Shown here in pieces: positions 1 to 53,204 of a DNA stretch of 53,204 bases; within the stretch, counting starts at the first letter, position 1, and every line of letters begins with the position of its first letter. Origin of the DNA: Prochlorococcus sp. AG-363-M17 (GTDB taxonomy: Bacteria; Cyanobacteriota; Cyanobacteriia; PCC-6307; Cyanobiaceae); the NCBI GenBank assembly GCA_003278365.1, contig QCFS01000009.1, positions 1 through 53,204 of the forward strand, read 5' to 3'. The position numbers and the translations under genes are program-made. The notes beneath the pieces were generated by a model that saw only the letters and a list, made by a program, of their open reading frames with translations, searched no databases and was not told the origin of the DNA.

Positions 1-15
1 CCTCCTTGACGGAGG
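1..15. other. Small hairpin at window edge
   Basis: CCTCC and GGAGG pair around the 5-nt loop TTGAC. It may be the end of a structured RNA or terminator that starts outside the window. It is not a tRNA fragment, because no T-arm follows. Nothing else is recognisable between here and the tRNA. Confidence 0.25.
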
Positions 16-76
16 GAGAGGCGGACTCTTAGTTTTCAATTGTGATAAAGGGAACAAGACCTTGGATCACGGCCTC

Positions 77-149
77 GCCCCCATCGTCTAGAGGCCTAGG
101 ACACCTCCCTTTCACGGAGGCGACAGGGGTTCGAATCCCCTTGGGGGTA
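77..149 (+). tRNA. trnE: tRNA-Glu (anticodon TTC)
   Basis: A 73-nt cloverleaf. The acceptor stem GCCCCCA (77-83) pairs with TGGGGGT (142-148), followed by discriminator A149. The anticodon loop is CTTTCAC with anticodon TTC, and the T-arm is AGGGG-TTCGAAT-CCCCT. No CCA is encoded. In cyanobacteria tRNA-Glu also feeds tetrapyrrole synthesis through glutamyl-tRNA reductase, besides translation. Confidence 0.95.
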
Positions 150-240
150 TTGATTTTTTAGAAAATATCGATAGTGTCATTCAACGAAGTTAAGTGCTTT
201 GTTGGAATTTGATCTGATGTTACGAATGGATATGGAGTGG

Positions 241-894
241 TTATTTCTTCAGGTTGCGTTTGATTGCTTCTTTTTCAACTGCCAGCAAATTCGCTGAGAG
301 GTCCTTCTTTAGTCTTTGTTCAATTAGCCCTACAGGCATGCCTAGACAGCCCTGAACAGTTAATTCGTAGAGTATGCAGCTACCAGCTTTGCCCAGAGGT
401 TTGATTCTCCATGCTCCTTCAAATCTCCTGAAGTCTCCCTTGATCAGATGAAATTCAAGATCTCCATCGGCTGGCTTTTCAATAAGCTCAATCTCAACTT
501 TCGCAGAGAACTTCATTCCTACGAATTTTTGAGAACCTATCTGCCTTAGATGAACTCGACTCCCAGTCCTGTTAATAAGCTCACTTGAAGAGAGGTTAGG
601 AATGAATTCGTTTAGCTTTTCATAATCGGTCAGAACGTCCCATATCTTTTCTGGATTTATCGAAGTCCTTAGTTGAGCGGCAAGCCTTCTTGTGCCATTG
701 GGTAAGCGCTCCATGGTCTGCTCAATGGTTTGAAATTCCACCTGAGCAGTCTCTTGAGATGCAGCTATAGCTGACATTGCAGGACGAGTAAGTCTTTGCT
801 TGATGTCAACTTTAAAAAGGCCTCGAATTGGCCACAAAGAATACCTAATAGTGTGGACTTTTTGAAAGTTTTGTAAGAGTTTTGCTGTGGACAA
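241..894 (-). CDS. SRPBCC/START-like (cyclase/dehydrase family) protein
   Basis: A protein of 217 aa. Residues about 58-205 have the pattern of the polyketide cyclase/dehydrase (SRPBCC) fold, a helix-grip barrel that binds hydrophobic ligands: after RRLAAQLRTSI come PEKIWDVLTDYEKLNEFIPN, then SRVHLRQIGSQ and a basic C-terminal helix. The ligand and role are unknown. The first 39 residues are basic and variable. A second start, MSAIAASQ at position 777, would give 178 aa and fits the domain better, so the N-terminus is uncertain. It is divergent from petH, with about 80 nt between them. Confidence 0.75.
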   Translation of the reverse strand: MSTAKLLQNFQKVHTIRYSLWPIRGLFKVDIKQRLTRPAMSAIAASQETAQVEFQTIEQTMERLPNGTRRLAAQLRTSINPEKIWDVLTDYEKLNEFIPNLSSSELINRTGSRVHLRQIGSQKFVGMKFSAKVEIELIEKPADGDLEFHLIKGDFRRFEGAWRIKPLGKAGSCILYELTVQGCLGMPVGLIEQRLKKDLSANLLAVEKEAIKRNLKK

Positions 895-939
895 TCTTAA
901 AAAGTGACCTTAAATCGACTAATTATTAGGAACTTGTGA

Positions 940-2106
<1,167 letters not shown>

Positions 2107-2282
2107 GAGCTCTCCTTCAATAGAGGCCAACTCTTCTTCCAGAGAAAAGGGGCTTTATTTTTAATTGGACAAAATCAAACCTTTGTTTTTTGGGCATCTC
2201 CCAACAAACCCTAGCTTCTTTTAAACAAGGACTTTGAATCTATATGTAGCTCGTTAAACCCATCGGCAGAGGTTGGTTTGTC
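2107..2282. other. petH-zwf intergenic region
   Basis: 176 nt with no convincing coding frame. A GGCC...GGGGCTTTATTTTT segment (about 2127-2162) could act as a weak terminator for petH. The rest would hold the zwf promoter, but I see no clear boxes. Confidence 0.3.
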
Positions 2283-3806
2283 ATGAATATGCCGATTACA
2301 AACCCTTTAAGAGTTGGATTACGTCAGGAGAGGGTTATCTCGCCTCAGTGTTTAGTTGTATTTGGCGCTAGTGGAGATTTAACGCATCGAAAATTAATAC
2401 CTGCACTTTTTGAGCTTTTTAATCAACGTCGTCTCCCCAGTGAGTTCGCCGTATTGGGCTGTGCCAGACGCAAATGGACTGATGAGGAGTTCCGTAGGAA
2501 AATGGCTATTGCAATAGGTCCTATAGCTTCTGAGAATCAGAATTCTTGGGATCAATTTGCTTCTGGATTGTTTTATCAGCCATTAGACCTTGATAAGGAT
2601 AATGATGTTTTCCTGTTAAAAAAGAGATTGGAAGATATAGATCGTCTCCGAGCAACTCACGGAAATAGAACTTTTTATCTTTCTGTGTCACCAGATTTTT
2701 ATGGCACAGCTTGCAGAAGTCTTTCTTTGGCAGGACTTCTTGATGATCCCAAACGCAGTCGACTGGTAATAGAAAAGCCTTTTGGCCGAGATTTTGCTAG
2801 TGCTCTTGCCTTGAATAGACTTGTTCAAGGCTTCGCTAATGAATCTCAAGTTTTTCGTATTGATCATTATTTAGGTAAAGAGACGGTTCAAAATATTTTG
2901 GTTATGCGTTTTGCAAATACAATATTTGAACCTATTTGGAATAGAAATTACATATCTAGTGTTCAAATTACGGCTGCAGAAACTGTTGGAGTAGAAGAGC
3001 GGGCTGGCTATTACGAGTCTTCCGGAGCTTTGAGAGACATGGTTCAGAATCATTTAACTCAAATGCTTGCTTTGACTGCAATGGAGCCTCCAGGTCATTT
3101 TGATCCTGAAGCAATTAGGAATGAAAAAGCAAAAGTTCTACAAGCGGCTCGATTGGCAGATGAAATGGAGCCTTGGAATTGTTGTGTTAGAGGGCAATAT
3201 TGCAAAGGAGGGACAGACTCAATGCCTTTAGCAGGGTATAGAGAAGAACCTGGAGTTAACCCAAATAGCACTACTGAAACTTATGTGGCAATGAAACTTT
3301 TCATTGATAATTGGCGTTGGCAGGGAGTTCCTTTTTATGTGAGAACAGGTAAGAGACTTGCTAAGCGCATCAGTGAAGTGGTTCTTACTTTTAGAGAAGC
3401 ACCTGTTCATCTTTTTGATGCCGTTGGAGGTTCACCTACTTCAAATCAACTTGTTTTGCGTATACAGCCCAATGAAGGAGCCGAGTTTCGTTTTGATGTC
3501 AAATCTCCTGGTTCTGGAATGAGAAGTAGACCAGTAGAGATGGAGTTTTCCTACGAAGAATCCTTTGGTGAGCCTTCTGATGAGGGGTATGTTCGCCTTT
3601 TGGCAGACGCAATGCTGGGAGATCCCACTTTGTTCACTCGCAATGATGAAGTTGAAGCTGCTTGGCGGCTTTACACTCCTCTTCTTGAGTTAATTGAAGA
3701 TAGTCCATGGCAACTTCCTATTTGCCAATATGAATCTCGGACATGGGGACCCGCTGCAGCTGACGCCCTTATTGCTCAAGATGAACTTATTTGGCGACGT
3801 CCTTAA
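2283..3806 (+). CDS. zwf: Glucose-6-phosphate 1-dehydrogenase
   Basis: First enzyme of the oxidative pentose phosphate pathway, oxidising glucose-6-phosphate to 6-phosphogluconolactone with NADP+. It has 507 aa, normal for the family. The N-terminal nucleotide-binding loop GASGDLTHRKLIPA lies at residues 28-41. The substrate-site signature RIDHYLGK is at 193-200, and the substrate lysine is in EKPFG. opcA follows after 33 nt in the same direction, the usual cyanobacterial pair in which OpcA activates G6PDH in the dark. Confidence 0.97.
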   Translation: MNMPITNPLRVGLRQERVISPQCLVVFGASGDLTHRKLIPALFELFNQRRLPSEFAVLGCARRKWTDEEFRRKMAIAIGPIASENQNSWDQFASGLFYQPLDLDKDNDVFLLKKRLEDIDRLRATHGNRTFYLSVSPDFYGTACRSLSLAGLLDDPKRSRLVIEKPFGRDFASALALNRLVQGFANESQVFRIDHYLGKETVQNILVMRFANTIFEPIWNRNYISSVQITAAETVGVEERAGYYESSGALRDMVQNHLTQMLALTAMEPPGHFDPEAIRNEKAKVLQAARLADEMEPWNCCVRGQYCKGGTDSMPLAGYREEPGVNPNSTTETYVAMKLFIDNWRWQGVPFYVRTGKRLAKRISEVVLTFREAPVHLFDAVGGSPTSNQLVLRIQPNEGAEFRFDVKSPGSGMRSRPVEMEFSYEESFGEPSDEGYVRLLADAMLGDPTLFTRNDEVEAAWRLYTPLLELIEDSPWQLPICQYESRTWGPAAADALIAQDELIWRRP

Positions 3807-3839
3807 CTGCCTTGTTAACAAGATCGATTATTTAGAGCT

Positions 3840-5147
3840 ATGTCACCTCAACTAACACTTCAGACTCCTCTTAAATTACCTTCTGAAGAGATACCAGTTT
3901 ACTTGGAAAAATTATGGACTAACGATCAGCCAGGAAATATTGGCGCAAATACTTTTTGCTTATTGATTTGGCAGCCAGCTTGGTTAGAGCAGCAACTCGT
4001 ACGTACTGGCAGAATTAAGGGCCCTGTAATTGGCTCTCAAAGAAAAGGACTTATAAATGCAGCTCGCAAAGTTGTTCTAGAGGAAAACCTCCCACCTAGT
4101 ACATCACCTTTTGATTCGAAGGTTACTGAAACTATTTCTAAGGAAACTGGTAGTTTTTTAGCTGAGGATTTAAGAGGTCAGCATATTGATTCAGCTATAA
4201 GTGCTTTGCAGCCAAGAAGGTTTATTACGCTTGCACCAACAATTGAGCCAAATAAAAAACTTGAAACATTAGTAGCCGCCTATTGCCCTCTGCCTGAGGA
4301 AGGTGGAGGTCAGTCAGCCTGTGGTGATGTGGTTGTTCTTAAAGGAGGACTTGATTCACTACTGGAAGGCCTTGAGATCTTGGATTCTTTGACACTTAAG
4401 GACCTTCCTTCTTGGTTGTGGTGGAACGGGAGCCTTGATCAGGCTTCTAAATTATTAGATCAACTAGCTAGCCCTCCTCGGAGATTAGTTATAGATACTG
4501 CTCTTGGACATCCTGATCGATGCTTTGCTTTTCTTACTCAACGTATTCTTCAAGGTCAGGCTGTCAATGATTTGAATTGGTTGCGTTTGAGAAGTTGGCG
4601 GGAAACTCTTGCAATTGTTTTTGACCCACCAAGCAGACGAAACGCTTTGAAGAATGTTGTTCAGTTGGACATTGATATTGAGGATTCTCATCCTGTTCAA
4701 GGGTTGTTACTTGCTGCCTGGCTAGCTGACAGACTCGATTGGGACTTTCAAAAATTGGTGTCGCTAGACGGGGATGGCATTGGGGCAGAGTTTTTTCGTC
4801 CTGATGGAACTTCAGTCCATTTCCGCTTAATGCCTCTACCAGTTGCTAATCCAAGTGATCACCCTGGACAAATTGTTGGAATTAGATTGATCTCTAAGTC
4901 ATCAACTAATCCAAGCGATGCATTATGTGTGATCCTTGGAGCTGAGTCTGGAGAATGCATGAGACTTGAGGCAGGTGGGATGGCCAATATGGAACTTCTT
5001 GAGGAGGTCGTCCCAATTCAAAAAACGACTGTTGAAATGGATGTTGCACGCTTGTTGGCGAGCAGTAGAGGTTCAACAAGTCCCCTTCTTGCATCAGCGG
5101 CACCTTTGGCTGCAAAGCTTTATTCCTATTCGAAATCGTTTACTTAG
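3840..5147 (+). CDS. opcA: Glucose-6-phosphate dehydrogenase assembly/activator protein OpcA
   Basis: OpcA is a redox-sensitive allosteric activator of cyanobacterial G6PDH. The 435-aa length and full-length family appearance fit: N-terminal LPSEEIPVYLEKLW, central CPLPEEGGGQSACGDVVVL, and LPSWLWWNGSLD. It lies immediately downstream of zwf and is probably co-transcribed. Cysteines in the central segment could be the thioredoxin-sensitive ones, but I cannot assign them from one sequence. Confidence 0.93.
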   Translation: MSPQLTLQTPLKLPSEEIPVYLEKLWTNDQPGNIGANTFCLLIWQPAWLEQQLVRTGRIKGPVIGSQRKGLINAARKVVLEENLPPSTSPFDSKVTETISKETGSFLAEDLRGQHIDSAISALQPRRFITLAPTIEPNKKLETLVAAYCPLPEEGGGQSACGDVVVLKGGLDSLLEGLEILDSLTLKDLPSWLWWNGSLDQASKLLDQLASPPRRLVIDTALGHPDRCFAFLTQRILQGQAVNDLNWLRLRSWRETLAIVFDPPSRRNALKNVVQLDIDIEDSHPVQGLLLAAWLADRLDWDFQKLVSLDGDGIGAEFFRPDGTSVHFRLMPLPVANPSDHPGQIVGIRLISKSSTNPSDALCVILGAESGECMRLEAGGMANMELLEEVVPIQKTTVEMDVARLLASSRGSTSPLLASAAPLAAKLYSYSKSFT

Positions 5148-5178
5148 TTCACTCCTTCCTCTCTGAGAACAAGTTTTA

Positions 5179-6558
5179 ATGGCATGTGTAATAGCTGCAA
5201 CCTCAAGTGGGAGTGGTAAAACACTTTTAAGTCTGCTGTTATTAGCATGGGCTCGCTCAAAGGGTTTAAATATTCAACCGTTTAAGGTTGGTCCTGATTA
5301 CTTAGATGCTCAATACTTGTCCAAAGTTGCTAATAATGCTTGTCGGAATCTTGATCTTCTTCTTTGTGGTCCTAAATGGGTTACGGAAAGTTTTCATGGA
5401 TATGGAGGTTTGGCAGATTTAGTTTTAGTGGAGGGCGTGATGGGACTTTTTGATGGTATTGGATCGTCGGAAGAAGGAAGTACAGCTGCTGTAGCAAAGC
5501 ATTTGAATCTACCTGTAGTTTTGGTTGTTGACGCTTCTGGTCAGGCAGCCTCTATTGCAGCACTAGTTAATGGCTTTCTGAGACATGATCCTGCCCTCAA
5601 GATTGCAGGGGTAGTTCTTAACCAGGTAAACACCTCTAGGCATAGAGCTTTGTTAACTGAGGTTCTAGATAGATTGGGAGTTAAGGTTCTTGGTTGTTTG
5701 CCAAGAGATCCATCTTTTGCACTAACTAGTAGGAATTTAGGATTAGTTCCCGCTCATGAGTTGAAGAATTTAGATGCAAAATTGCAGAAATGGACATCAC
5801 TGGCGATAAAAAATCTAGACCTTCCAGAATTTCATAAGTTGCTATTGCCCCCGATTAGTTCAAAAGACCCAATAAGAACATTGTATGAGAAATCTATAGA
5901 TAAATTTTCTTCATTGCCTCCCAGACCAGTTGCCATTGCTGAGGATGATGCTTTTCATTTTAGATATCAAGAGACAAAAGATTGCCTGGAGGCATTAGGA
6001 ATGCCTTTGATTTCTTGGAAGCCTCTTGAGGATGTACCTCTGCCTTTGGAAGCCAAAGGACTGATAATTCCAGGAGGCTTCCCAGAGCAATATGCATTTG
6101 AGTTATCAAAATGCTTAAGAAGTCTAAGTGATATTTCTTCTTGGTTTGGTAGGCGGCCAATTTATGCAGAATGTGGGGGAATGATGTTATTGGGAGAATC
6201 TATTTCTGATTCAGACGGTACTGTGCATGAAATGGCAGGACTATTACCATTTCATGCATCTAGAGGTAATCTAAATATTGGTTATCGATTCTTGCTAGGA
6301 AAGGATCCAAGCTTAATTGTTAGAGAAGGACAATCACTTGTTGGCCATGAATTTCATCGATGGGACCTCAAGATCTATGATCATAAAGAATGTTCTCTAA
6401 TAAAACCATGGACTATTAAAGGCTTCAATAGTGCATTTAGGGATGAAGGATGGGCAAATAATCTTTTGCATGCTAGCTGGGTGCACTTACATTGGGCAAG
6501 CTCTTCTTCGATTCCACTCAACTTTCGTATTGCACTAGACAAATTAGATGCTCTTTGA
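5179..6558 (+). CDS. cobB: Cobyrinic acid a,c-diamide synthase
   Basis: Amidates the a and c carboxylates of (hydrogeno)cobyrinate with glutamine and ATP in cobalamin (here pseudocobalamin) synthesis. It has 459 aa. The N-terminal dethiobiotin-synthetase-like ATPase starts with the P-loop ATSSGSGKTLLS. DYLDAQYLS and EGVMGLFDGIG are typical. The C-terminal type-1 glutamine amidotransferase carries its nucleophile cysteine in AECGGMMLLG and a late EFHRWD histidine. CbiA is the anaerobic-pathway name for the same family. It starts 31 nt after opcA on the same strand. Confidence 0.93.
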   Translation: MACVIAATSSGSGKTLLSLLLLAWARSKGLNIQPFKVGPDYLDAQYLSKVANNACRNLDLLLCGPKWVTESFHGYGGLADLVLVEGVMGLFDGIGSSEEGSTAAVAKHLNLPVVLVVDASGQAASIAALVNGFLRHDPALKIAGVVLNQVNTSRHRALLTEVLDRLGVKVLGCLPRDPSFALTSRNLGLVPAHELKNLDAKLQKWTSLAIKNLDLPEFHKLLLPPISSKDPIRTLYEKSIDKFSSLPPRPVAIAEDDAFHFRYQETKDCLEALGMPLISWKPLEDVPLPLEAKGLIIPGGFPEQYAFELSKCLRSLSDISSWFGRRPIYAECGGMMLLGESISDSDGTVHEMAGLLPFHASRGNLNIGYRFLLGKDPSLIVREGQSLVGHEFHRWDLKIYDHKECSLIKPWTIKGFNSAFRDEGWANNLLHASWVHLHWASSSSIPLNFRIALDKLDAL

Positions 6559-6603
6559 TATAAATTGCGTTAGATATTTGAAGAATTATTTGATTCAAAC
6601 TTG

Positions 6604-8079
6604 CTAATAAGCGCTTAATTGATTACCCCATTCCTCTTGAACAGAGAAATGTTCATTCTTTCCAACCATCCACACTTTTCTTCTTGCGCGAGTAACTGCC
6701 ACATATACTAGCTGCTTTCTTAGGGTTATATCTTTTGGCCAGAATACATCTGGTGCAATAAAAACCTCGTCAAAGCTGCTGCCTTGGCTTCTATGGATTG
6801 TCAATACTGAAGCTGGACCGAGAGACGCAAATGAATCTCTAATGAGAAAAAAAACCCTCCATACACTTCTACCATCTTTACGACCTAAGTCCTTGGCTTT
6901 GTTTTTTAGTCTATTTAGTGTCATATCAAGAAGAACTCTTCCTTTAGTTCCTATTGGTGGAAGTAGTCGGAGCTCTAATTCTGTATCTCCACAATGTACA
7001 TTTACTAATTGTGTCTCGATCGGTGGTAGCTCTATATTTTGCGTATTCCCTATATCTAACTTTGAAATATCAAATCTATGAGAGGAAACATCATTTACCA
7101 TTAATTCCCTATTTGAACCAAGAACCATCCCTGGCTCTTCTCTCTCATCAGTACCTTCTTTGGCAGCCGCAGTCATTATGGCTTCGCGAGTAAGGAGTAG
7201 TTCCCCAGGTAAAACAGGTAGCTGATCTGCCATTTCTCCATGCACAGCTCTTCTTGCATGAGGAACAAGTTTTTCCAAGGTTCTATTTGTATAACAAAGG
7301 ATTCTGGCTTCATTAGGATTGTCATTAAGAGCCGCTGAATTTAGTGATTTCTTCGCTTCCTCAAGCCATCTGTTTTTGTTTACAAAGCCAACAGATTCTT
7401 GCTTCTTTTCAATAATTGGAAGACAAGGTGGAGTTTTGCAAGGGATACTGCCTTCTCTGAAATTACTTGCGAGGCCTAAAACTGCTCCTCGGTGACGAAC
7501 AACTTCTTCTAATTCTGCTTTAAGAGAATTTTGGATTGAAAAAACGGGACTTTTTTCTTCTCCAACTGGAGGAAGTTGAGCTGAATCACCTACAAAAACT
7601 ACGCGCGTTTTGAAGGGGTTTGCGCATGAGAGAATTATTTCTAGAAGGCTGCTGCTTACCATCGAAGCCTCGTCTACAAGTACCAAGTCAACCAGTTCTA
7701 ATGAGCTAGCTGTTTGGTCTGTTGATTCGCATATTTCTAAGTCTCGTTCCCTTTTGAGCTTAAGACGGAGAAGTCGATGAATAGTTGATGGGTGCCATGT
7801 GGGTTTTATACCTTCTTTTTCTAAAGCTTCTTGAAGTACTCCCACTGCTTTATGAGTAGGCGCTGCGACAGTCCAGCAAAATCCTTCTTTTTCAGCAAGT
7901 TGCAGAAATCTCATTGAAAGGAAAGTTTTCCCGCTACCTGCATAACCACTTAGAACAAAAATAGACGTATTTTTATTTTTAGATTGCTTAAGCCATGTTC
8001 TAAATGCTTTGTATGCGAGTTCTTGATCATTAGTCAAGGAGTTGGATATTGATTGGCTATATTTATTTTTGATTTTCAC
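6604..8079 (-). CDS. RecD-like superfamily 1B DNA helicase (exonuclease V alpha-type)
   Basis: An ATP-dependent 5'-3' helicase of the RecD/Dda group, 491 aa. Motif I is GYAGSGKTFLS, motif II LVLVDEASMVS, motif III FVGDSAQLPPVGE, motif V HRSQGSSFDEV and motif VI VAVTRARRKVWMVG. This is shorter than RecD2 and lacks its long N-terminal helix-hairpin region. No recB or recC partner is nearby. It overlaps the DUF212 gene upstream by 4 nt, so the two are translationally coupled. The substrate is not known; repair or replication restart is the likely use. Confidence 0.85.
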   Translation of the reverse strand: MKIKNKYSQSISNSLTNDQELAYKAFRTWLKQSKNKNTSIFVLSGYAGSGKTFLSMRFLQLAEKEGFCWTVAAPTHKAVGVLQEALEKEGIKPTWHPSTIHRLLRLKLKRERDLEICESTDQTASSLELVDLVLVDEASMVSSSLLEIILSCANPFKTRVVFVGDSAQLPPVGEEKSPVFSIQNSLKAELEEVVRHRGAVLGLASNFREGSIPCKTPPCLPIIEKKQESVGFVNKNRWLEEAKKSLNSAALNDNPNEARILCYTNRTLEKLVPHARRAVHGEMADQLPVLPGELLLTREAIMTAAAKEGTDEREEPGMVLGSNRELMVNDVSSHRFDISKLDIGNTQNIELPPIETQLVNVHCGDTELELRLLPPIGTKGRVLLDMTLNRLKNKAKDLGRKDGRSVWRVFFLIRDSFASLGPASVLTIHRSQGSSFDEVFIAPDVFWPKDITLRKQLVYVAVTRARRKVWMVGKNEHFSVQEEWGNQLSAY

Positions 8080-8588
8080 CCGGATGCTAACCCTAGGATC
8101 TGAGCAAGATGAAAAGGTGAACCAATAAAGATAAGTCCAGGTAATGCAATTAAAGGTCCAATAATGCTACCAACTAGAACTTCTAATCTACTATGACCAA
8201 GATTTTCTTTAAGATCATTATTAAAAGAATCTTGCCATAGTTTGGATGGCAATAGATTTACTCTCTTGGATATATTTCCTGCTTCACGTCTTATACCACT
8301 AGCGTCATACATAACAATAAAGGCAATTGTTGCAGCTAATGCAAATCCTGGGTCATCAAAACCAAGTTGCCAACCAATACCTGCCGCCGTGCCAGTTACT
8401 AATGATGAATGACTTGAAGGCATACCTCCTGTCTCAATTAATACAGAAGGCCTCCATCGCTTGTTCACTAAAAGTTCAAAAATTAGTTTTGAAAGTTGAG
8501 CAAACCCACAAGCAAGCAGTCCCCATGTCAATACTGCGTTGTCAAAAATTTCAAGGGTTCTAGGCAATGAGGTCTCTAAATTAGTCAT
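8076..8588 (-). CDS. DUF212 / divergent PAP2 family membrane protein
   Basis: A 170-aa membrane protein of the acid-phosphatase/vanadium-haloperoxidase-related group. Signature pieces are [20 protein letters not shown] (residues about 42-61), [12 protein letters not shown] and [15 protein letters not shown]. These correspond to the PSxH and SRxxxxxH-like positions of PAP2 phosphatases. The substrate is unproven; an isoprenoid or lipid phosphate is suggested only by its neighbour crtE. It overlaps crtE and the RecD-like gene by 4 nt each. Confidence 0.85.
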
Positions 8589-9487
8589 CTATCACGCTTA
8601 GTAATGAAATCTGCTAGTGCCAAAAGTGGAGCAGAGGATTCTTTCCATGGTTTTAATGCTTCCTTTGAGTCTTTGACGAGTGCTTCCGCCCTTCTCCTAG
8701 ATTCCTCTAGGCCTAACAATTTTGGATATGTTGTTTTGTCTGAGATCAGATCTTTCCCAGCCGTTTTCCCAAGTGTTTCGCTACTAGCGGTAACGTCCAG
8801 GATGTCATCGATTATTTGAAAAGCTAGCCCAATCCCTTTTGCATAAGTTTTTAAGGCAGTTAGCAGTTCTTCTTCTGCACCTGCAATGAGAGCCCCACAA
8901 ACAACGCAAGCTCTTAAAAGGGCCCCAGTTTTATGAAGATGAATGAACTCTAGAGTTTCTAGGTCTACATCTTTGCCTTCGGACTCGAGATCTACTACTT
9001 GACCTCCAACTAAACCTGGTGCTCCTGCTACTAAAGAAAGCTCACCTATTACTTTTAGAAGTCTTTCAGCAGGAATATGAGGACTGCGTAAGGAAACCAT
9101 CTCAAATGCTCTGATTAAAAGTGCATCTCCTGCCAGGATTGCAATAGCATCGCCAAAAACCTTGTGGTTTGTTGGTCGACCCCTGCGCAGGTCGTCGTTA
9201 TCCATTGCAGGTAGATCGTCATGTATTAATGACATCGTATGGATCATTTCCAGGGCTACTGCAGTGGGAATAGCGTGTTCGGCCTTTCCCCCAGCAAGTT
9301 CACATGCTGCAAGGCAAAGAATAGGTCTAAGACGTTTGCCACCTGCAAGTAATGAATATCTCATTGCTCTTCGAAGTTCTTCAGGCTCTTCTGGACCAAG
9401 AGATTTGTCCAGCGCAGTCTCAATAGACGCTTTTGTTTCGTCCAAATACTTTGCGAAGTCGAAAGATGTTCTTAGAGCTTCTGCCAT
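8585..9487 (-). CDS. crtE: Geranylgeranyl diphosphate synthase
   Basis: A trans-prenyltransferase making C20-PP for carotenoids, the chlorophyll phytyl tail and quinones. It has 300 aa. The first aspartate-rich motif DDLPAMDND follows SLIHD, and the second is [11 protein letters not shown]. The KRLRP segment binds diphosphate. In cyanobacteria this one enzyme usually supplies both FPP and GGPP pools. It begins 40 nt after folD and overlaps the next gene by 4 nt, so folD-crtE-DUF212-helicase look like one transcript. Confidence 0.93.
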
Positions 9488-9527
9488 GGAGATTTCTCGA
9501 TGGCTTGATTCTCTCAGGAATCCGCAA

Positions 9528-10436
9528 TTAAGGGAGCAGATCTTTGAGGCTGAAGGATAAACCGCAATGCTGTTGCCATTGATTAACAGTGTTAACCAGC
9601 AACATTGACACTGTCATTGGGCCAACTCCACCAGGCACTGGAGTTATGGCGCTTGCTATAGAGGCTAATTCTTCGTAACGAACATCTCCGCAGAGTTTTT
9701 TCCCTGTCGGATTGTCTGAGGAAGGTTCACCATTAAGTCTATGAATACCTACATCAATAACAACTGCACCTGGTTTGACATGCTCAGCCCCAATAATTTG
9801 TGGGCGTCCTGCGGCTACGACTAAAAGGTCGGCTTGTTTAGTTAATTCAGGAAGGTTTTTTGTTTGCCTGTGCGCGACGGTAACTGTGGCATTGGCTTTT
9901 TGAAGCATCAATGCCATTGGCTTTCCTACGAGGATACTTCTTCCTATAACTACAGCTCTTTTCCCCTCTATCGATATCTGATTGGATGCTAATAAAGCCA
10001 TTACTCCAGCAGGAGTGCAACTTCTTGGACCAGGCTCGTCTTTTACTAATTTGCCAAGATTTAGGCTATGTAGACCGTCTGCATCTTTATTGGGAGATAT
10101 TGATTCGAGTAAAGGTGCTTCATCAAACCCCTTTGGGAGTGGTAGTTGCAAAAGTATTCCGTCTACCCTTGGGTCATTATTTAAATTTCTTATCTTTGTA
10201 ATTATTTGATCTGGTGAACTATTTGATGCTAAAAATTCTCCATAATTAGCTATTCCAACTCTTTTGCAAGCCTTTTCTTTGTTTGATACGTATACTTTGC
10301 TTGCAGGGTCATCACCAACTCGAATAACTGCTAACCCAGGGGGTCGGCTAGCCTTGTCAATGGATGCTTCAATTTCGTACGTAAGCCTCCGCTCGATTTC
10401 AAGAGCAGTTCTTTTGCCATCAATCTTGAGAGCCAT
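9528..10436 (-). CDS. folD: Bifunctional methylene-THF dehydrogenase / methenyl-THF cyclohydrolase
   Basis: Interconverts 5,10-methylene-, methenyl- and 10-formyl-tetrahydrofolate. It has about 302 aa from [10 protein letters not shown]; a start two codons earlier is possible. The catalytic region [15 protein letters not shown] contains the YxxxK motif. The dinucleotide loop [17 protein letters not shown] and the C-terminal [16 protein letters not shown] signature are complete. It heads the minus-strand cluster with crtE. The divergent gene starts about 60 nt away. Confidence 0.95.
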
Positions 10437-10498
10437 ATGCAACTAATACCCGATACTTTTAATAGCTTGCTTTGAAAAGAGCTTTAGCTTAATCAGAA

Positions 10499-12613
10499 GT
10501 GGGCGTTCTTTTCTCCAGTATTAACAGCTTTAAAAGGCTTTGGCGCATTTGGTTGCGTAATGAATCCCCACGTAGACCTCTAGTGCATTGGTCTGGAACT
10601 AATAAGGCTTCATTGATATTGGCCTCAGTATTGGTAGCAATTATTTCGAGTTGGCAATGGCTAGGGGAGCCTGATCTACGTCCAGGCATTCCTGCTCCTT
10701 TTGATGCAATAGCTCCTACGGATGCGCTTGTAGAGGATTCTGAGGCTTTACAGCAAAAGCGGTCAGATTTAGTTACCAGCACTTTTGTTCAGGTTATAGA
10801 TAATCAACAGTCAAATGTTCTCAAGAAAAAACTTGAAAGGCAGTTAAAGGAGTTAGAGCTTGTCGCTCTTACTACTTCTAGAGATCGTATTGGCCCAGTT
10901 AACCTTACTGAAAAGGAACAAGAATGGCTTTATAAAAGTTCTAACGAGCAACGTAAGAATTGGCAGATAGATATACGTTTGGCTGCTGAAAGAATGCTTG
11001 GACAAGGCCTAGTTAATACTTTTGCTGATGATCAATTACTTCAAGCATGCTCTTTGCAACTCTCTCAGCTTGGCGGAAATGAAACTCCTTCTAGAACACT
11101 TGGTTCAAAGTTATTAAAAAGTACTTTTCAAGGGGCAAGTAATTTAAGAACAGATCCTATAAGAAGTCAGAAGTTATTAGAAGAGTTAATTACACAGCAA
11201 GGTATTCCTTCCATTGAGGTTAGTAAAGGTGATCTGATCACTAGGCAAGGAGAACTAATCAGTCCCCAGGCCTATGACGTCTTGGATCATTTTGGGATGG
11301 TTACACGAAGGCCTAGACCCTTGGTTTGGTTCTGGAGATATAGCGAAGCCTTGATAAGTTGTTTGGTTTTGATTTTGATTATGCGCAGAGAGCGTCCTTG
11401 TTTAGAGGCTCGACATGCTTTTCTTGCGCTTTTGTTGCTCTTTATATCTCAGGCAAGCAAAGTTTGGTTTGGCTCTGCAGTTAGTCCACTGGCTGTAATT
11501 GTTCCTCCTACGCTATTAATTTCTCAGGGCCTAGGCGCAACTTGTGGCCTGGTATGGATGGCAGTAGGCAGCATGCTTTGGCCTGTCCCAGTAAGTGATC
11601 TTGGCGATGGTCGAATGATGTTTGCTTGTTTAGTTGCCCTTATTGTTTCTATTCAAGCAGCAAGGTTGCGAAGCAGGGCTGAGCTTCTCCAGATGGCAAT
11701 ACTTTTGCCAATAGGAGCTCTTTTTGTTGAATGGATTCTTCTTGCGAGCAACCTCACCTCACAAGAAACCGTATGGGGCAGATTGCTTCCTAATGCAGAT
11801 GCATTCTTGTCAGAAGTGATTTTGATGGGAGCTCTCTTGATGGTTGTAATACTCTTGATACCTGTTCTAGAGAATACTTTTGGCCTTTTGACAAGAGCCA
11901 GACTTTTGGAATTAGCAGATCAAGAAAGACCTTTGCTTCGAAAACTTTCTATAGAAGCCCCAGGGACTTTCGAGCACACTTTGATGTTAAGTAGCTTGGC
12001 TGAAGAAGGAGCTAGATCAATAGGGGCTGATGTTGACCTAACTAGGACAGGTGCTCTTTATCACGATGTAGGTAAATTACATGCCCCGGAATGGTTTATA
12101 GAAAACCAAAAAAATGATTTTAATCCTCATGATCAGTTAGGTAATCCATTTAAAAGTGCGCATATTCTGCAGGAACATGTAGATCATGGATTGTTGTTGG
12201 CTAAGAAATATGGACTGCCTAGAAGGATTGCAGATTTCATACCTGAGCATCAAGGAACAATGAAAATGGGATACTTTCTCTATGAAGCGAGGAAGTCAGA
12301 TCCAAATGTTCCTGAAAGTAATTTTAGATATAAAGGTCCTATTCCTAGGTCTAGAGAAACCGCGATTTTGATGCTAGCTGATGGATGTGAGGCAGCACTT
12401 AGGTCACTTGAGCAGAATACAGATGATTTACAAGCATGTGAAACTGTCAGAAGTATTGTTGAGTCCAGAAAAAAAGATGGCCAGCTAAAAGAGAGTAGTC
12501 TTACAAGAACCGAGATTGAATTATTGATAGGTTCTTTTGTAAGGGTTTGGAGAAGAACAAGGCATAGAAGAATACCTTATCCCATCCCTAAAAGGAATTC
12601 ATATAGGAACTAA
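10499..12613 (+). CDS. Seven-TM HD-domain phosphohydrolase (7TMR-HD, PgpH-like)
   Basis: A membrane protein of 704 aa with a GTG start. It has one N-terminal membrane segment (about 32-52), an extracytoplasmic domain to about residue 275, several TM segments (about 275-460), then a cytoplasmic HD domain. Metal-ligand patterns are FEHTLM, LYHDVGKLHAP, DHGLLLAKK, EHQGT and ADGCEAALRS. This is the architecture of PgpH, which hydrolyses c-di-AMP. Cyanobacteria use c-di-AMP for day/night and osmotic control, so that substrate is a reasonable inference but is not shown here. Confidence 0.88.
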   Translation: MGVLFSSINSFKRLWRIWLRNESPRRPLVHWSGTNKASLILASVLVAIISSWQWLGEPDLRPGIPAPFDAIAPTDALVEDSEALQQKRSDLVTSTFVQVIDNQQSNVLKKKLERQLKELELVALTTSRDRIGPVNLTEKEQEWLYKSSNEQRKNWQIDIRLAAERMLGQGLVNTFADDQLLQACSLQLSQLGGNETPSRTLGSKLLKSTFQGASNLRTDPIRSQKLLEELITQQGIPSIEVSKGDLITRQGELISPQAYDVLDHFGMVTRRPRPLVWFWRYSEALISCLVLILIMRRERPCLEARHAFLALLLLFISQASKVWFGSAVSPLAVIVPPTLLISQGLGATCGLVWMAVGSMLWPVPVSDLGDGRMMFACLVALIVSIQAARLRSRAELLQMAILLPIGALFVEWILLASNLTSQETVWGRLLPNADAFLSEVILMGALLMVVILLIPVLENTFGLLTRARLLELADQERPLLRKLSIEAPGTFEHTLMLSSLAEEGARSIGADVDLTRTGALYHDVGKLHAPEWFIENQKNDFNPHDQLGNPFKSAHILQEHVDHGLLLAKKYGLPRRIADFIPEHQGTMKMGYFLYEARKSDPNVPESNFRYKGPIPRSRETAILMLADGCEAALRSLEQNTDDLQACETVRSIVESRKKDGQLKESSLTRTEIELLIGSFVRVWRRTRHRRIPYPIPKRNSYRN

Positions 12614-12703
12614 ATATCCTTCTTTGTTGTTGAATGATTCTTAGCAAAAATATTTGAATTGATTTAAATAATAAGCATTTAATATTCCTTAGTTCATAAA
12701 TTG

Positions 12704-13096
12704 CTATAGCCTTCTTGTTCGGCGGTGTATAGGGCGACACCAATAAAGTAGTGAAAGTAAATTGAAGATAGCTAAGATTAGTGATAAAGAGGTTATCGTA
12801 TGATTCTCCTTTACTAAAACAAGCCTTACTATCCCATATGGGAGTGATGCTGATAGTGCCATTGAAAGAGCAATTATTGATAAGATAACTCCCCACTTTC
12901 TTTCAGCAAGAAGACCAGAGCAGGCAACAATTCCAACAATTGCTGCAGGCCAGGCAATGCTAAATGCAAGGCTAATATTTGCTGTCTGTAGTGGAGGACC
13001 TGCAAAGGCTATGAGTCCAATTATTGGCATGGCAATAACATTGGCGAAAAGCCCTAGCCATGTCATTGTCCAATAACCACGTACTCCGTTGCTCAT
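12704..13096 (-). CDS. Small integral membrane protein, unknown
   Basis: 130 aa with about four hydrophobic segments (residues 12-32, 42-62, 68-88, 96-116) and a basic tail RRTRRL. I recognise no family. It is convergent with the 7TM-HD gene. ATG start; the stop is about 90 nt from that gene's end. It is probably a conserved picocyanobacterial protein. Confidence 0.65.
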   Translation of the reverse strand: MSNGVRGYWTMTWLGLFANVIAMPIIGLIAFAGPPLQTANISLAFSIAWPAAIVGIVACSGLLAERKWGVILSIIALSMALSASLPYGIVRLVLVKENHTITSLSLILAIFNLLSLLYWCRPIHRRTRRL

Positions 13097-13143
13097 AAAA
13101 AAAATTTACTTGCTTAGACTTTAGGCAGTTATATTGTTTTCAT

Positions 13144-13479
13144 CTACATTTCCTGCATAGAAGAAGCTACTCGTTGTACTTTTTCTTGAAATGATTGCTT
13201 TCGATCTGTTCTTGTATTGACTTTTAGGGTTGTGTAAATCCTTGGTGCACCAAGGTCGTGCACTGCCAGATGACAAGCTTGTATACAGTCAAAAACCTCA
13301 TCCCAGTCTCCTTCAATCGCAGTTCCATTGGGACCTAGTTGATACGTAAGGCCAGTCTCTTTAATTGCTTTTTGACATGCTGCTATATAGGGACTTAGCG
13401 AGACACCAACTCCTATTGGAACTAGGCAAAGATCAACACTTACCCAAATATTTCCCTCTCTTTTCACCTTCTTTGTCAT
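13144..13479 (-). CDS. MTH1187/YkoF-type thiamine-binding family protein
   Basis: A 111-aa single-domain protein. The segment VSVDLCLVPIGVGVSLSPYI, followed by GLTYQLGPNGTAIEGDWDEV and the C-terminal VNTRTDRKQS, matches the DUF77 (MTH1187/YkoF) alpha/beta family. Members bind thiamine or its hydroxymethylpyrimidine part. I chose the ATG at 13479 because it overlaps the upstream gene's stop by 4 nt (ATGA). A longer frame to 13527 is open. Confidence 0.8.
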   Translation of the reverse strand: MTKKVKREGNIWVSVDLCLVPIGVGVSLSPYIAACQKAIKETGLTYQLGPNGTAIEGDWDEVFDCIQACHLAVHDLGAPRIYTTLKVNTRTDRKQSFQEKVQRVASSMQEM

Positions 13480-13715
13480 GACATGGATGTTGCCAAGCTC
13501 TTTTCTGCGTAGCAAACTGTCCTCCATTCACCGCAGTGTGTCATTACTTCTATCCCATAAGCCTTTATCCCTGGAGAACACCTGCGACCTTGTCCCTCAC
13601 ACCAGCATTGAGCTGCTCTTACTGCGGCTTCCATTGATTCATACGGAGCATCAAGGACAGGGTGGGGACTGCCATCTAACCCAATCAGCCTGTAGATTTT
13701 TTTCTGAGCAATCAT
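13476..13715 (-). CDS. Small conserved hypothetical protein
   Basis: 79 aa from ATG 13715, or 85 aa from TTG 13733. It is soluble, with no membrane segment. Notable parts are IYRLIGLDGSPHPVLDAPYE, then AAQCWCEGQGRRCSPGIKAY and CGEWRTVCYAE. The cysteines might bind metal, but no known motif is complete. It is coupled by 4 nt to the thiamine-binding-type gene, so a shared role is likely. Confidence 0.65.
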   Translation of the reverse strand: MIAQKKIYRLIGLDGSPHPVLDAPYESMEAAVRAAQCWCEGQGRRCSPGIKAYGIEVMTHCGEWRTVCYAEKSLATSMS

Positions 13716-13737
13716 GTATGTGCGGCCGGTCAACTGT

Positions 13738-13891
13738 CACTAATATCTCATGCCTTCCCTTTCATTGCCAAGCAGGTATTTTTATCCATTTTTTTCTTTA
13801 TTTGTCAACGGGGAATAGGTATTTCCCTCCACCTTAATTAGGAATAGAAAACACTTTTGAATTTGATTTTATTGAGATCTAATTTGAATGC
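13738..13891. other. Gap upstream of the 79-aa gene, downstream of leuA
   Basis: About 155 nt of AT-rich sequence with T- and A-runs. I see no coding frame and no strong hairpin. It would hold the leuA end and the promoter of the next minus-strand pair. Confidence 0.3.
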
Positions 13892-15517
13892 CTAAACTCC
13901 AGCGTTGGCCCCCTCTGTTGTAAGGACATCCTTTTGTGGGTGAATACTTAGGCTGGCCTCCCCTGCTAGAAGTCTATTGAGGGCATTAATGAAAGCTTGT
14001 GCGGCGGCTACAACGACGTCTGTATCTGCCGAATGGCCAGAGTAAAGCTTTCCATTTCTTCTTAGTCGGATCGTGACCTCTCCCATTGCATCAATTCCTT
14101 CTGTTACAGATTTAACTGAGAATTCAATTAATTCATTTTGCTCTCCAGCTAGATCGTTTATGGCAATGCAGACTGCATCGACTGGACCAGTCCCTACGGC
14201 AGCGGTGCTTTTTTCATTACCATCTTTATCAGCAATAGTTACTGTTGCAGTTGGTTTTAAGCTATTGCCGCAGCTAACTTGAACTAGTCGCAATTGATAA
14301 CTGGCCTCAGGTTGTTGAACTTGTTCACTTACGATTGCTTCGAGGTCCCTATCTGTGATGTCTCTTTTGCGATCTGCTAAATCTTTAAATCGAGCAAACG
14401 CTTCATTTAAATCTTCCCTATTTAGGTCATAGCCTAGCTCTTCAAGCCTTGCTCGAACGGCACTCCTTCCGCTTAATTTGCCCAGTGATATTCGGTTATC
14501 TGTTAATCCAACCGTTCGTGCATCGATAATTTCATATGTAAGTCGATTTTTTAAAACACCATCCTGATGAATCCCTGATTCGTGGGCAAATGCATTTGCC
14601 CCAACAATTGCTTTGTTTGGTTGTACAACCATTCCAGTGAGATTTGAAACTAGTCGAGAAGTTTTAGTGAGTTCTTCAGTTCTTATTGCAGTTAATGGGG
14701 TAGGACTATCTGTTGCACGCCCAAAGAATTGGTTGAAGTAACGTCTTCTTACATGTAATCCCATAACAAGTTCTTCCAGTGCTGCATTGCCAGCTCTTTC
14801 TCCTATCCCATTTATTGTGCACTCGAGTTGACGCGCTCCATTTTTTATTGCTTCAAGGAAATTGGCAACAGCAAGTCCTAAGTCATTGTGACCGTGTACA
14901 GAAAGTATTGCTTCATCAATGTTTGGTACTTTCTTATTTATACCATTGATCAATTCTCCAAACTCAGAAGGAGTTGAGTATCCAACTGTGTCAGGAATAT
15001 TGATTGTGCTTGCTCCGGCAGAAATTGCTAACTCTATAACTTCATAAAGAAACTCTGGATCACTTCTGCCTGCATCCTCGCAGGAGAATTCAACATCTTC
15101 TACAAGTGACTTTGCATAGCCAACCATTTCAGGAACTATATATAGAACTTCTTCTCTTGATTTTTTTAACTTATGTTTTAAGTGAATATCACTCGTTGCA
15201 ATAAAGGTGTGGATCCTTTTATTCTTTGCAGGTGCAATTGCATCTGAACAGGTTTTTATGTCTTTCTCAGATGCTCTTGCTAGGCCGCAAATAATCGGAC
15301 CTTCGCCAATACCTACTTGTTCGGCAATGCGATGGACTGCCGCGAAATCACCTTGACTCGCAAATGGGAAACCTGCTTCTATTACGTCAACTCCTAACCT
15401 TGCTAGTTGCTGAGCTATAGCAAGCTTTTCTTCTAGATTTAAACTTGCACCTGGCGATTGTTCACCATCCCTAAGGGTGGTGTCGAAAATCAAAACTCGG
15501 CCAGGATCTCTTGCCAT
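13892..15517 (-). CDS. leuA: 2-isopropylmalate synthase
   Basis: Condenses 2-oxoisovalerate and acetyl-CoA, the first committed step of leucine synthesis. The 541-aa length is usual for the bacterial type. The catalytic [15 protein letters not shown] is at residues about 12-26, the metal-binding [14 protein letters not shown] is present, and [12 protein letters not shown] is intact. The C-terminal regulatory domain (from about 395) suggests leucine feedback. It is monocistronic and divergent from the GH57 gene. Confidence 0.96.
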
Positions 15518-15722
15518 TTAGGCACCCTCAAAAGAATTTGTTCTAAAAGATTTATAGATTGATTGTAGTGCAGAGTTTCATAAATAAAATCTAAAAAATT
15601 GGAGTTGATTAGATTTTATTTTGGTCTCTGCCGCAAATAACATCATATTTAGGTGGTTTTGCTCTACAAACGTTAAAGGGGCCATTGTCCGTTATAAATT
15701 TAAGTTCACTGGTGCAGAGAAT

Positions 15723-17291
15723 TTGTCTAAAGGTCAACTTGCGCTGGTTTTGCACGCACATCTTCCTTATGTGCGTTCATCTGAGACTTCTGCCTTGGAG
15801 GAGGACTGGTTCTTTCAAGCTCTTTTGGAGGCTTATCTCCCATTAGTTGAGTTGCTAGAGACCGCTAATGAGGAGGAGGGACAGAATCCTCGAATGACAC
15901 TTAGTCTTTCTCCTACCTTGCTTTCATTGCTCAGTGATAAGGAGCTGATAGAACGATTCCCTTCATGGCTATTAACGCGTTTAGATCTCCTTGCGAATGC
16001 TTCTAAAAAGTACAGAATCCCAGCAGATCACCTCGCCGAGCAAATTGAGGGAAAACTGGCTTTTTGGGAATCTATAAACGCTGATCTAATTAGTCGCTTT
16101 GTGCATCTTCAGAAGTCAGGGGTTCTTGATTTACTTACTTGCGCAGCTACACATGGTTACTTGCCATTATTGAGAGAGCATTATCAAGCGGTTCAATCCC
16201 AGCTTTCAAATGCTGTAAGAGAACACACTCGATTAATTGGTGTGCCTCCTCTTGGAATATGGCTCCCAGAATGTGCTTATTACGAAGGCCTGGACCATTT
16301 AATGCAAGGAGCAGGCCTTCGCTATGCAGTTTTAGATGGTCATGGTTTACTTCATGCCACTCCACGACCTCTTTATGGTTTATATGCGCCAATTTGTACT
16401 CGTAAAGGGGTTGCTTTTTTTGGCAGAGATAGTGATTCCACACTTCCTGTATGGTCAGCAACGGAGGGCTATCCGGGAGATCCTGTTTATAGAGAATTTC
16501 ATAGAGATCTTGGATGGGAGTTGTCTCCTGAGCAACTTGACTTTATTGGGATAAACGACCCTAGGCCTTTAGGCCTAAAGCTTCATAGGGTAACTGGTGT
16601 GTCTACCTCGCTTGAAAAGAAAGCTTGTTATGAACCCAATCTTGCATCTTCTCGTGTAATAGAACATGCAAGAGATTATTTGAAGGACCGTAAAGCTCAA
16701 CTTGATCAATTGGAATCTTCAATGAATGCTTCACCTCTGTTAGTGGCACCTTTTGATGCTGAACTTTTCGGACATTGGTGGTATGAAGGTCCATCTTTTC
16801 TTTCGGAATTATTTAGGCAGTCAGCCATGGAAAATGTCTCTTTTACACGACTTGTGGACGTTCTTTCTGGTTCTCCCAAGATTCAATTATGTGAACCTTC
16901 GCCATCTAGTTGGGGGCAAGGTGGATTCCATAATTATTGGCTTAATGAAGCAAATTCATGGATAGTTCCTGAGTGGAATCGCTCAGCAAAGGCAATGATT
17001 GAATGTTGTAGCTGTTCAGAAAATGTACAAACTAAATCTAGACTTCTTAAGCAAGCTTCAAGAGAACTACTTCTTGCTCAATCATCAGATTGGAGCTTTA
17101 TTCTTAGAGCAGGAACTACTACTGAATTAGCAAAAAATCGTATTGAAAGACATCTGAACCGTTTCTGGATCTTAATTAAGTGGATTAAAGGTGAAGAAGA
17201 TTTTTCAGAAGATTTGTTGGCTTCTTTTGAAATCGAAGATGGTCTTTTCCCGTTAGTTGAAATAAAAGATTGGGTATTTAACAAATATTAG
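15723..17291 (+). CDS. Glycoside hydrolase family 57 protein (glucan branching enzyme type)
   Basis: GH57 enzymes act on alpha-glucans; the DUF1957-containing form makes alpha-1,6 branches. The frame is open from a TTG at 15621, but family similarity begins with KGQLALVLHAHLPYV. I therefore choose the TTG at 15723 (522 aa). Supporting motifs are HAHLPYVR (motif 1), GIWLPECAYYEG (the glutamate of this motif is the expected nucleophile), APFDAELFGHWWYEGP (the expected acid/base Asp) and WGQGGFHNYWLN. A role in glycogen metabolism is inferred. Confidence 0.88.
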   Translation: MSKGQLALVLHAHLPYVRSSETSALEEDWFFQALLEAYLPLVELLETANEEEGQNPRMTLSLSPTLLSLLSDKELIERFPSWLLTRLDLLANASKKYRIPADHLAEQIEGKLAFWESINADLISRFVHLQKSGVLDLLTCAATHGYLPLLREHYQAVQSQLSNAVREHTRLIGVPPLGIWLPECAYYEGLDHLMQGAGLRYAVLDGHGLLHATPRPLYGLYAPICTRKGVAFFGRDSDSTLPVWSATEGYPGDPVYREFHRDLGWELSPEQLDFIGINDPRPLGLKLHRVTGVSTSLEKKACYEPNLASSRVIEHARDYLKDRKAQLDQLESSMNASPLLVAPFDAELFGHWWYEGPSFLSELFRQSAMENVSFTRLVDVLSGSPKIQLCEPSPSSWGQGGFHNYWLNEANSWIVPEWNRSAKAMIECCSCSENVQTKSRLLKQASRELLLAQSSDWSFILRAGTTTELAKNRIERHLNRFWILIKWIKGEEDFSEDLLASFEIEDGLFPLVEIKDWVFNKY

Positions 17292-18526
17292 TTTAGATTG
17301 CTTTTCTTACCAAATATCATTCCTTTACGTAAACCCCAAGGGGCTATCGAGAAGAGCTTAAACATTACAAGTATTAGTTTAGGGAGTGGAAGAGTATTGG
17401 CTAGAAAACCTGACCAATCTTTTCGAGGTAATCGGAAGAAGGTTGCAAAGAAATTTCGTAATTCAGATTCTTCGAAACTCATTAGTCTTCTGAGGCCAAA
17501 CTGATATAAGCGATGTCTTTGAACAAGCTCCGGTGACCATAGAACCTTCCACCCTTTTCGAGCCAGTGAAGTTGAGTCAAGAAGAGGAGTCTGTTTAATA
17601 GCAATAGCTAGTTCTTTCCCTAAGGCTGGGGCTCTTCTTAAGAGAGCTCCTACCATATAACCAGAGGCTGGGTGAACCATGCTGGCAGCACCACCAAAGG
17701 CAAGGACAGATTGATTGCGGTCTGGGAGAGGAAGGTTCATTGGGAAAAGGCAATGCTCTTCATGAATAATCTCTCGGATTTCAACGCCTCGGGATGAAAG
17801 TCGTGATTGCAACCGAGCTCTTAGTGTGCTCCATGAGATGGGTGGACAACATGCTAGAGATGTTTCTTCAACAAAAAAAATGTCATCTCCAAAGTCCATT
17901 GCATATAGAAAAGAAGGTGGTTCTTTCTTTTCTTGTTTTGTTAGATGATTAGGCCTGAAGTCCATTAATACAAATTGATCCTTTTCCACCGGCGGTGAGC
18001 TGAAGCGACCTACAACTCCATATGCAGCTTGCTCAGCGACTGGCCCGTGATTAGGCCTTCTGATAAACCTACTTCTATGGCCACTGGCATCAATAACAAG
18101 CCTAGCTTTATATTTATTGCCGGTTTTACACCGTACTTCTGTTTCTTTGCCTAATACATTTATTTCTTCAGCAGTATCAAGAATCCAATTTATGTTTTTA
18201 CATCTATCTAGTAATGCCTTTTGCAGAGCAGATTGATCAAAAAGACCATAGTCAAAATCATGTTTTGTTGGCTGTTGTCCCTTTGGACTTGATCCATCGC
18301 CAAAAAAACTGACAGTGTTACTCCACCTATGACCTAAAAGAGATTCCATGCCATGGGATTCGAGTTCTTCTGCCCAAATTCCATAGGTATTTGGCCATGG
18401 CTTTTGAGGAGTGTGAGAGGCCAAGGCAGTTACTTTGAGTCCTTGCTCTACGAGCTCAGCAACGATGAAAAGTGCTGATGGACCGGCTCCCATGACGAGT
18501 ACATCAGAAGAATCCCTAGTTGTCAT
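17288..18526 (-). CDS. crtL: Lycopene cyclase (CrtL type, probably beta)
   Basis: Plant-type FAD-dependent lycopene cyclase of 412 aa, forming ionone rings of carotenoids. The N-terminal dinucleotide motif is [15 protein letters not shown]. Also visible are the cyclase pattern [35 protein letters not shown] and [17 protein letters not shown]. Prochlorococcus carries two such enzymes, beta and epsilon. Calling this one beta rests on the gyrA neighbourhood, not on residues. It overlaps the gyrA stop by 4 nt, and its stop touches the GH57 stop. Confidence 0.9.
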
Positions 18527-21141
18527 TCTTTGGAAGACTCTCCAGCTTCCTTGTCAGTGTCAGTTGGTTCAACAGGCAATTCTTCTTCTTGTTCAGGTGG
18601 TACTAAAACAACCTCAGAAAGTCTGTCCCCTTGATCAATTTTTTGAAGTCTTACGCCAGTTGCAGCTCTTGATTGTTGTGGGATCTTGTCTGCGTTGGTT
18701 CTAACAATTACGCCTTTTTCACTTACTAGTAGCAACTCTTCTCCATGTCCCAAAACCTTTAAGCCAACTAGTTCATCACCTTCTCGTCTGAATTTCATCG
18801 CACGTAATCCCATCCCAGCTCGTTTTTGTAATCTGAATTGAGTAACAGGAACTCTTTTCCCAAGACCACTTGCTGAGGCAACTAACACCCAAGGACCCTC
18901 ATTTATTTGAGAATTATTATTGTCAATAAGATCCTCTTCATTACTTTCTGCAATTTGATCAGCTAATTCTGTTGGCAATACATCCATGCTTACCAAGGAA
19001 TCACTAGTACGCAAATTCATTGCTTTAACGCCACGAGCTGTTCTGCCAAGTGGTCTTAGCTCTTCATCACTTAATCGAAAGTGAATTGTCATTCCTGCTT
19101 TTGAACCAATTAATGCACTATCTCCTGAAATTGCAAGTCTTACCCAAGTAAGGGCGTCACCTTCCTCAAGTCCAATAGCTATTAGACCGTTTGACCTTAT
19201 TTTACTAAATGCTGAGAGGGAAGTTCTTTTAATAAAACCTCCTTTAGTTAACATTAAAATGTAATTATCTTCTTCAAATGAAACAACAGAAAGTAATGAA
19301 GTTATAGCCTCTTCTCTCGGGATAGGTAAGAGTTGTACTACAGGAGTACCTTTGGCATTCCGACTGCATTGTGGAACTCGATAAGCTGGCAGAGCATATG
19401 CGACACCACGATCACTAAAAAGTAAAAGTGTGTCATGATCATTACAACTAATAAATAGCTTTACAGCCTCTTCACCCTGACTTCGAGTTCCTGCCTTTCC
19501 TCTGGTACCACGACTTGTGGATTCAAATTCACTAACAGGCATGCGCTTTAGATAGCCCGTTTCAGTTAAAAGGACTACTGAACGCTCGTTAGCAATTAAA
19601 TCTATGTCTTCAAGTCCTCCTCCTAGGTCAAGAATCTTAGTTCTTCTTGGTGTGTAATAACGCTCTCGAAGATTACTTAACTCATCTTCTATTATCTTGA
19701 AAACTCTTTCACGACGATCAAGAATGTCCTTATAATCTTTAATCTTTAATAGCAAATCTTCGTGCTCGAGACGAATCTTATCAGCTTCTAATGCAGTTAA
19801 TCTTCGTAATTGCATCTGCAAGATTGCATCCGATTGGATTTCAGTAAGACCATGCTTTTCTTGTAGTTGCTTTTTTGCAGTTGCAGTGTCTGATGCTGCA
19901 CGAATTAAAGCAATTATGGGATCAAGTTGATCGAGTGCCTGAAGGAGCCCTAATAATATGTGGTCACGCTCTTCGGCTTTTCTAAGAAGATACTTAGTTC
20001 TTCTTTCTATAGTTTCAACTCTAAAGTCTAAAAATACTCTTAACATCTTGCTAAGTGTAAGTAGTATGGGCTCATCATTAACTAGAGCTAATAAATGAGC
20101 GCTAAAATTACTTTGTAAAGGAGTTAGTTTGAATAGGTTGTTTAGGACTACCTGTGGATAAGCATCACGGCGCAGCTCTACAACAATTCGCATTCCATCT
20201 CGATCGCTTTCGTCTCGAATATCTGAAATCCCTTCTAGCTTTTTATCATTGACCATTTCGGCAATACGTTCTATAAGCGCAGATTTATTAGTTTGATAGG
20301 GAAGCTCAGTAATAATCACAGCGTCTCGATCTGGCCTTCCCGAGGCTTCAATAGTTTCAATGTTTGCAACCCCTCTCATGGTTACTGATCCTCTTCCAGC
20401 AAGGTAAGTCTCTTTTATTCCATTTCTTCCAAGAATTTGTCCGCCAGTTGGAAAGTCAGGGCCTGGGATAATTCCAATAAGCTCTTCATCGCTTAGAGCA
20501 GGATTGTTTATTAGCGCTTTAAGCCCATCGATTAGTTCCCCCAGGTTATGAGGTGGGATGTTTGTTGCCATGCCAACGGCAATGCCAGATGATCCATTGA
20601 GAAGCAATTGAGGGATTCTTGCAGGCATGACAGTTGGCTCTTGTTGAGAGCCATCGAAGTTGTCTGCAAAGTCAACAGTTTCGGATTCAATATCTTCAAG
20701 AAGGCTGTCTGTTGTAAGTGCTTGTAAACGAGATTCTGTATATCTCATTGCGGCAGGAGGATCATTATCTATTGATCCGAAATTTCCATGCCCATCGATT
20801 AATGGCATTTGCATAGAAAAGTCCTGAGCCATCCTTACAAGCGCGTCATATACAGCGGTGTCTCCATGAGGGTGGTATTTGCCTAAAACTTCCCCAACTA
20901 CGCGTGCGCATTTTCTATAGGGCCTATCGCTCGTAAGTCCTAGCTCATACATTGCATAGAGAATCCGACGATGGACTGGCTTCAGTCCATCTCTGGCATC
21001 CGGCAGCGCCCTGCCAACAATCACACTCATCGCGTACTCCAAATAGGAGCGCGACATTTCATTTCGAAGGTCAGTTTGGATGATCCGTTCGTCGGAATCT
21101 CCGGGACCCCCGTCGCTACTAGGTCCCATTGGATCAGCCAT
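18523..21141 (-). CDS. gyrA: DNA gyrase subunit A
   Basis: Breakage-reunion subunit of gyrase, 872 aa from ATG 21141. An upstream TTG would add six residues. The motifs [20 protein letters not shown] and KYHPHGD are clear, and the catalytic tyrosine lies in [10 protein letters not shown] (residue 134). The C-terminal beta-pinwheel carries repeats such as [11 protein letters not shown] and GGFIKRTSL. The GyrA-box position reads [10 protein letters not shown], looser than the QRRGGKG of E. coli. The tail is strongly acidic. crtL is translationally coupled downstream. Confidence 0.97.
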
Positions 21142-21239
21142 ATAAAAGCTGGTTGGCAATTACAAGATTATCTCGGTATCTGATCAGTTGAGCAAATGAT
21201 TCTGAAAACCAATTGCATTAAGTAAAAGGATCACTTTCT

Positions 21240-21398
21240 TTGAGTACAAATTTGACTGCCATCGAGGCCTATAACCGATCTGCTCATGAAGCTTTCACTA
21301 AAGACCGTTGCTCTTTTCCCATGGGCTCTTCATTCCTCAAGAATGCCTTTCAATACAGACTTTCTTATGGACTTCCTGAGTCGTTTCTGATGTATTGA
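21240..21398 (+). CDS. Candidate small protein, 52 aa, TTG start
   Basis: An open frame MSTNLTAIEAYNRSAHEAFT... ending ...GLPESFLMY. The TTG start is the only start after an in-frame stop at 21219. It has a good ribosome-binding sequence, AAAAGGA, nine bases upstream. Composition is protein-like (varied, no low complexity) and it fills the otherwise empty gyrA-guaB3 gap. No known family. It has no membrane segment. Confidence 0.5.
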   Translation: MSTNLTAIEAYNRSAHEAFTKDRCSFPMGSSFLKNAFQYRLSYGLPESFLMY

Positions 21399-21505
21399 TC
21401 TTGTTTTTCCTGACACTGAATTGCCTTAAGTGATCTGGATCCACGACAACTCAATGTTTTTTAGTCCTCCAGTTGTTAATTTGTCTGAACTTCAATGAGG
21501 CAGTA

Positions 21506-22669
21506 GTGAATATTCAGCTCGGACGTTCCAAAACTGTACGTCGTGCTTATGGCATTGATGAGATTGCTTTGGTCCCTGGGAAATGCACCGTCGACCCTGA
21601 GGTTACGGACACTAAATGGACTTTGGGGGGGATACAGCGTGAAATTCCAATAATTGCAAGTGCTATGGACGGTGTTGTAGATGTTGAGATGGCTGTAGAG
21701 CTTTCTAAGCTTGGAGCTTTAGGAGTATTGAATTTGGAGGGAATTCAAACTCGATATGACGATACGAAAAGCGTGTTGAAGCGGATTTCTTCAGGAGGTA
21801 AAGAAGATTTTGTCCCCTTGATGCAAGAAATATATAGCCAGCCAATTAAAGAAGAATTAATTAGAACTCGAATTAGAGAAATAAAAAAGAAAGGGGGAAT
21901 AGCAGCTGTTAGTGGAACTCCAGCCGCTGCAATAAGGTTTTCAGAAGTTATTACTGAGGAGTCTGCAGATGTTTTCTTCTTACAGGCAACTGTCGTCTCC
22001 ACTGAGCATATTGGACCGGCTGGTCAGGTCACCCTTGACTTGAAAAAGCTCTGTAATGAGATGGGTTTGCCTGTAGTCATAGGAAATTGTGTTACTTATG
22101 AAGTAGCCCTTGAATTAATGAGAGCAGGAGCTGCTGCTGTAATGGTTGGGATTGGCCCTGGTGCTGCGTGCACTTCACGTGGTGTATTAGGAGTCGGAAT
22201 CCCTCAGGCAACAGCAGTCGCTGATTGTGCAGCAGCACGTTCTGATTATGAGAATGAAACTGGTAGGTATGTTCCAATTATTGCTGATGGAGGGATCGTA
22301 ACCGGGGGTGACATTTGTAAATGCATTGCCTGTGGAGCAGATGCAGTGATGATTGGTTCACCAATTGCGAGAGCGAATGAGGCTCCTGGCGGAGGATTCC
22401 ATTGGGGGATGGCCACTCCAAGCAGGGTTTTACCTCGTGGGACGAGAATTAAAGTTGGTACTACTGGAACACTTGAGAGAATCCTTAGAGGTCCTGCCCT
22501 TTTGGATGACGGAACACATAACCTTTTAGGGGCTTTAAAAACTTCTATGGGGACCCTTGGGGCTCGAAACATAAAAGAGATGCAGCAGGTTGAAGTTGTA
22601 GTTGCGCCTTCTCTGCTTACTGAGGGGAAGGTCTATCAAAAGGCTCAACAATTAGGTATGGGTAAATAA
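21506..22669 (+). CDS. guaB: GuaB3-type IMP dehydrogenase family protein
   Basis: The purine enzyme fold of IMPDH/GMP reductase. From the GTG at 21506 it is 387 aa, with N-terminus MNIQLGRSKTVRRAYGIDEI. An ATG at 21473 would add 11 residues of poor fit. The active-site cysteine loop is GIGPGAACTSRGV, the substrate loop is IADGGIVTGGDI, and the C-terminal lobe is ALKTSMGTLGARN. There are no CBS domains. This short cyanobacterial type, GuaB3, differs from full-length GuaB. It is followed by Yfr1 and trxA. Confidence 0.9.
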   Translation: MNIQLGRSKTVRRAYGIDEIALVPGKCTVDPEVTDTKWTLGGIQREIPIIASAMDGVVDVEMAVELSKLGALGVLNLEGIQTRYDDTKSVLKRISSGGKEDFVPLMQEIYSQPIKEELIRTRIREIKKKGGIAAVSGTPAAAIRFSEVITEESADVFFLQATVVSTEHIGPAGQVTLDLKKLCNEMGLPVVIGNCVTYEVALELMRAGAAAVMVGIGPGAACTSRGVLGVGIPQATAVADCAAARSDYENETGRYVPIIADGGIVTGGDICKCIACGADAVMIGSPIARANEAPGGGFHWGMATPSRVLPRGTRIKVGTTGTLERILRGPALLDDGTHNLLGALKTSMGTLGARNIKEMQQVEVVVAPSLLTEGKVYQKAQQLGMGK

Positions 22670-22728
22670 CTCACGTTGCAATTGTTGGATTAATGCTTAG
22701 TTGGGTTTACAAGCGTTAGTATTTAGAT

Positions 22729-22790
22729 GTGAGGGCTTTTTGCCCACACACTCCTCACACACACTGCCCGACGAGCTCGGGCTTTTCGTC
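22729..22790 (+). ncRNA. yfr1: Yfr1 small regulatory RNA
   Basis: The ultraconserved single-stranded motif ACTCCTCACAC is at 22750-22760. It sits between a 5' hairpin (GGGC 733-736 / GCCC 742-745, last three digits) and a 3' terminator hairpin (GCCCGA 22766-22771 / TCGGGC 22777-22782, then TTTT). That is the known Yfr1 layout, and the guaB-Yfr1-trxA order is the known synteny. In Prochlorococcus Yfr1 pairs with the leaders of outer-membrane porin mRNAs and blocks translation. The exact 5' end is estimated; a TATTTA-like -10 lies just upstream. Confidence 0.92.
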
Positions 22791-22795
22791 TTTTT
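22766..22795 (+). terminator. Rho-independent terminator of Yfr1
   Basis: Stem GCCCGA/TCGGGC with a 5-nt loop CGAGC, followed by TTTTCGTCTTTTT. It also separates guaB from trxA. Confidence 0.85.
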
Positions 22796-22892
22796 CGACT
22801 TCATAGCATCACAGTTCTCACAGCGAACGGTTTCAAATGCTGAAATAAGTAAAAACGGTTGCTAAGTTTCTCCGAGATATCTTTGTTAGTTA

Positions 22893-23216
22893 ATGTCAAC
22901 TGCTTCTGCTGTTACAGATGCCTCTTTTGAACAGGATGTCCTTCAGAGCGCTGTCCCGGTCTTAGTTGACTTCTGGGCGCCATGGTGTGGACCTTGTCGG
23001 ATGGTTGCACCAATCGTTGATGAGATTTCCAAAGAGTTTGAAGGCAAGATTAAAGTCTTCAAGCTCAACACCGATGAGAACCCAAATGTTGCAAGCCAGT
23101 ATGGGATTAGGAGTATTCCAACCCTGATGGTTTTCAAGGGCGGGCAAAAGGTGGATACTGTTGTTGGTGCTGTTCCTAAGGCAACTCTCTCAGGAACGAT
23201 TTCCAAGTATCTCTGA
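22893..23216 (+). CDS. trxA: Thioredoxin
   Basis: A 107-aa m-type thioredoxin. The redox centre WCGPC is at residues 31-35, with the conserved Asp26, cis-proline IPT and C-terminal GTISKYL. It reduces disulfides of Calvin-cycle and other targets with electrons from ferredoxin or NADPH reductase. It starts about 100 nt after Yfr1 and probably has its own promoter. Confidence 0.97.
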
Positions 23217-23225
23217 CCTCAGACA

Positions 23226-23262
23226 AAGTTCTTTACGTCTTCCAAAGGGGCGTTTAGAACTT
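23226..23262. other. Long imperfect hairpin between trxA and hisH
   Basis: AAGTTCT (23226-23232) pairs with AGAACTT (23256-23262). Inside a symmetric TT/TT internal loop, ACGTC pairs with GGCGT. There is no U-run after it, so it may be a 3' mRNA stabiliser or processing site rather than a normal terminator. Confidence 0.4.
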
Positions 23263-23307
23263 ATCAATCTACAGTCATCTTCAAATCTCTTGTAATTAGC
23301 ATTTTTG

Positions 23308-23949
23308 ATGATGGTACGCCTAGGCCTAATTGATTACGGCATGGGCAATCTGCATTCTGTAGAGAAAGCTTTTCTAAGGCTTGGCAAAAACATTACTTTT
23401 GTCAATTCTCCAAAAGATTTAGCTTCTTGTGATGCAGTCGTTTTGCCAGGAGTTGGTGCATTTGATCCTGCCATAAGGAATTTGGGTGAGCGTGGTTTGA
23501 TTACGCCCATCAGAAATTGGGCAATTGAAGGCAAGCCATTGTTGGGGATATGTCTTGGCTTGCAGTTGTTTTTTGAGTCAAGTGCAGAAGGTTCTTCAGA
23601 AGGGCTTGGATTGTTTGAGGGGCAAGTAGAACTATTGCCTTCTGATCAAGGTGAAAGAATTCCACATATGGGTTGGTCCCTTTTGAAGCGTCAAAGGGCT
23701 TGTCCTTTATTTGAAAAACATGATGATTCACTTTGGATGTACTTCGTTCATTCTTATGCAGCCAACCCAACGCTGAAAAAGGATATTGCAGCTAGTTGTT
23801 CATTTGGTAAAGCAGATGTCACAGCCGTTATCTGGAAAGGTCGTATAGGAGCTTGTCAATTTCATCCTGAGAAATCGGCTGTTGCAGGACAAAGGTTATT
23901 GAAAAATTGGCTTTTCTGGTTGGAGTCAGGAGCTGAAGTGATTCCATGA
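23308..23949 (+). CDS. hisH: Imidazole glycerol phosphate synthase, glutaminase subunit HisH
   Basis: Hydrolyses glutamine and passes ammonia to HisF in histidine synthesis. It has about 213 aa. The type-1 amidotransferase nucleophile is the cysteine in GKPLLGICLGLQ. The HxE pair is in QFHPEKS, and the start reads LGLIDYGMGNLHSV. Starts at TTG 23305, ATG 23308 and ATG 23311 are all possible. The stop overlaps the rsmD start by 4 nt. Confidence 0.95.
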   Translation: MMVRLGLIDYGMGNLHSVEKAFLRLGKNITFVNSPKDLASCDAVVLPGVGAFDPAIRNLGERGLITPIRNWAIEGKPLLGICLGLQLFFESSAEGSSEGLGLFEGQVELLPSDQGERIPHMGWSLLKRQRACPLFEKHDDSLWMYFVHSYAANPTLKKDIAASCSFGKADVTAVIWKGRIGACQFHPEKSAVAGQRLLKNWLFWLESGAEVIP

Positions 23950-24578
23950 GTGCATTTTTAAGACTTTCTGGTGGCAGGAAATTAAAAAGTCCACCAGGTA
24001 TGGGGACTAGACCTACTACAGCAAGGGTTCGTGAAGCAGTTATGAATTTATTAGCTCATAAGTTGGAAGGATCATATTGGCTTGATCTTTGCAGTGGCAG
24101 TGGAGCTATTTGTTGTGAGGCACTTGAGCGGGGAGCAAAAGGGGTTGTTGCTGTTGAAAGAGATTCAAGGACCGCAAAAATATGCAAGTCCAATCTTGCG
24201 GAAACTAAATCTGGTCTTGATGCGGTTCCAGAAATCTCAGTATTTTGCGACGAAGCTCTTAGATGGTTGAATAGGAATAAGAAGGAAGGTGATAGAAGCC
24301 AAAAATATCCAAAGTTTGACTTGGTTTATTTAGATCCTCCTTATGGTTCAAAACTTTATTTGCCTATCTTGAAAGCCCTCCTTACTTCAGAATTTCTCAA
24401 AAGCAAGGCATTGGTTGTTTGCGAATATTCGGCCGATAATGCTATGGATACACCAAGCCCATGGATCGAAGAGGATAGAAGAAAATATGGGAGTACCGTT
24501 TTGGTTATGGTTAGCCGACCAGTGAATTGTCTCGACGATACTGATTCCAGGCTGCCACAAATAAACCAAGCAAAGTGA
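23946..24578 (+). CDS. rsmD: 16S rRNA (guanine-966-N2) methyltransferase RsmD
   Basis: A 210-aa class I SAM methyltransferase. [15 protein letters not shown] is the family N-terminus, [18 protein letters not shown] is the SAM loop, and [11 protein letters not shown] is the catalytic (D)PPY motif. It is coupled to hisH by a 4-nt overlap. Its last 68 nt overlap the 3' end of petG on the other strand. Confidence 0.93.
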
Positions 24579-24624
24579 CTGGGATGAGTCCAAGAACTAT
24601 TCCACAAAGAAGTGGTTCGATCAT
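24511..24624 (-). CDS. petG: Cytochrome b6-f complex subunit 5 (PetG)
   Basis: A 37-aa single-TM subunit starting [20 protein letters not shown] and ending [14 protein letters not shown], the standard PetG sequence and length. It is required for assembly and stability of the cytochrome b6-f dimer in the thylakoid. ATG at 24624; the frame is open further upstream but only this start matches the family. Its 3' half lies antisense to the end of rsmD. Confidence 0.95.
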
Positions 24625-24680
24625 GATTTCACGTTTAGGGGAATGACCTATCACAATTGTTTCATGCCTAGGGATTTTTC

Positions 24681-25070
24681 GTGACTGATCCGTTATCAAC
24701 TGCTGCACCAAATAACACAGGAGGAATCAGCTTGGTTAGGGCTCTAGTCCTTGTTGCTTCATTGACTTCTATTGTTTTGGTTTTGTGGTTTTTATTGGTT
24801 TCCCAACAGGATCCTTATGTAAAAGCAGTATTAAAGCTCAATGGCTCTAAGGAAAAAGGAGCAATGTTATTCAGGATGAATTGTGCGGGATGCCATGGAA
24901 TTAATGCGCAGGGACTGGTTGGACCCGACCTTAGAAATGTTGCTTCTTCAAGAAGAGATTCAGATTTGATTAGGCAGGTAGTTAGCGGGAAAACACCACC
25001 TATGCCTAGCTTTGAGTTCGAAGCTGATGGAATGGCAGATGTTTTGGCTTACCTTCATTCACTCGATTGA
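24681..25070 (+). CDS. cytM: Cytochrome cM, membrane-anchored c-type cytochrome
   Basis: 129 aa with a GTG start. One uncleaved membrane helix (about 19-42) is followed by a single-haem cytochrome c domain with CAGCH at residues about 69-73 and a likely methionine ligand in TPPMPSFEF. This matches cytochrome cM, proposed to balance respiration and photosynthesis in cyanobacteria. It is divergent from petG, with 56 nt between the start codons. Confidence 0.88.
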
Positions 25071-25819
25071 TAGTGCATTGTTTGCCTGAGAATTTGAGGG
25101 TTGTTTTGGTTGAGCCTCTTGGACCAATCAATGTAGGCAGTGTTGCAAGGCTTTGTGAGAATTTTGGGGTCCAGGAGATTTGTCTCGTAACTCCAAGATG
25201 TGATGTGCTTTCATTTGAGGCCAGGCAAATGGCTTTAAGGGGGCAAGTACTTCTTGAAAAGGCTCAACAATTTGGTTCTCTCCTTGAGGCAGTAGCTGAT
25301 TGCAGCCGTGTAGTTGCCACCTGTGGACGTATAGATCACGGAAGTGCGATACCTCTGAAGTCCTCCGAGCAATCATTGCAATGGTTGCTGAATGGGATTG
25401 ATACAGGGCCAACCGCCTTGGTTTTTGGCAGAGAAGATAGGGGGTTGACTAATGAAGAGCTTCTTATTGCCAATCAAGTTTTAACTCTTGATATCAGCTC
25501 TGATTACTGCTCATTGAATCTTTCCCACGCAGTTGCAATAGTGCTTTATGAACTTCAACGTTTGAGCTCACCAAGGCAAAAGGTAGATAGTGAATCCCTT
25601 CCTTCGGCTTTGGCCAACCCTTTGCAATTAGAAGCTTTTCTTAGTGATGCACGTGATTTATTGCTAGATGTTGGATTTCTTCTTGAGCACACAGCTAATG
25701 CGCGTATGGTCAAAATCAAGTCATTGATTCACCGTTCGGCAGCGAGACCAGAAGAAGTGGCATTGTTAAGAGGAGTTATTCGTCAAATTCGTTGGGCAAT
25801 CAATTCGCCTCGCTCCTAA
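25067..25819 (+). CDS. SpoU/TrmH-family RNA ribose methyltransferase (TrmJ-like)
   Basis: A 250-aa SPOUT enzyme that 2'-O-methylates tRNA or rRNA. Motif 1 is EPLGPINVGSVARLCENFG, motif 2 ALVFGREDRGLTNEEL and motif 3 CSLNLSHAVAIVLYEL. The C-terminal helical extension is of TrmJ type, so the tRNA position-32 nucleotide is a possible target. The TTG start overlaps the cytM stop by 4 nt; a GTG two codons later is an alternative. Confidence 0.88.
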   Translation: MIVHCLPENLRVVLVEPLGPINVGSVARLCENFGVQEICLVTPRCDVLSFEARQMALRGQVLLEKAQQFGSLLEAVADCSRVVATCGRIDHGSAIPLKSSEQSLQWLLNGIDTGPTALVFGREDRGLTNEELLIANQVLTLDISSDYCSLNLSHAVAIVLYELQRLSSPRQKVDSESLPSALANPLQLEAFLSDARDLLLDVGFLLEHTANARMVKIKSLIHRSAARPEEVALLRGVIRQIRWAINSPRS

Positions 25820-25848
25820 TCTTTGTTATATGGTTGGAGATTTGAATC

Positions 25849-26961
25849 TTGGCAAGAAGTCCAAATCCTTCTAATAAGAATAATCGCGGCAGCTACTTCC
25901 GGTTAGGCATTCGTTTGCTCCTTTTAGGTTTAGGTCTTGGTGTGATCACTGGATCAGCTTTAATAGCTTTTAAAAATTATTATTCTGGAGAACCAATCGG
26001 TATAGACTCGTTGTTTGGATTAAATAAAAAAGATAAAAAGTTAAATAAAATAAACTTTGAGAGTTTATATCAAAAGCAAAAAGGGTTTAAACGTCTGTCT
26101 TTAGGGAGATTCAAGCAAACAAAAGAATTAATTAACCTAAGCAGGCGTTGGGACCTTATGGCTGGAAGGTATCCCGATTTAAAGGTTAGTGCATATATGT
26201 TGATATTAGATGATGGTCGATTTGCTCAACTTAATCACGACTTGCCTCTCCCAGCGGCAAGCTCTATTAAGATACCAATACTTCTCACTACTCTTCAACT
26301 TATTGATTCTGGAAAAATTAGGTGGAATGAGTTGTTAGAGCTAACTGATGATGATGTTGCTGGTGGTGCGGGATGGATGGCACTTAAGCCACTAGGAACC
26401 ATCTTTCCTGTACATGATGTTGCTACAGAAATGATCAGAATTAGTGACAATACAGCTACTAACCTTCTGATTAAGAGGGTTGGAGGTAAGGACTTCTTGA
26501 ATTCTAATTTTGTTTCTTTAGGGATGAAGTCAACACGCATAAATAGCTTATTACCTGATTTAGCTGGAACAAATTTGACAACAGCTAAAGACCTTGCTTT
26601 AGCAATTGCTATTGTTGATACTGGGAAAGTACTTAGCCCAAGACTTAGAGATACTTTTAGAGAGGTAATGAGTACATCAGTTACAAATCGGCTAATTCCA
26701 GGAGGTCTTTTAAAAGGCTTAGGTGTTAATGATGAAGATCCTGATAAGAGCCTTTTGATACGAGGATTTCGTGTATATAACAAGACTGGTGATATAGGTA
26801 TAGCTTATTCTGATGCTGGCTTAATTGAGTTGCCAGATGGCAGAAGGGCTGTAGCAGGCTTCATCGTCAAAGGACCATTTAATGACCCAAGATCTACAGA
26901 ATTAATTAGAGATCTTTCAGCATCAATGATCCCTTTTCTAAGTTCTAAGGATACTCAGTAG
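25849..26961 (+). CDS. Membrane-anchored class A beta-lactamase-fold protein
   Basis: 370 aa with a TTG start and GGAG upstream. A signal anchor (about 19-41) is followed by a serine hydrolase domain. SxxK is S138-SI-K141, SDN is at 199-201 and KTG at 312-314, so the penicillin-binding core is intact. The omega-loop glutamate of true class A enzymes is not found: that position reads RINSLLPDLAG (230-240). The protein is therefore more likely a peptidoglycan-related DD-peptidase or binding protein than a drug-hydrolysing enzyme. This is inference. Confidence 0.85.
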   Translation: MARSPNPSNKNNRGSYFRLGIRLLLLGLGLGVITGSALIAFKNYYSGEPIGIDSLFGLNKKDKKLNKINFESLYQKQKGFKRLSLGRFKQTKELINLSRRWDLMAGRYPDLKVSAYMLILDDGRFAQLNHDLPLPAASSIKIPILLTTLQLIDSGKIRWNELLELTDDDVAGGAGWMALKPLGTIFPVHDVATEMIRISDNTATNLLIKRVGGKDFLNSNFVSLGMKSTRINSLLPDLAGTNLTTAKDLALAIAIVDTGKVLSPRLRDTFREVMSTSVTNRLIPGGLLKGLGVNDEDPDKSLLIRGFRVYNKTGDIGIAYSDAGLIELPDGRRAVAGFIVKGPFNDPRSTELIRDLSASMIPFLSSKDTQ

Positions 26962-27331
26962 TGTCTACATTGAAATTTATTATTGGTTAACAAAGTTAAT
27001 TTATAATTAACATTTTGTTGAGTACTTTTCAGACTTTTTCTTCTAGTGTGAGAGGGATTTGAAACTTGATTTTACAGAGTTATTTCTTTTCTTGATTTCA
27101 ATAAAGCAGAGCAAATCCAATTTTTTATGTGATTCATCTCATCTTTTTCATCTTGAAATGGGTTAATACAACAGCTCGATAGTGATAAGTGCGCCTGTTT
27201 TATGTAAAGTTTCCCTGCTGATAGCTAAATGAGTTCTCGTCTATCCTGCTTTTTACTAATGGTACAGATCTTGCCTTGAGAGCTTTTTACCCTGCCTGTG
27301 AAACAATCTTTTTAATGTCGGAATTGAGATC
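26962..27331. other. Long chlI upstream region
   Basis: 370 nt, AT-rich. I find no coding frame longer than about 16 codons and no strong hairpin. It probably contains the chlI promoter and leader. Confidence 0.4.
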
Positions 27332-28420
27332 GTGAGTTCAACCAGGAAGAGAAGGGTCTTCCCCTTTACAGCCGTAATAGGCCAAGAAGAGATGAAATTG
27401 GCTCTTCTTCTCAATGTCATTGACCCAAGAATTGGCGGGGTAATGATTATGGGTGACCGTGGTACTGGCAAATCAACCACTATTAGAGCCTTGGCTGATT
27501 TGCTGCCATGTATACAAGTTGTTGCTGGAGATTCCTACAACAGTTCACCGGTAGATCCTGATTTGCAGAGCAGTGAAGTCAGACAGCAACTTGATAATGG
27601 AGACAACCTTGATATTGAGGACAGACAGGTTCCTATGGTTGATCTCCCTTTGGGAGCAACCGAAGACCGTCTTTGTGGAACGATTGATATTGAGAAAGCT
27701 TTAAGTGAAGGAGTGAGAGCTTTTGAACCTGGATTACTTGCAAAAGCAAATAGAGGTTTGCTCTATGTGGATGAGGTGAATCTTCTAGATGACCATTTGG
27801 TTGATGTTCTCTTGGACTCAGCCGCCTCGGGATGGAACACTGTTGAACGAGAAGGTGTTTCGGTAAGGCATCCAGCCCGTTTTGTTCTTATAGGATCAGG
27901 TAACCCAGAAGAAGGCGAATTACGACCGCAACTTCTTGATCGGTTTGGAATGAGCGTTGAAGTTAGGACCGTTCGTGATGCGGAGTTAAGAGTACAAGTT
28001 GTAGATCAGCGCACCTCTTTTGATACGGATCCAGATGCATTTGCTGATAAAGTTCAATCAAATCAAGATGCTCTGCAAGTAAAAGTTGTTAACGCCCAGG
28101 ACAGGCTTAACGGGGTTTCTATTGATGATGATTTGCGATTAAAAATTTCTGCAGTTTGTGGAGAACTTGATGTAGATGGATTGAGAGGTGACATTGTTAC
28201 TAATAGATCGGCAAGAGCATTGGCAGCTTTTGAGGGTAGAGAAGAAGTTACTGAGGATGATGTGGCTAGAGTTATTTCATGTTCTTTGCGACATCGCCTA
28301 AGAAAAGATCCCCTTGAGCAAGTTGACTCTGGAGATAGAGTAATTAAGGCTTTTTGCAAAGTTTTTGAGCGTCCTGAGGAAAGTAATCAATCAGATTTTG
28401 AATTAGTTATGGATAAATAA
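27332..28420 (+). CDS. chlI: Magnesium chelatase AAA+ subunit ChlI
   Basis: The motor subunit that with ChlD and ChlH inserts Mg2+ into protoporphyrin IX, the first step of the chlorophyll branch. It has 362 aa with a GTG start. [17 protein letters not shown] is the typical N-terminus. Walker [10 protein letters not shown] is at 41-49, Walker [12 protein letters not shown], sensor 1 [16 protein letters not shown] and arginine finger [11 protein letters not shown]. ruvC follows after 5 nt. Confidence 0.97.
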
Positions 28421-28425
28421 AATCT

Positions 28426-28890
28426 TTGAGAATTCTTGGCATTGATCCAGGCCTCGCAAGAGTGGGCTACGGACTAATAGAAATTAATGAGCGCGACCAA
28501 AAGATGCTTGATAGTGGAATTATTCGAACTGATCCTGGACAACAAGATGGATTGAGGTTGGTTGAAATTGCGAAGGACCTTAGGCAGCTGATTCGTATAT
28601 GGAGACCTGAACTTGCATCAGTTGAAAAGTTTTTTTTCTATCGTTCTAGTACGACAATTAGTGTTGTTCAGGCTAGAGGAGTGTTGATGATGACCCTTGC
28701 AAGATTCTCAATACCAGTTGTTGAATTTCCTCCAATGCAGGTTAAATTAGCCTTGACTGGTTCAGGTCGAGCAGATAAGAATGAAGTCCTTGACTCTGTT
28801 ATGCGTGAATTGAACCTTGATTCGCCACCTAAGCCAGATGATGCAGCTGATGCTTTGGCTATTGCTCTAACAGCTTGGTTCCAGAGATGA
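28426..28890 (+). CDS. ruvC: Holliday junction resolvase RuvC
   Basis: A 154-aa crossover-junction endonuclease with a TTG start. The four acidic catalytic residues are visible: Asp in [13 protein letters not shown], Glu in [10 protein letters not shown], and two in the C-terminal [13 protein letters not shown]. It is packed 5 nt behind chlI, so the two probably share a transcript. Confidence 0.95.
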
Positions 28891-28976
28891 AATCAATCTA
28901 TAAATAGGAATTAACTAAACTGGCCCTAAATAGAAGTTTTATTGACTCTTTTGTTTTCTTATAGGTAATTATAGAA

Positions 28977-29576
28977 ATGTCACTACCAAGCGTTAAAGAC
29001 GAGAAAAGAATATTTTTCAGAGAACGAAGAGCTCTTCATTGTCAAGATGTAGATAAACAGATCCTCGAGAAAATATCTTGTCAACTTGAGAATTTAGCTA
29101 TTGAAAAGGATCCTGCAGCTTATGTCGGGATTTATTGGCCTTTACCAGGTGAAGTCGATTTACGACCACTTCTTCAGTCGATTGAGCTTCCTTTTGCTCT
29201 CCCATGCTGTGAACCGGATAACAGCATGACATACCGCCCTTGGAGGGGAGAAAGGCTATTAAGAGATGCTTGTTTGATTCCAGCTCCAATAAATGAGAAT
29301 GTGATTTCACCAAAAGAAATGAGCATTATTTTTGTTCCTGCATTGTCAGTCGATGTTTTTGGAATTCGTCTTGGCTATGGGAAAGGCTTCTTTGATCGTC
29401 TAAGGAGTTCCTCCTTGTGGCAATCTGTACCATCTTTTGTTGTGTTACCAGAGACTTGCGTATCATCAGACGCATTACCTCGAGACACATGGGATGTTCC
29501 TTTTGATGGTTGGATTTGTGAATCAGGAATTCACTACTGTCTGGAGTCCTTTGATAAAACTGAAATTTCTTCCTAA
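28977..29576 (+). CDS. 5-formyltetrahydrofolate cyclo-ligase
   Basis: A 199-aa enzyme (MTHFS) that converts 5-formyl-THF to 5,10-methenyl-THF with ATP. Family landmarks are YVGIYWPLPGEVDLRPL, FVPALSVDVFGIRLGYGKG and GKGFFDRLR. It recycles the folate by-product of the serine/glycine pathway and is linked to folD function. Confidence 0.88.
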   Translation: MSLPSVKDEKRIFFRERRALHCQDVDKQILEKISCQLENLAIEKDPAAYVGIYWPLPGEVDLRPLLQSIELPFALPCCEPDNSMTYRPWRGERLLRDACLIPAPINENVISPKEMSIIFVPALSVDVFGIRLGYGKGFFDRLRSSSLWQSVPSFVVLPETCVSSDALPRDTWDVPFDGWICESGIHYCLESFDKTEISS

Positions 29577-29618
29577 AGTTTGATTTGACATTAAATTCTT
29601 AATTAAATCCCTACTCAG

Positions 29619-30083
29619 ATGACAAACGTTGAAAAATCTCAAGTTAATAAATATGGAAGCAAAGTTTTAGGAGAAATAGTCGATAAGTTACAGGGAACTA
29701 ATGACCCTAAAAGAAAGTATGAATATGTTCTTTGGTTAGCAAAAAAACTCCCTCGTTTAGCGCCTGAATGCCATGATGAAGCAATTCGAGTAAAAGGGTG
29801 TGTGTCTCAAGTTTATATTTTAGGAGAATTAGTAGATGGCAGACTCTTATGGAAAGGTGATTCTGATGCCTTAATCACAAGAGGCCTGCTTACTTTACTG
29901 ATTAACGGATTAACCGGTTTAACCCCTGATGAAGTTATATCAATTGACCCTAGCTTTATTAGAGATACCGGGCTTCAGGGAAGTCTTACTCCTTCCAGGG
30001 CAAATGGCTTTTTAAATATTCTTCTAACTATGAAAACCATCGCTAAGCATTATCAACCCTCAACGAGTACTTTCGTTGAATAG
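29619..30083 (+). CDS. sufE: SufE-type sulfur acceptor
   Basis: 154 aa. Accepts persulfide sulfur from the cysteine desulfurase SufS and hands it to the SufBCD scaffold. The active cysteine is C61 in IRVKGCVSQVYI, followed by WKGDSDALITRGLLTLL. No suf genes adjoin it in this window. Confidence 0.92.
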   Translation: MTNVEKSQVNKYGSKVLGEIVDKLQGTNDPKRKYEYVLWLAKKLPRLAPECHDEAIRVKGCVSQVYILGELVDGRLLWKGDSDALITRGLLTLLINGLTGLTPDEVISIDPSFIRDTGLQGSLTPSRANGFLNILLTMKTIAKHYQPSTSTFVE

Positions 30084-30119
30084 AGTTGATAATTATTTCC
30101 ATTTCCTAGGACGTCTTCT

Positions 30120-31436
30120 ATGAGTAAACGCATTGGTGTCGGATTGTTGGGCCTTGGAACAGTTGGTACTGGTGTAGCAAGCATTTTGACCAATTCTCAA
30201 GATAGGCACCCTCTTGTAAGTGAATTGGAATTAAAACGCGTTGCAGTAAGAGACTTAAGTCGGAGAAGAGCGCTAAGCCTTCCTGAAACTCTTTTTACTA
30301 GTGATGTCCAGGATGTTGTCGATGATCCATCTGTGGAAATTGTTGTCGAGGTTATGGGAGGGATTGAGCCTGCAAGATCAATGATCTTGCGATCGATTGC
30401 TTTAGGTAAATCAGTTGTAACTGCTAATAAAGCCTTAATTGCTAGGTATGGCGATGAAATCGCCTCAGCTGCTTCTGCTGCTGGTGTTTATGTCCTAATA
30501 GAAGCTGCTGTTGGTGGTGGTATTCCAATAATTGAGCCCCTTAAGCAGTCATTAGGAGCAAACAGAATTGAACGAGTGAGTGGAATTATTAATGGTACGA
30601 CTAATTACATACTTACTCGAATGGAAAAAGAAGGAGTCGCGTACAAAGATGTTTTAAATGAAGCTCAGAAACTTGGTTTTGCTGAGGCCGACCCTTCCGC
30701 TGATGTTGAGGGTATGGATGCGGCAGACAAGATTTCGATCCTTAGCGGTCTTGCCTTTGGTGGTTTAGTTGATCGTGAAAAGATACCAACAGAAGGAATT
30801 TCTAGCCTTCAATCTCGTGATATTGGATATGCAAGAAAGCTGGGTTATTGTATTAAATTGCTTGCTGTAGCTGAAAGATTTGATTCTAAGGAAGAACGCA
30901 TAGACATCCTGGATCTTGGGATCAGAGTCCAGCCAACCCTCGTGCCATTTGACCATCCATTAGCTGGGGTTAATGGGGTTAATAATGCGATCTTGATTGA
31001 AGGTGAGCCCATAGGGGAAGTAATGTTTTATGGCCCTGGTGCAGGGGCCGGTCCTACAGCATCTGCAGTCGTTGCAGATATCTTGAATATTGCAGGAATC
31101 AATAAGATAGGAGGATCTAAAACCGGACTCGATCCATTGCTTTCTGCAAAAAGTTGGCGTAAATGTACATTAATTAACAAGGCCGAGACTCTTCAGAGAA
31201 ATTACATTCGCCTTACTGCTAAAGATTCCCCTGGGGTTATTGGTTCGATTGGTACTTGCTTTGGAAAATCTGGAGTTTCTATTCAATCAATAGTTCAGTT
31301 TGATACTACAGATGAACATGCTGAGATAGTCGTTATTACTCATAAGGTCAAAGATGGAGAGATGCAGAATGCTCTTGCGTCTATAAATGCTTCTTCAGGG
31401 ATAGCAGGCATTGAAGCTCATCTCGGCTGCCTGTGA
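30120..31436 (+). CDS. hom: Homoserine dehydrogenase
   Basis: Reduces aspartate semialdehyde to homoserine for threonine and methionine synthesis. It has 438 aa. The NAD(P) loop is VGLLGLGTVGTGVASIL, the catalytic region is GIINGTTNYILTRM then GFAEADPSADVEGMDAADK, and a C-terminal ACT domain (from about residue 355, YIRLTAKDSPGVIGSI) should give threonine feedback. Confidence 0.96.
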   Translation: MSKRIGVGLLGLGTVGTGVASILTNSQDRHPLVSELELKRVAVRDLSRRRALSLPETLFTSDVQDVVDDPSVEIVVEVMGGIEPARSMILRSIALGKSVVTANKALIARYGDEIASAASAAGVYVLIEAAVGGGIPIIEPLKQSLGANRIERVSGIINGTTNYILTRMEKEGVAYKDVLNEAQKLGFAEADPSADVEGMDAADKISILSGLAFGGLVDREKIPTEGISSLQSRDIGYARKLGYCIKLLAVAERFDSKEERIDILDLGIRVQPTLVPFDHPLAGVNGVNNAILIEGEPIGEVMFYGPGAGAGPTASAVVADILNIAGINKIGGSKTGLDPLLSAKSWRKCTLINKAETLQRNYIRLTAKDSPGVIGSIGTCFGKSGVSIQSIVQFDTTDEHAEIVVITHKVKDGEMQNALASINASSGIAGIEAHLGCL

Positions 31437-31592
31437 GTGAAAGAATATTTATTCCTTAGCCTGATTCGTTATGGAATTGCTATATCTGAGAAAGATCACG
31501 TTTTCAGATGCTGATCACTACTAGCAAGGGTTCGTTATGAACGCTTCTATGGGTACAAAGGTTGAAAAACACTCAATTGGAACTCCACTTTT

Positions 31593-31784
31593 ATGGATCT
31601 CCATCAAGGCGACTGTGTACAACTGCTAAGCAGCAATGAGCTGTTTCAGGTAATAGCAGTTGATGATTGCCACAATCGATGCTGGTTAAGGCGTTGGCCT
31701 TTGCTGCCAAAAGGTAGCCCTGTCTTCGAAGCTTCAATTAAGCAAATTGTATTTTCAAATAAAGCTTTGCAGAAAACCCGTTAA
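31593..31784 (+). CDS. Small conserved hypothetical protein
   Basis: 63 aa, soluble and rich in Cys and Trp: GDCVQLLSSNELFQVIAVDD then CHNRCWLRRWPLLPKG. It looks like a small beta-barrel, but I cannot name a family. The 155 nt before it hold no other convincing gene. The next gene starts just after its stop. Confidence 0.65.
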   Translation: MDLHQGDCVQLLSSNELFQVIAVDDCHNRCWLRRWPLLPKGSPVFEASIKQIVFSNKALQKTR

Positions 31785-31800
31785 TTGTTTTTATACTCCT

Positions 31801-33405
31801 TTGAAAATATTCAGGACTTTGTTTTTTCAAGGAAGAAAAAGACCAATTAATATGACTGCATATTTTGCATTCATTTTAATTACTTTTTTGCAAGCTTCGT
31901 GTATGCCAAAACGAAGTAGCGATCATATTGTTGTTGCTAGTGCGGGAAAAATAACTTCTTTGGATCCAGCGCAAGCTACTACATTTGAATCATTGCAACT
32001 TCTTAGTGGATTAGGAGATACGCTTTATCAATTAAATGATGATGGTTCTCTAAAACCAAGACTTGCTTCGGGATTGCCAATAATTACTAATAATGGAAAG
32101 ACCATATCTATACCTCTTAGGAAGGATGTCCTTTTCCATGATGGGACTCCCTTTAATTCGGAAGCAATGTCATTTAGTATTAAAAGATTCATGCGTATTG
32201 GGCGACTTAGTTATTTGCTGAAAGGTCGAATTGAATCAGTTCAGTCACCTTCTCCCTATTTAATAAGCTTTAACCTTACTAGGCCTTCTAGTTCTCTTAA
32301 TGGCTTACTTACTTCTGTAAATCTAACCCCTGTCTCTCCACATGCATATTCAAACTACAAAGATAGATTTTTAAATGATAGTTTCATAGGAACAGGTCAA
32401 TATAAGCTTGTTAGATTTCATCGACAGCATCAGAGAATCGAACCTTTCGATTTATATTGGGGGCCAGATGCACTCAATACTGGGATTGATTTTATTAAGC
32501 TAAGTAATTCAACAGCTCTATTTGGAGCTATGAAAACCAGGGAAATTGATGTCCTGATGTCAAACTCTATTGATGAAGATCAACATTTGGCTCTTAATAA
32601 GATGGCCTTAAATGGTCAATTAGTAGAGGGCAAAGGTAGAGCTTTAGAAATAGGTTATATAACTTTTCGTTCCAACAAAGAACCTTTAGATAATTTAATT
32701 ATCAGAAAAGCACTGTCTTATTCTATTGATCGAGAGTTAATAGCTGAAAGAGTAAGTTATCGAATGAGAAGACCATTGCGATCTTTGGTACCACCTAGCC
32801 TGAGACTTGATCAAGAATTACCTTGGCCATCTTATAATCCTAAAAAAGCTTCAACCTTGCTGAGAAGTGTTGGATATTGTGGAGAGAAAAAACTTATTCT
32901 TCCTTTTACGTTTCGTTCAAACGTACCTGCTGATAAATTATTAGCCCTAACTTGGCAATCTCAAATTAAAAGGGATCTGGGCGAGTGCATGCAATTAATA
33001 TTAGATGGAGTTGAATCAATAACTGTTTATAGACAGCTAGGAAAGGGTGCTTTTGATTCAGTAATGCTTGACTGGAGGGGTGCATACCCTCACCCCTCAG
33101 CATATCTTTATCCATTATTAAGTTGCACTAAGGCCGTAGATTCAATATGTGAAGAAGGAGAAGCTGTTGCTAGTGGAAGTTTCTGGACAAGCCAGTCAAT
33201 GCAAAATGACTTGACACTTAGTGATGAATTTATTGGGGAAGAGAGCTTTAAGCTATTAAATTTAGTGGAACAAGCTGCTGCTAAAGGCTCGGCTTATCTT
33301 CCGGTTTGGCTAGTTACACCTAAAGCATGGGTCCAAAATTATTTATCTCCGCCTGAGTTTGATGCTGCAGGTCAGTTAATCCTAGGTCGACTAAGGCAAC
33401 TTTGA
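31801..33405 (+). CDS. ABC transporter substrate-binding lipoprotein (peptide/nickel family)
   Basis: Family-5 extracellular solute-binding protein, about 535 aa. The lipobox LQASC ends a signal peptide whose basic part (KIFRTLFFQGRKRP) is included only if translation begins upstream of ATG 31852. I therefore prefer the TTG at 31801; 31819 is also possible. Landmarks are SAGKITSLDPAQATTFESL, LRKDVLFHDGTPFNSEAM and IRKALSYSIDRELIAERV. The cargo (peptide, nickel or other) is unknown. The stop overlaps the permease start. Confidence 0.87.
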   Translation: MKIFRTLFFQGRKRPINMTAYFAFILITFLQASCMPKRSSDHIVVASAGKITSLDPAQATTFESLQLLSGLGDTLYQLNDDGSLKPRLASGLPIITNNGKTISIPLRKDVLFHDGTPFNSEAMSFSIKRFMRIGRLSYLLKGRIESVQSPSPYLISFNLTRPSSSLNGLLTSVNLTPVSPHAYSNYKDRFLNDSFIGTGQYKLVRFHRQHQRIEPFDLYWGPDALNTGIDFIKLSNSTALFGAMKTREIDVLMSNSIDEDQHLALNKMALNGQLVEGKGRALEIGYITFRSNKEPLDNLIIRKALSYSIDRELIAERVSYRMRRPLRSLVPPSLRLDQELPWPSYNPKKASTLLRSVGYCGEKKLILPFTFRSNVPADKLLALTWQSQIKRDLGECMQLILDGVESITVYRQLGKGAFDSVMLDWRGAYPHPSAYLYPLLSCTKAVDSICEEGEAVASGSFWTSQSMQNDLTLSDEFIGEESFKLLNLVEQAAAKGSAYLPVWLVTPKAWVQNYLSPPEFDAAGQLILGRLRQL

Positions 33406-33407
33406 TT

Positions 33408-34427
33408 ATGCAGAGGAGTACAGCGCTATTACGTTATGGAGCTACTCGCCTCTTGTTGGCCCCATTTATGCTTTGGATGATTTCTAGCATTGTTTTTTTA
33501 CTTTTAAGGGTTGCGCCAGGAGATCCTGTAGATGCAGTTTTGGGTAATCGTGCTACTGCAGCGGCACGTGAAGCTTTGAGGGTGCAATTAGGCCTGGACC
33601 AGCCACTTTTGGATCAATATTTTGAATTTATCACTAGGTTATTTCAAGGAGATCTTGGTTATGGCTTAATAAACGAAGAGCCGGTCTTGAAAGTCATTTA
33701 TGAGTCTCTTCCAGCAAGCATAGAGCTTGCTATTTTTTCGTTGTTAATAGCATTATTTCTCGGAATTTGTATAGGTTTTACAGGTGTTGCAAAGCCCAAC
33801 AAAAATATAGATTTAGCAGGCCGAGTTTATGGTATTGGAACTTACGCATTACCACCCTTTTGGGCGGCAATGATGGTTCAATTAGTTTTTGGTGTATTAC
33901 TTGGTTGGTTCCCTGTCGGAGGAAGATTTCCAGCTTCTTTAGTGCTTCCAGAAGGTACAGGCTTTCTTGTGATTGACAGTATTATCAATGCTGATTGGGA
34001 GGCTCTTCAAGGTACTTTTAGACATCTAATTCTTCCTGCTAGCACTCTTGGATTGTTGCTAAGTGGTATTTTTAGCCGAGCTTTGAGGATTAATCTTTCT
34101 CGAAGCTTGAGTTCTGATTATGTCGAGGCTGCCCGCAGTAGAGGGCTCAATGAAAGAAGGGTGATTGTTAGACATGCTTTGCCAAATGCACTGCTTCCGC
34201 TTTTAACCATTCTTGGAATAACTGTTGCATCTCTGATTGGTGGGGCACTTCTTGTGGAACTGACATTTTCGTGGCCAGGGATTGCCCTAAGGCTTCAGGA
34301 AGCAATTAATCAACGCGATTATCCAGTTGTTCAGGGTATTGTCGTTGTTATTGCAGCTATAGTCGTTTTCATAACTTTAGCTGTTGATATTTTGGTGGCT
34401 TTAATTGATCCCAGAGTTCGTTATTGA
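33408..34427 (+). CDS. ABC transporter permease (DppB/OppB type)
   Basis: A 339-aa inner-membrane permease with six TM segments. It has the N-terminal RVAPGDPVDAVLG pattern of DppB proteins and the EAA loop VEAARSRGLNERRVIVRHALPNA. It follows the binding protein directly. The second permease (DppC) and the ATPases are not in this window and must be encoded elsewhere. Its last 7 nt overlap the convergent hydrolase gene. Confidence 0.92.
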   Translation: MQRSTALLRYGATRLLLAPFMLWMISSIVFLLLRVAPGDPVDAVLGNRATAAAREALRVQLGLDQPLLDQYFEFITRLFQGDLGYGLINEEPVLKVIYESLPASIELAIFSLLIALFLGICIGFTGVAKPNKNIDLAGRVYGIGTYALPPFWAAMMVQLVFGVLLGWFPVGGRFPASLVLPEGTGFLVIDSIINADWEALQGTFRHLILPASTLGLLLSGIFSRALRINLSRSLSSDYVEAARSRGLNERRVIVRHALPNALLPLLTILGITVASLIGGALLVELTFSWPGIALRLQEAINQRDYPVVQGIVVVIAAIVVFITLAVDILVALIDPRVRY

Positions 34428-36022
34428 TCTATCAGGAGCCTTTTTATAGTTTTACGAAAGAGCCTATGGACTCTAATTCCTCCCACTTGCCTGTGTACAG
34501 ACTTGTTGAAGAATGATCTTGGCTTACTCTCGATATCATCCATGAAAATTTTAATTTCGTTGGCAATCACTTGTTGTACTTGTAGAGGTTTTACTCCTAC
34601 TAACTCTTGCCCAAGTTGGAATAAATCTTCTGACTCTTCTCCCTGTTCTCTTTCTACTCTTATTGGTGAGAAATGACTTGCTCCTTCGACTAAGATGACT
34701 CGACTTTTTGGATTAGGTGGTGTTGATATAAGTAATCCAAGTTGTTCGCTTAATGGAGGGGTGATCAAATCAAGGGTCCCACCAGCGAATAGGACTGGTA
34801 CATCTAGTTGGGCATCTCCTTCATTTGGCCACAGTAAACTTCCAAAGCTATTTAATCCAACAATGGCTTTCAAATTTTCAATTTTCTCTTTCTTTATTAA
34901 TCCAATATTGTTTAATTGGCATTGAAGAAATTGCGACAGATTTGTTATAGAAAGATCGTCTAATGCCTTTTTACATTTATCTTTTAGATTAGTACCAGGC
35001 ATGGCACCGCCTGCAAGTAAGGCAGTTAATGCTCCAAGGGAATGTCCCATTAGAACTACTTCAGTTTCTTTTATATTTAGTTGTCCTTGTTCTTTTGCAA
35101 GGAGGACAGCTTCCACATCACTTAATCTTTCTGGGATAACTTCTGCCCCAGGTGGAGCACTTTTCCCTTCTAGTAATTCTTTAACTGCTCTAGTATCACT
35201 CCCAGGATGCTCTAACACCACAACAGACCATCCGTTACTACTTAGATATCTTGCTAGCCACCTAAAATGATTCTGACTTCCACCAAGCCCTGGCATTAAA
35301 AGTACCCAGCTTGATTTTCTATAATCATTTTCTCTTGAATTCCATACTTCCAATTCAAGCACCTCCTCCCTATGAGTGACATCTATTGGGATTGAAATTG
35401 GTAGGACTGAGTCTTGTTCTTTGTATACATTTTCAGGATTTGGTTGTTCTTTTGAAGGAAGCTTTGCAAGAGATTCTGAAAGCTTTTGCTGACTATTTAG
35501 TTGGACTTTCCAGCGATGTGCCATTTGAAACAAAGCATCTAAATCTAGTCTTATATTTACTGCTGGTAGCTCTTCAAGAAGCTCTAAGGTACTAACTTCT
35601 GACTGTTTTTCTAGTAATCTTTCAATAGTATTAAATAATGTTGCTCCTGTATCATCATTATCAACCAATATAAGATCACTTACTTCATCTAAAAGCTGAC
35701 GGCCTGCCCAGCTTCGTAATACTTGCCGACCGAGACTAAGTTCCTTCAATAATGGTGCCTTTAGGATTTTCTGTAAACCTTCTCGACTTTCTGGCTCTAA
35801 TAAGTCCAACCATATTGATAGCTCTGACTTTGTTCTTGTTGGTGAGCGCCCCCATTCCGTTAACTCTTCAATCGAAACAGGAATCAGTGTTCCGTCAATT
35901 TGAACTTCCAATTGATCAGCTGACTTTGCAAGGGGTATCCATAAGACAGTCAGCATCAGACTGCTTAAAATCCCACGTGAAATCTTCTTAGTTGGCTTTT
36001 TTAAAAACAATAATGAATCCAT
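34421..36022 (-). CDS. Exported alpha/beta hydrolase with N-terminal DUF1400
   Basis: 533 aa. A signal peptide with a lysine-rich start (KKPTKKISRG) and hydrophobic LMLTVLWIPLAKSA precedes the DUF1400 domain (about 38-170), a cyanobacterial module. The alpha/beta hydrolase domain has the nucleophile elbow VVLMGHSLGALTALLAGG, the oxyanion region LLMPGLGGSQNHFRW and a late SHFSPI histidine. It resembles PAF-acetylhydrolase/lipase-like proteins; the substrate is unknown. A later ATG at 35956 would avoid overlap with the divergent MFS gene but shortens the signal peptide. Confidence 0.82.
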   Translation of the reverse strand: MDSLLFLKKPTKKISRGILSSLMLTVLWIPLAKSADQLEVQIDGTLIPVSIEELTEWGRSPTRTKSELSIWLDLLEPESREGLQKILKAPLLKELSLGRQVLRSWAGRQLLDEVSDLILVDNDDTGATLFNTIERLLEKQSEVSTLELLEELPAVNIRLDLDALFQMAHRWKVQLNSQQKLSESLAKLPSKEQPNPENVYKEQDSVLPISIPIDVTHREEVLELEVWNSRENDYRKSSWVLLMPGLGGSQNHFRWLARYLSSNGWSVVVLEHPGSDTRAVKELLEGKSAPPGAEVIPERLSDVEAVLLAKEQGQLNIKETEVVLMGHSLGALTALLAGGAMPGTNLKDKCKKALDDLSITNLSQFLQCQLNNIGLIKKEKIENLKAIVGLNSFGSLLWPNEGDAQLDVPVLFAGGTLDLITPPLSEQLGLLISTPPNPKSRVILVEGASHFSPIRVEREQGEESEDLFQLGQELVGVKPLQVQQVIANEIKIFMDDIESKPRSFFNKSVHRQVGGIRVHRLFRKTIKRLLIDQ

Positions 36023-37245
36023 TGCGATGGTGGTCCCAGTTCCCAGCCGCTTTAAGACTAATAACTAGAGTTCGTTTTTTAGCCTCTTTTGGGGCTGGAG
36101 GGGTCATTTTCTTGACCCCTTTGGTCTTTAACCAAATTAGTTTTTCTGCTACCCAGGTTGGGATTGGAATAGCTGCAGCTGCAGGGTTAGGCACTTTTGC
36201 AAGATTTTTAAGTGGTGGCCTATTAGATCGTAAGGTTTCATCAACTTGGATAGTTCTTGTTAGCTGCTTTTTATTTATTCTTGCTGATGGCGTGCTTTTT
36301 TTTGCAAAAGGTTTTGACTTATACCTCAAGGGGCAGTTGCTGATCGGGTTAGCAGCAGGATTGTATTGGCCTGCTGTTGAGTTAGCAGTCCCTTTCTCAT
36401 GTGTTTCATTCTCCTCAAGGAGAGGTTTTGCTTTGGTAAGGAGTGCAGATGCTCTTGGTATGAGTTTGGGGACGTTTATGGGGTCAATTGCTGCTTCATT
36501 AAGTCTGATTAGGTCGATTTATATTTTTGATTGCTTTTGCATGCTTTTTCTGGTTCTTCTCCTGACTAGAAAACCTTTAAATAGTGGTTATACGAGTTTG
36601 TCTTATAACGAAAGAAACTCTCTAATTATTGATTCTAATCATTCCCAAGAAAAGACTTTGAGCAAAACTTGGTTGATTTCCCTAATTCCAATTCTAGTAA
36701 TTAGCATTACTTGTACTGGTATCTTTTCACTATTGCAGAGTGCTTTACCACTAGATTTAGTTCGAGGTGGAATTTCTCGACCTCCTCTTAGCGAAGGTTT
36801 AAGTGGCTCAATAATTACAATTCAACTTTGGTTGCTTGTCCTTCTTCAATGGCCAGTTGGTACATGGATGTCTAGAAAAAGTTTAAGATTAGGCTTAATA
36901 CTTAGCCTAATTAGCTTGGGCTTTGGATGCTTGATAGTCGCATATTCATCATTGATTTACCATGGCGCTGTATTACTAGTTCTTTCACAATTATTATTTG
37001 CGATAGGATTGGCAGCCTTTTTACCTACTGCTACTCAAGCAGTAATTGAAGGAACCCCCTCTTCAAAAAGAGGAATTGCGATGGCTTTGTTTTCTCAATG
37101 CTTTGCTATTACCGCCTTGGCAAGCCCTGTTGTTGCAGGAAGACTATTAGATAGCAATGGTCACCTTTTTCTCCTGTGGCTATCTATGTTTGCATTATGC
37201 ATTATTGCATTGCCTTGTGTGAGATTTATTCAGCAGGCTAATTAG
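36013..37245 (+). CDS. MFS transporter
   Basis: 410 aa from ATG 36013, with an open TTG at 35992. It has about 12 hydrophobic segments. The loop GLGTFARFLSGGLLDRK is the MFS loop 2-3 signature, and it has an internal repeat half (PVGTWMSRKSLRLGL). The substrate cannot be told. Its start overlaps the start of the divergent hydrolase gene. Confidence 0.85.
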   Translation: MNPLRWWSQFPAALRLITRVRFLASFGAGGVIFLTPLVFNQISFSATQVGIGIAAAAGLGTFARFLSGGLLDRKVSSTWIVLVSCFLFILADGVLFFAKGFDLYLKGQLLIGLAAGLYWPAVELAVPFSCVSFSSRRGFALVRSADALGMSLGTFMGSIAASLSLIRSIYIFDCFCMLFLVLLLTRKPLNSGYTSLSYNERNSLIIDSNHSQEKTLSKTWLISLIPILVISITCTGIFSLLQSALPLDLVRGGISRPPLSEGLSGSIITIQLWLLVLLQWPVGTWMSRKSLRLGLILSLISLGFGCLIVAYSSLIYHGAVLLVLSQLLFAIGLAAFLPTATQAVIEGTPSSKRGIAMALFSQCFAITALASPVVAGRLLDSNGHLFLLWLSMFALCIIALPCVRFIQQAN

Positions 37246-37268
37246 ATTTAATTTTAAAATTAAAAATA

Positions 37269-37631
37269 TTAGAATAAAGTTTCTTTGTTCCTTTCTAACT
37301 CGTCTAATCTCCTTTCTCTCAAAAACAGGAATAATGGAGCAGCGAATGCAAACGCTATAGTAATTGTGCTCAGTAATACAAGCCATAAATGACGCATTTT
37401 AAGTCTTTTGCTCTCTGTAATTATCCAGATAGTTATCGCAGTTGCACCAATGAGTAGGTCATAAGTTAGAGATTGTGAGGCTGCATTGCTGTTAGCTAGA
37501 TCAATGAATAATGCAAGGTTAAATCCAGGACCATATTGCTGAACGAAAGCTACGTTGGCTGTTATTGTAAGTGCTGCCCCGGCAAAAGCAAGTGATAAAT
37601 AGATTACGCTAAGAAGTAATCTCTTGGACAT
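37269..37631 (-). CDS. DUF2834 membrane protein
   Basis: 120 aa with three hydrophobic segments (about 7-27, 54-72, 83-103) and an acidic/basic tail RERRLDELERNKETLF. The pattern FVQQYGPGFNLALFIDLANSN resembles the DUF2834 family of small cyanobacterial membrane proteins. Function unknown. It converges on the MFS gene with 23 nt between stops. Confidence 0.7.
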   Translation of the reverse strand: MSKRLLLSVIYLSLAFAGAALTITANVAFVQQYGPGFNLALFIDLANSNAASQSLTYDLLIGATAITIWIITESKRLKMRHLWLVLLSTITIAFAFAAPLFLFLRERRLDELERNKETLF

Positions 37632-37736
37632 TGTCTTTGATTCATGTTCTAATTACCAACTTAGCATTCCGTCAATACTAAGTTGATTTAAGTCAATCCC
37701 AAAGGAACAGTTAAATATAAACTCAATAATATCTAG

Positions 37737-37907
37737 ATGCAGTATTATTTTAAAAAATACATTTTTATAAAATTGGCACTGGACTCCATTCTCCTCTATG
37801 CTTGCATCCCCTTTGTAGCACTGACTCTATATATGGGTACAAGAAATGGATATTATAATAGTGAGAACTATCAGGGAGATGGATGTGCCCATGATGTAAA
37901 GCGTTAA
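37737..37907 (+). CDS. Small membrane protein, 56 aa
   Basis: Frame from ATG 37737: MQYYFKKYIFIKLALDSILL, a hydrophobic stretch with YACIPFVALTLYMG, then polar GDGCAHDVKR before TAA at 37905. The basic start, one TM helix and Cys/His-bearing tail look like a genuine short protein. No strong ribosome-binding site is visible. The same frame continues past the stop as a second hydrophobic helix to 37979 (see findings), so the gene may be prematurely ended. Confidence 0.5.
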   Translation: MQYYFKKYIFIKLALDSILLYACIPFVALTLYMGTRNGYYNSENYQGDGCAHDVKR

Positions 37908-37979
37908 AGAATCAAGCTCTTAATCGCAATTATTGTTGGGTTATCTCCTCTTCCAGTGCTTCTAGTTCTGATGATGTAA

Positions 37980-38101
37980 AGATTTCAAATGGCGTAATAT
38001 ATCATTGTCTTCATAATAAAAATCTATTAAGCAATAAAAAAATCTTCGCTATTAGACTTATGAGGTATTTAAGTCTCTCTATTGAACCATAAAGAAATTT
38101 A
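37980..38101. other. AT-rich gap
   Basis: About 120 nt between the 56-aa region and the 2H gene's end. I see only frames of 10 codons or fewer and no clear hairpin. Confidence 0.3.
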
Positions 38102-38773
38102 TTAAGAGTTTAAATTTTTCAGTACGATATTTCCCTTAATCTTTGTCATGCAGAACTTGTCTATTAGGCTTAAGTTCAATTTATCGTGCAATATGTTTTT
38201 TTGTTGTATCGGACTCGTTAATAATAGATCTATTTCATTCTTTACCTTACATACTTTTGGATCCAGCCCAAGTGTTGTATGAGGGCAAATACTCTTCGTT
38301 TTGTATTGATAGTTTAAAGCATAGTTGAAGCTAAAATCATTTTCCTTTTCTTTTACCTCTAATTCTTCGGTTACGGTTTTATCCAATATTAATCCTAAAT
38401 CTCTTAATTCCCTCGCCAGTTTTGTGGAAAGCTCGCTTATGGTATTGGAACCTGAGTAATTCAATACCATAGAGGCCAGATCATCGTTATATTTTAGTAC
38501 TTCGGTTTCTCTAATAGATTTTTCATTTCTATCCCAAGTTTTTAATGACTCTATTAATCTCTTGTCGTTTAAACAACTACTTCCAGAGGCTAGCCATTGA
38601 GCTAACTTGTTAAAAGATCCGACAACCCCTTGAAAAATCGTAGTATGCAAAAATGCTTCCCTTTTGGCTGCTGTCACTTCTAATTTATTTGTTATTGGGC
38701 TTAGAAACTTTTGGCTTTCTAAGGATAGGCTAACATTTATGCAGATTAATTCCACTTTTAGAATTGAATCCAA
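38102..38773 (-). CDS. 2H phosphoesterase-like protein (DUF1868/LigT type)
   Basis: 223 aa from a TTG start. Two HxTx motifs, HTTI (43-46, in FLHTTIFQGV) and HTTL (165-168, in CPHTTLGLD), about 120 residues apart, are the double-histidine signature of 2H phosphoesterases. These cleave 2',3'-cyclic or 2'-5' nucleotide bonds. The first motif region resembles DUF1868. The frame is open upstream except for one TAA (38786-38788) and reaches an ATG at 38875, so the true start may be there and the gene interrupted. Downstream is AT-rich. Confidence 0.6.
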   Translation of the reverse strand: MDSILKVELICINVSLSLESQKFLSPITNKLEVTAAKREAFLHTTIFQGVVGSFNKLAQWLASGSSCLNDKRLIESLKTWDRNEKSIRETEVLKYNDDLASMVLNYSGSNTISELSTKLARELRDLGLILDKTVTEELEVKEKENDFSFNYALNYQYKTKSICPHTTLGLDPKVCKVKNEIDLLLTSPIQQKNILHDKLNLSLIDKFCMTKIKGNIVLKNLNS

Positions 38774-38931
38774 GTATCTAATTAATTAGTTTATATCATT
38801 TACTACTAAGTGTCTTCTAAATCTTTTCCCAGTATTGGCTATGGATTCATTACTTTTATAGAAATTATACTTCATATGTGCACCATTTCGATTTTTAAAA
38901 ACTATTATAAGTTGATTTTGCTCACTTGTTT

Positions 38932-39618
38932 ATGAAGCTTAGTGTGATTATTCCATGCTTCAACGAAGTTAATACTATTCCTAAAATCCTAAAGGCTGTC
39001 AAATCTTCTCCAGTTACTGATCAAGAAATAATTGTTGTAGACGATGGCTCAACAGATGGATCTCGTTCTTTCCTTGAAAACCTGAATGATCCCTTAGTTA
39101 GAGTCGTTTTGCATGATCAAAATCTTGGAAAGGGAGCCGCCCTTCGGACAGGATTCTCTAAAGCTCTTGGTGATGTTTGCATCGTTCAGGATGCTGATCT
39201 TGAATATGACCCACAGGAATACCCACTAGTTATTGATCCTATTTTAAAGGGGCAGGCAGATGTTGTTTTTGGCAGTAGATTTCAAGGTGGTCGACCACAT
39301 CGCGTCGTTTACTTTTGGCACCGAATGGGCAATGGGTTTCTTACTCTACTAAGTAATATCTTTACTGATTTGAACCTAACTGACATGGAAACCTGTTATA
39401 AAGCTTTTAGACGAGAAATTATCCAATCTATTTGCATTGAGGAGGATCGATTTGGATTTGAGCCAGAAGTTACAGCAAAGATATCTAAATTAAATTGTAG
39501 AATATATGAAGTTGGAATCTCGTATTATGGACGTACTTATAATGAGGGAAAGAAAATAGGCTGGCGTGATGGTATCAGGGCAATATATTGTATTTTAAAA
39601 TACAATATATTGCCCTGA
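38932..39618 (+). CDS. Family 2 glycosyltransferase (DPM1-like)
   Basis: 228 aa, GT-A fold. LSVIIPCFNEVNTIPKIL is the start, DDGSTDGS (37-44) binds the nucleotide sugar, and QDADL (86-90) is the metal DxD. GKGAALRTGF, VFGSRFQGG and DMETCYKAFRREI are typical of dolichyl/polyprenyl-phosphate sugar transferases. There is no C-terminal membrane domain. It may make a lipid-linked sugar donor for envelope polysaccharide. The final 15 codons lie inside a 48-bp perfect palindrome. Confidence 0.9.
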   Translation: MKLSVIIPCFNEVNTIPKILKAVKSSPVTDQEIIVVDDGSTDGSRSFLENLNDPLVRVVLHDQNLGKGAALRTGFSKALGDVCIVQDADLEYDPQEYPLVIDPILKGQADVVFGSRFQGGRPHRVVYFWHRMGNGFLTLLSNIFTDLNLTDMETCYKAFRREIIQSICIEEDRFGFEPEVTAKISKLNCRIYEVGISYYGRTYNEGKKIGWRDGIRAIYCILKYNILP

Positions 39619-39620
39619 TA
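39573..39620. repeat. 48-bp perfect palindrome at the glycosyltransferase stop
   Basis: The left arm TATCAGGGCAATATATTGTA plus TTTT is followed at once by its exact reverse complement ending CCCTGATA (24 + 24 bp, no spacer). It contains the last 15 codons and the TGA (39616-39618). It lies between two convergent genes and could form a bidirectional hairpin, but there is no U-run. Confidence 0.97.
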
Positions 39621-39677
39621 CTTATTAAGAAAGCTCGTCTTTACTAGAATATAAAATTTAAAGATATACTTATATTC

Positions 39678-40223
39678 TCAGTTGTCAGGTAACGCTGGTT
39701 TGTACCCACCTGCCATGTCACCACATTCGAGACTTTGCCTTGTTTCTGTCCCCGTTGTTGGATTTACTCCCTCTGCATCAATGCATAAGTTTCTTTGATC
39801 ATCACTATCCAGTACAGCAAAGGTGAAGTCAGCCCCAGATATTTGTGCACCTGCAAAGCTGCTTCCTGATGCAATCATGTTTATCAGCACAGCATTCCTT
39901 AAATCAGTCTTCTGAAAGTTCACCCTGTCTGCGAGTGTATCTGTAAGGTCTATTCCATTTAGATTAGAACCTTTGAGATCAGCAAGGGTAAGAACAGTCC
40001 CATGAAGGTCTACGTCACTGAAGTCAGCATCTCGGGCTGTTGCCCCAGCTATAGATGATTTGTGAAGGTCTTGCCCATGAAAATCTCCTCCCGTGATATT
40101 TGCTCGTACGTAGTTAGGTACTTCTTCACCTTGCTGGAGAACTGCTTGGACCGGAAGAACCCAGAATATTCCCAGAGACAGGATAAAAATGCTTAAGAGA
40201 AATCTTTTGGATTTTCGGACCAT
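39678..40223 (-). CDS. Exported pentapeptide-repeat protein
   Basis: 181 aa from ATG 40223, which has AGAAGGA nine bases upstream; an ATG at 40244 is also in frame. The signal peptide is KSKRFLLSIFILSLGIFW... ending PVQA. Then come A(D/N)LXX-type pentapeptides (DADFSDVDLHG, LADLKGSNLNGIDL, GAQISGADFTF) forming a short right-handed beta-helix. A C-terminal Cys-containing tail has CIDAEGVNP and ECGDMAGGY. Its likely location is the thylakoid lumen or periplasm. Function unknown. Confidence 0.85.
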   Translation of the reverse strand: MVRKSKRFLLSIFILSLGIFWVLPVQAVLQQGEEVPNYVRANITGGDFHGQDLHKSSIAGATARDADFSDVDLHGTVLTLADLKGSNLNGIDLTDTLADRVNFQKTDLRNAVLINMIASGSSFAGAQISGADFTFAVLDSDDQRNLCIDAEGVNPTTGTETRQSLECGDMAGGYKPALPDN

Positions 40224-40313
40224 CGTTGTGAGTCCTTCTGACATGAATCTCGCCTCCTATCAATACTATTTAAACCATACCTCTCAGAATAACTGTTTAG
40301 GTTTAACCATTAA

Positions 40314-40721
40314 TTATCTAGTGAAATACCACCAGGTAGCCAATGGAACAACTGTAGCTATTACTAAACAGCCAACAACAAGAGCTGTGGCAGTGCTTTT
40401 TCTTGTGGCATCATTTCTCATTACATTGAAATTGGGGTCAGTAATTTTCCCCTCAATAACATTAATCGGCGGGGAATCTGCGATTCCTCCTGTCCCTATT
40501 TCCATAAATATCTTGGAAGTTGCTGGAATCTCCCTGATCAGCATGACAGCCTTATAGGTGTTTGTTCCTGTCATCCTTAATTGGTTTTGGAGTTGAGACT
40601 GTATAAGCTCCGCTCTTGCTGGAAGAGAGAGGAAAAGAAGGCAGAATCCGGTGGAAAGGATTTTTAAAAGGAATTGAGCAGTTTTCACGATTATCAACAG
40701 CTTTCTTCCAATATCACCCAT
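40314..40721 (-). CDS. Secreted/membrane hypothetical protein
   Basis: 135 aa from ATG 40721; a GTG three codons earlier is open. An N-terminal signal sequence (about 14-37, ending SLPARA) precedes a soluble part with QLQNQLRMTGTNTYKAVMLI, and a C-terminal helix ALVVGCLVIATVVPLATWWY. No family recognised. It lies 69 nt upstream of the pentapeptide gene on the same strand. Confidence 0.6.
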   Translation of the reverse strand: MGDIGRKLLIIVKTAQFLLKILSTGFCLLFLSLPARAELIQSQLQNQLRMTGTNTYKAVMLIREIPATSKIFMEIGTGGIADSPPINVIEGKITDPNFNVMRNDATRKSTATALVVGCLVIATVVPLATWWYFTR

Positions 40722-40794
40722 AGAGGTCACTTAATCACAAAAAATCCTTTTAAATTTAAAAATCTCTAGACATTACTGATATACCTAATGGATT

Positions 40795-40823
40795 GAACCT
40801 AGTTTATAGAATTAGGTTCTTTT
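40795..40823. other. Terminator-like hairpin
   Basis: GAACCTA (40795-40801) pairs with TAGGTTC (40813-40819) around 11 nt, followed by TTTT on the plus strand. No plus-strand gene is seen just upstream, so its use is unclear. Confidence 0.3.
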
Positions 40824-40949
40824 GAGTGGATTTCACAACATCCTTGTTATTGCAAGAAGTTATATCTTGTTGAAATAACTATGATTAATCATTTTGATGG
40901 CTCTGTTTTGTTTTCAGCAGAACAACTCGTTGAAACATAATCTTATTTT

Positions 40950-41084
40950 CTAGCCATTTGTATTTTCCTTTTCATTTACTTTCTCATCTTGATTTGATGT
41001 TATAACCTGTACCTCAAATCTCACCATAAGTCCAATGATGATTAGGGCTATACCTAGGAGTGGCCATTGGGATGTAAGGCTCAA
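40950..41084 (-). CDS. Candidate single-TM small protein, 44 aa
   Basis: The frame reads LSLTSQWPLLGIALIIIGLM, then VRFEVQVITSN and a charged tail DEKVNEKENTNG before TAG. It shows a clear TM helix and polar tail, unlike chance sequence. There is no ATG. The start is a TTG at 41084 with AAGGA close upstream, or an ATT at 41096 (IKDALSL). The composition resembles many tiny picocyanobacterial membrane proteins, but it is unverified. Confidence 0.4.
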   Translation of the reverse strand: MSLTSQWPLLGIALIIIGLMVRFEVQVITSNQDEKVNEKENTNG

Positions 41085-41096
41085 AGCATCCTTAAT

Positions 41097-41350
41097 TCGT
41101 TAGTTGTACTATACCAATAAAGTTACAGATAATCTGAATGTAAATCATTTTTTATTTTTCAAAAATCCTCTTTCTTCTGTATTAAGATTTTATGTTGAAA
41201 TTGTTCCCCTGAGATCATCCTTAGAAATTAGGAATAAATTCCTTCCTGTGCTTTAGACGACCATCAGTGACGACCTTACACTAATAAAACCTAGAGTATA
41301 TAAACAGATACCTAATTAACTCCCCTTTGTGACGTAATTTTTTTGTGTAT
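41097..41350. other. Gap upstream of the glucosylglycerate genes
   Basis: About 250 nt, very AT-rich. Only frames below 20 codons on either strand (for example at about 41210 on the minus strand). I see nothing else. Confidence 0.3.
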
Positions 41351-42589
41351 CTATGCAGCTTTGTTTGTCTTAATCGTATTTGGAGACACCTTTCTATTAG
41401 TAGTGACTTCACCAGCTTCACTAAGGTCTTCCTGAAGTCGACTTTCACAGGATAAAACTCGTGACCACGACGGTAATTGTTCAGTGGAAGGAGACTCTAG
41501 AAATGCTTGTACAGCAGGTTTTAATAGTAATGAGAACTTGTTAACGGCAAGCTCTTCTTCGTGTCTATTGTAAGGAAGATGATTTATAGCAGAATCTAGA
41601 CCAAATTGTTTTACACGGTCTTCACCTACGCGTTTGAAAAGTACTTCAAGGGTAGATAATTGTGAAGTGGTGAGAGTTTTTCCCTCGTGTTCCATTAGCC
41701 CTCTTAAAACACTAGAAAGAACCTCACTACACATGCGCTGCAAGCCCTCCTTAGGAGACTCACCTATTTCTTTATGCTTATGATCAAACAGTCCAAGGTC
41801 AACTTGGGCAATACGGTTTATTGGAACATGTCTGAATACTTCTGAAAGAAGACCAACTTCTAATCCCCAATCGCAAGGTATACGTAAATTCATTCCTAAT
41901 CCTTTAGTAAAAGCAAACTCTCCAGCAAGTGGATATCTGAATGATTGTAAGTATTTCAAATAAGGAATACTTCCAAATAGTTGTTCTAAACTCGTTAGTA
42001 ATGGATTGACAAATAATCTAGTAGCTCTTCCTTGAAGAGCACTATTTTCTATTGATACCCTACTGTAGAAAGCTTTGACATATGAAATACCATCTGATGG
42101 ATCTAGCAATGGTTTAAGCATTCTTGCAGGGTATGAACTTCCGAATGTACGAATGTCAGCATCAAAAAGTGCTATTACATCTGCTGTCTTTGTGGCCACC
42201 CCTATCCCTTGCCATACTGCCCAGCCCTTTCCAGGCTTGCGACGTAGCGAAAGGCCATTTTTATCATGAGCTTTTAGAAGCTCTAAAACAGCTGGACCAT
42301 TTGTCCATTGGATATGAACTGGGAATGGCATTCCTGAAAAGAAAACTTTGGCTTCCTCTACTTCCTCTATGGAGTTAGCGCACAAGGCTATAACCAGTTT
42401 TTCTAGCCCCTCTAGGTTCTTAAGTACTTCTCTAATCAATTTTAATGCTGGCCTTTCAAATTCTTCGAAAAGGCAAGGTATTAAAATGGCTGTAGGCCTA
42501 TTTCTTAGGCCAGACCTCAATTCGCCCATGGAATCTTTGAATATTCCATATTGATGAATGGTTGTTATGAGACCCTGTTGAAAGTCCAT
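41351..42589 (-). CDS. gpgS: Glucosyl-3-phosphoglycerate synthase
   Basis: A 412-aa GT81 retaining glycosyltransferase that joins glucose from an NDP-sugar to 3-phosphoglycerate, the first step to the compatible solute glucosylglycerate. ILIPCLFEEFERPALKLI is the N-terminus and the metal site is DAD (143-145, in IALFDADIRTFG). KPGKGWAVWQGIG and FRYPLAGEFAFTKGLG are family patterns, and GLEVGLLSEVF follows. It is divergent from the phosphorylase gene, with 77 nt between starts. Confidence 0.92.
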   Translation of the reverse strand: MDFQQGLITTIHQYGIFKDSMGELRSGLRNRPTAILIPCLFEEFERPALKLIREVLKNLEGLEKLVIALCANSIEEVEEAKVFFSGMPFPVHIQWTNGPAVLELLKAHDKNGLSLRRKPGKGWAVWQGIGVATKTADVIALFDADIRTFGSSYPARMLKPLLDPSDGISYVKAFYSRVSIENSALQGRATRLFVNPLLTSLEQLFGSIPYLKYLQSFRYPLAGEFAFTKGLGMNLRIPCDWGLEVGLLSEVFRHVPINRIAQVDLGLFDHKHKEIGESPKEGLQRMCSEVLSSVLRGLMEHEGKTLTTSQLSTLEVLFKRVGEDRVKQFGLDSAINHLPYNRHEEELAVNKFSLLLKPAVQAFLESPSTEQLPSWSRVLSCESRLQEDLSEAGEVTTNRKVSPNTIKTNKAA

Positions 42590-42666
42590 TTGGTGTTGAG
42601 AGCAACAGAACTAAATGGTTGAGTCGAAGATCTTGGACAGAATGGTAGTGGATACCCTTATAAGCG

Positions 42667-44406
42667 TTGATTACGCAAGGACCAAAACTGTTGAAGTTAC
42701 TCAGGGAGATCTACAAAGATCACTCTGCAGAAGAACTCGAATTAATTTGGTCGCAATTGATGCATATTCTCGAACTCTACTCCTCCAAAACGAGTTTTAA
42801 CCATATATCAGCCTCAGAGATTTGGGACTCTTCTTCCGCAGTTTTGATTACATATCCTGATGCAGTTTCTAAACCTGAAGAACCCTCTTTAAATGCGCTG
42901 GCTGAATTAATCGATCTGAAGATTGGCAATTTAGTAAGCGTGATTCATGTTTTGCCGTTTTTGAGATCAACTAGTGATGGCGGATTTGCTCTCTGTAGTC
43001 ATGAAGAGTTAGAGCCAAGTTATGGTAATTGGGATCATTTAAAACTGCTTAGTAAAAATCATCTTCTAATGGCTGACCTTGTCTTAAACCATGTCTCAGC
43101 TTCCCACCCTTGGGTAGAACAATTTAGAAAAGCAGAGGAACCTGGAAGAACTTATATCCTTTCACGTTCTAATAAAGAAGGGTGGGATCAAGTCTTTCGG
43201 CCAAGAAACTCTCCTTTGTTTTCAACTATAGCTACTGTAGAAGGACCTAAAAAAATATGGACAACCTTTAGTCCTGATCAAATTGATTTGAACTGGAGGA
43301 ACCCTTTCCTAATTTTAGAGTTCTTGAGATTGATAATTAAATATATTGATAATGGAGTTAAATGGATACGTTTGGATGCTGTAGGATTTATCTGGAAGGA
43401 GGCAGGGACAACTTGTATCCATAGAAAGCAAGTACACCTGATTGTTAAGCTTTTAAGAATAATTCTTCAGGAAATCACTCCAGACTCTGTATTACTTACT
43501 GAAACTAATGTTCCACAGAAAGATAACTTATCGTATTTAGAATTTGGAGAAGAAGCTAATATAGCGTACAATTTCCCACTTCCACCATTGCTTTTAGAAG
43601 CCATAATTAGCAATAAAGTTGATCTCTTAAACAAATGGATAAATGCTTGGCCAAATCTCCCAACAAAAACCACACTACTTAATTTTACTGCTTCTCACGA
43701 TGGGGTTGGATTAAAACCTTTGCATGGATTAATGAGTGTTGAGCGACTTCACAACCTCTTGATAGAATGCGAAAAAAGAGGGGGATTTGTTAGTCATAGA
43801 ACTCTTCCTAATGGTGTAGAGGAACCTTATGAAATTAATATCAGTTGGTGGAGTGCAATGAGAGACGATAAGAATCAACTAGGTAATTGTCAGTCAGATT
43901 GCTTTGTCTTGAGTCAGCTTCTCGTAATGGCCCTACCTGGAGTGCCTGCGTTCTACTTGCAAGCTTTATTAGGTTCAGGAAATGATCTAAATAGCTTTAA
44001 ACAAACCGGTCAAAGAAGAGACTTAAATCGAGAAAAGTTTAGAATGGAAACATTGCTTTCTAACTTGAATGATTCTAATTCCCCTGTAAATAAGAATTTA
44101 AGTCATTTGAAAAAAGCTATGACTATTCGTAGCAATTTAAAGGCCTTTCATCCAGAAGCTCCCATGACTTGTTTGAGTAAAGATAGGAATGATTTGATTA
44201 TTTTAAGAAGAGGTCATGAGCATGAGTATGTCTGGGCTGTACATAACTTCACAGCGAATAATGTTTTGTTGACTTTGTCAGAGCTTATTCCTAATAGATT
44301 TAACCTCACTCTTTCTAAATGGCATGATCTCCTTATGGGCACTCAGACAGATGGTAAGACTATATCTATTAGGCCATACAGTGTTCAGTGGTTACAACCT
44401 ATTTGA
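42667..44406 (+). CDS. GH13_18 phosphorylase, probably glucosylglycerate phosphorylase
   Basis: A 579-aa alpha-amylase-family enzyme with a TTG start. Catalytic residues fit the sucrose-phosphorylase subgroup: nucleophile D237 (WIRLDAVGF), acid/base E279 (LLTETNVP) and H344-D345 (ASHDGVG). The LVLNHVSASHPW motif is also present. Members split sucrose, glucosylglycerol or glucosylglycerate with phosphate to glucose-1-phosphate. The genes around it (gpgS, phosphatase, glycerate kinase) argue for glucosylglycerate; the sequence alone cannot decide. Its end lies 8 nt before the next start. Confidence 0.85.
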   Translation: MITQGPKLLKLLREIYKDHSAEELELIWSQLMHILELYSSKTSFNHISASEIWDSSSAVLITYPDAVSKPEEPSLNALAELIDLKIGNLVSVIHVLPFLRSTSDGGFALCSHEELEPSYGNWDHLKLLSKNHLLMADLVLNHVSASHPWVEQFRKAEEPGRTYILSRSNKEGWDQVFRPRNSPLFSTIATVEGPKKIWTTFSPDQIDLNWRNPFLILEFLRLIIKYIDNGVKWIRLDAVGFIWKEAGTTCIHRKQVHLIVKLLRIILQEITPDSVLLTETNVPQKDNLSYLEFGEEANIAYNFPLPPLLLEAIISNKVDLLNKWINAWPNLPTKTTLLNFTASHDGVGLKPLHGLMSVERLHNLLIECEKRGGFVSHRTLPNGVEEPYEINISWWSAMRDDKNQLGNCQSDCFVLSQLLVMALPGVPAFYLQALLGSGNDLNSFKQTGQRRDLNREKFRMETLLSNLNDSNSPVNKNLSHLKKAMTIRSNLKAFHPEAPMTCLSKDRNDLIILRRGHEHEYVWAVHNFTANNVLLTLSELIPNRFNLTLSKWHDLLMGTQTDGKTISIRPYSVQWLQPI

Positions 44407-44413
44407 TGAGCTG

Positions 44414-45199
44414 ATGATTACAAACGAAAACTGGTGGGTTGTTACTGATCTTGATGGAACACTTATGGATCATAAATATGACCTAATGCCAGCTTTAGAT
44501 ACAATTTATGCACTTGGTAAACTTGGTATCCCAGTAATTCCATGTACAAGTAAGACTTACTCAGAGGTTAAACTCTTTAGAAACAAGTATAACCTTAATG
44601 ATCCTTTTATTATTGAGAATGGAGGAGCAGCTTATGGAAACCATGAAGACTCACTTGATGAATGGGTCCTTAGATTTGGCTCTTCATATGATGAATTGAT
44701 AATCATTCTGAATAAAATATCATCCAATATTGGATATCAACTTCGAAGTATAAAGGATTTGTCAGATGCTGAATTTACAGCATTAACTGGTCTAGTGGGT
44801 GAAGCCATTAGCCACGCAATGGAGAGACTTTGGAGTGTTCCTTTTCTGACTCCACCATCTGAATATTCTTCAGCTCTTAGCAAATTTGCAAAAAAATACG
44901 ATGTCTCAATCTATCAAGGGAACAGAATGAGCCATTTGGTTCGTAGAGGAACTAATAAAGGTAATGCCTTGAATCAATTGAAGTATCACCTAAAGAAACC
45001 GGAATTGAAAATATTTGCATTAGGTGATTCACCTAATGACTTGCCTTTATTGGATGTTGCTGATTATGCAGTTGTTGTACCTGGTGCAAATGGTCCACAC
45101 CCAATCTTTCGGGATGGTATACAAACAGGAAAGTATATTCAGGCACCTAGCCCACATGCAAAAGGATGGGATAAGATTGTTCGCTCCTTTTTTCTTTAA
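44414..45199 (+). CDS. gpgP: Glucosyl/mannosyl-3-phosphoglycerate phosphatase (HAD family)
   Basis: About 261 aa from ATG 44414; the frame is open back into the phosphorylase. HAD motif I is TDLDGTLMD (residues 11-19), motif II PVIPCTSKT, and motifs III/IV are RGTNKGNALNQL and ALGDSPNDLPLL. IENGGAAYG is typical of the mannosyl-3-phosphoglycerate phosphatase group. With GpgS it would release free glucosylglycerate. It sits 8 nt behind the phosphorylase. Confidence 0.88.
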   Translation: MITNENWWVVTDLDGTLMDHKYDLMPALDTIYALGKLGIPVIPCTSKTYSEVKLFRNKYNLNDPFIIENGGAAYGNHEDSLDEWVLRFGSSYDELIIILNKISSNIGYQLRSIKDLSDAEFTALTGLVGEAISHAMERLWSVPFLTPPSEYSSALSKFAKKYDVSIYQGNRMSHLVRRGTNKGNALNQLKYHLKKPELKIFALGDSPNDLPLLDVADYAVVVPGANGPHPIFRDGIQTGKYIQAPSPHAKGWDKIVRSFFL

Positions 45200-45232
45200 A
45201 ATATTTATTTGTACCTTGTTTGATAGATACAT

Positions 45233-46267
45233 ATGTATAGTCAAATTCCTCACCCCTGGTCATGTCCAAGAGATCCTCAAATCTTATTCCCATTGAAGGA
45301 TTTAGAACTTCTTCTAGAAGATTTGGGTTGGTCTTCGTCAGATTCATGGTTGGCTTATTGGCATGAAAGGGATATCTATAATTATATTTCTAAATTTTGG
45401 CCTGTGGGTACAAAAAAAGACTGGTTTTGGTCTATAGGACTTCCTTTCCTTACACAAATAGAAACTTTGGTTAAGCAGATTGATGCCCCTATCTTAATTG
45501 GTATTTCAGGACTACCAGGATGTGGAAAAACTAGCTTTGGACTTTGGCTTGAAGAAGTCTCTAAGTTGTTGAAATTATCTGTCAAAGTTATTTCTATGGA
45601 TGACTTTTACTTACCTTCACATGAAATGAAGTTGGCAATGGCTCAAAATCCATGGAATGTTCCACGCGGCCTACCAGGAAGCCACTCTCTAGATATTTTA
45701 TCTGAATCAATTACTAAATTTCGCGAACATGGTGAATTAATTGCCCCTAAGTTTGACAAATCTCTTCGAGACGGTCTTGGTGATAGATCAGGATGGATTA
45801 GGTCAAATCCATCTGTTCTTATTGTTGAAGGTTGGTTCCTAGGTTGTTCTAATAGCTCGTATTTTAAAGATGAACTGAATACTCACGACACCATAATTCC
45901 ACCGTTAAGCAAGGCTGAAAAACATTATAGATATAAGGTTCAGAAATCACTGTTTGAATATCAGTCAATATGGAAGGAATTATCCGTTATATGGCATTTA
46001 AAGGCCCAGAATATTAACTACACTGCTCTTTGGAAAAAGCAACAAGAATCCAAGATGATGAATGAAAGAGGCTCTGCTTTGCAAGGTAAATCGCTTGAAA
46101 ACTTTATAAGAATGATTCAGGTGTCAATACCTCAAATGGATTTAATGTCAATAAAGGCCCCAGTTGTCGCGCATATTGGCAAACATCGAGAAATAATGTG
46201 GATTGGCAAGCAAGGCAATGAACCTGATATTGGTAATCCACTCAACGCTCATGTGGAGAGCCCCTAG
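45233..46267 (+). CDS. D-glycerate 3-kinase (GLYK type)
   Basis: 344 aa. The P-loop GLPGCGKT (93-100) lies in a uridine-kinase-like fold. SMDDFYLPSHEM, WNVPRGLPGSHSLD, PKFDKSLRDGLGDR and VLIVEGWFLG are the plant/cyanobacterial glycerate kinase pattern. It makes 3-phosphoglycerate and also ends photorespiration. Placed after the phosphorylase and phosphatase, it would recapture the glycerate released from glucosylglycerate. Confidence 0.9.
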   Translation: MYSQIPHPWSCPRDPQILFPLKDLELLLEDLGWSSSDSWLAYWHERDIYNYISKFWPVGTKKDWFWSIGLPFLTQIETLVKQIDAPILIGISGLPGCGKTSFGLWLEEVSKLLKLSVKVISMDDFYLPSHEMKLAMAQNPWNVPRGLPGSHSLDILSESITKFREHGELIAPKFDKSLRDGLGDRSGWIRSNPSVLIVEGWFLGCSNSSYFKDELNTHDTIIPPLSKAEKHYRYKVQKSLFEYQSIWKELSVIWHLKAQNINYTALWKKQQESKMMNERGSALQGKSLENFIRMIQVSIPQMDLMSIKAPVVAHIGKHREIMWIGKQGNEPDIGNPLNAHVESP

Positions 46268-46360
46268 ATAAAAAATAGTTCATTTTGTTTACTTCCAATT
46301 GCTCATTCTTTATTTATTGAGCATCCTTGATATTAAGCAAACAGTATTCGAATTAAATCC

Positions 46361-46552
46361 ATGCGAATGCTTACAACAGAAACGCGAAATCGTCTTCAGG
46401 AGGTATTATCCAGATTGGCTAATGGTCATTCAGTTACCTTAGAAGAACGAATCCAGTTACAAAAATATGCTAAGCATATACCATTTGTTTCTGGATTACT
46501 TTTAAATGCACTTCGAAGAAGAGAGGAATTAGAGAAGGATGGCCTTATCTGA
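46361..46552 (+). CDS. Small helical hypothetical protein
   Basis: 63 aa, mostly alpha-helical and charged: RNRLQEVLSRLANGHSVTL, EERIQLQKYAKHIPFVSG, LLLNALRRREELEKDGLI. It has no membrane segment and no family I can name. It probably belongs to the small conserved proteins of picocyanobacteria. Confidence 0.7.
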   Translation: MRMLTTETRNRLQEVLSRLANGHSVTLEERIQLQKYAKHIPFVSGLLLNALRRREELEKDGLI

Positions 46553-46629
46553 TTAATAGTATTTTTAACTATATTACTTGGACCAAATTATCTAATTACT
46601 TCAGCAACTGAAGGTTATCAATCCTTCAT

Positions 46630-46842
46630 TTAATTACCACCACCATTGCAGCTCCATACTTTGCTGGCAAGTCCTTGCATATTTTTACCATTAATACGGA
46701 ATGTTCTTTCAACGCATTCGTTCTGGTTATTTGCCCATTTTGCTAATGGGACTAGTGATGAAGCTATTACGATTAAGCATATTGTGCTAGACACAGCTAA
46801 GACAGGGTATGCATGTGCTCTAATCATTTCTCTGGGGTTCAT
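46630..46842 (-). CDS. Small membrane-anchored hypothetical protein
   Basis: 70 aa from ATG 46842. The frame is open to 46971, but the upstream part is Tyr/Ile/Asn-rich and unconvincing. MNPREMIRAHAYPVLAVSST leads into a single TM helix, then a conserved-looking tail with CVERTFRINGKNMQGL and KVWSCNGGGN. The two cysteines may form a disulfide outside the cytoplasm. Unknown function. Confidence 0.65.
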   Translation of the reverse strand: MNPREMIRAHAYPVLAVSSTICLIVIASSLVPLAKWANNQNECVERTFRINGKNMQGLASKVWSCNGGGN

Positions 46843-47029
46843 AACCAGTCTATTCAAATTGCTCTTAAAATATAACCTGTTTATTGGAATAGTGTTGTAA
46901 ATAAGTGTTAAATATAAAATATAATAGGTTTTATATTTGCCTATAGTTTCTTCTTTGATTGCTATTCCCATCCTTTGTAGAAATAACTATCTCGCTAAGT
47001 TCTTCTTTTCAGACTCTATTTAATCAATA

Positions 47030-47203
47030 TCAAGAGTCATCCCTTTTATTGCCTTTCCCACTTAGAGAGTTCGATATGAATCCGTATAAAGCTCCGAATA
47101 GCCAGGATCCAACTAAAATTGATAAAACAACAAGTGATATAGATAGCATTGATGCACCGGCATCATTAGGACCATAGTGTATTGCATTGTCAAATGAATT
47201 CAT
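47030..47203 (-). CDS. Small single-TM protein, 57 aa
   Basis: From ATG 47203: MNSFDNAIHYGPNDAGAS, TM helix LSISLVVLSILVGSWLFGALYG, then basic SLSGKGNKRDDS. A start at 47263 is open. A plus-strand frame over the same bases (46959-47177) lacks protein-like composition and is left out. It is divergent from the interrupted frame at 47215. Confidence 0.5.
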   Translation of the reverse strand: MNSFDNAIHYGPNDAGASMLSISLVVLSILVGSWLFGALYGFISNSLSGKGNKRDDS

Positions 47204-47214
47204 GAGGATAACGA

Positions 47215-47370
47215 ATGAAGAGACTTTTAAGATTAATTTTGAGTTAGGTACAATTTCTCGCAATCATCATCCTATCGCTTTTTTTTGTGTTTCATTCGGA
47301 ATTAAAAAAATCTTATGAGATTGCACAGCTCATACATCAATACTATTTCCAAATTAATTCCTTCTACTGA
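47215..47370 (+). pseudogene. Interrupted small membrane-protein frame
   Basis: ATG 47215 has a good AGGA seven bases upstream and reads MKRLLRLILS, then TAG. The same frame continues VQFLAIIILSLFFVFHSELK, KSYEIAQLIHQYYFQINSFY, then TGA. Together it looks like one 51-aa protein with a basic start, TM helix and polar tail, broken by a stop at codon 11. There is no other start after the stop except an internal GTG. Confidence 0.4.
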
Positions 47371-47487
47371 ATAGGCTCTAAATTAATTTATTAATATCTC
47401 TTTAGTGCTATACATAAAATTAGAAAGCAATTTTGAGAAAGTTTTTACAAGTTGCTTTCTAGAGCTAGTTTAATGTTGATTTTATGC
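47371..47487. other. Gap with inverted repeat
   Basis: AGAAAGCAA (47422-47430) and TTGCTTTCT (47452-47460) form a 9-bp stem with a 21-nt loop. It may end transcription of the minus-strand gene at 47488. I see nothing else. Confidence 0.35.
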
Positions 47488-47646
47488 TCAGTTAGAACTC
47501 TTTTCTAGTTTCAGCGATCTCAAATACCTTTTACGTTGTCCACTGCCCTCTATGTCAACATACCACCCACAAGCCAGTCGATGGTCTTTTTCTTCAAAGC
47601 TAGGATTTTTTTCTAGTTTGAAGATTTTCTTTTTTTTGTTTTCCAT
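47488..47646 (-). CDS. Small basic soluble protein, 52 aa
   Basis: ATG 47646 to TGA 47488: MENKKKKIFKLEKNPSFEEK, DHRLACGWYVDIEGSGQRKR, YLRSLKLEKSSN. Highly charged, with a compact WYVDIEGSG core. It looks coding because composition is varied and a proper start and stop flank it. Unknown family. It lies 7 nt downstream of the headless frame at 47654. Confidence 0.55.
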   Translation of the reverse strand: MENKKKKIFKLEKNPSFEEKDHRLACGWYVDIEGSGQRKRYLRSLKLEKSSN

Positions 47647-47653
47647 GCCCTAT

Positions 47654-47833
47654 TTAAGCACTCATTTCGCCATCTACAAGTATATATGATTGAGTTCTCC
47701 ATTCGCTGTTATTGGCACAGATTGATTTCCCTGGACCGACTATCCAAAAGATCTGATCACTTTTCGCTTGTTTCCCAGCAGCACTAATAGCATAAGCATT
47801 TGAATGTAGTTCTTTAATGAATGTAGTACTGAT
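47654..47833 (-). pseudogene. Headless gene remnant
   Basis: A 59-codon open stretch with protein-like text: ELHSNAYAISAAGKQAKSDQ, IFWIVGPGKSICANNSEW, RTQSYILVDGEMSA, then TAA. There is no ATG, GTG or TTG between the preceding in-frame TAG and the conserved-looking part; only ATC or ATT codons could start it. It seems to be a gene that lost its N-terminus (perhaps a signal peptide). A rare ATT start is the alternative. Confidence 0.45.
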
Positions 47834-47948
47834 CTAACTGGAACAATTAGATCAATAAATCACTCTTTCTTTTATTAATGATTATTTGTGCTCTCCAGCT
47901 TCTTGTAGTTTTAGTAAAATAAACCTCATATCTTCTGATAAGAAGGCT
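47834..47948. other. Gap upstream of the remnant
   Basis: 115 nt, AT-rich. A minus-strand MRFILLKLQEAGEHK frame of 15 codons is too short to support. I see nothing else. Confidence 0.25.
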
Positions 47949-48299
47949 TCAAAATCCAGTCATCATCCCAATGATAAATAATAATGCGATTACCAAACCC
48001 CCTCCGATATATCGTAAATTGGCTGAATTTTTATCTTGTTGATATCTTGGGATACCATCTCCAACAGTTAATAATGCTCCTCCGTCTTTATACCAAATCC
48101 AATCTCGAATAGGGGCTGTACGGATAAGCTCATCCTTTGTAAGCCCAAGCCCAAGCTTATCGGAACTACCTAAAAGAATATTTAGCATTGTCTCTGAGTC
48201 TTGGCATCGAGATAGTGCTTCGTTAGTTTGCTCAGCTCCATCCAATGCTTGGACGAGCAATTTTACTCGTTCTGCTACAGGAAGCTGCTTGGGGTCCAT
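47949..48299 (-). CDS. Hypothetical protein with C-terminal TM helix
   Basis: 116 aa from ATG 48299 (MDPKQLPVAERVKLLVQALD); the frame is open to 48323. An N-terminal helical part, then LGLGLTKDELIRTAPIRDWI, WYKDGGALLTVGDGIPRYQQ and a membrane helix GGGLVIALLFIIGMMTGF. The first half faintly resembles Nif11-type leader helices, but there is no GG cleavage site or Cys core. Function unknown. Confidence 0.65.
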   Translation of the reverse strand: MDPKQLPVAERVKLLVQALDGAEQTNEALSRCQDSETMLNILLGSSDKLGLGLTKDELIRTAPIRDWIWYKDGGALLTVGDGIPRYQQDKNSANLRYIGGGLVIALLFIIGMMTGF

Positions 48300-48423
48300 T
48301 GTGTTTTCCTGATAAATTCCCATATCATTAACATATGCTGTCTAGTAACTAAATAACAAGACTTTGAAATGATTTATTTGGTATTACAAGCCCTCTGAAG
48401 AAAAAGGAGTGTTATTTTGTAAT

Positions 48424-49068
48424 TCATCTGGTTGCAATAACTGAGATGAATGGGTCTGATTTTCTACTAATGAAATCAAATAAATATTTAACTTCATTTT
48501 GCTCTTGAATGTGCTTAGGCTCTTCCCAGCCTTGAGAAATGAGAATAGATTTGATATAGCCAATCCGACTATTTGAATCACCTTCAGTCCATATCCTTGG
48601 TGCTTTTGTCCAAAAAGCTCGATCTGAAAATGATACAATTAATTTACCACCAGGTTTTATTACTCTTTTAAGCTCCTGAGCAATATTTTCTGGTTCTTGC
48701 AGGTATTGCCAAGCAGCAACCATTAAACATACGTCGATTGACATATCATCTAAAGGCAGAATCTGACTCTTATTTAAATCTTGAATCCAGTAATCATCTA
48801 GCCTTTGATTCTTTTCTAATTCGATTTCATTTAGGCCGTGACCAATTACTTTCTTGTAACTGACTTCTTCTGGAAGATGGCTTGACCAGCTGCTCATAAG
48901 GTCTAGCAATACTGAGTCTTGTGATATTAATTCTTTATATAACTTAGTTAACTTGCTTCTAAAGGCTTTATCAAGGTGGTGGACTAATCGTGGCTGAGAA
49001 TAGAAAATATTGTCGTCTTCACTGTCCACTTTCATTCGTTGGTAGTCAAATAATATTTTGTTGGACAC
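48424..49068 (-). CDS. SAM-dependent methyltransferase (type 11)
   Basis: 214 aa with a GTG start. A class I methyltransferase fold with a diverged motif I (SVLLDLMSSWSSHLP), motif II LPLDDMSIDVCLMVAAWQYL, and post-motif EPENIAQELKRVIKPGGKLI, VSFSDRAFWTKAP. The substrate cannot be told. The weak glycine loop is typical of this cyanobacterial/plant subgroup. Confidence 0.8.
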   Translation of the reverse strand: MSNKILFDYQRMKVDSEDDNIFYSQPRLVHHLDKAFRSKLTKLYKELISQDSVLLDLMSSWSSHLPEEVSYKKVIGHGLNEIELEKNQRLDDYWIQDLNKSQILPLDDMSIDVCLMVAAWQYLQEPENIAQELKRVIKPGGKLIVSFSDRAFWTKAPRIWTEGDSNSRIGYIKSILISQGWEEPKHIQEQNEVKYLFDFISRKSDPFISVIATR

Positions 49069-49144
49069 TTTAATTCTTTTAATTTTTTCAGTTATTATAT
49101 AGAAGGATTACACCTCTAAGATGTCAAATCCTTAGCCAACCTAG

Positions 49145-49333
49145 ATGGAACAATCTTCGACTTTTGATTTAGGGTCTACTCTTCTTTCGATTGCTGTATT
49201 GATAGGTTTCTTAGGCTTTGTTTTGCTTATCATTCGTTCTATAGAGATTCCAATTCGTATTTATTTAGATAAGAGGAAGAAAAATCAAGATTCTGCTAAT
49301 AACTCTAATCAAGATAGTGATAAGGGCTTTTAA
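49145..49333 (+). CDS. Small single-TM protein
   Basis: 62 aa: a polar start, TM helix with LSIAVLIGFLGFVLLIIRSI, amphipathic IPIRIYLDKRKKNQ and an Asn/Asp/Ser tail. Unknown family. It is convergent with the first pcb gene and shares a strong terminator with it. Confidence 0.6.
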   Translation: MEQSSTFDLGSTLLSIAVLIGFLGFVLLIIRSIEIPIRIYLDKRKKNQDSANNSNQDSDKGF

Positions 49334-49370
49334 ATCTTTGTCTAACTATATCTATTCATACTTGCAATAA

Positions 49371-49398
49371 AAAGCCTCGTCTGGATAGACGAGGCTTT
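49371..49398. terminator. Bidirectional terminator after pcb (first copy)
   Basis: AAAGCCTCGTCT (49371-49382) pairs with AGACGAGGCTTT (49387-49398) around GGAT. T-runs on both strands suit the convergent 62-aa gene and pcb. Confidence 0.85.
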
Positions 49399-49461
49399 AA
49401 AGGATACTCTTTATCAAGCTTGAGTTTAGTAGCTCATTGAGCAACTAGTTTTTTCTCAGAG

Positions 49462-50544
49462 TCAAAGAGTAATCGATGCAGAATCTGCGTTTTGTACGGC
49501 TTGAGGAATTCTCTTGAAGTCGAATCCTAATGCGCGTAGTGCGTGCCATAGGTGGCCTTGAAGGAAGAAGAAACCAAGGTAGTAATGAACATTGGTTAGC
49601 CATGCTCTTGATGTATGGCCAAGTGGCGCACCATCAATTGAAGGGACAGTATCAATCCAGTAAGGAGAGATGCCGAATTTCAATGCCAGTGGCTCTCCAT
49701 ACCAAGCTTCTGGATAAACAGTTGTGTTTGTTGCACACCAGAAGGCTGCAACAATTGCCATCCAGCCAATCCCTGCTAGAGACCAAGAAAGAACTGCTTC
49801 TGCTGAAAGTACTTTCGAGCCTTTAAATTCGGTGTATTCACCAATTTGCTTGGTAGCAATGTGGAATGCTCCGCCACCTATTTCGAAGAAGGCTAAGAAG
49901 GCATGCCCACCCATGACATCTTCAAGGTTGTCAATAGCTAGGAAGTCAAATTGATGATTCCAGATTTGAGTTAGGTCAAGGTTGTAGTTGACCTGACGTA
50001 CAGCTTCTATCGAGGGGTCGTAGATGCCGTGGACTCTTGCCCATTCGACAAACCAAGCACATGCAACACCCATGAAGATGAGGTGGTGACCAAGAATGAA
50101 GGTTTGATTGTCAGGATTCTCCCATTCCAGCTTGTATCTTGCTGCTTGACGGTGCTCAGGACGGTCAGGGCCGAATAGGCCAGAGCTGTTCTGAGTGTCT
50201 TCGCTGAAAATTAGAGAGTGTAATAGTCCAGCACTTGCATAGACCATTGAGCAGATCAAGTGGAAGACAGCAATGAAGGTGACGTCTGCGCCAGTCCATA
50301 CTCCTGCATTGTCAAAGCCAATTCCAAGTGATGCCAGGTGTGGGAGGAAAATTAAACCTTGATGTCCCATCGGTAATGATGGGTCAAAGCGAGCTAGTTC
50401 AAAAAGGGTGATAGCACCTGCATTAAAAGCAATTAATCCTGTATGAGCAACATGAGAGCCAATAAATCGGCTGGACTTGTTGGTAACTACAGAATTACCA
50501 ACCCACCACCCGTAGGTCGGACTTGGATTTCCATAGGACTGCAT
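49462..50544 (-). CDS. pcb: Pcb chlorophyll a/b light-harvesting antenna protein
   Basis: A 360-aa member of the CP43/IsiA/Pcb family with six TM helices, binding divinyl chlorophylls around the photosystems. Landmarks are YGWWVGNSVVTNKSSRFIGS, ARFDPSLPMGHQG, NPDNQTFILGHHLI, WFVEWARVHGIYDP and WHALRALGFDFKR. Conserved histidines in the helices are chlorophyll ligands. It lacks the large lumenal loop of CP43. I cannot assign its letter (pcbA-H). It shares a promoter block with the next pcb. Confidence 0.95.
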   Translation of the reverse strand: MQSYGNPSPTYGWWVGNSVVTNKSSRFIGSHVAHTGLIAFNAGAITLFELARFDPSLPMGHQGLIFLPHLASLGIGFDNAGVWTGADVTFIAVFHLICSMVYASAGLLHSLIFSEDTQNSSGLFGPDRPEHRQAARYKLEWENPDNQTFILGHHLIFMGVACAWFVEWARVHGIYDPSIEAVRQVNYNLDLTQIWNHQFDFLAIDNLEDVMGGHAFLAFFEIGGGAFHIATKQIGEYTEFKGSKVLSAEAVLSWSLAGIGWMAIVAAFWCATNTTVYPEAWYGEPLALKFGISPYWIDTVPSIDGAPLGHTSRAWLTNVHYYLGFFFLQGHLWHALRALGFDFKRIPQAVQNADSASITL

Positions 50545-50583
50545 GATTTTTAGGAAATAAAGGCAAAAAACACCAACGCACCT

Positions 50584-50630
50584 TACAAGCGGCTCAATTG
50601 ATATGGACGGAATAGTTAAAGGTCTTTATT
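50584..50630 (-). promoter_or_regulatory. Shared upstream block of pcb (copy 1)
   Basis: 47 nt, matching 52646-52692 at 46 positions. It begins 40 nt upstream of the start codon, exactly as in copy 2. It probably carries the promoter or leader elements. Confidence 0.75.
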
Positions 50631-51101
50631 AGACGTATTGATAATTTTTCATCATGAAAAAAGTTTTGAAGCGCTTTACCTGTTGATCTTGTCCTTTCAG
50701 TTTGGTTCTATATCTTCCAATTCCATTGGTATGACTAGAAATATTTGTACAGAGGCCTAGTTCCTTTGCCTTTTGGTCGAATGGAGCTGACCTTAATGAC
50801 TATTAGACCTAGATTTTTCTTGTTGTTTTGAACAATTTTGTTTTTCAGCAGAAATGCCTGCTTTTTGGGCATAGCAATAGCTTAAGCACCAGTATTTCTG
50901 CATTGATTATCAGTATTCCCATTTTCCCTGGTTAGTTATTGTCTGCTCTCCTGAAAAGCCCATTAAGGCCAACTCACTTTTAGAGGCCTTTTATCGTTTT
51001 TCAGTTCACTGAACGGTGATCCGCATCATCTGCTACATCATTCTGCTCCTTTTTGTAGAGCAGAGTATGAGATCATTAGCGGACTTCGAAAATTTAAAGG
51101 C
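50631..51101. other. Hairpin-rich gap between pcb and the 76-aa gene
   Basis: Contains several stem-loops on the plus strand: AAGGCC...GGCCTT then TTTT (50965-50992), CTGCTC...GAGCAG (51043-51063), and a TTCAGT-TC-ACTGAA inverted repeat (51000-51013). It may hold small RNAs or regulator sites for the 76-aa gene. Only one short minus-strand frame (50793-50903) stands out. Confidence 0.4.
50793..50903 (-). CDS. Candidate 36-aa Cys-containing peptide
   Basis: ATG 50903 reads MQKYWCLSYCYAQKAGISAE, KQNCSKQQEKSRSNSH, stop TAA. Three cysteines and a hydrophilic tail. The start has only a weak ribosome-binding site, and another frame over the same bases also opens with an ATG. Speculative. Confidence 0.25.
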   Translation of the reverse strand: MQKYWCLSYCYAQKAGISAEKQNCSKQQEKSRSNSH

Positions 51102-51332
51102 ATGCAGAGGTATAACCTTTTAATTTGTTTTTTCGTATTTGTGGTGATTTGGTCGATTTGGTCAGTTTGGACTGCATATCAACCTCTATTAACAACTGAT
51201 CAACTTTCATTTTTATTCTTATGTCTCCCAGTATCAGCTTTGTTGTTGGCCTTTTCATTCTTTGATGATGAAGATGATGATGATTTTGGTGGCGGAATAA
51301 TGCAACCTGCTCTTCAAAGAAATAAGACTTGA
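51102..51332 (+). CDS. Small membrane protein with acidic tail
   Basis: 76 aa with two TM segments (about 5-26 and 34-53), then FFDDEDDDDFGGGIMQPALQ. The Asp-rich tail followed by FGGG looks conserved rather than random. It lies between pcb genes on the opposite strand. A role near the thylakoid antenna is suggested only by position. Confidence 0.65.
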   Translation: MQRYNLLICFFVFVVIWSIWSVWTAYQPLLTTDQLSFLFLCLPVSALLLAFSFFDDEDDDDFGGGIMQPALQRNKT

Positions 51333-51444
51333 ATTGATTTTGCTACTAGCTTTGGGCCGATTATTTGTTTATTCATACCTTTTGTAACTCAATCATTTAT
51401 GCATAGTAGAAAATCATCTTTTTAGGCATATCCCAAAAACTAAA

Positions 51445-51473
51445 AAAGCTCCGCTTTGGTTAAGCGGAGCTTT
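51445..51473. terminator. Bidirectional terminator between the 76-aa gene and pcb (second copy)
   Basis: AAAGCTCCGCTT (51445-51456) pairs with AAGCGGAGCTTT (51462-51473) around a 5-nt loop. A long A-run on the left serves the minus-strand pcb. Confidence 0.85.
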
Positions 51474-51520
51474 GATGTTTTTCGACTTCTTAATTAGTCA
51501 ATAGTGACCTAAGAAAAAAA

Positions 51521-52606
51521 TCAGTTGTTGACTATGAAAGTCTCATCCTTATCGTTTCCGATAGCGCTTCTTACTTTGCTGAAATCAAAGCCAAGAGCCC
51601 TTAGAGCATGCCAGAAATGACCTTGTAGGAAGAAAAATCCTAAATAGTAGTGGACATTTGTTAATGCAGCTCGTGTTGAGTGGCCCAAAAAGGCCGTGCT
51701 ATCTGAAAGGTCACCTGTGTCAATCCAGTAAGGAGATACCGAGAACTTGAGTTGTAGTGGCTCTCCATACCAGGCTTCTGGGTAAACAGTTGTGTTTGTT
51801 GCACACCAGAACGCTGCAACAATTGCCATCCAACCAATCCCTGCTAGAGACCAAGAGAGAACCGCTTCTGCTGAAAGGAGTTCTGCTCCTTTGAATTTGC
51901 TGTAAACACCAAGTCTTTTCTTTTCCCAAGGTGTTGAACCAGCAACCACGTGGAATGCTCCACCAGTGATCTCTGCAAAAGCAAGGAATGCATGGCCTCC
52001 CATGACGTCCTCAAGGCTATCAATGGTTATGAAGTCAAATTGACGTTGCCAAATCATTGAAAGGTCGAGGTTGTAATTAACCTGTCGAACAGCGCCAATG
52101 GCAGGGTCATAGATGCCATGGACTCTTGCCCATTCAACGAACCAGGCACTTGCAATTCCAAAAAGGATTAGATGGTGGCCAAGAATGAAGGTTTGATTGT
52201 CAGGGTTGTTCCATTCCAATTTAAATTTTTGAGCTTGGAGAACCCCACTCTCTTCAACTTTCTCGTCGAATAGAACACCATGTAAGAGGCCACCAGCTCC
52301 ATAGACCATGGAGAAGACCAGGTGAACAATGGCGATTGCGGCAACGCCGGCCCCTGTCCAGACTCCAGCTTCGTCGAAGCCAATTCCTACTGAGGCTAAA
52401 TGAGCTAAGAATAATGAGCTCTGATGACCCATTGGCAGGGAGGGGTCAAAGCGTGCAAGCTCCCAAAGGGTGCTTCCACCAGCCGCAAAGCAGATCAATC
52501 CTGTATGCCCTACATGTGAGGCAATGAATCGGCCTGAGCGGTTGGTGACCACAGAATTACCAGCCCACCACCCGTAGGTGACGCCTGAATTTCCATAGGT
52601 CTGCAT
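51521..52606 (-). CDS. pcb: Pcb chlorophyll a/b light-harvesting antenna protein (second)
   Basis: 361 aa from ATG 52606 (MQTYGNSGVTYGWWAGN), which matches the neighbour's start; an upstream in-frame start at 52639 adds 11 unlikely residues. It has six helices, ARFDPSLPMGHQS, NPDNQTFILGHHLI, WFVEWARVHGIYDP and WHALRALGFDFSK. It is close to the first copy but has a different loop after helix 3 (FDEKVEESGVLQAQKFK) and a different end (NDKDETFIVNN), so the two are not simple duplicates. Different photosystem partners or light conditions are possible. Confidence 0.95.
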   Translation of the reverse strand: MQTYGNSGVTYGWWAGNSVVTNRSGRFIASHVGHTGLICFAAGGSTLWELARFDPSLPMGHQSSLFLAHLASVGIGFDEAGVWTGAGVAAIAIVHLVFSMVYGAGGLLHGVLFDEKVEESGVLQAQKFKLEWNNPDNQTFILGHHLILFGIASAWFVEWARVHGIYDPAIGAVRQVNYNLDLSMIWQRQFDFITIDSLEDVMGGHAFLAFAEITGGAFHVVAGSTPWEKKRLGVYSKFKGAELLSAEAVLSWSLAGIGWMAIVAAFWCATNTTVYPEAWYGEPLQLKFSVSPYWIDTGDLSDSTAFLGHSTRAALTNVHYYLGFFFLQGHFWHALRALGFDFSKVRSAIGNDKDETFIVNN

Positions 52607-52645
52607 GATTTTTAAGTGATAAAAGCAAAATATCCTCACAAACCC

Positions 52646-52692
52646 TACAAGCTGCTCAATTGATATGGACGGAATAGTTAAAGGTCTTTATT
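52646..52692 (-). promoter_or_regulatory. Shared upstream block of pcb (copy 2)
   Basis: 46 of 47 nt match 50584-50630 (one G/T difference) at the same 40-nt distance from the start codon. The leader below it is also similar, ending TAAAAATC just before ATG in both. Confidence 0.75.
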
Positions 52693-52730
52693 TAGTTTGT
52701 AAATAAAGGCTAATGAAACCTAGGTATCTC

Positions 52731-52763
52731 AAAAAAAAACCTCGTCAATTATGACGAGGTTTT
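52731..52763 (-). terminator. Terminator of the third pcb
   Basis: CCTCGTCA (52740-52747) pairs with TGACGAGG (52752-52759) around ATTA. On the minus strand a run of nine T follows. The core resembles the terminator of the first pcb. Confidence 0.85.
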
Positions 52764-52778
52764 GATTCTTTATCTAGG

Positions 52779-52800
52779 CAATTGCTCTTTTGAGCAATTG
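52779..52800. other. Stem-loop just after the third pcb
   Basis: CAATTGCTC (52779-52787) pairs with GAGCAATTG (52792-52800) around TTTT. It lies between the pcb stop and the main terminator and may help protect the mRNA end. Confidence 0.5.
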
Positions 52801-52858
52801 ATCAGTTCAGCAATGGAGGGTGCTATACCTCGACGAAAGGGATTGGCTAGCTATCGCC

Positions 52859-53204
52859 TTAGAGGGTTCTTTCAGCTCCAAATGGTCCATTCCTGTCAAG
52901 TAGGCGTTTGAAGTCAAAGCCCATTGCTCTTAGTGCATGCCACAAGTGACCTTGTATGGCAAAGAAGCCAAGGCCGTAGTGGATATTCACTATTGCCATT
53001 CGGGTGGTATGGCCAAAGAATGCACCATCTGTAAGGTCAACTGTATCTAGCCAGAATGGTGCAATTGTGAAGTTGAGGGCCAAAGGCTCTCCATACCACT
53101 CCACTGGATAAACAGTTGTGTTTGTTGCACACCAGAAGGCTGCAACTACAGCCATCCAACCAATACCTGCTAAAGACCAAGAAAGAACTGCTTCTGCTGA
53201 AAGT
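52859..53204 (-). CDS. pcb: Pcb antenna protein (third, partial; N-terminus outside the window)
   Basis: The C-terminal 114 residues of a Pcb protein; the frame is open to the window edge. LSAEAVLSWSLAGIGWMAVV, AAFWCATNTTVYPVEWYG and WHALRAMGFDFKRLL match the two neighbours, including the helix 5-6 region. Its tail DRNGPFGAERTL differs. Which Pcb type it is cannot be told from this part. Confidence 0.93.
   Translation of the reverse strand, partial: LSAEAVLSWSLAGIGWMAVVAAFWCATNTTVYPVEWYGEPLALNFTIAPFWLDTVDLTDGAFFGHTTRMAIVNIHYGLGFFAIQGHLWHALRAMGFDFKRLLDRNGPFGAERTL

Follow-up and report, generated by a model that had tools for sequence, protein, structure and literature searches.

Loci for making and recycling glucosylglycerate (GGA) have already been described in picocyanobacteria. 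For Prochlorococcus NATL2A, Coe et al. (2024; PMC11631117) drew a GGA operon with recycling to glucose-1-phosphate and 3-phosphoglycerate, and in dark-tolerant cells of this strain the transcripts for synthesis fell and those for GGA recycling rose. The phosphorylase was identified by Franceus (2017), as cited in PMC7178133, where glucosylglycerate phosphorylase (GGaP) genes are given as common neighbours of gpgS, gpgP or glycerate kinase. Phosphorolytic recycling of GGA has therefore been published before. In marine Synechococcus, a gpgS-gmgG-gpgP cluster is credited to Scanlan (2009), as cited in PMC7522525, and SYNW2434-2436 of WH8102 comprise gpgS and gpgP with a middle gene (PMC2874817). 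That middle gene was named as a glucosidase, gmgG, and the name is still used in the literature.

Here we consider a stretch of 53,204 nucleotides from Prochlorococcus sp. AG-363-M17 (the window). The initial annotation had placed four neighbouring genes in it, with gpgS divergent from the genes for a GH13_18 enzyme, a HAD phosphatase and a glycerate kinase, and the coordinates and strands of the open reading frames bear this out:

41351-42589, minus strand: gpgS, predicted glucosyl-3-phosphoglycerate synthase, 412 aa; profile and PDB matches, DxD motif
42590-42666: gpgS/ggaP spacer, 77 bp, presumed from sequence to hold both promoters
42667-44406, plus strand: ggaP, predicted GH13_18 glucosylglycerate phosphorylase, 579 aa, TTG start; YcjM homology, specificity residues
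44414-45199, plus strand: gpgP, predicted HAD-IIB glucosyl-3-phosphoglycerate phosphatase, mechanical open reading frame 44324-45199; TIGR01486, DLDGTL
45233-46267, plus strand: glyK, predicted class III (plant/fungal-type) D-glycerate 3-kinase, 344 aa; PDB GLYK matches, Walker A

The locus is very probably the standard picocyanobacterial GGA make-and-recycle module with an adjoining glycerate kinase. The NATL2A operon comes from broadly the same genus and shares its co-located genes and the same inferred reactions, from GpgS through GGA to glucose-1-phosphate and 3-phosphoglycerate. However, a putative transporter lies beside the NATL2A cluster, whereas no transporter directly adjoins the cassette in the window, where the nearest MFS gene lies at 35992-37245. 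The adjacent trio of gpgS, middle gene and gpgP is that of marine Synechococcus; the glycerate kinase, found elsewhere in larger Synechococcus-like genomes, here adjoins the trio. The GGaP proteins of the nearest relatives, nearly all named Prochlorococcus, are 54-58% identical to that of the window. No Rfam match was found around the four-gene locus, and there was no sign of a phage-borne cassette, IMG/VR giving only two GGaP-related matches, each partial and 33-49% identical. The antenna gene at 49462-50544 belongs to the Pfam PSII family and is presumably of the Pcb type; like the GGaP relatives, it points to Prochlorococcus.

Gene identities at the locus

The GH13_18 protein aligns over 528 aa with E. 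coli YcjM at 33% identity, and YcjM carries the annotation glucosylglycerate phosphorylase. Two sequence marks characterise this specificity, namely the motif (T/S)ETN and, in loop A, a glutamate at a position that holds glutamine in most other GH13_18 clades (Franceus and Desmet 2020; PMC7178133). In the window protein TETN occupies residues 278-281 and loop A reads VEEPYEIN, with Y388-E389. Across 14 aligned sequences (13 picocyanobacterial and E. coli YcjM), E389 is invariant, as is the GH13 catalytic Asp/Glu/Asp set of D237, E279 and D345, and TETN is kept except for a change of T278 to Ser in one relative. N281 and E389 match, at a constant offset of 6, Asn275 and Glu383 of the Meiothermus enzyme, whose mutation severely lowers activity (PMC7178133). 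Indeed, all catalytic and published specificity residues of the Meiothermus silvanus and E. coli YcjM enzymes are common to the window protein. As with GGaP in many bacteria, its gene neighbours GGA genes, with gpgS, gpgP and glycerate kinase all nearby; E. coli ycjM, in contrast, adjoins transport and kojibiose genes and not gpgS.

The protein might instead be a sucrose or glucosylglycerol phosphorylase, or the glucosyl(mannosyl)glycerate glucosidase implied by the persisting name gmgG, and so a mere neighbour of the GGA genes. Its top PDB matches, to glucosylglycerol phosphorylase and sucrose 6F-phosphate phosphorylase, would agree with this. However, loop A is unlike the published sucrose, sucrose-phosphate and glucosylglycerol motifs (PMC7178133), differing from the N(L/V)D(I/L/V)YQ of sucrose phosphorylase; TETN is present; the score against the sucrose-phosphorylase family TIGR03852 is 161 bits, below the cut-off of 334; and strong homologues occur only alongside gpgS. 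We regard action on another substrate as highly improbable. The initial annotation had foreseen that the enzyme might prove to be one for sucrose or glucosylglycerol only, and the sequence argues against this: every published mark of GGaP is present, from which we strongly infer that the protein is a glucosylglycerate phosphorylase.

Homology also identifies the remaining three genes. Whole-length similarity and a DxD motif (FDADI) mark the divergent gene as gpgS: it matches NCBIfam NF040724 (GpgS_Meth) over residues 1-392 (E 2e-110; 369 bits, short of the curated cut-off of 700) as well as NF010496, and PDB GpgS structures (7pdo and others) over part of its length (E 1.5e-15). The HAD protein scores 259 bits against TIGR01486, the mannosyl-3-phosphoglycerate phosphatase family, which exceeds the cut-off of 164.75, and falls just under that of the nearest equivalog (359 against 373). 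It carries DLDGTL, in keeping with the DxDGT motif, and matches the MPGP structures 3ztw and 1xvi. Its true start is most likely the ATG at 44414 (MITNENWWVVTDLDGTLMD), directly after the GH13 stop at 44406, because relatives begin there and the 30 residues upstream merely overlap the GH13 gene. With this start, gaps of 7 bases (ggaP-gpgP) and 33 bases (gpgP-glyK) separate the three plus-strand genes. The kinase resembles D-glycerate 3-kinases of the PDB (7xpc GLYK, E 1e-15; also 6ckg and 1odf) and has the Walker A sequence GLPGCGKT, both expected of class III GLYK. For the characterised enzymes of class III the listed product is 3-phosphoglycerate (PMC2063504), and by membership in the class the same product is predicted here. 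The gene is single copy in the host genome, an assembly of 1.41 Mb and 74% completeness in which any absence is weakly established.

Taken together, these identities suggest how the locus may work. GpgS would join glucose from a sugar nucleotide (NDP-glucose) to 3-phosphoglycerate, and GpgP would strip the phosphate from the resulting glucosyl-3-phosphoglycerate to leave GGA, a nitrogen-free compatible solute. GGaP would then use phosphate to cleave GGA, yielding glucose-1-phosphate and D-glycerate, and GLYK would phosphorylate the glycerate to 3-phosphoglycerate, probably serving photorespiratory glycerate too. Sequence marks, the phylogenetic distribution of the genes and published transcripts give good support to the loop from GpgS through GpgP and GGaP to GLYK proposed in the initial annotation.

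Co-occurrence, gene order and the divergent spacer

Counting strong full-length matches only, we found gpgS and GGaP together in 43 of 111 genomes of the family, with one genome carrying gpgS only, none carrying GGaP only and 67 carrying neither (Fisher p 4e-30, a value that overstates the association since related genomes are not independent). The pattern recurred among 194 genomes of the phylum, where 19 had both genes, one had gpgS only, none had GGaP only and 174 had neither (Fisher p 2e-25, overstated for the same reason). The order is also constant: among the named Prochlorococcus loci, 79 out of 80 show gpgS facing away from GGaP, gpgP and glyK, and the remaining locus ends at a contig edge. 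Such identical order indicates that the linkage is not due to chance, and the possibility that the arrangement would not be kept in relatives can be set aside.

Glycerate kinase behaves differently from the other genes. Matches were present in 100 of the 111 family genomes, 58 of them without GGaP, and among the 43 GGaP-bearing genomes glyK adjoined the other genes in 27 and lay apart from them in 14, and in two a contig edge hid the arrangement. Being near-universal and usually unaccompanied by the other three, the gene is best read as a general enzyme beside the module. Hence, the expectation that all four genes would co-occur holds almost perfectly for gpgS and GGaP, but not for glyK, which most likely encodes a photorespiratory kinase of general use that has the GGA module as its neighbour in Prochlorococcus.

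These distributions bear on a further reading, according to which GGaP runs mainly in the synthetic direction and makes GGA and phosphate from glucose-1-phosphate and photorespiratory glycerate. GGaP would then provide a second, nucleotide-free route to GGA, with GLYK competing for glycerate and closing no loop. The reaction is reversible and has been used for synthesis in vitro (PMC11009771), gpgP lies in the strand and gene run of GGaP and not of gpgS, and glyK is linked in the 27 genomes noted above. Yet a self-sufficient route should sometimes stand alone, and GGaP never occurred without gpgS in either genome set; moreover, the recycling transcripts of NATL2A rise when those of gpgS fall (PMC11631117). 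We consider mainly synthetic operation very unlikely and retain phosphorolytic recycling as the probable direction.

Divergent transcription may let cells adjust the committing step, gpgS, independently of the recycling operon. The initial annotation had proposed that the divergence separates making from breaking, and this stands in part: the NATL2A transcripts move oppositely (PMC11631117), but the two are not cleanly separated because gpgP sits in the recycling operon. A perfect TGTTG-N4-CAACA palindrome lies in the spacer at 42594-42607, with 0.02 expected by chance in the window. As a shared operator it was rejected, being kept in only two of 99 distinct upstream regions. No NtcA box of the form GTAN8TAC was visible in the gpgS/GGaP spacer of the window.

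Several loci depart from the common picture. In MIT 9302 (L067, 2349-5911) urease genes directly adjoin gpgS, which indicates that the neighbourhood of the module differs between Prochlorococcus clades. In one genome (G027; L140, L141) the divergent pair is split, with gpgS on one contig and GGaP-gpgP-glyK on another. Another (G015; L049 and L142, contigs C8 and C2) carries a second glyK, flanked by a decayed gpgS, as well as a complete cassette on another contig; the extra glyK could reflect duplication or a mixed assembly.

Loss of the module in relatives

The module has been lost independently among relatives, as read from single draft or finished assemblies taken as assembled. In G100 (L052, G100:C4:37000-47000, 4058-7097), of the same genus as the window, the flanks and glyK are intact, and gpgS, GGaP and gpgP have gone in place from between glyK and the next gene. 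Three further genomes (G079, G006 and G026; L046, L047 and L048) retain pieces of gpgS, gpgP or both next to a glyK that is whole, and represent intermediate stages of module loss. In G085 (L045, G085:C8:35000-48000, 4497-8246) the gpgS and gpgP frames are open and glyK is intact, but GGaP is a remnant of roughly 250 codons with many stops. The make-and-recycle loop is therefore not obligatory, since G100 has lost gpgS, GGaP and gpgP, and G085 keeps the genes for synthesis with GGaP ruined.

It is tempting to speculate that the GGA module is eroding in place, gene by gene, within Prochlorococcus, and that at least one lineage (G085) still makes GGA after loss of its phosphorylase, although we think this reading distinctly unlikely. 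Were it true, G085-like cells would be one-way producers of GGA, which would be exported or degraded by an unknown enzyme.

These losses also weigh on the view that the four genes form a dedicated carbon or glucose buffer, taking up fixed carbon as GGA during the day and returning it at night. The stoichiometry of the proposed loop, which would send both halves of GGA to central metabolism, and the co-location of the genes are consistent with such a role. However, Coe et al. weighed GGA storage and argued against it, raising instead uptake of external GGA by dark-tolerant cells (PMC11631117), and salinity responses indicate an osmolyte role, the genes annotated gpgS and gpgP being lowered in NATL1A at low salinity (PMC9606707). 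Furthermore, the module is absent from close relatives such as G100, and GLYK is not specific to it. A dedicated buffer thus seems rather unlikely, and the locus is better described as a module for making and recycling a compatible solute.

Biological significance

The module is real and conserved, and it is ordinary for picocyanobacteria. Our analysis makes modest additions to its description, namely a large-scale test of co-occurrence and gene order, the recognition that the kinase stands apart and a series of losses, and introduces no new principle. Nevertheless, GGA serves very abundant phototrophs of the ocean as an osmolyte free of nitrogen, so that its synthesis and recycling have a bearing on marine carbon exchange. 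If one-way producers like G085 do exist, the GGA leaving such cells would feed other marine bacteria.
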